From: Darksidea phi
Taxonomy: Eukaryota > Ascomycota > Dothideomycetes > Pleosporales > Lentitheciaceae
DNA: 64,000 nt
Reading direction: 5' to 3'
Assembly (NCBI GenBank): GCA_030770425.1
Contig: JASJFT010000040.1
Span: forward strand, 62,001-126,000
Every line of letters starts with the position of its first letter. Positions within the stretch are counted from its first letter, which is position 1. The translations under genes and the position numbers were made by a program. The notes below the pieces were generated by a model. It made no database searches. It saw only the letters and a list, made by a program, of their open reading frames with translations, and was not told where the DNA came from. Shown piece by piece: positions 1 to 64,000 of the stretch.

Positions 1-1937
1 AAGCGAGCTTACGCTCAAGCCCAATCATGAACCGTATCGTATAGCGACATTCTGCTCATGTCCTGACAGACAGAAGCAGATACTTAAAGCATGCCGTATC
101 TTGTGGACCCACTCTTCAAGCATCCTCATAGGGAAAGGCAAACTGTAGGTGTGCCGTTCCGCGCCTAACGTTGAGCGCTCCAACAGTCGAGCCTCAAGTC
201 GTACCTAATGGTAACACTGCAGTCATCCCTAGGTGTCGACCCGGTGGAGTCAAGAGCTTCCAGTTTTGTCGTCAGTGCAATATTTCTCCAGGTCATTAGC
301 ACAATCAGGGTCGCTTTGCCATTGTACCCGCGCCGCAAGGCTGGGTTCGCCTCTGGGTCGATGACTGACTAGTCACCACTGCTTAGGTATGCTCTAGCGC
401 CTTCCGAATTACCCTACACAAGCTGACCATACATAGGTTTCATTCATGATCGATACTAGCGCTAACTACCTCATGGTGAGGTACAGCGGAGGAAGACATG
501 TGCCATGGGTCCTTCAAAACCACCCAGAGCATTTGACAATGTTCCTCAAATGCGTATACGGCATCGAAATGCTGTGTCGCTCACTATCGGACCGATCAAG
601 GGCAGTATCTGTTTCCTCTATATCCGGATCTTTGGGATCATGCGCAGGATCCGGTGGCACAGTTACGCACTGATAATAGCGCTTACAGCAATGTGGGCGG
701 CGGCGAGTTTCCTTGTTGTAATTTTCCAATGTAATCTAAATTAGAAGGCGTAGAAGCTTCGGAGCTATCAATCGACGTGCGTTAATAACAAGGAATATCT
801 TGTAGGGCGGAGCATTCTAGACGCCATACGTCGGCTGAACCGACCTTCATCATTGTCGTTAGCCGAACAAAAGAAAAAGTTGTGTCGCTATTGAGAACCA
901 GCAGGGCGGAGGTTTTGTTCTAGAGTAGAGGCTTACCTAGGACCTAGCATTGTTATCCCTAACTCTAGTATTCTCTTAAGTAGAAGAGGATGGAGCTTCA
1001 AATCGGCTGTATGGGCGCAACGAGTACAAGACGATCAGACGCGACCTGGACTACACTACGTCTGTTTTGGTCAATCGTTGCAACTGTAATCGGCCTGATA
1101 TGCGCATGCGTGCATGTCATAAAAAAGCTACTGCCCAGATCTTGGATGAAGAGCATGAGGTCGGGACATCGTAGTCAACGGAGCATCCCATACGACCTAC
1201 CGACTTTTCGCAAGTGAGGGCTCATGATACGTTACAGGCTTTCGAATCGACTACGCCGCAGTACAAGGATGATTCTCAGAGGAGGATTCGACACAGCACA
1301 ACGATTGCTGTGGAATATGGGCATCGACAAGCGGAATACATTTAGCATTAATGATCAGTTAGCCGTCTGAAGGGGTAAAGAGGTTCGTACGACCGTTGGA
1401 TTCGCAAATGTCTATTTAATCACGTCTTTTCCTTAAAATCAGGAGCCCATGTGTCGCAAACCGTGCAGTTTAGAGTGCGCTCCGCATCGTTGGGTCGCTA
1501 GTCACCAAGGGCATGGAACCGTGAAATGTTATGGTTTCACCCGGCTTAGCCATCACCAATAAGGCCCATGCGGGGGACGATGTTGCAACAGTTTCCTATC
1601 TATACGGTCCAATAGAAATTGTGTCTACGTGAGTGGCGCGAGCCTTTCTCATTAGCGGCCTGTCGTCGGCTAGATATTTTCCGTGCTACCCTTAAGGTCA
1701 TGAGCCGCACATGCTTGAATCGTGGACTTTCCTTCCATGCGTTCAGTCAAGTGCTGCTTCGATACGTTTGTCCTTCGTTAAGACCCTGTCTCGTATCCCA
1801 GCGACTGTGTCGCGCTTTCCTGAATCGACATAACGGCTCTACGACGAAGCGAAATCCCTCATTCTGACTGCCTCAGGGTTTCTACGCAATCTTTGCGGGC
1901 TGTTACAACATCTTGAACTGGGACTTCGGGTTTAGCA
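1..1937. other. gene-free left edge
   Basis: I see no supportable gene here. The open frames are short, overlap on both strands and carry no recognisable motif, intron pattern or composition of a real exon. No tandem repeat, tRNA or transposon end stands out. The right end is the upstream region of the P450 gene. Confidence 0.6.
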
Positions 1938-3735
1938 ATGACGGCGAACACCTCATCCACCGCCCTGGCGGTACTATCAGCCATCATCGTATGGTTTCTC
2001 TACGTTCAACTTTATAATTGGCGCTTCAAAAAGTTCAACCACATCCCGCAATATTTCCAAAACTCTCTATTTCTCGGTCATTTAAAGACTTTTGCGGAAG
2101 GCTTCAAGCGTATGGGTGACTCGAGGCGACATCACGGTACGTTTGCCTCCATTTCTTGTGCAAAATGAACATGTCATGGACTGACTTTGCAGATTACGTG
2201 TTCGAAATGCTGTGGAAAGATGCGGGCCGGCCTGAGGTCATGTTTATTGATCTACGACCTGTCAATTACGCAGTGACTCTTGTGGCTTCGCACGAGATCG
2301 CTGAACAGATATCGAGAGTTACCAAGACGTTTCCCACCAGCGTTACCAAGTCACCGTCTATACATAGTGAATTGGGGCGTCTGATTGGGGCGAGGTCTAT
2401 CCTCCGTGAGGAAGGCGAGTCCTGGAAAGCTCTTCGTAAACGATTCAACGTTGGATTTGCTCCGCAACACCTCATCACACTCTTGCCGACTATCCTTGCC
2501 AAGTCAACTACCTTCATGCGCAAGCTTGATGCTTTGGCTGAATCACACCAAGATTTCGACATGGATCCTCTCTGCACTAGCTTAACTTTTGACATCATCG
2601 GTGACGTCGTCACCAACATCGATCTCAGTGCCCAAGACGATAAGACAGGCGGCCACAACATCGTATACCAGTTCCGCGAGCTTAGCAAAACCTATAGCGA
2701 TACCGGACGCATGTGGCTTTGGCAAAACGTACCTGTCAGAGTCAAGCGCCTTTACCATAGCTACTACACGGATGTGGCCATCAAGGCATGCATCAAAGAG
2801 AAGTTTGCCGAAATCAAAGCCGCCCAGAGCAGCGAGACCAAAGAGTCACGTGATCGCTCTATACTTGCGCTCGCGTTGGAGGACATCGATGTCCTAACGA
2901 ATGAAAGCCTCCAAATCACGGCGGACCAGATCAAGACTTTCTTCTTTGCTGGTCATGACACTACATCGGTCCTGCTTCAGCGGCTGTTCTATGCGCTCTC
3001 AATCCATCCAGGATGCCTCGAGAATATTCGCGCCGAACACGATGCTGTGTTCGATTGCCGTGACCCCCACGAAGTCTTTCTGTCTAAGCCGGACGAAACC
3101 CTCAACGCTCTCTCGTACACCTCGGCATGCATCAAAGAAGCACTCCGCCTCTGGCCCCCAGCAGCCACCGCTCGCTTGCCTGATCCCGGAAAAGGCTTCA
3201 AGGTCCGCCTGGACAATGGCCAAGAGGTTTGCCTTGATGGCAGCGTCCTGTACGTGAACCATTATTTGATCCACCGCGATCCTAAAGTCTATGGTGATAC
3301 TGCGAATGACTTTATACCGGAACGTTGGCTTGGCAATTGCGACACGATTGGTACGGAAAAAGACGAAGAAGGCTTGCAGACAGAGGCGAGCAAGATTCCG
3401 ATCAGTGCGTGGAGACCGTTTGAACGCGGACCCAAGAATTGTATCGGACAGGCTCTCGCGAACTTGGAGGCACAGGTGATTCTTGCCTGCGTGATGAGGC
3501 GGTATAACTTCATCAAAGTCGGCGCGGGAGAAGTTGAATTAGATGAGAAGGGCAGACCCATCATGGATGAGAAGGGAAAATATAAGACGCGGTCTGAGCT
3601 TTTCAACGTAAGTAATGGGTCTAGAATGGTTGAAGTGTAACACTGACGCATTCGCAGTCCGGGGTTCTGGCGCCGAGACCGTTCGACAAGTGCCGTATGC
3701 GGGTCGAGATGCATAAGACGGCCGGAGTTTTGTGA
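1938..3735 (+). CDS. cytochrome P450 monooxygenase (microsomal, class II)
   Basis: Haem-thiolate monooxygenase that would oxidise a small hydrophobic substrate at the ER membrane using NADPH-P450 reductase. The model has three exons (1938-2136, 2193-3607, 3658-3735) and encodes 563 aa, a normal fungal P450 length. An N-terminal hydrophobic anchor (about residues 9-27) is followed by a basic segment. The I-helix oxygen-activating motif AGHDTT is at 319-324, ExxR (EALR) at 382-385, and the haem loop FERGPKNCIG carries the Cys ligand at 483. Both introns have GT-AG ends; the second removes an early stop and adds the C-terminal strand ending in KTAGVL. The haem loop resembles the CYP59/StcS-type group, but I cannot assign the family firmly. 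No biosynthetic partners are adjacent, so the substrate is unknown. Confidence 0.93.
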
Positions 3736-4119
3736 ATGGTCCATTTCTCTCACCCTGTGCTCAAAAATCCTCCCGTCTTTCGAGTAAATTTCGACCGATA
3801 TGGGGGATCTCAGCACTAGAATGAGAACGATGCGTATCACGTGACTGTATACGTGATATACGAGCGCGGCGTATCGGCGAATTGAGAAGCCGATGGGTGA
3901 GAAATCCTAAATACATGGTATATCATGGCGCTTGGAGCACTCGGACGAAGGCTGCGGACGACAATAATATAGATAGTTCAACTCCACTACCTGTCAATTG
4001 TACACATTGATCGCGTTCTCTGTGACCTCGCATGCCGTCCGAAAAGGTAAGCTAACACCCGCCACATCTCAGCGCCTGCGCAAGGGACTGACCAATGGGC
4101 GCCCGTACGCACAGACACC
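3736..4119. other. intergenic region between P450 and GGCT-like gene
   Basis: 3' region of the P450 and promoter of the next gene. It contains a perfect E-box-type palindrome CACGTG near 3838, followed by a degenerate second copy with the same TACGTGATATACG-like spacing. Nothing else is recognisable. Confidence 0.5.
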
Positions 4120-5313
4120 ATGAGCCAACCCTCCCAAAACATCCTCAACGATACCCGTCAACCATGGACGAATCGGGAAGAAGACGTCACATGTTGGGCA
4201 AGCAAGGTTGTCTCTCGGCTAAGGGCCTCACTATCTCACAATGATGCTGCGAAGCCCGCGAAGCCCGTTTTCTCACGCCTGCCGCAGACCTCCCAGGAGC
4301 GTCGCGATACCTCCTTGACAGAGACACCACTCGATGTCGCATCGCTTACGCCGTCTGATATACGCGCTGCGGAAGAGAAACGGAAGACGGTTTTGTACCT
4401 AGCATACGGGTCGAATCTCTGTAACGAGACGTTTCGGGGCGTGAGGGGCATCGAACCGCTCTCTCAGATCAATGTTGTGGTACCCTCACTGAGGTTGACC
4501 TTCGATCTTCCTGGAATACCGTATAGTGAGCCTTGCTTTGCCAACTCGGCTACCCGAGACCCCGGCTCGAGTTCAAAACGCGTGTACGGCGCAGACTACC
4601 ACAAAGATCGATGGCACAAGGGAATGGTAGGGTGTGTGTACGAAGTCACAGCAACCGATTATGCACACATCATTGCAACAGAAGGAGGCGGTGCATCCTA
4701 CGAAGATGTCCTCGTGGACTGCTACCCGCTGCCAGATTCCGACATCGTACCCTCTGTACCCACAACGCAATCCTTCAAAGCGCACACACTCTTCGCCTCA
4801 GCTGCCCCTCCCTCGGCCACTAGCACGGCGCATACAAGGTCACACCTTTCCCGCCCCGATCCCTCCTACGCACAGCCATCCGCTCGCTACCTCAAGCTCA
4901 TCACCGACGGCGCCACTGAGCTCTCCCTTCCCCGCGAATACCAAGCCTACCTTAACAACATCCGCGCATACACCATTACCTCCAAGCGCCAAGCGATTGG
5001 CAAAGTGGTCTTCATGGCTATATGGATGCCGTTGGTGATGGCGGTGTTTTCGCTTGGGAGGTTGCTACGGGATGAGCAAGGCAGGATACCAAAGTGGTTA
5101 GGGATGCTACTAGGATGGTTGTTTGTGGGCATGTGGAAGTTTTATGACGCTGGGTTCAAGAGCGTGTTTGGAGATGGTGAGAGAACCGAAGGGGATGATG
5201 CTGGTGACGGGATGACGGAACTATATAAGGACGAGAAAGTGGAGGGAGAAGTGGATCTGAAACGTATAGGGATATGGAAAAGCGCCGGTGGAGCTGACAC
5301 GAAATTGATGTGA
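4120..5313 (+). CDS. gamma-glutamylcyclotransferase-like protein with C-terminal membrane segments
   Basis: Single-exon protein of 397 aa. Residues 92-190 show the GGCT-like fold signature: the substrate loop YGSNL at 96-100, a downstream KGMVGCVYEV strand, and the acidic residue of TEGGGASY (E188) where the family's catalytic glutamate sits. By family knowledge this would release 5-oxoproline from gamma-glutamyl compounds in glutathione turnover. Unlike compact cytosolic GGCTs, it carries about 90 disordered N-terminal residues and two hydrophobic segments near 294-315 and 326-348, so membrane attachment is likely. The ATG lies in a reasonable context and no intron is needed. The activity is inferred from motifs; the exact substrate (gamma-glutamyl amino acid versus another gamma-glutamylamine) cannot be read from the sequence. 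Confidence 0.85.
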   Translation: MSQPSQNILNDTRQPWTNREEDVTCWASKVVSRLRASLSHNDAAKPAKPVFSRLPQTSQERRDTSLTETPLDVASLTPSDIRAAEEKRKTVLYLAYGSNLCNETFRGVRGIEPLSQINVVVPSLRLTFDLPGIPYSEPCFANSATRDPGSSSKRVYGADYHKDRWHKGMVGCVYEVTATDYAHIIATEGGGASYEDVLVDCYPLPDSDIVPSVPTTQSFKAHTLFASAAPPSATSTAHTRSHLSRPDPSYAQPSARYLKLITDGATELSLPREYQAYLNNIRAYTITSKRQAIGKVVFMAIWMPLVMAVFSLGRLLRDEQGRIPKWLGMLLGWLFVGMWKFYDAGFKSVFGDGERTEGDDAGDGMTELYKDEKVEGEVDLKRIGIWKSAGGADTKLM

Positions 5314-5674
5314 GATGCTTTTGTAGACGAGAGGCATCGAGATCAGTCTCTCCTCTATATCATCACGGAGATACATTCCCGTTTTGCTCCGTTGTTCGTA
5401 CCGGCCTCCACCAGCAACAAGCCGTGTCGACGACGTGTGCGCACAAAGTTCTGCGAAGACATTTGCTTTGGTTAGTTTTGATTCGTCATGTCTTCAAGTA
5501 GCGTTGCGATAGACGGTCCAAACATCTATCAGTTAAACTTCAAACGTTGAAAACGAGTTTGGCGCTTTTGACCGTGTGCGCCTGTTTGCAGAAGTACACC
5601 CAGTTGCCCGCAACGCCACCCAATGCAATGCGACCAAGCCTTGCCTCATATCAGAGCTCAAGACCCCAAAACCC
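5314..5674. other. convergent 3' region
   Basis: Lies between the ends of the GGCT-like gene and the convergent RRS1 gene. It holds only the presumed 3' UTRs; no motif or ORF is supportable. Confidence 0.5.
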
Positions 5675-6352
5675 CTAGCTACTCTTTGTCGATTTCCGCT
5701 CATTCGCACGCTGCTTTCTCTCATTCCGCCTAATCCTCTCCTTGCGTTCCCTCCTGCCCTCGGCCCTGGCGTCATGCGCTTCTCCGGTCTCCTTCTCTTT
5801 CTTCTCATCAACTTCGACGAGCCACTCGTTATCCGCCTCCTTGTTCTTCCCTTTGTAGCCCCACTTTGGAACCCACTCCCCGCTCGCCTCGTCGTAAACC
5901 ATGTTGCCGTTCTCGCGCTTCTTCTTATCGATGCCCTTCTTCTTTGCGAAGAGCTCCCATTTCGTGGGTTCTTTGTCAGCTGGTATGGGCTTTTCCCGGG
6001 GAAGCGGGGTGGATGCTGGAGGGAGGACGATGTGCACGCCCTCGGTGGTGGATTTGATCTCGCAAGTAGAGAGGATTTGGTTTATGAGAACTTGGGCCGC
6101 GTCTCGAGCATTCGCGGCCAGTGTCTCTTCGAGATGTTCTGGGTCGCGGGGAACAGGATTTGGGTCGTTGCAGAGGAGATTTCCGAGATCGAAGGTGTAG
6201 GGATTCGGCTTGTCAACGGCAACGGGTCTGCAGCGGGTTAGGTGTGCTGGGTGGTAAAAAGATAGGCGGTCGTTTTACCTTCGGCTAGTCAATGTAGAGT
6301 CTGTGACTGACGCTGCGGCGGCATGCGTTTCACCCATCACTGTGTCCGACAT
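5675..6352 (-). CDS. RRS1: ribosome biogenesis regulatory protein Rrs1
   Basis: Nucleolar factor required for 60S subunit assembly; in yeast it works with Rpf2 to load the 5S RNP onto pre-ribosomes. Exons are 6279-6352 and 5675-6227, separated by a 51-nt GT-AG intron, giving 208 aa, close to yeast Rrs1. Diagnostic features are the N-terminal VDKPNPYTFDLGNLL stretch (about residues 27-41), the KWELFAKKKGI motif, the MVYDEASGEWVPKWGYKGKN block and a highly charged Lys/Arg/Glu tail. The first exon contributes only about 25 residues, so the intron had to be placed to recover the start. It is transcribed divergently from MRPS29 across a 229-bp promoter. Confidence 0.95.
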
Positions 6353-6581
6353 GACGAGACGGTATTTGAGAGTGGTCACGGCTGCAGCTACGGGACGTTC
6401 AAACGCATATGTTCATCTGGGATAATTTTTGGCTGCGGGACAGACGAGCTAAGCTGTTCGGGGAACTAGCGCAGAGGCAGCGGACCTCCGAACGTTCAAA
6501 AGTCGAACATATGAACTTTCTGGATGCCATTGCGACTGTCGTACACCCCACCCCCGTCGCATTCGCGTCGCATTCCTTGCC
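6353..6581. promoter_or_regulatory. bidirectional promoter RRS1 / mS29 with paired motifs
   Basis: This 229-bp divergent spacer contains the 9-mer ACGTTCAAA twice (6395-6403, 6492-6500), each time followed within a few bases by CATATG (6406-6411, 6508-6513). The paired arrangement suggests a shared regulatory element; that is inference. Confidence 0.35.
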
Positions 6582-8081
6582 ATGCCTCCGCCATCATGCC
6601 TGCGTAGCTTCTCGCAGCTCTCCCTCGATAGAAGCGTCCATTCGCTCGTCGCCCGCAGCCTGCTCGCGCCTCACACAGCATGCTTTTCCACGTCGGCCAC
6701 GCGTTACGCCAATCCGTCGCCCAAGAAGGGGAAGTTGACGGCAGCGCCAAAGCGCGGGACGAAAACGTTGAATGTCAAAAAGGGCAGGAAGGCGCCCCAG
6801 GGGGATTCCGGCAAGAAACCCGCCCAAGGAGAAAGAAAGGCACAGCGGAAGCGCATCGTCCTCACAAACGACAACGCATTGGAGGTTTTGTCACTCCACG
6901 ACTTGGCCAAGGGCACCATCTTTAGTGGAAAAGAGGAGGGCCATGTCAGAGGGATACCGGAGGAGGTTGTTGTTGCGCTGAAAGCGGTAGAAGCATTCAA
7001 GACGACCCAGGGATGGGGGCTCTTCCGGCGACCCGCCACGCTGATGCGCAAGCAGACGCTGCAGCTGGCGAGCTTACTGAAAGAGGTCGAGGAGTCGGAG
7101 CAGGGGCAGAAGAAGACAATACGAAGGGTCTTGAGTGGTGAGAGGCTGGGTGGGAAGAGTACCCTGTTGCTGCAGGCCTTGACCATGGCTTTCCTGCGCG
7201 AGTGGGTCGTCATCAACCTCCCGGAAGGTATGTCAGTTCTCATATTACACATTGAAAGGCGGTGTTGACATTGTCCAGCCCAAGACATCGTCAACGCTCA
7301 CACCGAGTACGCGCCTCTCCCTGCTTCTCAACCAACCCAGTACACCCAAGACACTTACACGGCAAACCTCCTCGCTCAAACCCTGAAGGCGAATGAAAGG
7401 GTCTTGGGACACATCAAAGTCGCCACCAACCCCACGCTCCCGCTACCGCTTCCTGCGAAGGCTACGCTTAAGCAGCTTGCCGAGCTCGGCGTTATCAATC
7501 CTGATGTCTCATGGCCCGTCTTCGTTGCTCTATGGGAAGAATTGTCATTGCCCGGCCGCCCACCAGTCATGCTCGCTATAGACGGACTTTCTCACATCAT
7601 GAAGGACTCGGACTATTTGTCTGCCGAAGTGAAGCCCATTCACGCCCACGACCTTACCCTGATACGGCACTTCGTTGATCATCTTTCCGGCCAGAAGTCA
7701 CTTCCCAACGGCGGTGTCGTACTCGCAGCGACGTCCCAGTCCAACGCCCCTACATCGCCCGCGCTCGATCACTCGATCCAAGTAGCCGAAATGCTACAAC
7801 GAGATCCGAATAATCTTCCCCGTTACAACGAGTACAAGAAGGTCGATCAGCGGGTTATGGATGTGCTGAAGGATTTGCGGGATCCTAAAGCGACCGGTCT
7901 GGACGTTATCAAGGTTGGTGGTCTGAGCAAGGATGAAGCAAGATCTATCATGGAATATTATGCTGAGAGTGGTATGTTGAGAGCCAAGGTCGACGATAGC
8001 TTTGTGAGTGAGAAGTGGTGTCTAGCGGGTATGGGGAACATTGGAGAGTTGGAGCGGGCAAGTGTGAGACAGCGGATATAG
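6582..8081 (+). CDS. RSM23: mitochondrial small-subunit ribosomal protein mS29 (DAP3/Rsm23 family)
   Basis: GTP-binding protein of the mitochondrial 37S ribosomal subunit. Two exons (6582-7227, 7279-8081) encode 482 aa. The N terminus (about 40 residues, rich in Arg, Ser and Ala, no acids until later) looks like a mitochondrial presequence. A P-loop GERLGGKS lies near residues 182-189, followed by LLLQALTMAFLREWVVINLPE, and a Walker B-like MLAIDGLSH sits in exon 2. The single intron begins GTATGT and ends CCAG and joins LPE to AQDIVNAHTEYAPL, a junction typical of the family. The head-to-head arrangement with RRS1 places a cytosolic and a mitochondrial ribosome gene on one short promoter. Confidence 0.94.
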
Positions 8082-8173
8082 TTAGTAAGATAGTGATAGT
8101 GTACGATCAACTGGTCTTGAGGTCTGTTGTACAAATACTTTGGTTATAAATCCTGTAAAAACTTTCTCATATA

Positions 8174-9327
8174 CTATAGCTTTCCTGCTACCGCTGCATT
8201 GCCGAACCTCTCGAGCACGCCCTTCGCGCCCTCACGCACCTCCCGTACAATTTCCGCGGCGCTTTTCGCTTCCTTCACCAATCCAACCCCAGCTCCAGCA
8301 TACGTAGTCATCCTACCCCCGACACCCCAGCCCGCATCCCCTTTCCCTACTTCCTCTTGATACAGTTTCTTGTTTTCATTCTCGTCCATGCCAGCCACTG
8401 CATCTGTATAGCTCTTGTTAATGATGCCCCTCGCGTTATATGTGTCCGCCCAGCCCGTGGTCCCTCGTAGAGTATCGTAGACTTTGGTCCGTACAGTGGT
8501 CTGGCCGCCGTCGGTGGTGCTGAGTACGGCATTTTGGTACCCTTTCGATATGTTGGCCTCAGGCGAGGCCAGGAAACGTGTACCCATGATCACACCTGAA
8601 GCACCAAGGGTGAGGGAGGCGGCGGCGCTGCGCGATTCGGATATACCGCCTGCTGCTAGTATGATAGGAAAGGGGGCGCGTTTTTGTGAAGTTAGAGTTT
8701 GGACGGTATCAATGACTTCTGGCAGGAGTGTGATAAGGGAGGCGCCTTGTGCACGACCGTGGCCCCCTGCATCGGTGCCTTGAACCACCAGGACGTCGGG
8801 ATGAATGGCGCCGACTACATCAACTGCTTCTTTGACGCTGCCCACCTGCACCCATACTTTGGTCTTTGGAGATGCTTTTCTTGCACTTTCAGTCCACTCG
8901 GCCAACGAAGACGTAGAAGAAGGGGAGAAGAACCATACGGCCGCGGGTCGGTACTTGTGGATGATTGGGATGGAATCTGATTTGGAAGCACCCCAATTGA
9001 TAAAACCTATGCCGATGGATAAGGTTCCATCAGATGCGATCAAGTTTGAAGGCTGGGCAAGGGACCGCGCTTGATCCAGATGGGCGGAGAGGTCTGAGAC
9101 GTCTGTTCCAGCGGCGATGAAGCCTATGCCTCCTGTAGTGTATTAGTCTACGGTAAGCGCAGGCCGGTCAGAACGGACGAAAGGGTTCATATGAACTTAA
9201 GCAGCGTACCAGCTTTTGATATCTCAACAGCCATATGGGCTAGAGAAATGAGTCGCATAGGCGCTCCTACAACAAGGGGAGTCTGGATCCATGGATAGTC
9301 CCTCTTGAGTCGTTGGATGTCTGCCAT
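8174..9327 (-). CDS. nitronate monooxygenase (2-nitropropane dioxygenase family)
   Basis: FMN-dependent TIM-barrel enzyme that oxidises alkyl nitronates (for example propionate-3-nitronate) to carbonyl compounds plus nitrite. Exons 9210-9327 and 8174-9132 encode 358 aa. The start lies in a first exon reading MADIQRLKRDYPWIQTPLVV; the 77-nt intron falls in the conserved AGGIGF loop, exactly where the junction restores that motif. Further signatures are VVQGTDAGGHG with the expected catalytic His, the phosphate-binding ILAAGGIS and the second FMN loop GVIMGTRFLAS. Its 3' end converges with mS29 about 90 bp away. A role in nitrite release or detoxification of plant nitro-toxins is known for the family but not shown here. 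Confidence 0.93.
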
Positions 9328-10278
9328 GCTGTCTCCTCGGGCAATAGCTCTTTCTTAAGAGGTGTCTAGTCTCACGATGCTATCGAGGTCTACGAATACT
9401 GTGCCTTAATTTTGTAGCTTCCCGTAGCAAGAGCCATAGTAGGTAATAGTATCAGCGTCGAATCGCCCTCATGTATCTATCAAGTTTTACAGATGGTGTT
9501 GTTTCTCCTCGGCTACCCTTCCGAGTTTCGGCTTACCATAAGCGGATGCGGTCGGAACATGCACTTTTCACATTTATCTCCAGAACTTTCCAAGAACAGG
9601 TCGGTTGAAGATTCAAGGCAGCCGTATCATTATCAAGTTGCGCTATCTATCTTACATTAAGGACTATTTGCAAGAAAGAAAGCCGATGGTGATTATCCTT
9701 ACCTCCGTGTGTTTTCTCGACGATTTCACACGCCAGTTGCAGATACGCTATGTACAGCTTAGGCTTTCGTGACGGGACAGTAGGAGATATGTGTTTGACG
9801 TCACCCTATCTCCGCCAATGATCGCTCTCGGAGGCAAGCGAACAATCTGACATACGCTGAGACCCGCTGTGTCCTTAGCTCAGCACATTCACGACTCGTC
9901 CTTGCTCCGATCTCCCACAGCAACAATCGCACCTCTGAGTCAACCAAAACCTGCCGATTGGAGGGCCGGCTTCGGGCTGCGGTCAGCGGCCGCACTCGCG
10001 TTTCACTCAATGTCGAAAAAAGGTCCACTTTTGCATTGCTAATCGTGCAATGACGGAGTGGAAAATGCTTAAGCCCGATTCCTCCGTGGTTGCATTTGTC
10101 AATATGATAAGCACTCCTAAACTATGCTCACTATCCCGGTCTTGGTATAAACGTTTTTTCTCCATTATCTTTTACAGCGCTTATATGTGCCCCTTTTGTC
10201 TCTTCAACTCGTCTATGCAGTTTCTTCAATTGAGCTTCACGCTGTCGTTATTCCTCTTTCCAACGAACTCACAACACA
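9328..10278. other. divergent intergenic region upstream of the ABC transporter
   Basis: About 950 bp between the divergent nitronate monooxygenase and ABC transporter genes. It is presumably promoter sequence for both. The short frames show no recognisable protein and I identified no specific factor site with confidence. Confidence 0.5.
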
Positions 10279-13200
10279 ATGTGGGGTTCCACTCTCTCAC
10301 GGTCCCAGACCGACGACGGTAGGAGGAATCCTTGGCATAACGAGACGGTCCAACGTCAAGATGGCGTAGAAGAAGCGCGCTCTGCCGATGGTGCGAGCAG
10401 TGATAACGCGCATCATGGCGATAGAGACTACGTGGAAGGTACATGGGGTGAACGAGATGCAGGCTACCCCGACACTCGAGTAGCTCTGGAAGAGTTTGAG
10501 GCTTTAAAGAGGGCGTTATCATCCATTTCGAGAACAAGGTCGCATGCACAAACCGAACGACCGGGTACCGGGCTATCAGGAACGATCAGTCGGAGGAGCA
10601 CCCATAGAAGTACGCAGCGTTGGCAATCCATCGAGAATAATGACGGCACCGCGGGCGATGAATCAGATGATATTGGCGCTGCTGCTGAGAAAGCCGACGA
10701 GTTCGAGCTGGGTCAGTTCATGAAGGAAGGACATTTCGAGAAAAGAAAGGATGGGCAGTCTACGAAAAAGGTTGGTGTTGTGTGGAAGAACCTATCTGTC
10801 AAGGGTCTAGGCTCTACGGCGACTTTAGTCAGGACACTGCCCGATGCCATCATTGGCACATTTGGGCCAGATCTGTACAAGATCGTCTCTGGTTTCATCC
10901 CAGCCTTGAAGCTGGGCCGCCATTTGCAAACCCGAACGCTCCTAAACGACTTTTCAGGAGTGGTCAAGGACGGAGAGATGATGCTTGTTCTTGGTCGCCC
11001 AGGCTCAGGGTGTTCGACATTTCTCAAGGCCATTGCGAACAATCGAGAAAGCTACGCGTCAGTCGAAGGGCACGTCTCGTACGGCGGCATTCCAGCGGAC
11101 AAGCAAAAAAAGTATTTCAGAGGCGAAGTCAATTACAACTCGGAAGATGATACCCACTTTGCGAACCTGAACGTGTGGCAGACGTTGTATTTTGCGTTGA
11201 TGAACAAGACAAAGAAGAACGAGAAACATGAGATTCCGATTATTCTGGAGGCGCTGCTAAAGATGTTTGGAATCGAACACACCAAGTATACACCAGTGGG
11301 CGACGAGATGGTTCGTGGTGTGAGTGGTGGAGAGCGTAAGAGAGTATGCCTCCTATCCATTGAGCAGCATGCCTTAGACTGACGATCTCACACAGGTATC
11401 AATTGCGGAAACATTGGCTACGAAGTCAACCGTGGTGTGCTGGGACAACTCAACGCGGGGATTGGACGCCTCCACAGCCCTTGATTACGCAAGGTCATTG
11501 CGCATCATGACAGACATCAGCAATCGAACGACATTCGTTACCCTATATCAAGCCGGCGAAGGCATCTACGAGCTAATGGACAAAGTAATGGTGATCGATC
11601 AGGGTCGCTGTATCTTTCAAGGCCCAACCAATAAGGCGAAGCAGTACTTCATTGATCTAGGCTTTCATTGTCCCGAAAGGCAGACTACTGCCGACTTCTT
11701 AACTGCCGTTACTGATCCAACCGAAAGGCAATATCGCCAAGGTTACGAGCATAGTGCGCCGAAATCGCCTGAGGAGCTCGAAAAGGCTTTTAAAAACTCG
11801 GAGAATTACAAGAATGTACTGCGTGAGATTGATCAATATGAGGCTGATCTCAAGAGGAGCGATTATAAAGATGCTAAGGAGTTCGAAGGTGCCGTTCACG
11901 AGAGCAAAAGCAGAACAGTCTCTAAGAAATCACCTTATACAGTTAGCTTCGTTCGCCAGGTGTGGTCCTGTACGAAGCGAGAGTTTTGGTTGACCTGGGG
12001 TGATAAGACGACACTTAGCACAAAGTTCTTCATCGTCATCAGCAACGCTCTCATCGTCGGCAGCTTGTTCTACGGACAGTCTTTGAATACTTCGGGCGCG
12101 TTCAGCAGGGGCGGTTCTGCCTTCTTCAGCATATTGTTTTTAGGCTGGCTTCAGCTTTCCGAGCTCATGAAAGCTGTATCCGGCCGCGCTGTCGTGAAGC
12201 GACATGATGATTATGCATTCTATCGACCTTCCGCTGTTGTTGTTGCAAGGGTGGTGCAAGACTTTCCGCTCATTCTTGCCCAAGTCATTCCGTTCTGTCT
12301 CATCATGTACTTCATGACAGAGCTGGATGTGGATGTCTCAAAATTCTGGATCTACATGCTGTTTGTCTATACCACGACGTTTTGCATCACATCACTCTAC
12401 CGAATGTTTGCGGCTCTCTCGCCGACTATCGACGACGCCGTACGCTTTTCAGGACTTGCGCTTAATCTTCTCATCTTCTATACCGGATACGTGATACCGA
12501 AGCCTCAACTTCTTTCTCAGTACATCTGGTTCGGGTGGCTTTATTATGGTAAGCCCTCGCAATGTACATCCCGATTCGAGATATATACTAACTGGCACAG
12601 TCAATCCTGTGTCGTACGCCTTCGAAGGTGTGGTATCAAATGAATTCGCGGACAGGACCATGGAATGTGCGCCTTCCCAGATTGTGCCCCAGGGCCCTGG
12701 TGTTGATCTCGCATTTCAAGGATGCGCTTTGACTGGTGCCGAGCCCAATTCACACAATGTTCCTGGAGCCGCATACCTTCGAACGACCTTCGAGTATGCC
12801 AGAAGTCATCTGTGGAGGAATTGGGCGGTAGTCATCACTTTCGCAGTGCTTTACATACTCGTCACTGTAATCGCCACTGAAAATGTCTCGTTTGCTTCGG
12901 GAGGGGGCGGAGCATTAGTCTTCAAGAAATCGAAGCGCTCAAAGGAGAGCGTCAAGCATGTGCCTGCTGATGAAGAGAAGGTTGTCGCTGGAGAGAGCAC
13001 TTCTAGCAACGCATCAGCTACTGCGGCGAAAGATGAAGAGGCTCTAGAACAAATCTCGAGCACCGAAAGCATTTTCACTTGGGAAAATGTTGAGTATACC
13101 GTCCCGTATCAAGGTGGAGAGCGCAAATTGTTGAATAAAGTTAATGGCTACGCTAAACCTGGTGTTATGGTCGCTCTGGTTGGAGCTTCCGGGGCCGGAA

Positions 13201-15471
13201 AGTCGACTTTGTTAAACACCCTGTCACAGCGCCAGTAAGTAGCTCCACGATACACGCTACGTGACTCGAGCCAGAGCGCCTGCATCACATTTGAAGGAAC
13301 AGCGCAGCCTCTGGTTTGAGTTAACCAGCACTGACAGCGCGTTCGAAGAGCCACGCTAACTTCAAAACAGACGCACTGGCGTTGTGTCCGGCGATATGCT
13401 TGTCGATGGGAAGGCGTTGGCCAGGGATTTTCAGCGCGGCACCGGCTTCTGCGAACAAATGGATCTTCACGACGGAACAGCAACGATCCGCGAAGCGCTT
13501 GAATTCTCCGCCGTCTTGAGACAGGACAATAGTATACCCCGCCAGGATAAGATAAACTACGTCGATAAGATCATTGATCTACTCGAGCTTCGAGATATTC
13601 AAGATGCGCTCGTCTCCAGCTTAGGTGTTGAGCCAAAAAAGCGCTTAACGATTGGTGTCGAACTCGCTGCGAAACCCTCTCTGTTGCTATTTCTCGACGA
13701 GCCCACTAGCGGCTTGGACAGCAACTCCGCCTATTCTATTATTCGGTTTTTGAAGAAGCTAGCATCTGCAGGCCAAGCCATCGTTTGTACTATTCATCAA
13801 CCCTCCTCAGTCCTCATCCAACAATTCGACATGATCCTTGCCCTCGTAAGTAATTCTATGATACACATTGAACGTGCCTTAAAAAAGTACCTACAAGCCC
13901 CGTCTCAAACGTACATTGAGGCAGCATCGAACCTGCCCTCCTGGATGAGCTTTGCTGATCTTACTTGTAGAATCCCGGCGGCAACACCTTTTATTTCGGC
14001 CCCGTCGGCGAAAATGGCGGTGAAGTCGTTAAGTACTTCGCCGATCGTGGCGTTCAATGCCCACCAAACAAGAATATCGCCGAATTTATCCTCGAGACCG
14101 CCGCAAAGCCCGTCAAACGCAAAGATGGCTCACGTATCAACTGGAATGACGAATGGGTTAAATCACCCAATCATGCCGAAGTGATGAAAGAAATCGAACG
14201 CATAAAGTCTGATCGCAGCCAGAAAGCTTCGCAAAGAAGTGACGAAGCGACAGAATTCGCCGCCCCTGTTTGGCTCCAGACCACTATGTTGACCAAACGA
14301 GTGTTCACGCAGTACTGGCGCGACCCGTCGTACCTCTACGGCAAACTTTTCGTTGCCACCATTGTGGGTATTTTCAATGGATTTACCTTTTACATGCTCG
14401 GCAACTCAATCGGCGATATGCAAAACCGTATGTTCACATCCTTCCTCATCATACTAATCCCACCTACAATCGTCAATGCGGTAGTGCCGAAATTCTACAG
14501 CAATATGGCGCTCTGGCAAGCCCGCGAACTACCCTCTCGAATCTACGGATGGTTCGCTTTCACAACCGCGCAAGTGGTCGCTGAAATTCCTATCGCCATC
14601 GTATCCTCGGTACTCTACTGGTTACTATGGTACTTCCCCGCCGGACTACCTTCGGACAGCTCAACATCTGGCTACGTCTTCCTCATGACGATGCTTTTCT
14701 TTCTCTTCATCTCCTCTTGGGGACAATGGATATGCGCGTTCGCGCCCAGCTTCACCGTTATATCGAATGTCCTGCCCTTCTTCTTCGTCATGTTCGCGTT
14801 GTTCAACGGCGTAGTGCGACCTTATTCTGCGTTGCCTGTCTTCTGGAGATATTGGATGTATTGGGTCAAGTAAGTACTACTTTTCGCGTTAAAAATGCGT
14901 TTCAGCCTGAGCCCCGCATATGTATTACCCCTTGGCATACGCTAGAAGCGCTTGCCATAGGCGTAGCTTTCAATTTCGCATGTTTCTTCGCTTTTTAGGT
15001 GTGACATGGGTCACTAACTTGTGCAGCCCGTCTAGTTACTGGATCGGCGGCGTCTTAGCCGCAACTCTAACCGGCCAATCCATTGAATGCCAACAGACCG
15101 AAACCGCCATATTCAACGTGCCCTCTGGTCAAACCTGCGCTTCATACGCAAGCAACTTCCTCTCCCAATCACCAGGCTACCTTCTCAATCCAGACGCTAG
15201 CCGTGACTGCATGTACTGCCCCTACGCCAACGGCGACGAGTACCTTTCCACTCTCAACATCAACGCAAGCGAGAAGTGGCGCGACTTCGGTATCTTCCTT
15301 GCGTTCTGCATCAGCAACTGGGCATTGGTATATTTCTTCATCTGGAGTGTGAGAATCAAGGGGTGGAGTTTTGGATTTGGTGCTGTGGCGAAGTGGGTTG
15401 GCAAAGGTGTGAGTGCGATCAATGGGGTCGGGAGGAAGGAGCAGCAAGAGCAGCAGATGAGTGAGACGTAA
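10279..15471 (+). CDS. pleiotropic drug resistance ABC transporter (ABCG/PDR full-size)
   Basis: ATP-driven plasma-membrane exporter of hydrophobic xenobiotics, with (NBD-TMD)x2 order. Six exons (10279-11343, 11396-12548, 12601-13234, 13371-13845, 13971-14869, 15027-15471) give 1556 aa, normal for PDR proteins. NBD1 has the degenerate fungal PDR Walker A GRPGSGCST from residue 239 (Cys instead of Lys), signature VSGGERKR, and DNSTRGLDAST in place of a standard Walker B. NBD2 has the canonical GASGAGKST from residue 934, the degenerate signature region GVEPKKRLTIGVEL, and LFLDEPTSGLDS around 1060. Each half is followed by about six hydrophobic segments, and a Cys-rich extracellular loop lies near the end. 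All five introns are phase-consistent GT-AG. Azole or phytoalexin efflux is known for relatives; the substrate here is unknown. Confidence 0.96.
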
Positions 15472-15840
15472 GAAGAGCTAATCTGCAATTCAGGTCGACG
15501 GAATAGCGTTAAGGAAGTATGGCTCTTTGAAATCTGTCGAGGTCAGCAATCTCCAAAACGACCCGAATTTTTGGCTGTTTGTTAATGTCGAAGACAGTCG
15601 GATTTAGAACCGTACTAGCATGCAGTGCCATGTAAGGTATACCTACACGAACAAGAATAAGCAATCTCGACAACGCGGAAATTGCTAGTGAATATCATTT
15701 TACGTCAATAGTAAATAACGATCTATTAGATCTATGTATAAATTTCCACCGTTCAAATATGCTCTATCTTCCTAACACCACGCTAATGCAATTGCCCGCT
15801 CAACACGCAATCCATTTGAGGAACCCCTCTCTTCAATACA
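15472..15840. other. convergent 3' region
   Basis: AT-rich spacer between the convergent ABC transporter and MFS genes, presumably holding both 3' UTRs. No ORF or repeat is supported. Confidence 0.5.
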
Positions 15841-17533
15841 TCAGAACTGCACATTCAGCTTCGGATTTGTCCGTATCCTCTCGCCCCAATATCTGAAAAA
15901 TATAGGCACTGGAACCAAGGCAAGCGCGATGAATGCCAGTAGGCTGTTCCCCCAGCCTAGGCCTAGCGCATCGTACATGTCCAGACCAGCAAGCGGCAGA
16001 AAAGCACCGAAAGTAGATCTCAGAACAGTGTTCGCGGCAATAGCAGATGCAGCATGAATAGTAAACGCGTCAACGAGATACATCTGGATCGTCATCATAC
16101 CGGTAAGGTTTCCGAGGCCGACGAACGCAGTTCCGAGGATGGGTGCTATCCAATGGACATGTTTATCTGTTGTCCACGCGTAGATGAAAACGCCAATGGG
16201 GAGGCAAATGGCGCCGGGTAAGGAGAGGAACAGGTGGAGCCGGTGCTCGGGGAGCGCGGTACCTCTGGCTTGTTCCTTCTTGATGATCCTATCGGACGTG
16301 ATACCGAGGAAGGTCATGCCGAGAAGAAAGCCGACGCCCATCCCCAAATACGAGAGACCGACAGCACCAGAGGAGAAGTGATATGTACCCTCGAAGACGA
16401 ACGTAATGGTCGTAAAGAAGAGATAGAGAATGCCGTAATTGATCGCAACGTATGTGGACATAAGAAGTACGATAGGCGAGAAGATGAGCATTTTCATAGG
16501 TCGGACAATATTTCGGATGAAGACTTCTTTGGGTGGAAGTTTCGAATCGAGCTTTGAGCGAAGGTTGGCGTTGCCAGTTTCTTTCCGTAGACGAGCTGTT
16601 TTGCGAGCGAGGATAGTAGGGTGGTATGTCTCGCGACTGACGAGTAGGAAAAGCAGTGCGAAGGCGCCACCAAACATGGCTAGTATCCAGAACACCCAGC
16701 GCCAGCCCTTGCTTTCGACTAAGAATCCGCCGGCTACGGGACCCAGTACTGGACCAAGCAAGGGACCGATACACCATATCGCCATCGCTCCTGCGCGTTC
16801 TTCTGGTGGAAAGATATCTGCAATCGTACCACCACCCATTGTCAAAGGCGCTGAACCCGCACAACCTGCTAGAATGCGGAAGGCGATGAGCATACCCATG
16901 CTGTTGCTGACCGCGCAAGCAATAGTAAAGATGACGAAGAAGAAGTTGCAGATGTGATAAACGATGCATCTTCCGTACAGCTCAGACATGGGCGCAATGA
17001 CGAGGGGTCCAATGGCGAAGCCGAGAACGTAGATAGAAACGACGAGGGAGGCGATAACATTTGATGATTCTCCAAACGTTTTCATGACTTGAGGTACTCC
17101 AGGCGCGAAGAAAGACGAGGCGAGAGGCGAGACAAGTGCTATAGCCCCGAGGCAGGCGATCAATCCCCATTTTTTTGACTTTGTCCAGTTGAGCGGATTT
17201 TCTGGATCATCAGGCCCATCCTTTTAGTTGAGATATGAAGTCAGTGTTTGTCTTACAAGCAGTTCGTATATGGACGTCTCATACCCAATCAACTACATCT
17301 GTATCTGTTTGCGGCTCGCCTGCTGGCGACTCTCCGAGTGTTTCGGCATCGCTGAGTGTAGAAGCAGCTTTGCTTTGGATGTCCTGCTTCGCGTCGGCAG
17401 TTGGCGAAAGGTAAGTTGCTTGTGTTAATGTACGGTTTGCGGCGTCGCCTTTTTCGTACGCCTCGATATCCTTGTCGTATTTGGGATCCTTGATTTCCTG
17501 CACAGGGTTGGGAAGTGTGGCGGGCGTTGTCAT
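15841..17533 (-). CDS. MFS drug:H+ antiporter (DHA1-type, 12 TM)
   Basis: Proton-coupled efflux permease of the plasma membrane. Exons 17285-17533 and 15841-17220 encode 542 aa. The first 83 residues are hydrophilic. The 64-nt intron sits between VVDW and DGPDDPENPLNW, the characteristic motif just before TM1 of fungal DHA1 transporters. The remainder has 12 hydrophobic segments, a loop 2-3 motif A-like region (APMSELYGRCIVY) and the antiporter motif C block GPLLGPVLGPVAGG in TM5. The start codon is the first ATG of the acidic leader (MTTPATLPNP). The neighbouring ABC pump is convergent, so co-regulation is possible but unproven. The substrate is unknown; multidrug resistance is the usual family role. 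Confidence 0.93.
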
Positions 17534-18761
17534 GTTGAGGTGGATGCACTATGATCCGAATGAACGATAAGGGAAAGAAGCCCACAAAGTGTATTACAGG
17601 CACAAGACTAAGAAATCAGGGTACTTGACGAGCCCTATTAAAGAATCTTTGGCTGCGGAAGCGTCATAAACCCGTTCCGAAACCCATCTGGTCCATCGGC
17701 CATTCACAAACAAACTAAGCTTTTATTTGCACGCCACAAGCGAGTCTCTTTAGGGCAAGTGACGCTGCTTAACGCCGTAAGTGTAGGGTGATTGGCTGAG
17801 TATTACGCCATTTTTCGCCGGACGCAGGGCTCTAACTGGACATTGAACGGAGCATCGGAGGGTGGAGCATGGGCTCAGAGCGGAGGATCGCTTGCTTTCC
17901 ATCTCATCTTCTCGAACGTGTCGAGTGCCTCGAAGCCGGCTTAGAGAAGATTGAGTTCTTGGGCCGACAGCCACGCTGTGTCGCGAATGTTAAGAGAAGG
18001 CGATGATGGCTGCTGCGCGCAGGTTTTGCGGATACGTAGCGAGCCTGCGGAGGAACGCGAGAGCGAGTTGGGGTACTGGTCCGTGCATGCGTTCTCAAGG
18101 TCGCTACCATTCCGCGGACTCATCAAGGCGCGTCATGTAGTGTTTGACCAGGCCCCTCTCGGTGAGCCATCAACCTCCTCTCGGCGGCCATCCACAGCAG
18201 GCTCGAGACGCAAATGCGCTGCGAGCTCTCTTGAAGAAGTTAGTAGACGATGAATTGACTGACGCACCGCCACAAACAGGTTGGAGTTATTTGTATGTGC
18301 CCTTCACAACGATGTCCAGGTTCACGATAATCTAAATCAAAGCTTGGGCAAGGTTTCGGAATCTTCTTTCGCCAAGTACCGCATGTAGAAGCGGACAAGA
18401 TTGTTGAAACGCTGAGATGGCCTGTCCGCACCTGATCTCTCTGTTCACAAATGATGCATATTCGGCACTACCTTGGCTGTACACGAGATGCGAGGAAGAT
18501 GGCGTATTGCTACTATGTGCCAGGAGTGGGTGGTTAAAAGCGCGGGGAGAGAAGCAGTAGGCAGAATTAGGTATCTGCGACAGATGAGAATTGGGGTCGA
18601 GACCGAATGGTATTTCAGGAGAAGCAAAACATGCTCACTACCGCGCCTCTACCGTGAAGAAGATTCCCATAGAATGCATATGACCGGGCCGCGCCGTGGC
18701 CCTTTCTCGTTTCAGCATCGTCCCTCATGTCCGTCGCACCGTCACCACCACCTTCCGCCAT
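17534..18761. other. intergenic region upstream of the MFS gene
   Basis: About 1.2 kb between the MFS start and the RPS28 stop. The small frames on both strands have no family features or intron structure. It is taken as MFS promoter plus RPS28 3' UTR. Confidence 0.5.
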
Positions 18762-19103
18762 TTATCTCAGCCTCCTGGCCTCACGCTCAGACTCGAGCAA
18801 GCAGAGGATGTCGTTCTCGCGGACTGCCCACGGTTAGCCTTCCACGCGCGCATTCTTGCCAGTCTCTGCTGTCCGTACCTGGGCCCTTGACGTTTCGGAT
18901 GATGCTTCGGGTTGTGTCGTCCATGAATTCGACGCGGCACTGGGTAACACCGCCGCGGGAGCCTGCCCATGTCAGCTTCTGCCACCCAAGAAGCCTCTTT
19001 ACGCGTGGGTTTCGCATATGTGCGCCGCGAGGAGGAACGTACCGGTGCGGCCGAGAACGCGGGTGACCTTGACGAGCTTGACGGGGACCTTGGCGGTATC
19101 CAT
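18762..19103 (-). CDS. RPS28: 40S ribosomal protein S28 (eS28)
   Basis: Small structural protein at the mRNA exit side of the 40S subunit. Three exons (19043-19103, 18879-18962, 18762-18823) encode 68 aa, the usual fungal length. The conserved protein is fully recovered: [17 protein letters not shown], then [15 protein letters not shown], then [20 protein letters not shown], ending EREARRLR. Introns of 80 and 55 nt interrupt the codons for Gly21 and the Val of GPVREND. Because of the small exons it is easily missed: a longer spurious minus-strand frame runs straight through it. It is divergent from HIS1. Confidence 0.96.
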
Positions 19104-19804
19104 GATGGTTTCTGCCCTGTCAGCTGCTGCAGCGTATAGCTATGGGATGCTTCTGGCGTACATATGCTGGAGTCTGGTTGCGGCTGGGGGATTGGCGATG
19201 ACCGTGTCGTGGTGGAGGTGCGTCGTGGATGCGGGTGGCTTTGGCGACGGCGAGGTGTGTCAAAATCCAGGTGCGGTAGTGCGAGCGGCCCCGGCAAGCG
19301 AAATTTTGTGCCGCGCTCCACCGCCTTGGCCAGCCGCGCTAATTCCGATTCGTTTAGAGCGGGGCAGCCGACGGTGAATTGGTCAATTGATTGGATGGGC
19401 GCGTCATCTATCAAAAAACTTGGGCCGCATATCGGAGCCTTCGCGACCACATCATCTACTTCGCGTGCTGTGAATGGTACTATAGCGCGTCTACCGTCTT
19501 CGTCTTCTGTCGCCATTGGTCTGCACAAGTGGAAGCATACCCCTCTCCACGCCGGCGGAGCCCTATCTTTGAAGCGGAGCAATTCTGTGCACCAGGAAAC
19601 CACTAATCCGGCCCCTCCCCTCCTTTGCTAACGCTACACGCCCCAATTGGACCGCTCTACGTGGGCACTCGTTGGGATCGTGCATCAACCACAATCAAGG
19701 GCTAGCAGGCCCTGACGCATCCGCCTGAGTCCGGGGTTAGATTTAAGAGGAATGGACTTAAGCCACTCGTATGTCTATCCCGCGTATTCCCTATCCACAC
19801 AGCC
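19104..19804. other. divergent promoter region RPS28 / HIS1
   Basis: About 700 bp of upstream sequence. A TGAGTC half-site of the Gcn4/CPC1 type lies at 19726-19731, about 75 bp before HIS1, which would suit an amino-acid biosynthesis gene, but a six-base match is weak. The long minus-strand frame overlapping here looks non-coding. Confidence 0.4.
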
Positions 19805-20974
19805 ATGGCCGAGAGTGTCGCCCCAAACGCTGTCAATGGTATCGACGGGGTGAAGGAGGCGAATGGCAGCCACGTCGTTGAAACGCGACCTCGCATGGGG
19901 AGCAGGAGTTTGCCGTTCTTGTCTGATCTTTTGGGAAATAGTTTGAACGACCGCTTATTATTTGCGGTACCCAAAAGTATGTTTCCTCCCACTCTCCTGC
20001 CAATCCACGCTAATCCCACATAGAGGGCCGCCTCAACCAGGCTTGCTTAGACCTCCTCCATGGTTCCGATATTCAGTTCCACCGCCATTCGCGCCTCGAC
20101 ATTGCCCTCGTCAAGAACCTCCCGCTCGCGTTGATATTCCTCCCCGCCGCCGACATACCTACCTTTGTGGGGGAGGGACGAGTTGACCTTGGTATAACCG
20201 GGCGGGACCAGGTCGCCGAGCATGAGTGCGCCGTGCCGCCCACGGCCACCACAGGTGTGGAACAAGTCTTGGACCTCGAATTTGGCAAGTGCAAGCTGCA
20301 AGTGCAGGTGCCTCAGAAGGGAGATTATACCAAGCCGGAAGATCTGATTGGGAAGAACGTGGTGACAAGTTTTACAAACCTTACCGAGCAATACTTCAGG
20401 AAGCTGGAGTCACAACAGGGAGGCAACGCTGAAAATGGCGAGATGAGCGGCGACGCGAAGCTGGAGACGAAGATCAAATTCGTGGGGGGCAGTGTGGAGG
20501 CTGCCTGCGCCCTCGGTGTTGCCGACGGCATTGTTGATCTCGTGGAATCAGGAGAAACTATGCGGGCGGCTGGCTTGAAGGCCATTTCCACAGTTGTTGA
20601 CACAAGCGCCATACTCATAAAGTCAAAACACCCCTCGGATTCCGGGCTTGTGGATCTGATCACGGCTAGAATCAAGGGCGTCATCAGTACGTCTTCTGCT
20701 TACACTCTCACTGAAAAGAAAGCTAACATGACCAGCTGCTCAAAAGTACGTCCTGTGTACCTACAATATTGAGCGCCCGCGGCTCGACGCCGCCTGCAAG
20801 ATCACCCCCGGCAAACGTGCGCCTACAGTGAACAGTTTAGAAGGAGACGGTAGCTGGGTGGCAGTCCAAGCTATGGTTGAGCGCAAGGACATCGCTATTG
20901 CAATGGACAAGCTGACCGAGGCTGGAGCCACCGATATCTTGGTCATGAAGATTGAGAATTCGCGAACCCACTAA
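19805..20974 (+). CDS. HIS1: ATP phosphoribosyltransferase (first step of histidine biosynthesis)
   Basis: Condenses ATP with PRPP to give N1-(5-phosphoribosyl)-ATP, the feedback-controlled first step of histidine synthesis in the cytosol. Exons 19805-19976, 20024-20686 and 20736-20974 encode 357 aa, the long form with a C-terminal regulatory domain. Motifs are RLLFAVPKKGRLNQACLDLL at the N terminus, then DIALVKNLPLALIFLPAADIP and GEGRVDLGITGRDQV, and the PRPP loop ESGETMRAAGLK. The C-terminal domain contains GVITAQKYVLCTYNIER, created by the second intron, and ends TEAGATDILVMKIENSRTH. About 50 residues at the N terminus and a glycine/asparagine-rich insert near 190-205 make it longer than the yeast enzyme. 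Histidine feedback inhibition is known for the family. Confidence 0.95.
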
Positions 20975-21848
20975 ATCCTACAATCGAGGTACAATTTTAG
21001 GGAAGCTTTGACACCTATACGAGTAGCACCATTCTAGACATTATGATATGCGGACAATGACATGTATTACGCCTACTTTCGAATAACAAGTTCGCCAAAT
21101 CCTCAGCGCCAAGCATCTGCGTTGTATCCACCTTCGCAATAATCAATGGCAGTGATGGAAAGTTTAATTATGTGTTACGGGCGCTTCATGAGCCATGGAC
21201 TACATTACTAGTACTAAGCTGAGGATGTCATGTAACGGAATTAATACACTGGAAACTGTTGTACCAAACGGAACTAGATATTGCGTGGCTAAATCTTCTG
21301 CGTTTGCAGAGTGTGCGGGGGTTCATCTCCTTTTCTTAACACACATACTTTCATCGAGCGAACGGTTCATATGCACCATCCCCATCGGTACCTTCGTAAT
21401 TGGAAAATATCCTCCCCCCTGCCATCGCACTCAAACAGCAACTCGTCTTCATAGAATGACTGGCGGCGCAATTTTTGAGAAAGGGCTGTGTGGATGGTGG
21501 CCTTGGATCCCAATTAGCGGCTACCTCTTTCTGCGAAGGACATCACCGTCACGAAGCAAAGATACGGGAAGTATATAGTCATAATACTTATCGATTTGAG
21601 AAAAGAACTATTTTACACCCTCATTCAATTTATGCACACATTCCTCCATGCCACCTTATCCACCCCTTGAAGCTGCAATAGAGGGAAACCAGGCATATGC
21701 GAGAAGGAATGCAATCCGAGGAACTAATGCTCATATCCGTGAAACTCCTTTCATGTAATCATTTGTCGTCGATAGGAAAGACGGGCGTGGTAGTATTCGA
21801 CAAGTTGACAAGTCGACAAGTCGAGAAAGTCGAGATCGAGCTGGTTGT
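20975..21848. other. convergent intergenic region HIS1 / HSP20
   Basis: About 870 bp of relatively AT-rich sequence containing both presumed 3' UTRs. No supportable gene. A short reiteration of TTGACAAGTCGACAAGTCGA lies near 21805-21825. Confidence 0.5.
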
Positions 21849-22514
21849 TTACTCGATATTGATCTTGCGCGGCTGCGGAGCCTTCGCCTTGGGAACGATA
21901 ACGCTCAAAATGCCATTCTTGAGGCTGGCCTTGACGGCATCCTGATCCACGCGTGTCGGGAAGCTGAAGCTCCTGTGGAACTCGCCGACGCTGCGTTCGC
22001 TGACCCAATACTTGGGCTGGTCCTTACCCCGCTTCGCGACTTCCTGCTCAGACTTCTTCGCAACCTGGGTGTTCGATTCGGCAGCTTCGTCCTCGACAGA
22101 TGGCTTCTCGTAGTGCTTCTCGCCTTCTTCGATGGCCTCTGGCCTGGTTCCCTCCTCTCTAACCCTCTCATGTCTGCCCTTCACAGTGAGGGTGTTCGCA
22201 TCCGTCCACTCGATGCTAATATCCTTTTGCTCCACGCCCGGAAACTCGCCGTGGAGTTCATATGCATCGCCCACCTCCTTGACATCAAACTTGGGAGTGA
22301 AGGAACGTGCCTCACGGAGTTGTTGGTTGATGTCGCGGTAGGTGCGGTTGTCGTAGTCGTCCATGAGACGGAAGAGGGGGGCGAACTCCTGCGTAAAGCG
22401 TGGGAAAAGAGCCATTGCTGCTGGCGATGTTGATGTGACGGTTCGGCTTGTTGGTTTGGTGATGCGGTTGGCTCGACGTGGGATGACGCGGAGTGTGTTG
22501 CGAAGTGGTTGCAT
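21849..22514 (-). CDS. small heat-shock protein, alpha-crystallin/HSP20 family (Hsp30-like)
   Basis: ATP-independent holdase chaperone. Intronless, 221 aa from the first ATG (22514). An internal ATG at 22415 starts MALFPRFTQEFAPLFRL, which is where most fungal Hsp30 proteins begin. The alpha-crystallin domain spans about residues 75-221: PKFDVKEVGDAYELHGEFPGVEQKDISIEW, then a charged insert of about 50 residues between strands (common in fungal HSP30), then FHRSFSFPTRVDQDAVKASL and the GILSVIVPK hallmark (G-x-L). The 33 extra N-terminal residues from the first ATG are rich in Arg, Thr and Ser without acids, resembling a mitochondrial presequence. A TATA box lies 63 bp upstream of the first ATG. 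Which start is used is undecided. Confidence 0.92.
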   Translation of the reverse strand: MQPLRNTLRVIPRRANRITKPTSRTVTSTSPAAMALFPRFTQEFAPLFRLMDDYDNRTYRDINQQLREARSFTPKFDVKEVGDAYELHGEFPGVEQKDISIEWTDANTLTVKGRHERVREEGTRPEAIEEGEKHYEKPSVEDEAAESNTQVAKKSEQEVAKRGKDQPKYWVSERSVGEFHRSFSFPTRVDQDAVKASLKNGILSVIVPKAKAPQPRKINIE

Positions 22515-22576
22515 AGACAAGTTGCTGATGCTTTCTGGTTTTCTGAAGATGGACTTTGAGCCGGCGACAGTGGTGC

Positions 22577-22583
22577 TTATATA
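22577..22583 (-). promoter_or_regulatory. TATA box of the HSP20 gene
   Basis: TATATAA read on the minus strand, 63 bp upstream of the first ATG, typical of stress-inducible genes. A GAA-nn-TTC pair resembling a heat-shock element half lies just upstream, near 22601-22608. Confidence 0.5.
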
Positions 22584-22893
22584 CTTGAGAGAGCAAGGCT
22601 CTAGAAATTTCGTGATGTGTATTACAGTTCATAATTGCCTCATACCATAGCGTGAGCGAAACATGACGATGTTCGACGAAATCTCCAGAACTTACTATGT
22701 ATGATGTCACACTCACGTTCGGGTTCAGGTGAAGGAGCCAAGATGCACGAGAACCTTCGCGATGAAGATAGACTGGACGTCTCTTTGTTGCGAAGGTGCG
22801 CGCCGTATCTCGAACATTCGGTATGGAATCACGTGATCGTACGGCGCCACGCACGTGCACGCGTCCACTGGACGGAACCTCTCGTCCCCTTTC

Positions 22894-22941
22894 TTCACCC
22901 CTTCCTTCACCCCTTCCTTCACCCCTTCCTTCACCCCTTCC
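22894..22941. repeat. 12-bp tandem repeat, 4 copies
   Basis: Four perfect head-to-tail copies of TTCACCCCTTCC followed by a partial fifth. The block is strictly pyrimidine-rich on the plus strand and lies about 380 bp upstream of the HSP20 first ATG. Confidence 0.9.
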
Positions 22942-23097
22942 TTCCCCCCTCGTCGTGGACAACCGTAATGTTGCTCCAAGGCTTCAATTGGCTGAGCTGG
23001 CAGCCCGTTGTCGAGCCGTTTGGGCAGAGTGTCGCGCCAGCCCAAGTTGCCCATTGTCTCGCTTTCGCGCCTCCCCTTGCATTGAGCTCATCAATTG

Positions 23098-23457
23098 TTA
23101 TCTCGAGACGTTCTGGATTCCTTCATCCCGATACGTATCCAACTGCCTCCGTCCCCTCCGTAACAGGTACTCAATCGTGCCGAAATCGTTCTTGTTGAGA
23201 TCGACGTGCTGGCGGAACTCTGATCTGCCATTGTCATCAACATTGACTACACTCGTGCCTTGTGTATCTTTCAGAGAGTGACTCTCACCTTGCAAAGTTG
23301 CGAAAGTTTTCACGGGTAGCCTATTGCTGTTAGATGGATGTTCTTGTGTTCTGGCGTCGAAGAAAGTGGAGCGTACAGCAGGTTTCTCCCTCACGGCTCT
23401 CAAGCACTGCCGATAGAGCGATAGGACTTCTCGCTGTAGCCCCGATAGCCTCGCCAT
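23098..23457 (-). CDS. SDH6: succinate dehydrogenase assembly factor 1 (LYR protein Sdh6/SDHAF1)
   Basis: Mitochondrial matrix chaperone that helps insert Fe-S clusters into the iron-sulphur subunit of complex II. Three exons (23377-23457, 23289-23320, 23098-23224) encode 79 aa. The protein begins MARLSGLQREVLSLYRQCLRA, containing the LYR tripeptide with its downstream Arg. A 32-nt micro-exon encodes ATRENFRNFA, and the last exon gives RSEFRQHVDLNKNDFGTIEYLLRRG, the typical SDHAF1 body, ending GIQNVSR. The micro-exon is flanked by 56- and 64-nt introns and is required to keep frame. Identification rests on the whole 79-residue pattern, not on LYR alone. Confidence 0.94.
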   Translation of the reverse strand: MARLSGLQREVLSLYRQCLRAVREKPAVRSTFFDARTQEHPSNSNRLPVKTFATLQGESHSLKDTQGTSVVNVDDNGRSEFRQHVDLNKNDFGTIEYLLRRGRRQLDTYRDEGIQNVSR

Positions 23458-24509
23458 TTCGCGACTTACTCTTCCCGCCCAGCCCTGTGATGAAAGTGCT
23501 GCACACACCGGATGACAATGTTGAGTCTAAGTCATCGGTAGCAGTGGCGATCCACCGGCACGCTTCCGGGACGCCCCACCACCCTCGTCCGTGCTTGCCA
23601 TGCCCGAGGCCGCTTGTGCCAGGAATATGCTAGTAGGTGGCGTATTCGCAAAGTCAATTGCAACCTCCACTGATCTCGAAGACTTCGCAATGCATGCAAC
23701 AGAGTACTTGTATGCGGTGCTCGGCTACACAGATGCTTTTGGGAAGGCTGCAGGAAGGCGCCGGCTCAGCGGCAGCCCAATCTGCACGCCCCGCTTTGCC
23801 ATATATATTGCCAACGCATCGCACCCCTTCATTGCGGAGAAAAGGGTACTGGGCCGTCGCTGCTTTGATGTTTCTGGGCTTTGGCGTGCTACTCGATTTT
23901 TGAACGCCGCGCGCTGTTCGTGAGGTAAAAGGTATTGTCATGGTGAGGCCTCATTGCGCATACGCTATCTGAGTTTCAAGAATGGAATGTACGAGAGCTG
24001 TGTACAGTGCTCGACCTTAGGCTCTGGAAAGAAGTTGCGTATTGTATTAAAGGAACCAAACGAATCGACAATGGGGCAATGGGGCAATGGGGCAATTTTG
24101 TGGAAAACAAACACAACCGTTTGCTTTTCTTCACTGTTGTCGGCTGATGTTCGCGCTAACAATATGAGGAACGATGTAGAGAAAAGCTGGCATTGTTGTA
24201 CAGGGTACAGAAAAGATATGGAGACTGGGGATGGAGGATGTTCTCGCGCGGCGAAATCGACGTGCTTTTGGGGCAAATGCAGAAGAGGGGCGACAACAAA
24301 ACAAGAAAGATATCGGGAAATCAAAACGAGGCAGGAACAAGTTCCCGGTCCTAGTAGGATATAGGAGAGAGATGAAACGGCCACTCGATGCCACTGAGGT
24401 CTTCATTGTAGCCGTGGTGGTATCCTAAGGCTGCCAGCGAGTGCTCTGTCCATCTCCATCATCTCCATAGCAGACGAAACAATCATCTTATCGGCCTGCC
24501 CACGGTGGC
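23458..24509. other. intergenic region; one doubtful plus-strand microprotein
   Basis: Mostly promoter of SDHAF1 and 3' region of the next gene. A plus-strand frame at 23637-23903 ends in a single hydrophobic segment (GYWAVAALMFLGFGVLLDF just before the stop), which could be a small membrane protein, but I do not recognise it and its start is unclear. Three tandem copies of an 8-bp unit GGGGCAAT lie at about 24073-24096. Confidence 0.35.
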
Positions 24510-25530
24510 CTAGTCACCGCGAATGCGCTCCTTCAACCCCTCAAATTCATTTCTAATACGCTCTAGGTTGTGCCCGGAGTAGGTGGAGAATGGATCAGGC
24601 GAAACGGGTGCTCTTCCCTCGCCGTAGTCCGCCTCCTCGGTTTCTTCCGATCGCTGCGATGGGGTGTAGCTGGGAGGAAAGTAGGGCGTAGGTGTCGTGC
24701 TTCGGCCGCGTTCATTGGCCCCATGGTCTCCGTTCGGATCTTCGATGGTTGTATCTGAGAGATCGGTCGAACCATCCTCGGAGTTTTGGGTATGTTGTCC
24801 TGTCTTTCATTAGCGATAGACGTCCACTAGATGCGAAAAAAGGCGAGCTGAATAGCGCAACAAGTGCTGGCACTGTCAGGTAATGAACAATCAGATGGTG
24901 AGCCTGATTGGTGGCCGTTGAGTGCAAAGGTTCGCCGAGATGACGTCTGATGAGAGGGGAACTTCACTGCGGACGATATGCTCATCCGTCTAGAAGATTG
25001 AGCGGCACCAATTGCTTGGACTAGCCTCGCTAGTCCTGCTGACAACGAGGTCTTGCAGGATGGAAAGAATCATAGGAGAGATCAGAAGGCGGGTGGTTGG
25101 GTTAGAAGAACAAAAGAGATAGCAGCGTACCGGAGTTCCGTCTACGTCCCCTCCAGCGCCGTCTCAGTCTTTGGCGCGTAATTTGGAGATCAGAAGGCCG
25201 TATGTAGGGTGCAGAGTGATCTCGGTTGGGAGTGGGCGTTGTGAGCGGGCTGCCAAGCGAAGGGCGACCGCCCGTGCCGGGTGATGCATTCGGGGACGCT
25301 TCGGAGCGCAAAGGCGAGGGAGACTGTCGGACGGACTCTTCTCCCTCGCTAATTTCGATATGCGTAGGATATGACGCCCTTCCATCGCCGAACTGGCCCC
25401 CAACGGCTGCGAAATCGGTCTCGGCTCTTGGGTGAGTCTGCGGCTGAGAACGGCTTTCCTGGACAACATGCTGAGTACGGGCGGAAAATCTATCGTGATC
25501 AACGGGAGAGTATTCGGAAGGCGAAGCCAT
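24510..25530 (-). CDS. hypothetical disordered protein, 229 aa
   Basis: Two exons (25131-25530, 24510-24799) joined across a 331-nt intron that starts GTACGC, has a GCTAAT branch point 14 nt before its end, and ends ACAG. The N-terminal two thirds is Ser/Pro/Asp-rich and disordered, with an SDLQITRQRLRRR segment followed by an Arg cluster (about residues 115-131). The C terminus is acidic, with a short helix-like ending LERIRNEFEGLKERIRGD. No domain is recognised. The frame is clean across the junction and the composition is protein-like, so I consider it a real gene of unknown function, with the long intron the least certain part. Confidence 0.65.
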
Positions 25531-28397
25531 GATGTGAAGTGTGGGTGATCCGGCCACTATATTTGGAAGCGGGTGGGGATAAAAGGGTCATATGTTGAGA
25601 AAACTGTGAGTGTCGAGGAAGATGATGTCGATCGGTACGCGACCACCTCCTGTGCGGACGACCGTTACGCGATCACCTTCTGTGCGGACGACCTTGGAAG
25701 AAGTGTGTTCGTACGAAATGAGGAGTGAGCGAAAGTTACCTAGAAACTCTAGGAGATATTCGACGACAACCGCTTAACTATACTCGAAGCAAACTGTACC
25801 TTGAAGGAGGTATCGCGCCGTGTAGTAGGGATCATCGAAGACTAGCAAAAGGGGTGGCTTGTCCGTGAGTGAATAGGTCCAGGGTGGTCCCCACACTGCA
25901 AGCGTACCACGAATTGGAACGCAAGGCAGTAAAAAGAAGGCGAGAATGTGGCTTGCACCTCGGAGGAGGGCTTACACCTCAGAAGAGCAAATCATGCGAT
26001 GATCCCAGCTTCCGTTACACTACGTTTGCATAGTAGCCCGCGGCCGCCTCATGGTTTAGACAGCCCACTACAGCTGCAGCCTGCCGCAGCGTACGGCCCA
26101 CGCGAACTCGGTCCGAGCAGATATTCCCGACCCTTCGATACATGGCGCTTCTTGGAGACGAAACAGCGCACCATTGCGAAGGAGGCCGGATGTCCAGTTA
26201 GTCTAGATAGAGCGAAGTGGAGGTGAAGAGATATGCGACGGCCTCTCGTCGAATCGTTCCAGTAGAAGGCCGATATTATGGCCCAGTCGCGACTAATATT
26301 TACCAATCATCAGTCAAAGAGCACGCAGGGCAATTTACGCCTTTCAGCCCAATGCAACGGGCGCCTAACAGCAGGGGGACCCGGCACTATGGTCCCCTTC
26401 GATGAGTAAGACCCGGTTTATGTGATATAGAAGCGTGGTATCGGAGAGGTGGACACTTCGATATGGCGCAACACAGACCATATGGATGACAGACTCGACC
26501 TCTCGAGTAGGGGTTAAGGTCCTGTACAGGTACTCTAGGACAACCCACTGTGGCGCGGGCGGCTAGTGTGGTACATTTGCGCATCAAGACAAGGTATTGA
26601 CGCTGATCTGGAACTCATGGTGAGCGATTGAGTTATCCCAAGAGCCTGTATGGTGGGCCGGCCTTTGGCATGCGGCCAACGGGAAACCGGCCGAGCCAGT
26701 GGATGGGCGCTAGACAAGGCTGCAACACTGCATGGGAAATGAACTGTGCCTGTTAATACTATGAGGCTGGTACTGGCGAGCTTCAAAAGGCAGGTGAGAG
26801 AAGGCGAGAGTAACGGCCCGGAACGCCGGGGTAGCGGAAGCGAGTTAGACAATACCTAAACCCTGAGAATGACTGAAGCATTCAATGCTTGGGGAACAGT
26901 ATACCCAGAGCTGAGGAGGAGACTGTTATCTCACTGAGCCAATGGCGAAGAGCCTACAATCGTTTGCCTTGCGAACCACTTCAGCGCTGTCCCATATCTT
27001 ACACGACGACTCATGGCAACTATGCCTTCCCCCGTGCCCGTGAAGCTACTCTTTTGTCTTGCCTCGGCACTGCTGGATTGCGTGAGTGGCGATTAGAGGT
27101 ATAGCAGAGAAGAATAGCAGCGTATGAGGAGTCGCAGGATTACGCTCCGCCAACATCTGCTCACCGGAACCACAAGCCTCTCTTTGGGTGCAGGCACTTG
27201 ACTCACAAAGACGCGTGCAGAAAGACTTCGCGTCCTTCCAGACTGGGCGACTGCGTGGGCTAGTCTCTGAGGCGTTGAGGTCCAAAGCATGTCTTGCGGC
27301 GTACAGGCGCTGGAGTAGCATGGAAATGCCCTATTGCATTCACCAAAGACCTCGACCTGATTGGGTAGATCGCAAAGCTCTTGCATCATGCGGCCACATG
27401 AGCGATTGTGGCACGGCCCAATCTTTTGCGCCCCAGCCTAATCTTTTGCGCCACATGCACTATTACGCCACACCCCACTCTTTGCGCCATATTATTCTTG
27501 CGTTTAGCTGGACGAGGGCGATGATCTTGTGGCGTCCATTGAGATGGGCGTACATCAGTTGGTTCTTATCACCCTAGAATTTGCCAGTGTCATTGACTCA
27601 GAGGGGGCGATAAGGTGTCAGGTCTGAGTGTGACCCGTTGGTTCAGCTGAGGAAAACGTCGATTTCTGCAAGCTTAGAAGAGCCGCACATAGGAAGTATT
27701 AGGTAAGCTCAACGAGCGATGATTAGCCTGTCATTGTCATTACTAGAAAAGGTCGACGATAGCCGATGGTGATGTTCATCACTCGCCTAATCTCCCAGTC
27801 TAGGAGTAGGGTGACAAAGCCTGCAGTCTATTGACATGGAGCATTCAGATCGTCTCAGTCTTACCACACGGTCACATCACCGAGTGTGGAAGAAAGCGCG
27901 CTTGCAGCAATGCTGGTCCTGGTTCGCAAAATCATGTGGCAATGTGCTGGGCCTCGCCGACGCCTCGGTTGATCTTTGCTACGAGAGAACGGAAGAAACT
28001 AGCGATGTGAGTCTGGTGGGGGTTTGGGAATGCGGGGAATGACCGGTGAGGAAGCACTATGGGCCAAGGGATGAAACGACGGTTCGGGGAGACCGCTGTT
28101 GGTTGAACGCACCTTCATCTCCACCGTAGGCCCCAAGAAACTAGTGGGGCACTGGCGCATTTTCTCCGAAAGAAAGGCTGAGCATGGTAGAAAGAATGCA
28201 TAACAAAATGCCGCGTGCATGGATGTTGTTGCATTTGACGCGACCACGTGCCTGCTAGCATGCACCGCGCCTGCCTTGCCAGGCAACTGAACTGAAGCCG
28301 TTGATGAATATTTTCAAGTCCCGGAAACGCCGAACTGACCACGATGCCATGGCCCAGGCCCTTGGAACCATATAGCCGGGAAGATAGGAAGAATTCG
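25531..28397. other. 2.9-kb gene-free region
   Basis: No open frame has family features or a credible exon-intron structure. It holds an imperfect 30-bp tandem duplication (annotated) and a cluster of AATCTTTTGCGCC-like repeats around 27420-27490. It may be promoter DNA plus decayed repeats; I recognise no specific element. Confidence 0.5.
25634..25693. repeat. 30-bp tandem duplication
   Basis: Two adjacent 30-bp units (25634-25663 and 25664-25693) that differ at three positions, two of them C/T. Each unit ends TGTGCGGACGACC. It lies about 100 bp upstream of the 229-aa hypothetical gene. Confidence 0.85.
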
Positions 28398-30056
<1,659 letters not shown>

Positions 30057-31127
30057 ATGACAGCAATGGCCCTCGACTACGCCTCTCTTACACCAATCCC
30101 CACCAGCTACGCCAGCTGCTCGCTGGGCAACCCCTCCGACCCGCCGCCCCTCCTCGATCGCCTGCACGCAATCTCGACCGCCGGCTTCTCTGCCATCGAG
30201 CTCTCCTTCCCCGACATCCTCTCCTACGGCGCGACCGTCCTCGACCACGAGCCGGACCCAAAGAACTACGACGAGCTCTGCAAAGCTGCTGCTGCCATAA
30301 AGTTAGAATGCGACCGGCGCAAGCTGGGCATAATGATGTTGCAGCCCTTCTCCAACTTCGAAGGATGGAAGGAGGGTAGCGAAGGCAGGAAAGACGCCTT
30401 TGAGCGCGCGCGCGGGTGGGTGAGGATTATGCAGGCCTGTGGGACCGACATGTTGCAAGTGGGATCTACAGATACGCCGCTCGACAAGCTAGATCTGGCG
30501 AAAGTGGTACCGGATCTCAGGGAGTTGTGCGATATGCTCGAGGAACACGGCTTCAAGCTTGCCTATGAGAATTGGTGCTGGAGCTCGCATGCACCAGGTT
30601 GGAAGGACGTGTGGAACATAGTCAAAGAGGTCAACAGGCCAAATATTGGTCTCTGTCTCGACACCTTCCAGTGTGCAGGAGGCGAGTGGGCGGATCCAAC
30701 CACGGAATCCGGCCTTCTCGAAGACGTACCGAAGATGGACTTGATACACAGATTCCAAGAGAGCCTGGATAGTCTCGCAAAGACGATACCCAAGGAGAAG
30801 ATTTATCTCCTGCAGATCAGTGACGCGTACATGGTCCCGGAGCCCCTTAGCAACGAGGCTGACGAGCAAGGCCTGCTACCACGAGGTAGATGGAGTCACG
30901 ATTTCCGACCCCTCCCGTACAATGGCGGATATCTGCCTGTTGTGGATGTTACGACGGCAGTATTGCGCACCGGCTTCAGAGGATGGTTCAGCTATGAGGT
31001 GTTTGACGGTGGGCCCGAAGGGAAGGGAAGGGACATGGATCTTATAGCATATGCGCAGACCGCCAGTAAAGTGCATCAGAGGCTCATTTCTGAATGCGCA
31101 GGCAAGAAGTACACCGACCTGAGATAA
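30057..31127 (+). CDS. sugar phosphate isomerase/epimerase-like TIM barrel (3-dehydroshikimate dehydratase-like)
   Basis: Intronless, 356 aa. It has the AP-endonuclease-2 / xylose-isomerase-like barrel pattern: ISTAGFSAIELSFPDIL after strand 1, IMMLQPFSNFEGW, MLQVGSTD, KLAYENWCWSSH (metal-ligand Glu), IGLCLDTFQCAGGEW, IYLLQISDA and WFSYEVFDGG (metal-ligand Glu). Fungal members of this group are commonly 3-dehydroshikimate dehydratases (quinate catabolism, giving protocatechuate), but the superfamily also includes isomerases and epimerases. The neighbouring divergent DAHP synthase makes a shikimate link attractive. Function is inferred from family and context. A second in-frame ATG lies three codons downstream. 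Confidence 0.8.
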   Translation: MTAMALDYASLTPIPTSYASCSLGNPSDPPPLLDRLHAISTAGFSAIELSFPDILSYGATVLDHEPDPKNYDELCKAAAAIKLECDRRKLGIMMLQPFSNFEGWKEGSEGRKDAFERARGWVRIMQACGTDMLQVGSTDTPLDKLDLAKVVPDLRELCDMLEEHGFKLAYENWCWSSHAPGWKDVWNIVKEVNRPNIGLCLDTFQCAGGEWADPTTESGLLEDVPKMDLIHRFQESLDSLAKTIPKEKIYLLQISDAYMVPEPLSNEADEQGLLPRGRWSHDFRPLPYNGGYLPVVDVTTAVLRTGFRGWFSYEVFDGGPEGKGRDMDLIAYAQTASKVHQRLISECAGKKYTDLR

Positions 31128-31594
31128 AAGTGAAGGAGACCTTTGAGTACAAAATATCAACACTTTATAGGACTAGAATTAATGGCTTCGATACAAGCAA
31201 CCCACCGCAACAATGCTAATCGACAACATGAACACAAGTACAGTGCCATGCTAAACTTACCTCTGTCCTCTTTCAACAGTTACCCATGTACAACTTACCG
31301 TCGCCGTCATGCTCGGCGCTCCCGCTGATCTCGTGCCAACAGTAACGCTAGGCAGATGTGTCAACGCCAACGTCTCCACAGCCGGCTTTGTCCTCACAAC
31401 AACATCCGCCGAGCGAACCACCGTCAGCGTCTCTATCGCCGGCATCGACCTGGTCTTGACGGCGATTTCTCCGCTCAAGACCATTACCAAAGTTTCCTTC
31501 CACCTTAACTTCCTCCCTTTCCTATCACGAAAGCAAAGTTAGCAAGAAAGTATGATCTTGCCAGGATAGGAGATGATCAGAGGGCAAAGCGTGT
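31128..31594. other. convergent 3' region
   Basis: Between the TIM-barrel gene and the secreted-protein gene, which converge. A minus-strand Val/Thr-rich frame (31257-31490) lies just past the secreted gene's stop, but nothing supports it as an exon. Confidence 0.4.
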
Positions 31595-33040
31595 CTAGCA
31601 CATCTCCCCATGCCCTCCAGGGTAGGGGTAAGCACACCACCCTGTCTTCTCTGGCTTATCCTTCCCGGTCTCAGACGCCTTCTTCGTCTCTGTAGTCAAC
31701 GTGGTAGTCGGCTTCCCACAGTGAATTCCCGGATACGGGTACGGGCACCTTGGATCCTCAGACACCACAATCGTCTTCACATCCTCATTGCCGCCGGCCG
31801 ACTTCGTCGAGTTGGTAGGTTTCGGAGTAGGCGCGGGGGATGGCTTTGGGGTGTTAGAAGAAGATATAGAGGGCTTTGGGCCACTCGGTTTAGGACTGGC
31901 TGTTGGCTGAGGTGGGGGTTGATTAGGTTTGGGGGTAGGCTTGGGTGTGAAGATGGAATTTGGCGGCTTGGATTTGGAGGAAGATTGGGTAACGGGACGT
32001 ACAATCACTTCGGGCGTTTCTTTGGCGACAGACTCACCCTCCAGGGTCTGCGCAATGCCAGCTTGGCCCGCGCGACGCTCGAGGTAAAGTGTGTCTTTTT
32101 CGTCATCAAAGGCGGGATTAACACCGTTGCAGTCACCGGCGCGAGGAATGCGCGGCTTGCCGAAGACGTTGGAGCGCTTGTCGGCTTGCCCTACGTGGGG
32201 AAAGATAGTATAGTCATTCTCCTTGACATCTCGCTTTTCCAAATTTGTCGGTACGACGACCCCTGGGGTCTTGCTCGAAGCCATCTCGGTAGTAGATGTC
32301 TTTGAAGTTGCAGATGAACCTGGCGGGCCCGGGTTGTGAGAAGTCAGAAACGCAAAGGGGTTCTCTGAAAAGGTGGTGAATTCCGGCAACGGAGGCTGGC
32401 TTGATGGAGCAGGTGTGTTCGTGGGCTTGCTCAGGGCAGGTGTAGTCGTAGTCTTGCTCGGAACAGGTGTGCTTAGAGTGGGAGTAACAGCAGGAGCACT
32501 GGATGGCTTACTCGGCTCAGCAGAAGCGTTAATAGGCTTGCTTGACACAGGAGCGCTAGGCCACAAGAAGCCGCCTTTGGACGACGAGGTAACTGCGGTG
32601 CTCTGAGCTCCCTGCGACTTCAGTGATGTAGGTGCAGCGCTAGACATACCTGGAGGAGGAGGAGCAGACGATGGCTTGTTGGTTTCGCTGGTGCTAGCAG
32701 AGCTAGCGGTTGGTACCATGTCTGGTCCAGAGTACGAAAAAATCGGCGCCGAGGGGTTAGATGACGTTGGAACAACTGGAATTGGCTCAGACGGCGGTGC
32801 AGAAGCGGGTGGTACTTCAGACGAAGAGGGTGGGTCTATAGTGACGGTGCTCGTGATGGTAACGTCCACAACATTTGAATCAGCAGATTGGGCTGCTGGG
32901 CTTGAACTGGCGGGCTGGGCGGAACTGACGGTTGCTTGGCTAGATGGGTTGGTTTCGTGCTGCCCTTCGTGGCGCTTGAGAACGGCACCAGACACGGCTT
33001 GCGCAGCCAGGGTAGCCGCAGCGATAACTTCAATCTTCAT
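31595..33040 (-). CDS. secreted Ser/Thr/Pro-rich protein with dibasic sites and repeated YPYPG motif
   Basis: Intronless, 481 aa, function unknown. Residues 1-19 form a signal peptide (MKIEVIAAATLAAQAVSG), followed by LKR at 21-23. Residues 30-260 are Ser/Thr/Pro/Ala-rich and probably heavily O-glycosylated. A less biased block (271-322) is flanked by dibasic EKR (268-270), DKR (287-289) and ERR (321-323), which are possible Kex2 sites. A Pro/Lys/Ser-rich stretch follows, and the C terminus has two related Cys motifs: CPYPYPGIHC (432-441) and CAYPYPGGHGEMC (469-481). It could be a wall-associated protein or a processed precursor. I recognise no named family. Confidence 0.8.
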   Translation of the reverse strand: MKIEVIAAATLAAQAVSGAVLKRHEGQHETNPSSQATVSSAQPASSSPAAQSADSNVVDVTITSTVTIDPPSSSEVPPASAPPSEPIPVVPTSSNPSAPIFSYSGPDMVPTASSASTSETNKPSSAPPPPGMSSAAPTSLKSQGAQSTAVTSSSKGGFLWPSAPVSSKPINASAEPSKPSSAPAVTPTLSTPVPSKTTTTPALSKPTNTPAPSSQPPLPEFTTFSENPFAFLTSHNPGPPGSSATSKTSTTEMASSKTPGVVVPTNLEKRDVKENDYTIFPHVGQADKRSNVFGKPRIPRAGDCNGVNPAFDDEKDTLYLERRAGQAGIAQTLEGESVAKETPEVIVRPVTQSSSKSKPPNSIFTPKPTPKPNQPPPQPTASPKPSGPKPSISSSNTPKPSPAPTPKPTNSTKSAGGNEDVKTIVVSEDPRCPYPYPGIHCGKPTTTLTTETKKASETGKDKPEKTGWCAYPYPGGHGEMC

Positions 33041-36000
33041 GTTGCTCCGTTATCGTACGTAAAGGGTCGTTGATATATCAGTATAGAATGGGTTTTCGCA
33101 ACTTCTTCTAGACGTGATTCGTAGCGTGATATATGAGTAATGCAGATATGAGGGGAAGGAAGCCAAAGGAAGAACTATTTACCCAACTTAGCAACAAGAA
33201 ACCTTGATCTGCACAATACATGTATCAGTTGTTCAAATGGTCATCTTCTTTATCTCTATTGTCCGAGACAAAGAAAGTCAAGGGAGGGCTAAGCATGTAG
33301 CTTAGATGGATGATTGCCAAAGCAACTTCTTTATTCAAGAGTAAAAATAAAGATGAAGGTTCGGGAATAATGACTTTTGGGATATTGCGAAGCATTCGGG
33401 TGCCTGAGTGTATCATGTCGATTTGCTATCTTCTAGAGAAGGTTAGTAGCACTTTGTGTTTGTGGTGATTATCAGATTCTGGGTGGTGTGTATGTAGCTT
33501 TTGTTCCAAATTGGTCATTTCGAAATGCTCGCTGACATGTAAAGCTAGGTGGGACTGTCGCTGAAAGAACGAATTGAGAGTAAAATAATAGTGGCTGCAG
33601 AGAATCGGGAGTAAACACTAGTTTGTAACTTGCATGATATCGTGAGTCTCTTCCAGTGATATTGGGTCAGAAGGCAGGTGCTTAATTTAGTACGTACGTA
33701 CTCAAAATCAATGCAAAGTGGAGGCTAGTTAATAGTTAGATACAAAGATGCTTGGTACAGATAATGACGCAACATCCGAGGAACGTGTTCGCGGGGTAGT
33801 GTTGGGACCTTGTGGTACGCTCCGCCTCTACACATTTGGACAATACCAGACAATATATCGGGACTACGCCATAGGTGATTTAGGTAGCCGCGATCTAAAT
33901 AAATCCCCTCAAGAATGTGATCAGCGCCTGACTGAATGACAACGACCTACTTAAAGAGTTGAGAACATGAGAGTTGTTGCTAACCTTTAGCCACGGAAAC
34001 ATACCAGTTGAAGTCAAAATTTAAAACAAAGGACCTTTCATCCCAAAAAATTCACAGAAGAAATCTATCGGAACAAGTAGAGCAAGAACCGCACATGACT
34101 GGAAGAAAACACGAGTATGTGGGTGTGACTGTACAGCCAGCAACCAGTCGCGCTCAAGATAGATCAAAATATGTACATTTTACATTTACATCCTAAACCA
34201 ATCACTTACCGAAGGTTTCTAGCCATCTACCTCCAGCATATGCCCCCCAACATTCAAATATGTCCGAGCAACTCCCACCAGACTATACAGCTTCAGCATA
34301 TATGCACTCTCTCTGCGAAGGCGATCTTCAGGAAAAAGTCAACGTTCCCATGATTCACAGCGTCCAGAAACATGGAATTCGAGCTTACTACCATGGGGGA
34401 GTGCTGGAAAAGTAGAGAGACGTACAGTTATCGTGCGACAAATGACGCGCGACTGCTATCTCAAGCACTGCATGAAGAATGATGCGGTGAACTACGTCGG
34501 AACGGAGAAGATGTGTCCAGATGCTGGACTGGTTCTGGTGCTGATTAAGAGTACCGAGGATGATGTACTGCAGCAGGTGAGTTCTTAATCATGTAGTAGG
34601 GCTGCAAGGAGCAAGGAGCTCACGAAAGTATAGCTACGGGAATTAGTGGCTGTGGAGCACAGCCAGCGCGACTTACACTTGCAAAAGTCTCTTCGTTGAT
34701 GTCAAATTCCATCAAGCTAGGCGATAGCTAGAAGGATGGAAAGGAACACTTGACGCCAGTATGCAGGCCGTAGCTTTCGCGCACCGAAACTCGAAATTAG
34801 GAAACACAATAGCAGCTAAAATGATGCTTTGTGCCACGTTTGAGAACACCTTCAATTTGCCATCTATTTGCACCATGATTTCGTGACAGAATCTGAGCCA
34901 GCCTTAGGCAGTTCTTATGCTTCGAACAATTCGCCTCTAATTCCACTTGAGCCGAGAAATAGGCCCCGTCCAGAATGAGCATGGTATGCAGTGGCGGTCA
35001 TCGGCTTGCGGATGCGGCGTAAAAGAAGCCGCTAAATCATCGTTGCGACTAGGAGGACCGGTCTGTATTGAATCATTGTTGCAAGCCAACGCAGTCCACA
35101 CGCATTGGCGCGAAAAAGCTTTGTAAAAACAAACATGGTCTGCGTGGATGGTAAAAGAGCATCCTATTTCCCTGGCGAATAGATGTACCCGGAAGGTTTC
35201 TCAGGCTCATATGACGTCTTCGCGTGACTGATATCCGTTAGTAGTGCGACCTAACGCCACAAGCGTCCCAGCCTTTTCGCAGGTGGTTGCTCGAGTTGCT
35301 GGCGCGAAGGGGCTGATATAGGCCAACAATCTCCAGAAGGAGTCTATCTTTGTATTTCAGTAATTTAGGAAACTTTGAGCGTGAGCAACGCATGATGCTC
35401 TATCTGACCATGATACTGTTACAAAATTCTCGGGAGTGTCCCCCATAACTCCGAATAGTGTTGTAGTGCAGCAGAAAACATGGGAGAGGTACTATACATG
35501 AAATGCTCCCTTTTTCTCCTGAACTTTTCTCTGGTCTGTCGAATAACGTTATGCCAGGCAACACCACTGACATCACGAGGGTATCCTTCAGTAACTAAAC
35601 GTGAACTTCCGTGAGGCGGATGCAATCTTAGCCGCTGCTACAACGGCCTAGGCTACATTTCTGATAATCTCATGAGTAAAATGCGCTGTTTTCCCAGTAC
35701 TGCATATACAAGATATATTTTGGGGTTCTCTACAAGGATGTCTACAATCTTTGCCTTTCTGCAGTTTGCATGAAGCGTCACCGTGTATATGGTTTGGTAG
35801 GATGGGCATTGGAACAATAAACTAGTGCGTAGGGGTACAGGATAACGCGACAGTGAGCTGCATTTACCCTAGCAACAACTGCAGGATGGAGGCAGTATCA
35901 AGCAATGTCGCGCTCGTGAGGGCGGATACGAAAGAGCTAGATGAGGAGCAGTTTGGGGCGGAGAGTAAGAAGATGAAAGGTACAGATGTATCGTATAAGA

Positions 36001-36716
36001 TTTCCGAGATGCCATCAATGAAGGCTTTCGTGGCAAAGAAAGAAATGCTAAAGGAAGCGAGATATATCAGTATAGGAGGGGGAAATATGAACGAAAGTGG
36101 AATTGCACCACCAAGAATGTTAGTAGGATCGACTCGTCTGAGGAGGTTACATGAATTCTCTGAATAAATGTCACGTAATCTTCCAACATATAGTGCGTAC
36201 ATGAAACTCCTAAGTTGACGTAAGGATCCCCATCTTCATGGTCCTTTAACATACCCCCTCTTTATCTCGTAGCTGTCTTGTCAATTCTTTAACTAGCACC
36301 CATATGCTCCCAAATTCTTGAATTTGGACCGAGATGAGCATGCGCCCCAAACGGCCCCATGATCTTGAGTGGAAAATTTTAGTGGGCTGGATATCTCCAA
36401 CATACCTCTTTGATATGCGCTGCCTATTGAGACACGAGCATTCCTTACGCTGCCAACGAACGCAATAATCTTTTCTGGTAATAGAATGATACTTGATGTT
36501 GCGACCGCCGAACCCTATTTAACATCTTCGGTTTCATACTACATCAAACACGAAGCTATAGCCCCGCACTCATCACACCCAGCCCCACACAGCCCACAAA
36601 TTCCAAATTCAGCCAACACACTAATTATCCTTTCGCCGATTCCACACGTCGCACCTGCTACAAAAAATATATATAAATTAATTATCCCTGTCAAAACTTA
36701 AAAAAAGAAAGTCAAT
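33041..36716. other. 3.7-kb AT-rich, gene-poor region with possible gene remnant
   Basis: Clearly more AT-rich than flanking gene blocks, with no intact gene. At about 34369-34577 there is an exon-like open stretch that ends at a GTGAGT donor-like site, but no partner exon can be found, so it may be a gene relic. A 104-codon frame at 35853-36167 has no recognised features. Its character suggests decayed repeats, but no transposon ends are identifiable. Confidence 0.45.
36668..36677 (+). promoter_or_regulatory. TATA-like element upstream of tRNA-Gln
   Basis: TATATATAAA lies 40-49 bp before the tRNA 5' end, in an AT-rich tract. Upstream TATA elements support Pol III initiation at tRNA genes in some fungi and would also serve Pol II. 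This matters because the internal B box is interrupted. Confidence 0.5.
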
Positions 36717-36861
36717 GGTTTTGTAGTGTAGCGGTCATCACTCCGGATTCTGACCACATCAGAATTTACAATTTCCGGCAACCCCGGTGTAAGTTTCACC
36801 ATTACTTTGATCACAACCATCGGTTAGCTAATAAGTACTCCAGTCGAATCCGGGCAAGACC
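36717..36861 (+). tRNA. tRNA-Gln (anticodon CTG) with two introns, one of spliceosomal type
   Basis: The exons fold as a complete tRNA. The acceptor stem GGTTTTG (36717-36723) pairs with CAAGACC (36855-36861) over 7 bp. The D arm GTG/CAC has a loop containing GG. The anticodon stem CCGGA (36743-36747) pairs with TCCGG (36774-36778), with loop TTCTGA and anticodon CTG at 36750-36752. A 19-nt tRNA intron occupies the canonical 37/38 position (36754-36772), and its TCAGA pairs with TCTGA of the anticodon loop, as in normal pre-tRNAs. The T stem CCCGG (36783-36787) pairs with CCGGG (36850-36854). The T loop reads TTCGAAT only when a 55-nt insertion (36789-36843) after T54 is removed. The mature length would be 71 nt before CCA. 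The A box TAGTGTAGCGG is intact, but the B box is split. A T10 run follows. Confidence 0.88.
36789..36843 (+). other. 55-nt spliceosomal-type intron in the tRNA T-loop
   Basis: It starts with the consensus donor GTAAGT, has a fungal CTRAY branch point CTAAT (36828-36832, branch A at 36831, 12 nt before the end) and ends CCAG. Its 55-nt length matches introns of the neighbouring protein genes (46-90 nt). Exact removal gives T-stem/loop CCCGG-TTCGAAT-CCGGG. I see no bulge-helix-bulge at its ends and no target-site duplication. Confidence 0.8.
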
Positions 36862-37268
36862 TCAAGACAATTTATATTTTTTTTTTGACTTTCCCGCGGT
36901 ATGTGGTTACTTTGTTCGGATACGCTGTGGACGATTCGTTTCGTCGAGAACACATTACAGTATAAGAAATGCGGATATCCAAAATCATGCAGAAATTCAC
37001 TGTGCCGTCGGGCTCTTCTATCTTCTATTATCCGCTTTTATTTATTTCTTTTTTGCTGTAGTCAATATCTAGGAGAATGACATGCAATATGTGTTGAAGA
37101 GCCATTACATTAGGAGGCCGTCCATTAACGCAGAAGAACGATTCTAGAATCTCAATGCACCCATTGTGCCTGACTGCCGTTGGTCTTTTCTTGTGCTACT
37201 CCTGCATTTTACATCAAGCTAGACCACACCTCCCTCACGATCACTATGAAATTTTTCCTATTCAACCG
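36862..37268. other. spacer between tRNA and SDR gene
   Basis: Apart from the terminator this 407-bp AT-rich stretch is the 3' region of the SDR gene. Nothing further is recognised. Confidence 0.5.
36877..36886 (+). terminator. Pol III T10 terminator of tRNA-Gln
   Basis: Run of ten T residues starting 16 bp after the tRNA 3' end, more than sufficient for RNA polymerase III termination. Its persistence argues that the locus is or was recently a Pol III gene. Confidence 0.75.
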
Positions 37269-38228
37269 TCACTTGCGTTTCATCTCCTTATCAAGCGCTT
37301 CAACCATTCTCTTCATCATCTTTGCCGTCTCTCTTGCCACCACCTCCTCCGGCAACCACTCCATCGCCATCACCTCCAGGGCATGCTGCCAGTATGGAAC
37401 ACACGCTACCATCTTCCTCCTCACCGCTTCATCCACCCTACCCACGATCGCCGCCGCAAACTGCTTCGCGGATGGCGCGGATGGCGCTGCGAAACGATTA
37501 CCCTCGGTCCGCACCTGACCGGGTACAATAGCGAGACAGTCTATTGGCGTGTTAAAGATGCGGAATTCGCGGGAGAGGGAGGCGGAGAAGGCGGCGTTGT
37601 AGGCTTTTGTGGCACTATAGACGGATATGTAGGGCATGCCCATGTGGCTGACGGAGGAGACACTTATGATGAGAGAACGGGGTGAAGCGTTGGTTTTGAG
37701 AGTCGGCAGCATAAGGCGTGTGAGTTGAGTCATGAAGCGTGCGTTCAGCGCGATGGTAGCATCGATACCGTCTGCATCAAAATCTTCAAAAGGACGCAGC
37801 GCCGGGTGCGCCATGATGATGCTACCAACATTGTTGATCAAGACTGTGATCGGTAGATCTTTAATCTTATCCACAAGGTTTCGAATGTCGAGTACAGAAG
37901 CTGTCGTGCAGTTGAAGATGAATGCCTTGATGTTTCCTTTCGGGTACTCTCTACGCAACCTCGACTCGGCCTCTTCCACGCCCTCGTGGGCGAAGATAAT
38001 GACGCCGAAGCCAAGTGAGAGCAAATGGTGAGCGAGCGCATAGCCAATGCCACCACTAGAGCCGCTAATGAGCGCCCATGAGATTCCTTGTTTGCGCTTG
38101 TAGACCTGGAGAGGATTGGCAGGGACGCGGAAATAAAAGGTGCAGAAACGATAAATCTTGTAGACAGCAGCAAGAATTACGGCACAGAGGCAAAGCAGGC
38201 CGGCGTTGGACAGCATGGAGAAGACCAT
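37269..38228 (-). CDS. membrane-anchored short-chain dehydrogenase/reductase (hydroxysteroid / 3-ketoacyl-CoA reductase-like)
   Basis: Intronless, 319 aa. An N-terminal hydrophobic helix (about residues 5-25) precedes a classical SDR Rossmann domain. The cofactor motif SGSSGGIG is near 55-62, NNVGS follows strand 4, the catalytic Ser lies in the ISVSSVSH strand, and YSATK provides the Tyr-x3-Lys pair. The arrangement (N-terminal TM, long alpha-helical C terminus, Lys/Arg-rich end KEMKRK) resembles ER-bound 17-beta-HSD12/Ifa38-type ketoreductases, but the dilysine-like tail and divergent sequence leave the substrate open. The next gene upstream is an aldo-keto reductase on the same strand about 276 bp away, so two NAD(P)H reductases are adjacent. 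Confidence 0.88.
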   Translation of the reverse strand: MVFSMLSNAGLLCLCAVILAAVYKIYRFCTFYFRVPANPLQVYKRKQGISWALISGSSGGIGYALAHHLLSLGFGVIIFAHEGVEEAESRLRREYPKGNIKAFIFNCTTASVLDIRNLVDKIKDLPITVLINNVGSIIMAHPALRPFEDFDADGIDATIALNARFMTQLTRLMLPTLKTNASPRSLIISVSSVSHMGMPYISVYSATKAYNAAFSASLSREFRIFNTPIDCLAIVPGQVRTEGNRFAAPSAPSAKQFAAAIVGRVDEAVRRKMVACVPYWQHALEVMAMEWLPEEVVARETAKMMKRMVEALDKEMKRK

Positions 38229-38503
38229 GGTAAGTCAAGGCATCAAAGAGAGAAACGTGAGTGGGGTTAAAGAGACGAAAGTGGCGTTTGCTCGAAAGAG
38301 AAGCTATGCAGTGTTGGGCTTAGGCGCTGTCATTGGCTATGCTAAGGTGGCACGGAAAAGCTCAGACTCCAAAACCCCAGGAGGTGGAATGCGCAACAGG
38401 AAACCCGAGCATATACGCCTCGGCAATCTAACACGATATTAGTAGTTTTTGATTCGCAGTGCAAGCCAAAACCGAGTCTCTGAACGCTCCCTCGGCGTTC
38501 CTT

Positions 38504-39401
38504 CTAGAAGTTCTTGACCGCATGCACAATCGCGCCTTTACTACCCTGATCCAGACCATCCAGCAATTTCATATCCTCTCCATCCAATTCAAAGCCATAG
38601 ATGTCCGCATTGCTAACGATCCTCTGCGGTGTATCGCTCTTCGGCAGCGGCACCCATCCCTTCTGTAGGCAGTACCGAACAAGAACTTGGTTCGTTGGCC
38701 TCTTGTGCTTGGTAGCGACGTCGTTCAGCGTCTTGTCATGAGCCTTCTGGTTGCGGATGAGCGGGCAGTAGGCCTCAATGACGATGTTGTTCTTCTCGCA
38801 ATAATCGACGACCTCACGTTGCTGGCACCAAGGGTGGAGCTATTCACTATTAGGTTGAGTCCTAAGACTATCCTTGAACACATACCTCAATCTGGTTCAC
38901 GACCGGCGGCCAGAACTTGCCAATCTCTTTGATCTCCTCGATGTGCCCAATACCGTAATTGCTGACGCCAATGTCTCTCACCTTGCCTGCCTCTTTCGCT
39001 TTCTCCAGTGCGAGCCACATGAGTCGCCTACTCTCCCTCCCTCCATTTGGACTGTGAATTAGGAACAGGTCCACATATCCATTATCGCCATCCAGCTTCC
39101 TCACACTCTCTTCAATCATCTTGTACGTGGACTCGACGTCGTTGCCCGGGGAGAGGATCTTGGAGGTGAGGAAGATGTCTGAGCGTGCGATCTTGGATTC
39201 TCTCAGTGCACGGCCAACCGAGTTTTCGTTGGCGTAGTAGATTGCTGTGTCGATGTGGCGATAGCCCGCGCTGAAAGCCTTAACGCACGAATTGACGCAT
39301 GTTGGGGGCGGCGATTGATAGACACCGAAGCCGATCTGCGGTATCTTGTATGTGGAATTCGAGAGGGAGAGAGCGGAGGTCAAGCTAAGTTTTGGAGACA
39401 T
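38504..39401 (-). CDS. aldo-keto reductase
   Basis: NADPH-dependent carbonyl reductase with an (alpha/beta)8 barrel. Exons 38886-39401 and 38504-38839 encode 283 aa. The catalytic tetrad is visible: Asp and Tyr in GYRHIDTAIYYANE, Lys in FLTSKI, His in DLFLIHSP. The 46-nt intron restores VNQIELHPWCQQ, a highly conserved AKR strand, and the cofactor-binding PLPKSDTPQRI lies in exon 2. The protein is slightly shorter than typical AKRs (about 300 aa), lacking an extended C-terminal loop. The substrate cannot be predicted. Confidence 0.94.
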
Positions 39402-39911
39402 GGATGAGAAGAAGTGTTGGATAGGAGCGTGCTAGCAGTGTGGTTGAGGAGAAGAGACATGTTAATTCTAGAACAGACCCAGAGCTATGATGTCTACAAG
39501 CCACAGCCGCCGCTCCTCTCGGTCGTGATGTCAGAATCCTTTGGCTGTAACGAATGCCCATGTCTGGATGGGAATCAATTAGCGAGCTGAAAGTAGCCTC
39601 ATTCTGTTGGAAGATCAATTCATATTTTCCATTTTAACAGTTGCTGAGACGCCGTTACATCATCTAGAGAAAGAGCATGCGTGATAGGAGGAGGTATTTC
39701 TCTTGAACGGCATTCGCCTCCACTTCAACGATCACCCTTTACGCTAAGATTCTCCGTCCGTGCCATCCCTGCAGCCCTGCATCCCTGCATCCTGCGAACG
39801 ACCCCGTCGACGTCCTGCATTCACGTGGTGTGGCGTAGGATGGGGTTGGGCAATTGCAGCCCAACTTTTTCTTCAACATCAACGTATCGCAAAGGTTGCA
39901 AGATCGCTGAA

Positions 39912-41134
39912 ATGGTGCTCCAGGCTATCAAGTACTCGAAAGGTCAGCTGGAGATTCTGGATCAGCTTAAACTCCCGCACGCAGAGGAATATGATCACAT
40001 CTACTCAAGCACCGATGCATGGCACGCCATCAAGGAGATGCGAACTCGCGGAGCGCCAGCAATAGCTATCGTAGCGGCACTGGCTCTGGCGGTTGAGCTT
40101 GTTAATATGAAGCTTCCGCCGATTGCAGAAGAAGTCAGCATCTTCATCATTGAGAAGCTAGATTATCTGCTCACGAGTCGGCCAACTGCCGTCAATCTCG
40201 CGGATGCGGCACGCAAGCTGAGGGAAACGACCGAGGAAGCGGCAAAGAAAAATGGAGCAAACGGCGAGTCTGTGAGGGAAGCATACGTTGCAGCGGCGGA
40301 GAAGATGCTGGTTGACGATGTGAGCGACAACGAGAATATCGGTCGACACGGCGCAGACTGGGTGGTGAAGAACACCGAAGCTGGGAACAAAGGAAAGGTC
40401 AGCATGATCACCCACTGCAATACAGGGTAAGCCGACTCCAAGCATATCGAAGCGATACTGAGCTAGGTAGGTCCCTCGCTACGGCAGGATATGGCACAGC
40501 GCTTGGAGTCATACGCTCGTTGCACGCCCAAAAAGCGCTGAAGCATGTCTTCTGCACGGAAACTAGGCCGTACAACCAAGGCTCTCGGCTGACAGCATTC
40601 GAGCTTGTGCATGACCAAATACCGGCAACGCTGGTCACTGACTCTATGGCGGCGGCCCTCCTGCAACTCAGGAGGGAGACTGAGAACATCGCAGGAATCG
40701 TCGTCGGCGCCGATCGAGTAGCGGCAAACGGAGACACAGCGAACAAGATCGGAACGTACTCGCTAGCGATTCTTGCCAAATATCATGGAGTCAAGTTCTT
40801 GGTGGCAGCGCCGCGAACCACCATCGACCTCAGCACCAAGAGCGGAAACGACATTGTCATCGAGGAGCGGCCAGGGAAGGAGGTCACTTTAGTGAAGGGA
40901 CCAAGACATGACGGTGTAAATCTGGATCTTGCAGTGGTTGAGACTGTCAGCATCGCGGCAAGTGGCATTGGGGTCTGGAATCCGGCTTTCGATGTGACAC
41001 CGGCGGAGTTGATTGACGGCATTATTACGGAGGTGGGCGTGATGGAGAAGGATAACGAGGGGGCTTTCCACTTGGGCAAAGCCTTCGAAGAAGATGGTGT
41101 AGTGGAAAAGCCATCCACGATTGGAGGTATCTAG
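39912..41134 (+). CDS. MRI1: methylthioribose-1-phosphate isomerase
   Basis: Interconverts 5-methylthioribose-1-phosphate and 5-methylthioribulose-1-phosphate in the methionine salvage pathway; related to eIF2B subunits. Exons 39912-40426 and 40471-41134 encode 392 aa. The ATG begins [22 protein letters not shown], the family N terminus; frame upstream of it is not conserved-looking. Motifs: [20 protein letters not shown], the catalytic-Cys motif [18 protein letters not shown] (the 44-nt intron falls within it), [16 protein letters not shown] and the catalytic-Asp motif [17 protein letters not shown], then VAAPRTTID. Two AGs lie close together at the acceptor; only the second (TAG before 40471) keeps frame. 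Confidence 0.95.
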
Positions 41135-41334
41135 GAAAATTGGTCCCAATGATTACGGCTGTGGACTGTTGCACAGCGAGTGCCCTCCCAGTATACCCTA
41201 ATGCAAAATGCCGTGAGGCTTTGTAGTGATAGCCCCACACATGCGACCTCTAACCATCTAGTCCACCTTTATCGTCATCATCATCACCCGTTATGTGCTT
41301 CGCGAATCGGTGGATATGTTGAAGCAGGCCGGCT

Positions 41335-41623
41335 TTACGCGGCGCCCTTTCCATCGTCGTTGGAGGGGGTCGGTTCGGAGGCCTTCGGCTGTGGTCTTAG
41401 GTTCTTCTCATCCTCATCTGCCTTCGCCAGGAGCTCTTCGATCTTCTTTTCCAGCGAGTCGAGGTGATTCTCCATAGCGGCGGCTGCTCGTTCGCCTCGC
41501 GCGAGGTCCTTCAACGCCTGCCGCACATCAGTACACGTGCAAGCTAGAGCTAGATGACGGTACCTGCGCAAAGTCTGGCTCGGCCCGGACAGTACCGGTA
41601 TCGCCGCTCTGTTCAGCCGACAT
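41335..41623 (-). CDS. small coiled-coil protein, 80 aa
   Basis: Two exons (41564-41623, 41335-41517) with a 46-nt phase-0 intron. The protein has a charged N terminus, a heptad-patterned helix (ALKDLARGERAAAAMENHLD then SLEKKIEELLAKADEDEKNL) and a polar Pro/Ser tail. No domain is recognised. Clean splice junctions and a helix that continues across the exon boundary support a real gene. It is divergent from PAN1, with 235 bp between starts. Confidence 0.72.
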
Positions 41624-41858
41624 GTTGGTGGTGAGGTGAGAGCGGGTCGCGGTTCGTGGTCGTGGCCATGGTGGCTGAGGGGCGCACGAGCCAATGAGCT
41701 AGAGGACTTGGCGTGAATTCACTCCACAGAGGAGGTCAATCGCGGAAACCTGGACACTCTCGAACTCTCGAACTCGACGCGTTTGTGTTTCTCCTAATAC
41801 CGCCCATGCACGCCAACTGACCATCGCAACCCACGGCGACCGCGATTGTCCCTCGATC

Positions 41859-44800
41859 ATGTTCTCGGGGTCGAACTCATACTTAGGGGGCGGCAACAGT
41901 GCCCGACCGGGGCAGCCTCAATATGGCCAGCAACAACAGGCGTTCCAGCAGTCCGGCGGCTTCCAGGGAGGATTGGGCCCTCAGCCGACTGGATTCGGGG
42001 GAGGCCCACTCCAACCGCAGTTCACGGGCTTCCCGGGGCAGCCGCAGAGCTTCCAACAGGCGCCGCAACAGCAGCCTCAATTCACAGGCTACCCAGGACA
42101 ACAGGGACAGTCGTTCCAGCAAGCTCCACAGCAGCAGCCCTTTCAAACCGGCGCGCCTCAGCAACAGCAGCAGCACCCTCCCTCGCAGCCCCAGCGACCG
42201 CAGCCCACGGGCATGACCTCGGCGCAAATGGCCAACTCGTTCAAGTCTACGTCCGCCTCCCAGTCGATCCCGCCTCCGCCCCCAGCGAAGTCGAACAAGA
42301 TCCCGAACATCAGGCTGTCGTTCATCACGGCGCCGGACCAGGCCAAGTTTGAGCAGCTGTTCAAGTCTGCCGTGGGCAATGCGCAAGCTATGTCGGGCGA
42401 CCAGGCTCGCGATCTACTGATGCGGTCGAAGCTCAGTGGGGATGCTCTGTCCCATATTTGGTAAGCTCGGAGCCATAGGTTGTAGAGGGCCAATGCTAAC
42501 AGAAAGCAGGACACTGTCTGATACGACCAAGTCTGGACAGCTCCTGTTCCCTGAATTCGCCCTCGCCATGTACCTGTGTAACCTGAAGCTGACTGGCAAA
42601 GATATCCCAAGCTCTCTGCCTGAGCGTGTTAGGAACGAGGTGTCGAGTATGGTGGATATCATCTCCTTTGGCGTTCCCGACGAACAGTCCGGCCGATCGA
42701 CTCCAGCCAGCAACGCGCCCAAGTTTGACCAACCCATATCCCAGAGCTCGCAAAACATTCCGACCATCCAGCAACCACAACCGCAGCAGTCCAACAGCCA
42801 ACTATTGACGAGCCTAGTGTCACAGCCCACAGGTTTCGGCCAGCCTCAAATGGGCTTGCAGACTCAACCTACAGGTTTTGGGCAGACCCCTGGAGGCGGA
42901 TACACCGGTCCGCGACCACCTATGCCCCCTATGCCAACTGGATTTGGCCCTAGTTTAAACTCTACCCCGACTGGTGTGGCTCCACTGAATGCCCAACCCA
43001 CGGGAGCCCCCGGGCAATGGGGGCTAGTGAACAATCCCGCAACAGGTCTTCCCAACATTGAAGCCCTCGCTCAGCGAATGATGCCGCAGACGGGACGAGA
43101 GGGCGGTAGTAATTATACTACAAGCGGACTGAGTGGCAATGCCACTATTCCGTGGGCCATCACCAAAGGCGAGAAGAAGCTATACGACGACACCTTCAAA
43201 GCTTGGGATGGCCTCGGAAAAGGCTTTATCAGTGGTGAGCAAGCGCTTGAGATTTTCGGCCAGAGTGGACTTCCCAAACCTGACCTTGAGCGCATTTGGA
43301 CCCTAGCCGATTCTGCTGACCGCGGCCGACTGAATTTGGATGAGTTTGCCGTCGCTATGCATCTTATCTACCGTAAGCTAAATGGCTATCCGGTGCCAAA
43401 CCGCCTTCCTCCGGAGCTGGTACCACCATCGACCCGCAACCTCAATGCTTCCATTGGTACAATGAAGTCTCTGCTATCTCGTGATGCGGAGGAGAGGAAG
43501 AACACCGGCGCCTTTCTGCAACCTCAGCGAACCGGGGTCAGCTATCTCAAATCGCACTCTTTCCGGTCTGGCAGCCCGGCGGCTGGTGGCCGTAAAGATG
43601 CAACAGTCTTCCGAAACAACGATGACAACATCGGGTACCGATCTAGTGCAAGGCATCGTATGGGTGCTGGTGGTCGCTCCCCGTCTCCTGCGACAACCTC
43701 ATCTCCCAGCTCAGAGCGGTCAGATGAGTTGTCCATTGATCAGCTCAAGAAAATGGTCAGAGAGAAACAGATTCTTCTTGATGCCATGGACACCCGAGAC
43801 GAGAATGCGGCTGATGAAGACGACGCGCTTGATCGCAGGGATAGACGAGAAGCAGAGGACCTTTACCGCCGCATTCGCAGGATACAAGAAGACATTGATG
43901 CTCATCCGCAAGCGTCGCTGCGATCCAACGATTCCGATGCCGAACGCCGTGCACTAAAGCGGCAGCTCCAAAACTTAACAGATCGTTTGCCTGAACTCGC
44001 TTCAAACGTTCGTCGAACGGAGCGCGAAATTGCCGATGCTCAGCTCGAGCTGTTCAGGCTCAAAGACGCCAAAGCGCATCCGGGATCTGCTTCCTCCATT
44101 GTGGGGACAGGCCCCGGTGGATCGATCACTGAATCAGATCGATTGAAGGCCCGTGCTAAAGCTATGATGCAGGCCCGCTCTGCTGCTTTGACCGGCAAGC
44201 CTGTCCCTACTAACGGTGATGATACAGGTGCTGCTGCGGAACGCTTAGAAAAAGAAAGCTCGCGCATCCGAGCCGAACGTGAGAACAACGAACGTATGAT
44301 CCGCGACGTCGAGGATAGCGTCAGAGAGTACACGATAGGACTCGAATCGAGCCTGAAAGAAGGCGGACACGATAACACTAGCGAACATGAAAGGCGCAGG
44401 TGGGAAGACGGCTTAGGCGTCGAAGATGAGGTCAAGGATTTCATCTTTGACCTTCAGCGAAGCAGCCGAGCTTCTCGCGTCCGTAAGGATGACTCCTTTC
44501 GTGACCGTTACCAGGCGTCTTCACGCGCAGAAGAGATCAATCGGCCATCAGTTTCATCTCGATACGAAAGCCCAGCTCGCAGCGGTGAGCCCACTCCTCG
44601 CCCTTCTTCAACAACTCCTGGTGGTGGTTCATATGCTTCTTATAAGACTCCAGAAGAACGTGCAGCTTTCATTAAGCAGCAAGCTGAGCAACGTATGGCC
44701 GAAAGGCTCGCTGCTCTTGGCTTACGCCCGCCAGTCAAGGGAGGTGAAACCGCTCAGCAACGTCAGGAGCGCGAGAGGAAAGAAATGGAGGAGAAGCGCC

Positions 44801-46230
44801 AGCGGGCTGAAGAGGAAGACGCACGTCGCGAGGAAGAGAGGCAAAAGCGTCTCAACGAAGAGTCTATTGCCCCGCCCACCGCGGCCAAACCGAGTGGCAA
44901 GAAGCCGCCTCCGCCGCCTGCTTCTAGAAAAAATAAGGCTGAGCCCCCCCAGCATGATAACAGACAAGCTGAAGCTGAAGCTGAAGCTGAAGCTGAAGCT
45001 GAAGTAAAGAGGGTCGAACATGAGCAGGCCGAGAAGGCTCTGCGCGAACAGCAAGATGCTGAAGAAGCGGAGCGAAAGCGCATGCAGTACGTAACACTGG
45101 TTGGTGTACATGGAAATAGTACTAATCAAGACAACAGAGACGAAGAGAGGCGGCAAGAGGAGGAGCTAGCTAAAGAGCGGGAAGCTGCCCAGGCCAGACT
45201 CCGTGCTCTGGAACAACAGGTCAAAGAAGGAAAGCTCAAGAAGCAGGAGGAGAAGAAACGTAGACAGGCAGCCCAGCAGGAAGCAAAGAACAAGGAAAGC
45301 CAGCTCGCAGCCAAACGTGCTGAAATCGAAGCTGCACGTGAGCGTGAACGACAACTCCAGTTGCAGCTAGAGAGTCTCGATGACGATGATTCTTCTTCGG
45401 ATGATGAGGGGCCACAGAACATTACTCCGCAGGGTACCACACCTGCCGCTAGCCAGGAGCTTCCTCGGGAGAATACTCCTGCGGCTCCTACACCAGCACC
45501 GCCTATGCCTCAACAAGCAGCAGCACCACTAGCACGTCAAAACAGCACACCACCATCTTCCATGGCAAGCCCACCAGCATCGTCACTCACTAGCCCTCAT
45601 CCTGGCCTTGGTGACACCGAAACCAAGAATCCCTTCCTCAAGAAGATGGCCATGTCAAACCAGGAGAACCACTCTATCCCCACACCACCACCTCCACCAA
45701 GCAATACAAGCGAGGTGTCTACGAACCCCTTCCATCGCCTGACCCAGGAGAATGCCAACAAATCGGCATACAGTGAGCCGGCTGCTGGCCCTACCCGGAC
45801 CAGAGGCAGACAGGAAGAGGACGATTGGTCGGTCGTTGATTCAGATGACTCTTCCTCGGACGATGAAGATGCTCCTCAAGGAGGTGCAAAACATCTCGCC
45901 TCCCTTTTGTTTGGTACAATGGCGCCTCCGCGCCCATTGTCTTCCATGGACAACAAGAGCCCTCGCGCTGAGAGCCCTGCTGTCTCCTCGCCTCCGCCAG
46001 GTATTCCACCGCCTCCTCCAATGCCAACGACAGGTGCCCCGCCTCCACCTCCTGGGCCACCACCACCCCCAGCTGGAGGCCCTCCTCCACCGCCTCCAAT
46101 GCCGACAGCACCCCCGGCTAGCGCAGGCGATCGTGGTGCTCTACTAAGCCAGATCCAGTCAGGTAAGGGCCTGAGGAAAGTCGAGACGAAGGATCGTAGT
46201 ACGGCGGCGATTGCTGGACGAGTTTTGTAG
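41859..46230 (+). CDS. PAN1: actin cytoskeleton-regulatory complex protein Pan1
   Basis: Endocytic scaffold that activates Arp2/3 at actin patches together with End3 and Sla1. Three exons (41859-42460, 42510-45086, 45138-46230) encode 1423 aa. The N terminus is Gln/Pro/Gly-rich with repeated PxPTGF-type motifs. EH domain 1 spans about 150-255 and EH domain 2 about 418-515, both with EF-hand-like loops. A long Arg/Glu/Lys-rich coiled coil covers about 600-1080. The C terminus has polyproline tracts and a WH2-like actin-binding motif ([15 protein letters not shown]) around 1392-1406. Intron 2 is 51 nt, contains a perfect TACTAAT branch point and no stop in frame, so the gene looks uninterrupted unless spliced. 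A (GCTGAA)6 microsatellite encodes an Ala-Glu run. Confidence 0.95.
44968..45003 (+). repeat. (GCTGAA)6 coding microsatellite in PAN1
   Basis: Six perfect hexamer copies encoding alternating Ala-Glu inside the coiled-coil region. Copy-number change would keep frame. Confidence 0.9.
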
Positions 46231-46654
46231 AGCAGAGGATGGGCATGGCGATGGGTTGATTGTATTGATAACTGGACTGTTGGTGGTTTAGCAATTAAGT
46301 CGCATCTTTTACATATACTACCCCCATGGTTGCTCGGAGACAGGGAGAATACTTGATAGTGAAAGCCGTGATGCGTGGGATGACTAATGTACTGGGAAGC
46401 TGAACGATTGGCCTGTGCACCGACAAAGAAACCGCCTGCGGAACTTCAACCTTACCTGTGAGGGCTGCTCTCTCACCCCACACTACAACACTTGAACTTC
46501 ACCTCGACTATTGCTTTTCTTACTTCCTCTGCCTTGCAACTCGGAGCTTAGAAAATCGGTACTTGCACCTCTAACGGCGCGTTAGATTAAAAGCTTCATC
46601 GAACAATCCAAGACCCAACCCGAGAAGCCCGAGTAATACCCAAACAAGTCCAAC
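46231..46654. other. PAN1-RPB11 spacer
   Basis: 424 bp containing the PAN1 3' UTR and the RPB11 promoter/5' UTR. The sequence before the RPB11 ATG is pyrimidine- and AAC-rich, as in fungal leaders. No other feature. Confidence 0.5.
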
Positions 46655-47573
46655 ATGAACGCGCCAGACAGGTACGGAAGCCCCCCTATGCACATAACTC
46701 TGCTCTAGGTCGTCCTCGATGAGTCTATCCATTTCGTACTTCGATCCCGCGATCGGCGGTCAGAGTGAAAGTAGCTTCACCACCGCGCAACCATAGCAAC
46801 TGCTCGCCAACGCTTTCTGCACCTTCACTCCGACGAAGAACCCCGTCGCGTGGGCAACGGCTGGCGAGCGCACGCGTAAGAAACACAATGCGCCGCCCAC
46901 GTCTCGACCGCACCACGACAAAGCACTCCCGTCCCAGCGAACGATTGCGCAAAGATCTCTACGCCGACAATACAAACAGTGCGACCCAAGGATACGAACG
47001 ACGAAACGATGTCTAGAATGTGGGCAGACTCACCGAGGACGACCTCCTCGCGGTCCAGCGGGACTCGCGCAAGGGCAACTACTACCTGCAGCACAAGACT
47101 GACTTCGACAACGATAGGTTCGAGCTTTTTTTGCTAGACGAGGGCCAGAAGAAGGTCGAGCAGAAAGACGAGACGCGTACGTTCATATCCTTGCCCCGCC
47201 ATCGCCCTCACTCACCTCACCTCACCCCACCTGCAGTACTAACACCCCCCGCGCAGGCGTCCCCAATACCGCCGTCTTCACCTTCAACAAGGAGGACCAC
47301 ACCCTCGGTAACCTTCTCTCTCAGCGTCTTCTCAAATACCCGTTCATTACCTTCTCCGCCTACAAGGTTCCGCACCCGCTCTTCGCTACCTTCGAGCTCC
47401 GCGTTTCTACCGATGGTACCATCACCCCGAAAGATGCAATCGTCAAGTGCTGCAAGGACGTCATTTCCGACCTGGATACGCTGAACCGGAGCTTCACGAC
47501 CGAGTGGCTCGGCAAGCGCATTGTCAGCGAAGGCGATGCCGAGAGGGCCGCTAGAGAGCGCGGTGACTATTAG
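46655..47573 (+). CDS. RPB11: RNA polymerase II subunit RPB11
   Basis: Pol II assembly subunit that dimerises with RPB3. Three exons (46655-46671, 47118-47176, 47257-47573) encode 130 aa. The first exon contributes only MNAPD plus part of an Arg codon; exon 2 gives FELFLLDEGQKKVEQKDET, and exon 3 starts VPNTAVFTFNKEDHTLGNLL, the alpha-like dimerisation motif, followed by FSAYKVPHPL. Intron 1 is 446 nt, much longer than its neighbours, yet has a CTGAC branch point about 20 nt from its AG. The tiny first exon is the family N terminus (MNAP), which fixes the start. A longer frame through exon 2 in the intron is not part of the protein. Confidence 0.94.
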
Positions 47574-49080
47574 GACGGGTCTTGGGAGCGACGAGAGAAT
47601 GATCGGGTGCCACGGGTGATGATTTGGCCAAAGATCTGAAAGATCTCCTGCATGAACGGCGTTATGGGCGGTTGGAATGGACTTCCACGGACGGCATACA
47701 AACACGGCGTACGGTCATGAGCTCCACTGTTCATAAATTTTCTCAGAGATTCGAATGGCATACAGATGACCTGCGATCTCTTTACTTGGTACCATCGCCA
47801 TCTCTTCGATAGCGTTGAATCAAAACTACAACGCTCAACTTTGGGTCCCTGTTTATCATGTGTCCTGTGTGCATTGATCTGACTTATGTGGAACTGCTTA
47901 ACGGCTAACCGTACCTTATCCCGCATGACAGTAAGAGCCTAGATTTCTTTTGTGCAAGTCTGCATAGTTGCGCCTCCGCCTCTCTTGTATAATTTGCTTC
48001 CTAATAGCTAGGTTGTACAAACATTCTGATAACAGCATAATCCTCCATGGGTTATGGGCCTTATCTAGTCAATAATCTTCTCTAGAAGTTATTGTCCGAT
48101 CTCGGGGGCGTTGATATTGGCTCATCAAATTCATCAATAACTTTACTAACCGTATTCTCTCTCCACAGCGGTCTTAAGTAGTATTACGCGCACTGCTTGT
48201 AAAGTGGCTTTACAGAAGCAAGCTAATATTCTCTATCGTATACTCGAACCACGTATCTAAGAGAGAGGCAGAGGGAGAGAGTGTGTGTAAGGAACTAAAA
48301 AGTGTATATAACTTGGCAGTACAAAGTATGTCGCAATCGCAAGGTAGCACGGCGAACAACTACTCCTCCGTGTGTATTCGCATACGTCTGCTGCAGGTGT
48401 GTCCCAACGGCATATCGAGAGTCAAAGATTCTGGAGTAGCGCTGAAGTCATTGTCACTCTCGTCCGCGTAGTACCGTCTCACAAGGGAACCATTTTTTGC
48501 ACCGTTCGTAGAGTTTGTTTGGGCGTTCGGTAATCCTCGACCCTGCAGATGCAGAAATGTACGGTTTCGAGAACGTGTCCATAGCTTCACTCCGTTTAAT
48601 ATTTTTAATCAACAGAATCCAGATCAAAAACGGTCCTAAAGTAATAAACAAATCTGAAGCTAGAAAGCTCGAAAGGTCTAGTTGCCTATCGCCACTTTAA
48701 TCGGTCGAATTCCAGGGCCCGTCTAGCCACAAATTACCTCAATTTTGGCTCCTATTGCTACCTTGGTCAAGCTTACGTCCTAATGTAGTATATGATAACC
48801 CGGATGACCGGGCTGGGCTGTTCAATTTGGTGAATAAATTGCAATTGGATGAATAGACGCGCATCACTAGTGTCAAAACAACACAGTAAGGCGGACGAAA
48901 AAGGACGCCACGTGGTGACCGCAACACGACTGCAACAACAAGTTGTAGATACTACCCAAAATATGTAGGCAGCTATAGCGCAGACATGAGATAGGTAACC
49001 CATGTATAAAGCCACCGAAGGCACTTCCTACACTTCTCCTACAATATTTCTTCATCCTAACACTCCGACTACGACCTACA
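47574..49080. other. 1.5-kb gene-free region
   Basis: AT-rich sequence with short purine runs (GA-rich near 48255-48285). No frame is credible as a gene. It ends in the promoter of the small secreted protein. Confidence 0.5.
49005..49010 (+). promoter_or_regulatory. TATA box of the small secreted protein gene
   Basis: TATAAA 71-76 bp upstream of the ATG, a plausible core promoter for a regulated gene. Confidence 0.45.
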
Positions 49081-49566
49081 ATGCTACCATTAGTTCTGCC
49101 ATTTGCCACTCCGTTGGCCCTCACCGCCAGCAACCCCATTCCTCTCCCTTCCCCCCACGGCGTCCCAATCACCATCCGCGAATGCTTCATATCTACCCTG
49201 ACCCCCTTCCTCTTCCCGCCTTTCGCATCCCACCTGGGAAACCAGCCCACAACCACCATCCCAAAGAACATGGGCATGGTTCGACTTCGACACACCGTAA
49301 ATGGGACGTGCCTTGAAGCGCAAGTCTACAACTGGAGCTGCGACCACGATCTTAGCGTCACCGGCCCTAATCTCGCGAATGCGGTGTCCAGTATTGCGGA
49401 CCAGTGTGAGGGGAGGAAGTATAGCAGCGGCGAGACGGCGGGACCTGTGGGATTTGGGTATTATAAGGAGATGGACACGGGATATGAGTTTACGAAGCAT
49501 TTGTGGGTTGTTACTGGGGAGTGCAGGGCGGGGAGATTGCAGAGTGCTTGTTCCCCAGGGGCGTAG
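49081..49566 (+). CDS. small secreted cysteine-containing protein, 161 aa
   Basis: Intronless frame beginning with a hydrophobic leader (MLPLVLPFATPLALTAS) that may be a signal peptide. The mature part contains six Cys residues (in RECF, GTCLE, WSCD, DQCE, GECR and SACS) and no recognised domain. The Cys number, small size and leader fit secreted fungal proteins of the effector or ecological-interaction type. The leader lacks the usual basic residue, so the prediction is moderate. A TATA box lies about 70 bp upstream. Function unknown. Confidence 0.65.
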   Translation: MLPLVLPFATPLALTASNPIPLPSPHGVPITIRECFISTLTPFLFPPFASHLGNQPTTTIPKNMGMVRLRHTVNGTCLEAQVYNWSCDHDLSVTGPNLANAVSSIADQCEGRKYSSGETAGPVGFGYYKEMDTGYEFTKHLWVVTGECRAGRLQSACSPGA

Positions 49567-51162
49567 AAAGTACCATGGGTAGTGGAGAGGGTAGGCTGGG
49601 GATTATACAGCAAATAAAACGCCAGGCTTCACCGGTTGGTCTATTCAGGGAACGCAGACTCTATTTCGAATCCTGGAGTACATGTAACTCCTCAAGTCCT
49701 TCTCAACACAAAATCTCGCAGAATCTGCTGGACAAGAATGTTTTCACGCTCCAGTTACTGCGCATGGATAATGAGACGGAGCGATGGATCCTAAGCTGCT
49801 CACCGGAATGTATTCAGAGATATGATATGATTGAGTTGCCGCTGGACCAAAGTAGGAAGGGTGGCGGGATTGGATGACGGGAATTCCATGCTTCGAACGG
49901 GTGGCAGGTTTCTGCGCGAAAGATTTACAAGACGGCGGGTTCTACGGGTGAAGAAGTTCCTCTCTTGACTAAAACACGCACAATAGTAATAAGCTCATCG
50001 CGCCCGTACACCTCCCTGCCAGACGCGCTTGCCACCGCCGCAACCACGCAATTCGCGGGCAGGCCTATCGAACATTACGTTTGCGCTAGGTCTGGATGAG
50101 GTGAAGGCTAGGTTGACGGTGGGAGACTATCTAATTGAGGTTGGGAATGATATGTATTGGATATTGAAGTATGTTAGTGCGTTACAGAGCCTAGGCGGAA
50201 AGGATGAGGATGGGTTTGTGCTCCTGGGAGCGCCGTTTTCGAGTGATGAGTGAATTTTGTGGGGGATGGTATTTCGGTTAGAAATCGGGTGAGCTGATTC
50301 AGCTGTTCATAGTGGGTCCGATGAGTCTGCTTCTGCAACTAGCAGTTCGGATTCCGTTAGGCTGTGATGGGAGCGTTAGTTATTTGCTTGAAGATGATTT
50401 CAGGAATTGCCCGAGAGGTTGACGAGCTGGCTTGGTGCGAGCCGGTACACTTACCGCCCAGTTGCGAGAAACAAGGCATTCATCTCATGTAATCGCTGAG
50501 ACTGTGGGACACTTGGTGATCTAGAATTGTACGTATCATGTTTTAAGCTTGGATCGTCAAACTGAAGCATGCGTCCCGTCCCTATTGCATCAACTTGCGC
50601 GCTATGGCAAACGGTTGGCGATAGGAAAGTCCCGTCGTTCGACGAGCACCGAAGTATGCCCAAAGTCGGCCGTGATCCTTTCCAAAAATTGGAACGGCTA
50701 GGTTAGCAAAGCCTAGGGGAAAGAATGTCTGGTTGATGGGTGATGAAATTGGAGCCGCCAGTAAATATTCTCCCCGGATTGTCGCCGTCGTTAGTCTTCT
50801 CACCAACCCCAGACAAGCAAGTCGCAATGCTCATCTTGGAAGGCCAGAACTCAGATGTGGGGCGAGCTTCGACCCCCTCTCTTGGCAAGCCAATGGCACC
50901 GATCATGAACTTACTTGATATGCAGGAGACCTGGTGATGCGATACATTCAGGCTTTTCCATAGTTTATAACCGCATATCTATTGCCCATCGCACCTGCAA
51001 CGGCCCAGACTTGAGTAGCGGGTTATCACAACGATGACGCTCTAGTGCACCCCACTTACCGGGTATCCCGGGGTCGGGGTCCATAAAGGACCGGCTACCA
51101 GATCAAGGCCACTCTTCTCAATCTCGTGTCTTTTTTGATCGTTACTCCAGGTTGGCGGATTT
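49567..51162. other. 1.6-kb region with unassigned open frames
   Basis: Two plus-strand frames (49503-49877 and 50029-50253) have moderately protein-like composition but no recognised domain and no clear splice connection; they may be remnants. The rest, including the promoter of the gamma-glutamyltranspeptidase gene, holds nothing recognisable. Confidence 0.4.
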
Positions 51163-53041
51163 ATGGCTTCCTGCTCGGTCCGGCTCTTTGCGTTTCTCTT
51201 AGTGTTGCAATCCGCTTTAGCAAGTCCAATTGCTTGGTGGCCATGGAAGTCAAACGCGAAAGAGCCGGGTTATATGGGAGCTGTCGCTTCTCAGAGTAGT
51301 ACATGCAGCCAGATTGGTACTGACTTGCTGAAAATGGGAGGAAGTGCGGCGGATGCAATGGTCGGGACGGTGGCGTGCATAGGCACCGTGTCAATGTATC
51401 ATTCTGGTGTGTGAACTCTACTTCTAGCATTATTCATCTTGTGATCATCACTCAATACCGTGGGCGATCCGCTAATGAGTTCATTAGGTATCGGTGGTGG
51501 TGGCTTTATGCTCGTTCGCTCATCGACTGGGAAACACGAGTTTATCGACTTCCGCGAAACAGCACCAGCTGCTGCTTTCGAAGACATGTTCAAGAACAAC
51601 GAACCAGCATCTCGCTTGGGTGGCCTTGCGCCTGGTATTCCGGGAGAGCTTCGGGGTCTTTACTACCTTCACAACAAGTACGGTAAACTCCACTGGTCCG
51701 CCGTTCTGGAGCCGACCATACAAGTGGCACGCAATGGATGGAAGGTCAACGATGATCTCCTGAGGTATATGATTTCGGCCATCGGTGCGGCGGGTCAAAC
51801 TGCGGAATCAAATTTCTTCCTCAATGATACAGAATTCGCGCAGGACTTTGCACCGAAGGGTCGGCTACCCAAAGTGGGGGAGACCATAACGAGGAAGCGG
51901 TATGCGAAAACGCTAGAAACAGTTGGTCGGGAGGGTCCGGACGCCTTCTACAAGGGACCTATTGCAGAAGCTACGATTCGATCGTTGCGCTCCAAGGGTG
52001 GCATTATGACTTTGGAAGATTTGAAAACATACACGCTAGCTATTAGAAAGCCCTTTAGCATTACATATCGCGGCTACAAAATCACCTCTACTAGCGCCCC
52101 CAGCAGTGGCTCAGTCGTGCTCTCCGTCCTCAAGACGATGGAAGGCTACTCCAACATTGGCGACCCCGCCAATATCAATCTGACGACGCACCGCCTGGAT
52201 GAGGCCATGAAACACGCCTACGGCATGCGCGGCGAACTAGGCGATCCATCATTCGTCGAATCTGTCGATCAGCTTCAGGAGCGAATGGTCTCCGAACAAA
52301 CCGCCCAAGCCGTTCGGGCTAAAATTGTCGACAACCGGACCTTCGATACAGCCTACTATGAACCCAAGGGCCTCGAACAGCTCGACACTCCGGGCACATC
52401 ACACGTCGTCACGGCGGACCACACCGGTCTCTCAATCAGCCTCACCACAACGGTAAACCTCTTGTTCGGTAGCAGAGTCGTTGTGCCTGAAACAGGCGTG
52501 ATCATGGTAAGTGCTCGGATTACAAATAGTAGATGTCCGCTAATCGTACTCTGCGCCTGGACAGAACAACGAAATGAACGATTTCTCGATCCCTGACACT
52601 TCAAACGCCTTTGGTTACCTCCCGAACCCCAACAATTTCGTCCACCCGGGAAAACGCCCTCTCTCTTCTATTACCCCCGTCATCATCGAGCGCCTCGGTT
52701 ATCCCGCCAAAGACGCGTTTTATGCCGCTGTCGGTGCTGCTGGCGGCTCTCGCATCCCTACGGCCACCGTCCAGAGTATCATTCATATGCTGGACGGTGC
52801 AATGTCGACCAAAGACGCATTGGCGGAACCACGCATGCACGATCAGTTGCGGCCAGAGCAAGTCAGTTTCGAATACGCCTTTGAAAACAGCACCACGGCA
52901 TTTCTGCGGGGCTTGGGCAAGAACGTGACGTGGGTTGCTCCTGGGCAGAGTTCTGCACAAGCCTTGAGAAGACTTGCGGATGGCAAGTTTGAAGCTGCTG
53001 CGGAGCCGAGACAGAAGAACTCGGGAGGATATACGGCGTGA
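51163..53041 (+). CDS. gamma-glutamyltranspeptidase (glutathione hydrolase)
   Basis: N-terminal nucleophile hydrolase that cleaves the gamma-glutamyl bond of glutathione, acting in the secretory pathway, vacuole or cell surface. Exons 51163-51406, 51488-52506 and 52565-53041 encode 579 aa. A signal peptide (about residues 1-20, LFAFLLVLQSALA) is followed by MGAVASQSSTCSQIGTDLLKMGGSAADA, the family N-terminal motif, and GIGGGGFMLV, which intron 1 interrupts. The autocatalytic cleavage site and nucleophile Thr385 lie in GTSHVVTAD; PLSSITP and GAAGGSRIPTA are the C-terminal substrate-binding motifs. Intron phases agree throughout. It may act in glutathione turnover with the GGCT-like protein far upstream, which is inference. 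Confidence 0.95.
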
Positions 53042-53163
53042 TGAAACGGAGGTTGCGAGGTTCACACTACCGCTCTAGATCAGGAATACAAAGGCTTGCA
53101 TTCATGTAATGGAGTCTAAGAGCTATTACCTCTCCTCCTTAAACAGTACTACAGCTTACCTAC

Positions 53164-53995
53164 CTAGAACTTCACATGCCCCTTCCCCTGCACAAAAGTC
53201 TGCTGCCACTCCCCCTGCTCCTTGCTCTCCGCAAGCTGTGGGTAGAACTCCCCAGCCGCCTCCCCACCAACCGGAGTAGCATAGGCCCCATCCTCCTTCC
53301 TCTGATCTGCGTAGTAAAACCTGCGAACCTCACCGTCAGTCACCACGTTCACCCTAACATCGGAGCAACACTGGGGAAATATGCGTGGGGGCCTCGGTAA
53401 ACTTACTTGTACCCTTGCTCTTTGTATGCTCCAGCGAGCAGTTGGATGAGGTGACTAGTCGCCGATTTGCCTACCCCCAAGTCTACCAATGTTGGCATAG
53501 GCTTAGTATTCAGTCCGTTTCCTGTATAGATGAACGTCCTGGACGCAGACTCGGGCAGCTTAGCGAAAGCAGCAACGGCGGCTTGAGCAGCAGCGAAGAC
53601 GCTCGTAGTGTTGATAGCCAAGTTTCGCGCGAACGTCTCTACATTGAGCTTCTGGGGATCCAGAGGATTCTGGGCATCGCCGAATGTCGCTGCGGCCGCT
53701 GTACCTTTCCATCAGCAACTATGCAATTGACAGCTCGGCGTTTGTCGAGGGTTTTACCGTTGTAGATCACTACACCCGGCACGCCTACTTGCTTCTCCAC
53801 GCTCTCGAAAACTCCCTTTACACTTTCCGGCTGCGTCAAGTCGACCTTGACATGGACTTTGGTTGCGGTGTTTTGGGACGAGTCGGCGCTGCGCGAGGCA
53901 AGGGCGACGTTGTAGCCGCGCGCTTCGAAGGCGGAGGCGAGGTGGGCGCCGATGTTGGGGCCGGCGCCTAGAATGAGAGCTACTCGTGCCGACAT
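53164..53995 (-). CDS. short-chain dehydrogenase/reductase family protein
   Basis: Three exons (53758-53995, 53407-53698, 53164-53320) encode 228 aa. The nucleotide-binding motif GAGPNIGAHLA (TGxxxGxG variant) is near residues 10-20, followed by ARGYNVALASRS; VVIYNAAAATFGD covers the NAG-equivalent strand and is produced by splicing out a 59-nt intron. A Lys in VGKSATSHLIQLL replaces the usual YxxxK arrangement, so the catalytic Tyr appears missing and dehydrogenase activity is uncertain. The last exon begins FYYADQRKEDG and ends KGHVKF. It converges with the gamma-glutamyltranspeptidase, 122 bp between stops. Confidence 0.85.
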
Positions 53996-54929
53996 GGTGC
54001 TTTATGCTTTCTGAGCTGAAGCTGTGAAGGTGGGACGGAGCTGGTGAGAGGAAACGAGAAGTTGTGTTCCTACCGTCTTTATACGAATCCCGAACTCTAT
54101 GTTAATTCAATGCACTACCCTTCCAAAAGCATTAGTTCACGCGCAATAGTTCCGGTCAGAATCACTCCCGCCACATCATTAACGATATTCTACTTTCCAA
54201 TCTACCTCACGCAATTCAAGGCCCCCCACCTTAGAGCTGCACATCCACCCATGACCGTATACTTCAAGTAGTAAGCGTCGCTCAAACAGCCAGGATACCA
54301 TTGCAACAACGGGCTGCTGAATGGATCAAGGGGTGTCGTTGGGTAACAAGCCGCTCACTAGCGTGGAACTATATCGCTGACAAATGGCCGTGTTGATGAC
54401 GAGCTTTCTCGCCTCTCGCTTTCAGTGAAGAGCGACGACGTGAAGTCGGTCTTTGCGTAATATCTGGGTGACTAATGGTTGTAGGTACCACATGGATCGC
54501 GCAGCACAACGGTAATCAAGCCAGGAAGACAACTGTTTACTGAACTTTTATACATCTACAATCGCTACGAATGAAGCGAAATGCAGCCTTCCATGCCAGA
54601 GTGCAACGCAAGACTCCACCTGTCACGATGCCACCGATTACCCTTCCATCGCCGGGCAAAACATGAATATGCAAAAGGAAGTGGAAGTACAGGCATTTAT
54701 ACAGAAGGGAAGGACCTACCCGATCGATGTATGAACGTATAGTATGCGATTTCGAGCATACCGTTGCCATGAAGGAAGTGTGTGATTGACGCAAGTGATG
54801 ACCAAGTACGTTGAGAGTCAAAACAGATGGCAACGCTTTGCGAGTGTGACTACTGACGGATCGTCACCTTTCGCGTATTAGAGGTATATTTGATTAGAAC
54901 GATAGGATCAAAACTTACAATAGAGCCAC
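53996..54929. other. intergenic region upstream of the SDR, downstream of PRP39
   Basis: About 930 bp containing the SDR promoter and PRP39 3' region. No gene or repeat supported. Confidence 0.5.
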
Positions 54930-57327
54930 TCAAAACCGACTCTTGCGCGGCTTCTTCGGCGGAGGTCCCTCATCCCCTTCCGGCGCCGGACGAGCCTTCT
55001 TCTCGCTGCTAGGATACGGACTACGCGAGAAACACAATGTCAGCAGTTGCCTTAAGAACAGACATTCAGGACCTTTACATTTACTGTCTACTGTGCAATG
55101 CAGAAGGGATAACTAAAGACATGAGTATGAAGGGTGAAATGGACTAGGTGGGATCATGCGGTGTCGAAAGTAAGTCATGTCCCTACCACATCAAGGACTG
55201 GCTATGATATTGCAGCTACCGTGGCAGCTGCAGCCGCCTTGCCCTTGTGCTTCCGCTTCTTCGCTGTCGAGTGAGGTTTCGCGTTGCCGGGAGGGGGAAG
55301 GGAGATATTCTTTGATGACACATACCCATTGATTTCCTTGTCCAGCTGCATGAACTCGTTGGCGGCGTCTTCGCCCGCATAGTCAAGCAGATACTCCATG
55401 TAGTAGTGCGAAAGCTCCTGGGAGATGTCGGCCTGGAAGCGACCCTTGGTGCGCAGGAGGTCGTGAACAGCTTTTACGCGCGCATGGGCTTCGTCCTTGT
55501 CAGATGCGGTTTGAGCGGTTTCAAACTCTAGATACTTGAGCCAGAATTGTTTCGAGTCAAGAAACTTGTCATGCTTCTCCTTGAACAGTTGCCGGGCCTC
55601 ATCGGTCGCACCTTTACACTTCCAGAGGATGCGTGCTTGCTCTGCAGCGAGCACGCCACCCACTTGAGCATTGCGTGAGTCTATGTAGCTCTCCAAGGTG
55701 CTTACTGCGGCATCGTTACCCTCGTGTCGACGGTCCACGCCAGCCAAGGAGATGATGGTTTCGACATGATCTGGCACCTGCTCGAGAATAGCGATGTGGA
55801 TGTCGCGGGCAATCGAAATGCGGCCAAGTTTCTCTTCGAACCGAGCCCAGTTGAGGCGGACAGTGGACTGGGAGATTGGTACGAATATGCAGCTTGCTCG
55901 CATATAGACAAGCCGACAATCTTCATCCTTGCCCTGTGAGAATAGCCAGCGTGCGTAGCGTAGCCAGAATTCCTCGTAAAGGGCGCACGGAACAAGGCAT
56001 CGCTCGTATAGGAAGCTGGTGCGCTGGAAGTCGCCTTCCTTCTCCTCATAATCGAGATACTTGCGCCAGTTCTCCACCTCGGATTCTTCCAGATCGGTAA
56101 CGTGGAAGTACGCTCGCTTGATGGCATTCTCAAACTGCCAGCGCGCCTGAACGGCGACCTGCGTCTTGGCGTAGATATCGTAATAGTAGTGGTCAAGCTT
56201 GGCACGGATTTGACGGTCGATCTCCAGTGGAGCGCGTTCGAAGCCTATATTCTCATGTTCGACGGCAGCCTTCACCGTCTCAAGAGTCTCGGTATCGGCA
56301 AGTTCCTCAATGGGCCGAGTACTGATGAGTGCGCGAAACTTCTCATAGTACCGGGAGAACTGGTACATGGGGAACTGAAAGACTCGGCCATATAACTTGG
56401 TGACGTTGGCCGTCTCGTTGATCCGGTCTTCGAACTCTATGTACTTGTCCCAGAAGGGATGGCTCTGGAAGTCGAGGCCGACAAAGTGTGCGCCGCGCTC
56501 GAAGAGACTGTACGGTTAGCTTAGTATAGGAGCCTGGGGAAGAGAGAGGAGGGACAGATGCGGGTGAGCTTGCAATACAGATAAATCACGAAGTCATCCG
56601 TTCGACCAGATCACCCTTCTTGTGACAAGGTAGAATCCTATGTGTTGTCGTGCGGGTGCTGATGCGAGGGCAGAGGGCAGAGGGCATATGTGGCGCGGTG
56701 AACGCGCAAAAAGTGATGTGCTAGCAGCAATGAGTGCACTAGCTAGCTACAGCCGGTCTATCGTCGGCTATGCGTGCGGTTGAGTTCACGAATCAAGGAA
56801 GGTAGCAACACTTACTCTCGTGTAGCATCGTTGTCATGGCAGGTGTCCATCTTGAAGGAGCAGTAGTGAGCCCAAAGGTCCACTGAGCTCGGTATGCACG
56901 ATACGCCACGCTCATATACCTGCAACACAGTTAATGCATGCCCTTTCTGACAACCGTATGGATTCGGACCATCTCAGCCGTCTCGGTGCCGCCGATAGAG
57001 AACTCGAGATCGGCGTATTTCTTCCAGTATCCGAAGAAGAGAGGGAACTTGGCGAGGAAGCAGTCGTAAACGTTGCGGACGAGCTCAATGGCCGACGGGC
57101 TGGAGTTGCGGGTGACACCGCCTTCGAGGTCTGTTGCGCGCGTGACTAGCAGCTCCCATTTCTCGAATTCATCTTCGCTCTCGATCTAAAGCTTGTCAGC
57201 GCGGGTGCTTCTTGCAGGACTGAGCAGAAGGACTCACTGTGGCGTCAAGGAGCTTCCTAATCTCCGCAGCCGCCTCGTCGCCGGTATACTGCACATTGGC
57301 GATGCTGCCGCGACCGGTCACCAACAT
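54930..57327 (-). CDS. PRP39: pre-mRNA-processing factor 39 (U1 snRNP, HAT repeats)
   Basis: U1 snRNP component needed for 5' splice-site commitment. Five exons (57238-57327, 56970-57185, 56816-56919, 55326-56507, 54930-55020) encode 560 aa made of HAT repeats: WELLVTRATDLEGG, FFGYWKKYADLEF, VYERGVSCIPSSVDLWAHY, LFERGAHFVGLDFQSHPFWDKYIEFE, and further copies to about 520. Intron 2 (50 nt) has an unusual GTCCGA donor, yet its removal joins ETAEM to VYERGV perfectly. The last intron (305 nt) starts with a strong GTATGT and has a CTGAC branch point; splicing gives KEINGPYPSS and a basic tail ending KKPRKSRF. If it is retained, translation stops at 55202 after a different basic tail (571 aa). Confidence 0.92.
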
Positions 57328-57978
57328 GGCAGGCGCGATGGACGGAGTGTGTACAGTTGATCGGGTTGTATTGTGCTGAAATCCGGTCCTGGTCTGCGCG
57401 ATTCAGTGCGAGGTTTGTTGGTGAGGTCCGGTCGGGCGCCGTGGTGAAGTTCGCGCTGGGGTTGAGCAACAGCTCCAGCGCTAAGCCTGGCACGTGACAC
57501 TAGGCTTCGCCTGTCCGTTTCAACTGTCAACAACACCCGACGTCACCGCCAAACGACTCAATAAAACATGAAGACAGCTTTTATTCGCTATCGGTGGAAT
57601 ATTCGGTGGCTGCCGTGAAACAAGCAAACCCTAGATTGTCAAACATTGGATGGGAGATCGGCGGTCTCCTATACCAACGAGGCCTTCAAATCTCTAAAGT
57701 CGTAGAGACACGAGAAGGTCGTGGTAGCATTTAGTCCAGCCCAACCTGTAGTGAAGACATAGGGATTTCCTTAGTAAACATATGCCTCGCTTTTAAAGGC
57801 TTTCGGCACATTGCCGAGGCGCTCCATACCCTCTTCAATCATCGCTGTGTACTCTAGGTATCGTCAAGGCCAGCCTCCAACCATATCACCCAAAAAAAGA
57901 TAATGGGAACCCAAACTCCGGCGCACCCACATTCCTACCCACCCCCCACGTAGATAGATCCTACTCACCGGCCACCTC
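57328..57978. other. PRP39 promoter region
   Basis: 650 bp between two minus-strand genes. It includes the PRP39 upstream region and the 3' end of the 384-aa unknown gene. No other feature. Confidence 0.5.
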
Positions 57979-59133
57979 TCATGCAGTACTCTCCCCCTTT
58001 ACATATCGCGCCGTCTCGCCTCCCGCAAACGAAAACGGGCTCTTCCCCATCTCTGGACTCCTCGGACTTATCGGCAGCGCGAAAAGACCCTCGTCCTTAT
58101 CGTCCTCCGGTAACGGCGCGCCCCGGGACTGGAAAACGGGTTCGGAAGCAGTGAAGGCGTTCAGGGATGCCATGCCCGAGTAGCCAGGTTGTTGCTGCTG
58201 TGCCACGATCGAGGAGGGGGGCGGAACCGGCGCTGCCACTTTTCGGGCTGCTTGCTGCTGCTGCGTCGACTGCTGCGGGGCTTTCGCTGCGAGTGTAGAA
58301 GGGTTCGCGCCTTTGAAGGCGGCGAAGGAGGATACGGCGACGTCTGAGGACTCGGGTGAGAGCGGGTTGGCGAAGGCGACGTCGGCGGAGGGGTTTGCTG
58401 TGAGGTCTTTCTCGCTAGTCCCGAGTTTGAGGCCACGTAGTTTCTCCATGAGGCGGCCTCCGCCTGGGGAGCGGGGGCTTGCGGGGCCCAGAGGTGCGAC
58501 GGTGGGTTCGGCGAGTTGGATGCTGAGGCCTGCGGGCTTCGCGTTGACGCCAAAGGTCTGCTCAATCCATTCTTTCTCTTGCACCGCCATGAGGAAGCCT
58601 ATGCCCTCAACATTGTTCTTCGACTCGGCCTCAATCTCCCGCTGCAACACCTGCAGCCGCTTCTTTGCCCATATCGTGTGCAGTATGCCTTTCTTCCCCG
58701 CCGCGCGCGCTGATGCTCCCAGCTCGGGCGGAAATATAGCGGGCAGCGGGTTCGTGTGCCATACTACCGCCTTCTTGTCGCTGTCCTGCGGACGGTGTGT
58801 AAGCGTGACGCTCGAGGGCACGGCGACTCCTGGGGCGAGCATGAAATAGATGCGATTAACATCGTTGCTGGGCTGGTCCTCTGCAGGCAACACGGTCGTT
58901 TTGCCCTTGCCCTCCCACGAGATATGCCACTCGCCGCGCACGCCGCGCGTTGAGTCGTCGTCCTCCCACTCCACCATGAGGATCTTGGTTCCTTCCCTGC
59001 CATGGCCCGCCTCGAACTCGAAGCGGGCGAGAGCGTTGGTGCTCGATATGCTGGGGCTCTCTACCTCATCTTTGACCGATCGCTTCGTTGTGTCCACGGG
59101 CGGAAACGGCGGGAATGTGGCGGGGGACGACAT
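57979..59133 (-). CDS. hypothetical protein, 384 aa
   Basis: Intronless from the first ATG (MSSPATFPPFPPV); frame upstream of it has only a GTG. The N-terminal half (about residues 30-190) looks globular: FEFEAGHGREGTKILMVEWE, a WHISWEGK strand, IYFMLAPGVAVPSSVTLTH, then WHTNPLPAIFPPELG and a helix EIEAESKNNVEGIGFLMAVQ. The C-terminal half is Pro/Ser/Gln-rich and disordered, with repeated SPxSPE-type sites that could be phosphorylated. I do not recognise a named domain; it looks like a conserved fungal protein of unknown function. Confidence 0.78.
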   Translation of the reverse strand: MSSPATFPPFPPVDTTKRSVKDEVESPSISSTNALARFEFEAGHGREGTKILMVEWEDDDSTRGVRGEWHISWEGKGKTTVLPAEDQPSNDVNRIYFMLAPGVAVPSSVTLTHRPQDSDKKAVVWHTNPLPAIFPPELGASARAAGKKGILHTIWAKKRLQVLQREIEAESKNNVEGIGFLMAVQEKEWIEQTFGVNAKPAGLSIQLAEPTVAPLGPASPRSPGGGRLMEKLRGLKLGTSEKDLTANPSADVAFANPLSPESSDVAVSSFAAFKGANPSTLAAKAPQQSTQQQQAARKVAAPVPPPSSIVAQQQQPGYSGMASLNAFTASEPVFQSRGAPLPEDDKDEGLFALPISPRSPEMGKSPFSFAGGETARYVKGESTA

Positions 59134-60031
59134 CGGGGGATGTGGAGTACGAAGGTTTGAGGAGAGGCGCGTTACAGATGAGGCGTCGATATGCTTTGGT
59201 GGGGGCCGGATATACCTTTTAAGTGTTACGTTAATGAACACGGGAAATTGGCACCATCCAGGCCGTATTCGTCGTCCACGATGCGAGACAGATCAGGTGA
59301 CGGTGCCCGGCCGATCCAGACTTCAGAAGTCGAGTTTGAACGGTCTAGGGATGTGCCGCACCCAAGCAGTCGTCCCATTGCGTGTCGAAATGCAGCTCCA
59401 AAGTCCCCGATGTTCTCGCGCTAAAATTAGCACACCCGTCTGTCAACGCGCCACTTGCGGAGCAGACGACAGGATGCATGTTGACCAATCACCGACGCAT
59501 GTTCATCGAGCGGCACATTCGCGAGCCTGGCGGCGTATGCTAAGAGCTATCCACTGACGGTGGATGTTATAAGCTATGCATTCGTTCACTACTCCTTACT
59601 CCGAGCTCTAAGGTCCCCTTCCGAGCCCCTGTAAGTCTGTTCCTCGAATACTGTACAGTTCAGTGTGCATGGTTGCACTAGATGCCAATCGCACGTTCCT
59701 CCTCCCTTCTCGAACCCCAGATGCCCGCCGGACCAAGCAGCGCATCAAATCCAGCCGTAAATTCGTCACCAAGTAGGATTCCTACAACGCCGTCCCTATG
59801 CCGTGAGACTTCCGCCATGCCTGTAAATATCATTACTCTCCCCTAGATATCCGCCAATATAAAAATTACAAGGTGGGGTATAAAACGTGGTAAAGGTAAT
59901 ATATGCAAAGAAGAGCGACGCGTTTAGCGGATGCTTGCTGCATCTAGGCGCAATCGATCGCAAAAGAAGAGAATAGAAGCGAAGGTCGTACAACCAGACC
60001 AGGATGCCGTCCAGCAGCGAGAGCGAGATTT
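59134..60031. other. intergenic region
   Basis: 900 bp holding the 384-aa gene's promoter and the 3' region of the Zn2Cys6 gene. No supported feature. Confidence 0.5.
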
Positions 60032-62039
60032 CTAGATCAACAAGAAATCCCAGCCCTTCTGTCGCATCATGTCCCTCCAGTGGACACTCTGTTTGTCGCC
60101 GTTTGCAAGGGCGTCATCGTTGACGCGCCATACGTCTTTTAAGAGTTCTTTAATTCTCCCGAATGAACCAAAGTCGGACGCTTCGCCTAGTCGGTTTGCG
60201 CGGTCCGCGAACATTTTGCGGAAGGATGAGCCCGGGAGCGAGACAGATCCAGCGATCAGGAGCGGCCACACAAGAGAGCGGTCGTAGCCCTCGGCGTCTC
60301 CGGGAACAAATTCCATTGCATCACTCAGGGCGCTGACCAAATTGGTAATGCTCGCGTGGGTACGGTCGAAGTCGGGAACGAGACTGCACAGGTAGATGCG
60401 CGCGGCCCATCGGAATACCGAAGTCATGTTCCTGCAGAGTTGCTTTGGTCGGATCGCGCCGGTTGATGAGTAGGGGTGTCCGATGGATCCTGTTGGTGGC
60501 TCGCACAAGCTGATCTGGTCGCCGAGGAGCCTAATGTGTGTGCACAGCTGCACTTCGTCCATCTTCTCAAGCTTCAGCGCCTCGAGGCATGCGATCTCAG
60601 AGATCAAGTACATGATCCGATCGTCGCACCCCATGAGCTCCGCGAGGCCGGACGGCGCATCCGCGATGAGCTTCTCGCGATAGGTATCGGCGAAAGCGGG
60701 CGTCCTACCGAGCATGGTGGCGCCGAGGATATCAATCCAGGACGCAAGCGTCATGTTGAATGGCGGCTGCGAGTGTGTTTGCCCATTGAGCGAAACAAGA
60801 TGGGAAGGGAGGTCAAGCTTGTTGACAAGGCTCGTAGCGGCCTGGAAGTGCTGGTGCCATGGGATATCCGGGAGGCAATCATCTGGGCGACCGACTGAAC
60901 ATTGGAAGAAGATCATGCCAAGGGTGGCTTCGAGGATTTGCGCATGGTCAGTGTCGCGGTTCAGTGCTTCGCAAAGCTCTGAGATGGTCGCAAATCGATG
61001 GCGCAAAATGTCATTGTCGATTTGCTCGGCTGGTATCCTTTCGGTGGCCTTGAGGTGGAGTGCGGCGATGCTCAGGCAACAGTGAAGGTAGGTCTTGTTC
61101 GACTCCAGCGCTGGGAGAATGACATCCGAGCGTGCTGAACCGTGCTGGTTCACTTCGAGGATAGGAAAAATCAGGCGAAGGACATTGTCGATGAAGTGAT
61201 TCAGAAGATGCTGATCGCACTCGTCGACTTGAATCGTTGCCTGGTGCGACGGGCTGAAGGACCCATGGGGGAAGTCAAAGACCTGGAAGTCTAGCGGCTC
61301 CTCCGCATACGACTCCCTCCGGCTTTCAAAGTAATCCTGTTGTACCCAGTTTTCCGTCGGAAACGGTTGGCCGATGACGGGCGGTGCTTGGTATGTGGAG
61401 AATGTGGATATTGTGGAATCTCGTCGCGTCGGGATGTCATTGATGAACATCTGGCTTTCGGTTTTGATGTCTACTTCGTATGGTGTAAATTGGCCCGGGT
61501 GGGGGAAAGAGGGAGTGAACATGGGCGGCGGCATCGCCACCGAGTCGTAAAGCCCGGGCGTGGATGCGGCGTTGAAATTATAGTCCAAGGAAATCTGTGA
61601 GTCGACTGACGGTGCGCGTGTTATTCCCATGCCGTCTGAGAAGGTATCAGATGTCGGTAGGGAGTGGCAGAGGCTAGGTGGCGTGTTGGCGCTCATTGCA
61701 ATGCCCTGAGTGTTCTTCTCTTGGAGCTTCGTGCGCTTGATAATAGTCTTGATATGTTCTTTTTGGCCCCGTCTCTGCTCGTTGTTGCTCCACCACATGG
61801 GTCTCTTGTATTCGCATTTGAGGCCGAGGTGTTTGCAGGCGCGACATGCGGGCTTTCCCTCGTCGCACTTCTTTCGTCGCAGGCGGCATGTGAAGCATCC
61901 TACGGAAGGTCTGTTAGCTACGGTCCAAGCGTGGGAATCCCTGCAAACAGCACAGAGGCAACTCACCTGTCCGCGAGCGACGGTGCATTTTGGCAGCAGC
62001 TTGCTTTGCTGCATTGGCAGCGTTTGTAGTTCCCACCAT
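60032..62039 (-). CDS. Zn2Cys6 fungal transcription factor (fungal_trans_2 type)
   Basis: Binuclear zinc-cluster regulator. Exons 61967-62039 and 60032-61899 encode 646 aa. The start lies in exon 1 (MVGTTNAANAAKQAAAKMHR), and the 67-nt intron falls right before the zinc cluster, GCFTCRLRRKKCDEGKPACR then ACKHLGLKCEY, with C-x2-C-x6-C-x6-C-x2-C-x6-C spacing (residues about 26-52). A basic linker (RRGQKEHIKTIIKRTKLQ) follows. Residues about 110-290 are Ser/Pro/Phe-rich and probably activating, and the region from about 300 (DQHLLNHFIDNVLRLIFPI) is the C-terminal helical regulatory domain of the fungal_trans_2 group. Its targets cannot be inferred from the neighbours. Confidence 0.94.
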
Positions 62040-64000
62040 GTTTGCAGGTTGTTTGCTAGCGGATGAGGGTGCTGATGAGGAGGACATGGACAGCTCATGT
62101 ACTTGGGGCCCAGTAACGTGGTTTATGAAAGGCTAGCAAAACAATGCGGCAATAACGACTAACGCGGCGCACAATGGGAGGGATCGTAAGGGACAGGATG
62201 ACAGGGCTCGACCGGGGTTGCTCTTAATTAAAGATAGATAATTCGAAGCGTCCAGCGGTCTTCGAAATCAAAAGAAGGAACGGGAGCAAATTATGCGGTC
62301 TACGGTTTTCATAGAGAGCGGGAGTGAGGATAGAATATGTACCTTAAGAGTGCCACGAATGGCTCCAATGATAGCAAAATGCACCGATTCTATTCTTGGA
62401 CCAGGCCAGGCGGTCAAATGGCTTCCTCCAACGAGGAGAGCTTGCGGCGAGGTTGTTGTTGGCGGGAACGGAGGGCTGATTGGCTCGTTGTAGATTGCCC
62501 TGCAGGTGAGGTTGAAATTTGGGGCATTTTCTGGCCCGCAGCTATTTTTGCCTCCCAGTTACCCGCCAGCTCAGACCTCCGGAGAGCCAGTGCGCCTGCA
62601 CGGCTCCCGACGTGGCTGGTGATTCGGCCCCGCATGGCTTTTTTAGCACTAAATGACCCATTTTGGCTTGATGAACAGCATGGTTTAACGGGTTGTTCGG
62701 TCTTGGCTCCTTTGCTCTCGCCGACCCCCAACCACCCTGGGGCGACAGCCATCGATCAGTGCGTCTGAGAGCGGCGTAGGAGCGAGATCCGAACACTTGC
62801 AGCGGATGCGATAACTGGCCGGCCCGAACGTTGTTGCTGCCCCGACCACCGTCGATCGCTCGAAGCTGCAGTATTGCCAAGGCCATATGGGAAATGCAGG
62901 CAGTCCGCAAAGCCTCCCTTATGCCCGTCCAGGTAGCGATAACGGCATTGCTGGTCCTGCTTACGCTCAGGGCCTGGCAGGACCACGACGGCAGAATGGA
63001 TGAATCCGGTGCCACGGAGCGTAGGGCAGCACGACGTTGATGGCAGCAATGTGGCTGGATGAAGGAAAAGCTCGCCGCGCGGTCGACCAAACAGGGCAGG
63101 TCGGTCGTAGACTAGCACTTCCGGCGCGACATGCACAAGCGACGGGATGGCCGTGGTTGCGAGCGATTGCCCTGAGAGTGGTACGAGAGAGGTCGGAATT
63201 TGCATGTCAAGCATGAGATTAGGCCGTCGGGCGGTCCAATGGTAGGGCTTATCGGGCGCGGAGGAGCATCTGCGTGGCAGGGGCCACAGTCCCGATTTCG
63301 TGCAGTTGTGGAATCCTCTGCTCTGCTATTAAAAGACGGCTAATTTACTTGCTGCCGAAGATATACTGCCCGTAATTAGCCTGCATTGCACGGCTAGGCT
63401 AATAATTCCCCATTCGGGCGACACAGGGCCGCTGCGGCAAGCGATTGGGTACCGACTGGAGTAGTCAATACTTTGGTAGCTCGCGAATAAGCCGTAGTCG
63501 CAGGTACTTGCCCGACTCGTGTACGCGTAGACAGCTCACCTGACAGCGCGGATCTTATGCGGAGGACGGACGGAGGCTCCTTGTCCGCTACCCGCTGCAA
63601 ACCGCTGGCGATGGGCACTTGAGCGCAACCCGGATGCTGGATGCCACGAAGCGAGGCCGCGCTTTTTTCGCACCGCTGTGATTCCAACCCGTGCCCTGGT
63701 CGCGATCCAACGGCCTGTGGGCAAGGTGGTGCCATGGGCCCAACAACCTCTCTGCGTCTCGAGGCACTCGGGACGGAACACCTCGTCGTGTCACCCCCTT
63801 TTTGCGTTGTCCCCCGAGTCTCTGGGGACGCGACGGCTGCTGCTCATTCGGTCGAGGTGGAGCGAACACGGCTCGCCAAACTCTATGCTCGATCGGTGAG
63901 GCCCTCGTACCGTAGCAGGATTGTTGAGGCCGGAACAGCCTGTTCAGTGGCCATCCACGCAGGGCGCGGCACAATAGCCAGCCCCAGCGGTGCTCTTGGC
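62040..64000. other. gene-free right edge
   Basis: Upstream region of the zinc-cluster factor and beyond. The overlapping short frames on both strands at 62.3-64.0 kb have no family features. A 7-bp inverted repeat (TTAGCCT/AGGCTAA) at 63376-63402 is the only structure noted. Confidence 0.5.

Follow-up and report, generated by a model that had tools for sequence, protein, structure and literature searches.

In Schizosaccharomyces pombe, U6 RNA, a product of RNA polymerase III (Pol III), matures by loss of an mRNA-type intron (Tani and Ohshima 1989, cited in PMC10484740); only one snRNA is concerned, and its intron is thought, in the portion of PMC10484740 consulted, to derive from reverse splicing near the catalytic nucleotides of U6. 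Ascomycete nuclear rRNA genes are also described as carrying spliceosomal introns (Cubero 2000, Bhattacharya 2000, in the passage of PMC11889510 that cites them). Among tRNA genes, the closest precedent is the red alga Cyanidioschyzon merolae: according to the relevant parts of PMC9602550 and PMC3978253, its nuclear tRNA genes have introns outside 37/38, including one in the T arm at 53/54, which break the A and B boxes, and an upstream TATA-like element has been proposed to substitute for the broken boxes. The Guillardia theta nucleomorph has ectopic tRNA introns too, many without a defined bulge-helix-bulge (BHB) (Kawach 2005, cited in PMC3978253); in the part of PMC3978253 that describes them they are not called spliceosomal, and our comparison with them is by description. 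A further system for comparison is that of introner-like elements in fungi (van der Burgt 2012, listed among the references of PMC11889510).

Here we present a tRNA-Gln(CTG) gene of Darksidea phi. We propose that it is a living nuclear gene with an endonuclease-type intron at 37/38 and a U2-type spliceosomal intron at 54/55, one of at least 17 genes so invaded; judging from sequence, we give this reading a probability of about 0.88. Like S. pombe U6, it would be a non-coding RNA gene that Pol III transcribes and a short spliceosomal intron interrupts; unlike it, many tRNA genes are involved, and 13 of the 17 carry an endonuclease-type intron besides. With ascomycete rRNA, a Pol I transcript, it would share spliceosomal introns in non-coding RNA, here in tRNA instead of rRNA. 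As for an intron in U6 of D. phi itself, none is seen: the only U6 match listed in its genome (47 of 2843 candidates scored) runs continuously over 100 nt. We found no report of spliceosomal introns in tRNA genes in the open-access literature, which leaves most subscription and all preprint-only work outside and whose long result lists were partly inspected.

The window, a 64-kb stretch of DNA, corresponds to positions 62001-126000 of contig C335 in a 51.35-Mb assembly of 477 contigs. Reading of the sequence and a cloverleaf parse place the gene at 36717-36862 of the window, on the forward strand, with two introns of 19 and 55 nt. Its first exon (36717-36753) holds positions 1-37, that is, the 5' strand of the acceptor, the D arm and the anticodon CTG. 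A 19-nt intron (36754-36772) follows in the anticodon loop at 37/38, the ordinary endonuclease-type position. The middle exon (36773-36788) supplies the 3' strand of the anticodon stem, the V loop, the 5' strand of the T stem and T54. It is followed at 54/55 by the 55-nt spliceosomal-type intron (36789-36843), which reads GTAAGT...CTAAT...CAG; pattern search and parse locate the putative branch point CTAAT at 36828-36832, its last A 12 nt from the 3' splice site. The last exon (36844-36862) contains the T loop from position 55, the 3' strands of the T stem and acceptor, and the discriminator T73. Without both introns the gene yields a perfect cloverleaf of 72 nt including T73, with 7/7 acceptor, 5/5 anticodon-stem and 5/5 T-stem pairs and the loop TTCGAAT. 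On the same strand, a TATA-like element, TATATATAAA, lies upstream at 36668-36677 and a Pol III terminator-like run of ten T downstream at 36877-36886.

This anatomy bears out an earlier, sequence-only reading, which had described a tRNA-Gln(CTG) gene with a spliceosomal-type insert in the T loop next to an ordinary 19-nt anticodon intron. The observation is confirmed; its gene end at 36861 and spliced length of 71 nt omit the discriminator base T73. Standard annotation passes the gene by: ARAGORN finds no tRNA in the 64-kb window, Rfam at gathering score gives neither a tRNA nor any other match there, and a genome search with RF00005 (63 of 1735 candidates scored) does not have the window gene among the matches listed. 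Since ARAGORN and Rfam at gathering score miss it, similar cases may hide in annotated fungal genomes. About 18 kb away the window also contains a Prp39-like gene (55205-56515, reverse strand; best named homolog from Periconia digitata, 73% identity), whose homologs place the fungus in the Pleosporales. Prp39 is a U1 snRNP splicing factor, and its nearness to the Gln(CTG) gene is probably a coincidence.

The sequence-only reading had asked whether other tRNAs carry such inserts, and 16 further genes of the same architecture do. In total, the genome has 17 tRNA genes with clean cloverleaves that are cut outside the anticodon loop by GT-AG inserts of 49-66 nt, three degenerate cut loci (L112, L142 and L147) and 33 uncut genes, the last judged by eye. 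The inserts lie in the T arm (14), the V loop (2) and the anticodon stem (1), and 13 of the 17 cut genes carry an anticodon intron as well.

These genes were collected by several routes. Querying with the window gene led to a Gln(TTG) gene, likewise cut in the T arm. The Rfam tRNA search of the genome listed 57 matches (63 of 1735 candidates scored) and led to cut Ala(AGC), initiator Met (iMet) and Lys(TTT) genes; 18 of its matches, on contigs C304, C417 and C382, were taken as mitochondrial and dropped before counting, while the other 39 comprise 28 genes intact by eye, four cut and seven doubtful (L013, L027, L035, L049, L050, L052 and L055). C304 and C417, in particular, are dense in AT-rich tRNA genes. 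Four more doubtful loci (L116, L120, L121 and L152) were left out of the counts.

Patterns of splice signals added His, Glu(CTC), elongator Met and a degenerate Arg(ACG). One such pattern gave 68 matches against 44 for its reversed control; 50 places were read, two of them found earlier, and a cloverleaf scan of these 50 gained His alone, with false matches in L069 and L082, the tRNA model detecting nothing in the 49 others. A second gave 70 matches against 113 in the control, and the 14 places fetched yielded Glu, elongator Met, the degenerate Arg and the odd locus L116 (C5:149750-150110), whose positions 201-272 are an uncut tRNA-like stretch scoring 33.1 bits. For a further pattern there were 17 matches against 10, with three fetched; and GGTGNGT..AG..TCGA had 38 matches, the tRNA model matching none of the three fetched (L113, L126 and L130).

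D-arm patterns, which impose no intron criterion, gave 187 matches against 195 for reversed-pattern controls and are thus mostly chance; the 20 places fetched nevertheless added cut Trp, Pro(CGG), two Pro(TGG), a second Ala(AGC) and three Gly(GCC), together with degenerate Pro(AGG)-like and Lys(CTT) loci and uncut Phe (two) and Pro(AGG) genes. A query of 13 spliced tRNAs contributed the second cut Glu and one uncut Glu. Another, of 11 tRNAs, matched the two Gln genes only and so says little on the other ten. We also built an insertion-tolerant covariance model from 17 sequences, three of them cut: it spans the intron in 13 of the 17 cut genes, and its match runs into the intron in one Ala gene, Ala(b), and the three Gly genes. 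The survey found no gene for Val, Tyr and several other isoacceptors; it is therefore incomplete and all counts are lower bounds.

Several other tRNA-like sequences were met on the way. Many places carry a tRNA-Ser(GGA)-like sequence (GGAGGGATGGTCGAGTGGTGTG...): it is present in L050 and L052, which have a common tail downstream of it, in similar form in L120 and L121, and as D-arm matches on C13, C67, C136, C152, C182, C187, C321, C425 and C439. It looks like a tRNA-derived, SINE-like repeat. Positions 1216-1264 of L016 hold a damaged second tRNA-Arg(CCG)-like copy (21.1 bits) just upstream of the intact one, and L055 (C29:73591-74085) resembles a Gly tRNA but is odd in that its T-arm region is present twice (two TTCGATTCC stretches).

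Removal of the introns restores a cloverleaf in all 17 cut genes. All 16 parsed genes have 7/7 acceptor and 5/5 T-stem pairs, with an anticodon stem of 5/5 in 13 and 4/5 in three; the exons of the 17th are identical to those of one of the 16. With tRNA positions counted from the 3' end, the intron follows position 28, in the anticodon stem, in Lys(TTT); 45, in the V loop, in elongator Met and Trp; 52 in one Ala and both Glu genes; 53 in Gln(TTG), His and one Pro(TGG); 54 in Gln(CTG) and iMet; 58 in the other Ala, Pro(CGG) and the other Pro(TGG); and 60 in the three Gly genes. At 52/53 of the locus L147 (C77:11810-12190), a Lys(CTT), there are a GTAAGT 5' splice site and CTAAC, but the AG and the T loop are both missing, so that it appears to be a cut tRNA gene now dead.

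All 17 inserts begin with GT[AG]NG[TCA], have YTRAY within their last 20 nt and end in AG. To keep out genes chosen by their splice sites, the window gene and the three pattern-found genes were omitted from a test set of 13: full splice signals occur in 13/13 of these genes, found without a splice-site criterion, versus 4 of 39,000 shuffled inserts, GT..AG alone being reached by 271 of the 39,000. From the branch A to the 3' end the distance is 9-12 nt in 13 of the 14 genes with CTRAY. The exception is a Glu gene, where the script chose a later CTGAT; by eye, a CTAAT stands 10 nt off. Two branch points depart from CTRAY, TTTAAC in Lys and TTGAC in Pro(CGG).

The 17 inserts have a median length of 51 nt within their range of 49-66. 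In the window, five mRNA introns are fixed by the protein they interrupt, at 44, 49, 51, 52 and 52 nt, three of them with a second possible reading. CTRAY occurs in three of the five; DAP3 has TTGAC and MRI1 no clear motif. One further mRNA intron candidate of the window measures 125 nt, one junction gave none, and a looser frame-joining scan returned 23 overlapping candidates of 46-129 nt. The tRNA introns are therefore comparable to the shorter of the local mRNA introns, and the match between insert and local mRNA intron length claimed for the window gene holds for the set, whose median of 51 nt stands beside the 44-52 nt of the five protein-fixed introns. The resemblance extends to the 3' end, where the Gln(TTG) intron skips an earlier AG, as does the PAN1 intron of the window. 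The inserts hence display three marks of U2-type introns: the 5' splice site, a branch-point motif near the 3' AG and an mRNA-like length.

Could the T-arm inserts instead be ectopic tRNA introns cut by the tRNA-splicing endonuclease as in C. merolae, with GT-AG incidental? The tRNA-Ile(UAU) of that alga has introns at 12/13, 37/38 and 53/54, as given in the part of PMC9602550 consulted, and three genes here are cut at 53/54. C. merolae disruptions are, however, discussed as BHB-mediated in the passages at hand, and our inserts combine U2-type signals with the lack of a strict BHB (0 of 17); the control is weak, strict pairing being reached by just 2 of the 12 anticodon introns that these genes contain. 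Central-helix pairing averages 1.5 of 4 in the inserts, the chance level, versus 2.8 of 4 in those 12 anticodon introns; in a relaxed pairing window the two classes overlap with little separation. The motif geometry used throughout is the generally known one. Many Guillardia nucleomorph introns also have no defined BHB (PMC3978253, in the part describing them), so that BHB absence alone does not exclude endonuclease cutting. What this explanation leaves unaccounted for is the presence of U2-type signals in 17/17, and we consider it highly improbable next to spliceosomal removal. Self-splicing was also considered: group I and II introns have a catalytic core of a few hundred nucleotides, all 17 inserts are too short at 49-66 nt, and the window has no Rfam match at gathering score. 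We reject this candidate.

The cut genes look alive, as far as their sequences tell. Three Gly(GCC) genes have identical exons (71/71), with introns that match at only 33/57 to 40/56 aligned columns and flanks that match no better; one Gly intron pair keeps a weak similarity (z 4.4). Of the three Glu(CTC) genes, two are cut and one is uncut; all three have exons identical over 72/72, the introns of the cut pair matching at 36/59 columns. Likewise, three Ala(AGC) genes, one uncut, one cut at 52/53 and one at 58/59, are identical in their exons (72/72), and their cut-pair introns match at 31/57 columns; for both Glu and Ala the cut-pair flanks match no better than the introns. Cut and uncut iMet are identical at 72/72, cut and uncut His at 55/71. 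A second elongator Met, L152 (C1:608370-608575), is without the V-loop intron and has a T loop short by two bases (TTAAT).

Gln with both anticodons, Trp, Lys(TTT), Gly(GCC), Pro(CGG) and Pro(TGG) are known in our survey only as cut genes. The 13-tRNA query, which did find uncut iMet, Ala and Glu genes, found no junction-spanning uncut copy of Gln(CTG), Gln(TTG), Gly(GCC), Trp, Lys(TTT), Pro(CGG) or Pro(TGG), a result that bears on near-identical copies only: it missed the known uncut His (55/71), so divergent uncut copies of the others could escape it as well. A partial Gly-like match appeared at C79:42194-42229 in the same query.

It follows that the count of intact tRNA-Gln(CTG) genes stands at none uncut, within the reach of a search for near-identical copies. 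The pseudogene alternative of the sequence-only reading is disfavoured by this absence and by the identical exons of cut paralogs. In its general form, with the cut genes as dead copies that took introns and were never spliced, it can point to the three degenerate loci among 20 cut ones and to the uncut paralogs for iMet, Ala, Glu and His. Yet the other 17 retain full cloverleaves, Gly, Glu and Ala keep identical exons on both sides of diverged introns, and near-identical uncut Gln, Trp, Lys(TTT), Gly(GCC), Pro(CGG) and Pro(TGG) were not found by the 13-tRNA query. Death of all these copies thus seems very unlikely, and we return to living, spliced genes.

Transcription of most such genes would involve an interrupted promoter, as the T arm contains the Pol III B box. 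In the unspliced genes the best B-box match is at least 8/10 in 16 of 17 (random 140-mers: 86 of 3000), two of the matches being outside the T arm. The best match of Gln(TTG) is inside its intron; for one Pro(TGG), Pro-TGG(a), it falls in the D arm. No gene does worse than the window gene, whose 7/10 is equalled or exceeded by 760 of 3000 random 140-mers. At 52/53, the intron AG plus GTTCGATTCC rebuilds a full B box, and the iMet intron has its own TGTTCGATTCC. In a simulation that put every one of the 17 introns behind each position in turn, the best B-box match of the unspliced gene averaged 9.65/10 at 52, 8.71 at 53, 7.24 at 54, 6.65-6.94 at 55-57, 8.0 at 58, 7.41 at 59 and 7.94 at 60. The T-arm sites observed are 52, 53, 54, 58 and 60, with none at 55-57 or 59. 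A rule siting introns by the B box would fit 52, 53, 58 and 60, and not the window gene at 54; because related copies are not independent, we offer it as a hypothesis only.

Outside the genes, where enough upstream sequence is available, TATAWA occurs within 70 nt of 10 of the 16 cut genes and of 18 of the 31 uncut ones, versus 29 of 2000 random 70-mers from the window. A run of at least four T lies downstream of all 17 cut genes; the longest T run inside any of the introns is 4. These data bear on whether Pol II makes longer precursors of the tRNAs, which would be spliced in the manner of mRNA before being trimmed. The mRNA-like splice signals would suit such an origin, as would the B boxes damaged in some genes, the window gene (7/10) worst of all. 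Against it stand the TATA-like elements and T runs beside the cut genes, TATA being as frequent there as in uncut genes; that no intronic T run exceeds 4 also fits Pol III, a weak point. On balance a Pol II origin appears unlikely, though less remote than the endonuclease and dead-copy explanations.

We therefore favour transcription by Pol III and propose the following course for Gln(CTG). Pol III would transcribe the gene; the internal promoter may withstand many of the introns because these sit where letters of the splice sites restore a good part of the B box, and the upstream TATA element could be a second way of keeping Pol III. A U2-type spliceosome would take out the 55-nt T-arm intron in the nucleus, and the tRNA-splicing endonuclease and ligase would handle the 19-nt intron at 37/38. 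RNase P and tRNase Z need the acceptor/T-arm shape. Because the intron interrupts the acceptor-T-arm domain for as long as it is present, the spliceosome would be expected to act before end trimming and export. The need for two splicing machineries, first suggested for the window gene, is supported by its sequence and by the 16 further genes.

How the introns arose is a separate matter. The sequence-only reading had suggested an introner-like gain, which our comparisons do not favour. Fungal introner-like elements are reportedly near-identical copies in protein genes; unlike them, the 17 introns share no clear body similarity save one Gly pair. Near-identical copies of the 55-nt intron were sought and none was found: a genome search with the window gene and its intron returned only itself and the Gln(TTG) gene (query 1-81), and of the 136 intron pairs among the 17, one, between two Gly paralogs, exceeds z 3. 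A recent introner burst is not supported, with no clear shared intron sequence in the genome-wide search with the window intron or in the 136 pairs. The three states of Ala(AGC) with identical exons imply that introns came in more than once, or came and went, among identical paralogs.

Altogether, many tRNAs of Darksidea phi probably need the mRNA-splicing machine besides the tRNA-splicing enzymes. It is likely that tRNA maturation in this lineage has come to depend on the spliceosome as an essential enzyme: of the clean nuclear tRNA genes found, about a third (17/50) would need it, 13 of the 17 would need the endonuclease too, and the introns would have been gained repeatedly at sites that partly rebuild the B box. 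The set dependent on the spliceosome includes the only genes seen for Gln and Trp. If functional, these introns are exceptions to the rule that the tRNA endonuclease is what removes introns from nuclear tRNAs. They would provide natural experiments on how the spliceosome recognizes a 70-nt structured Pol III RNA, and on the order of splicing relative to end trimming, export and T-loop modification. They would also represent intron gain into a new class of host genes, with uncut paralogs as controls.
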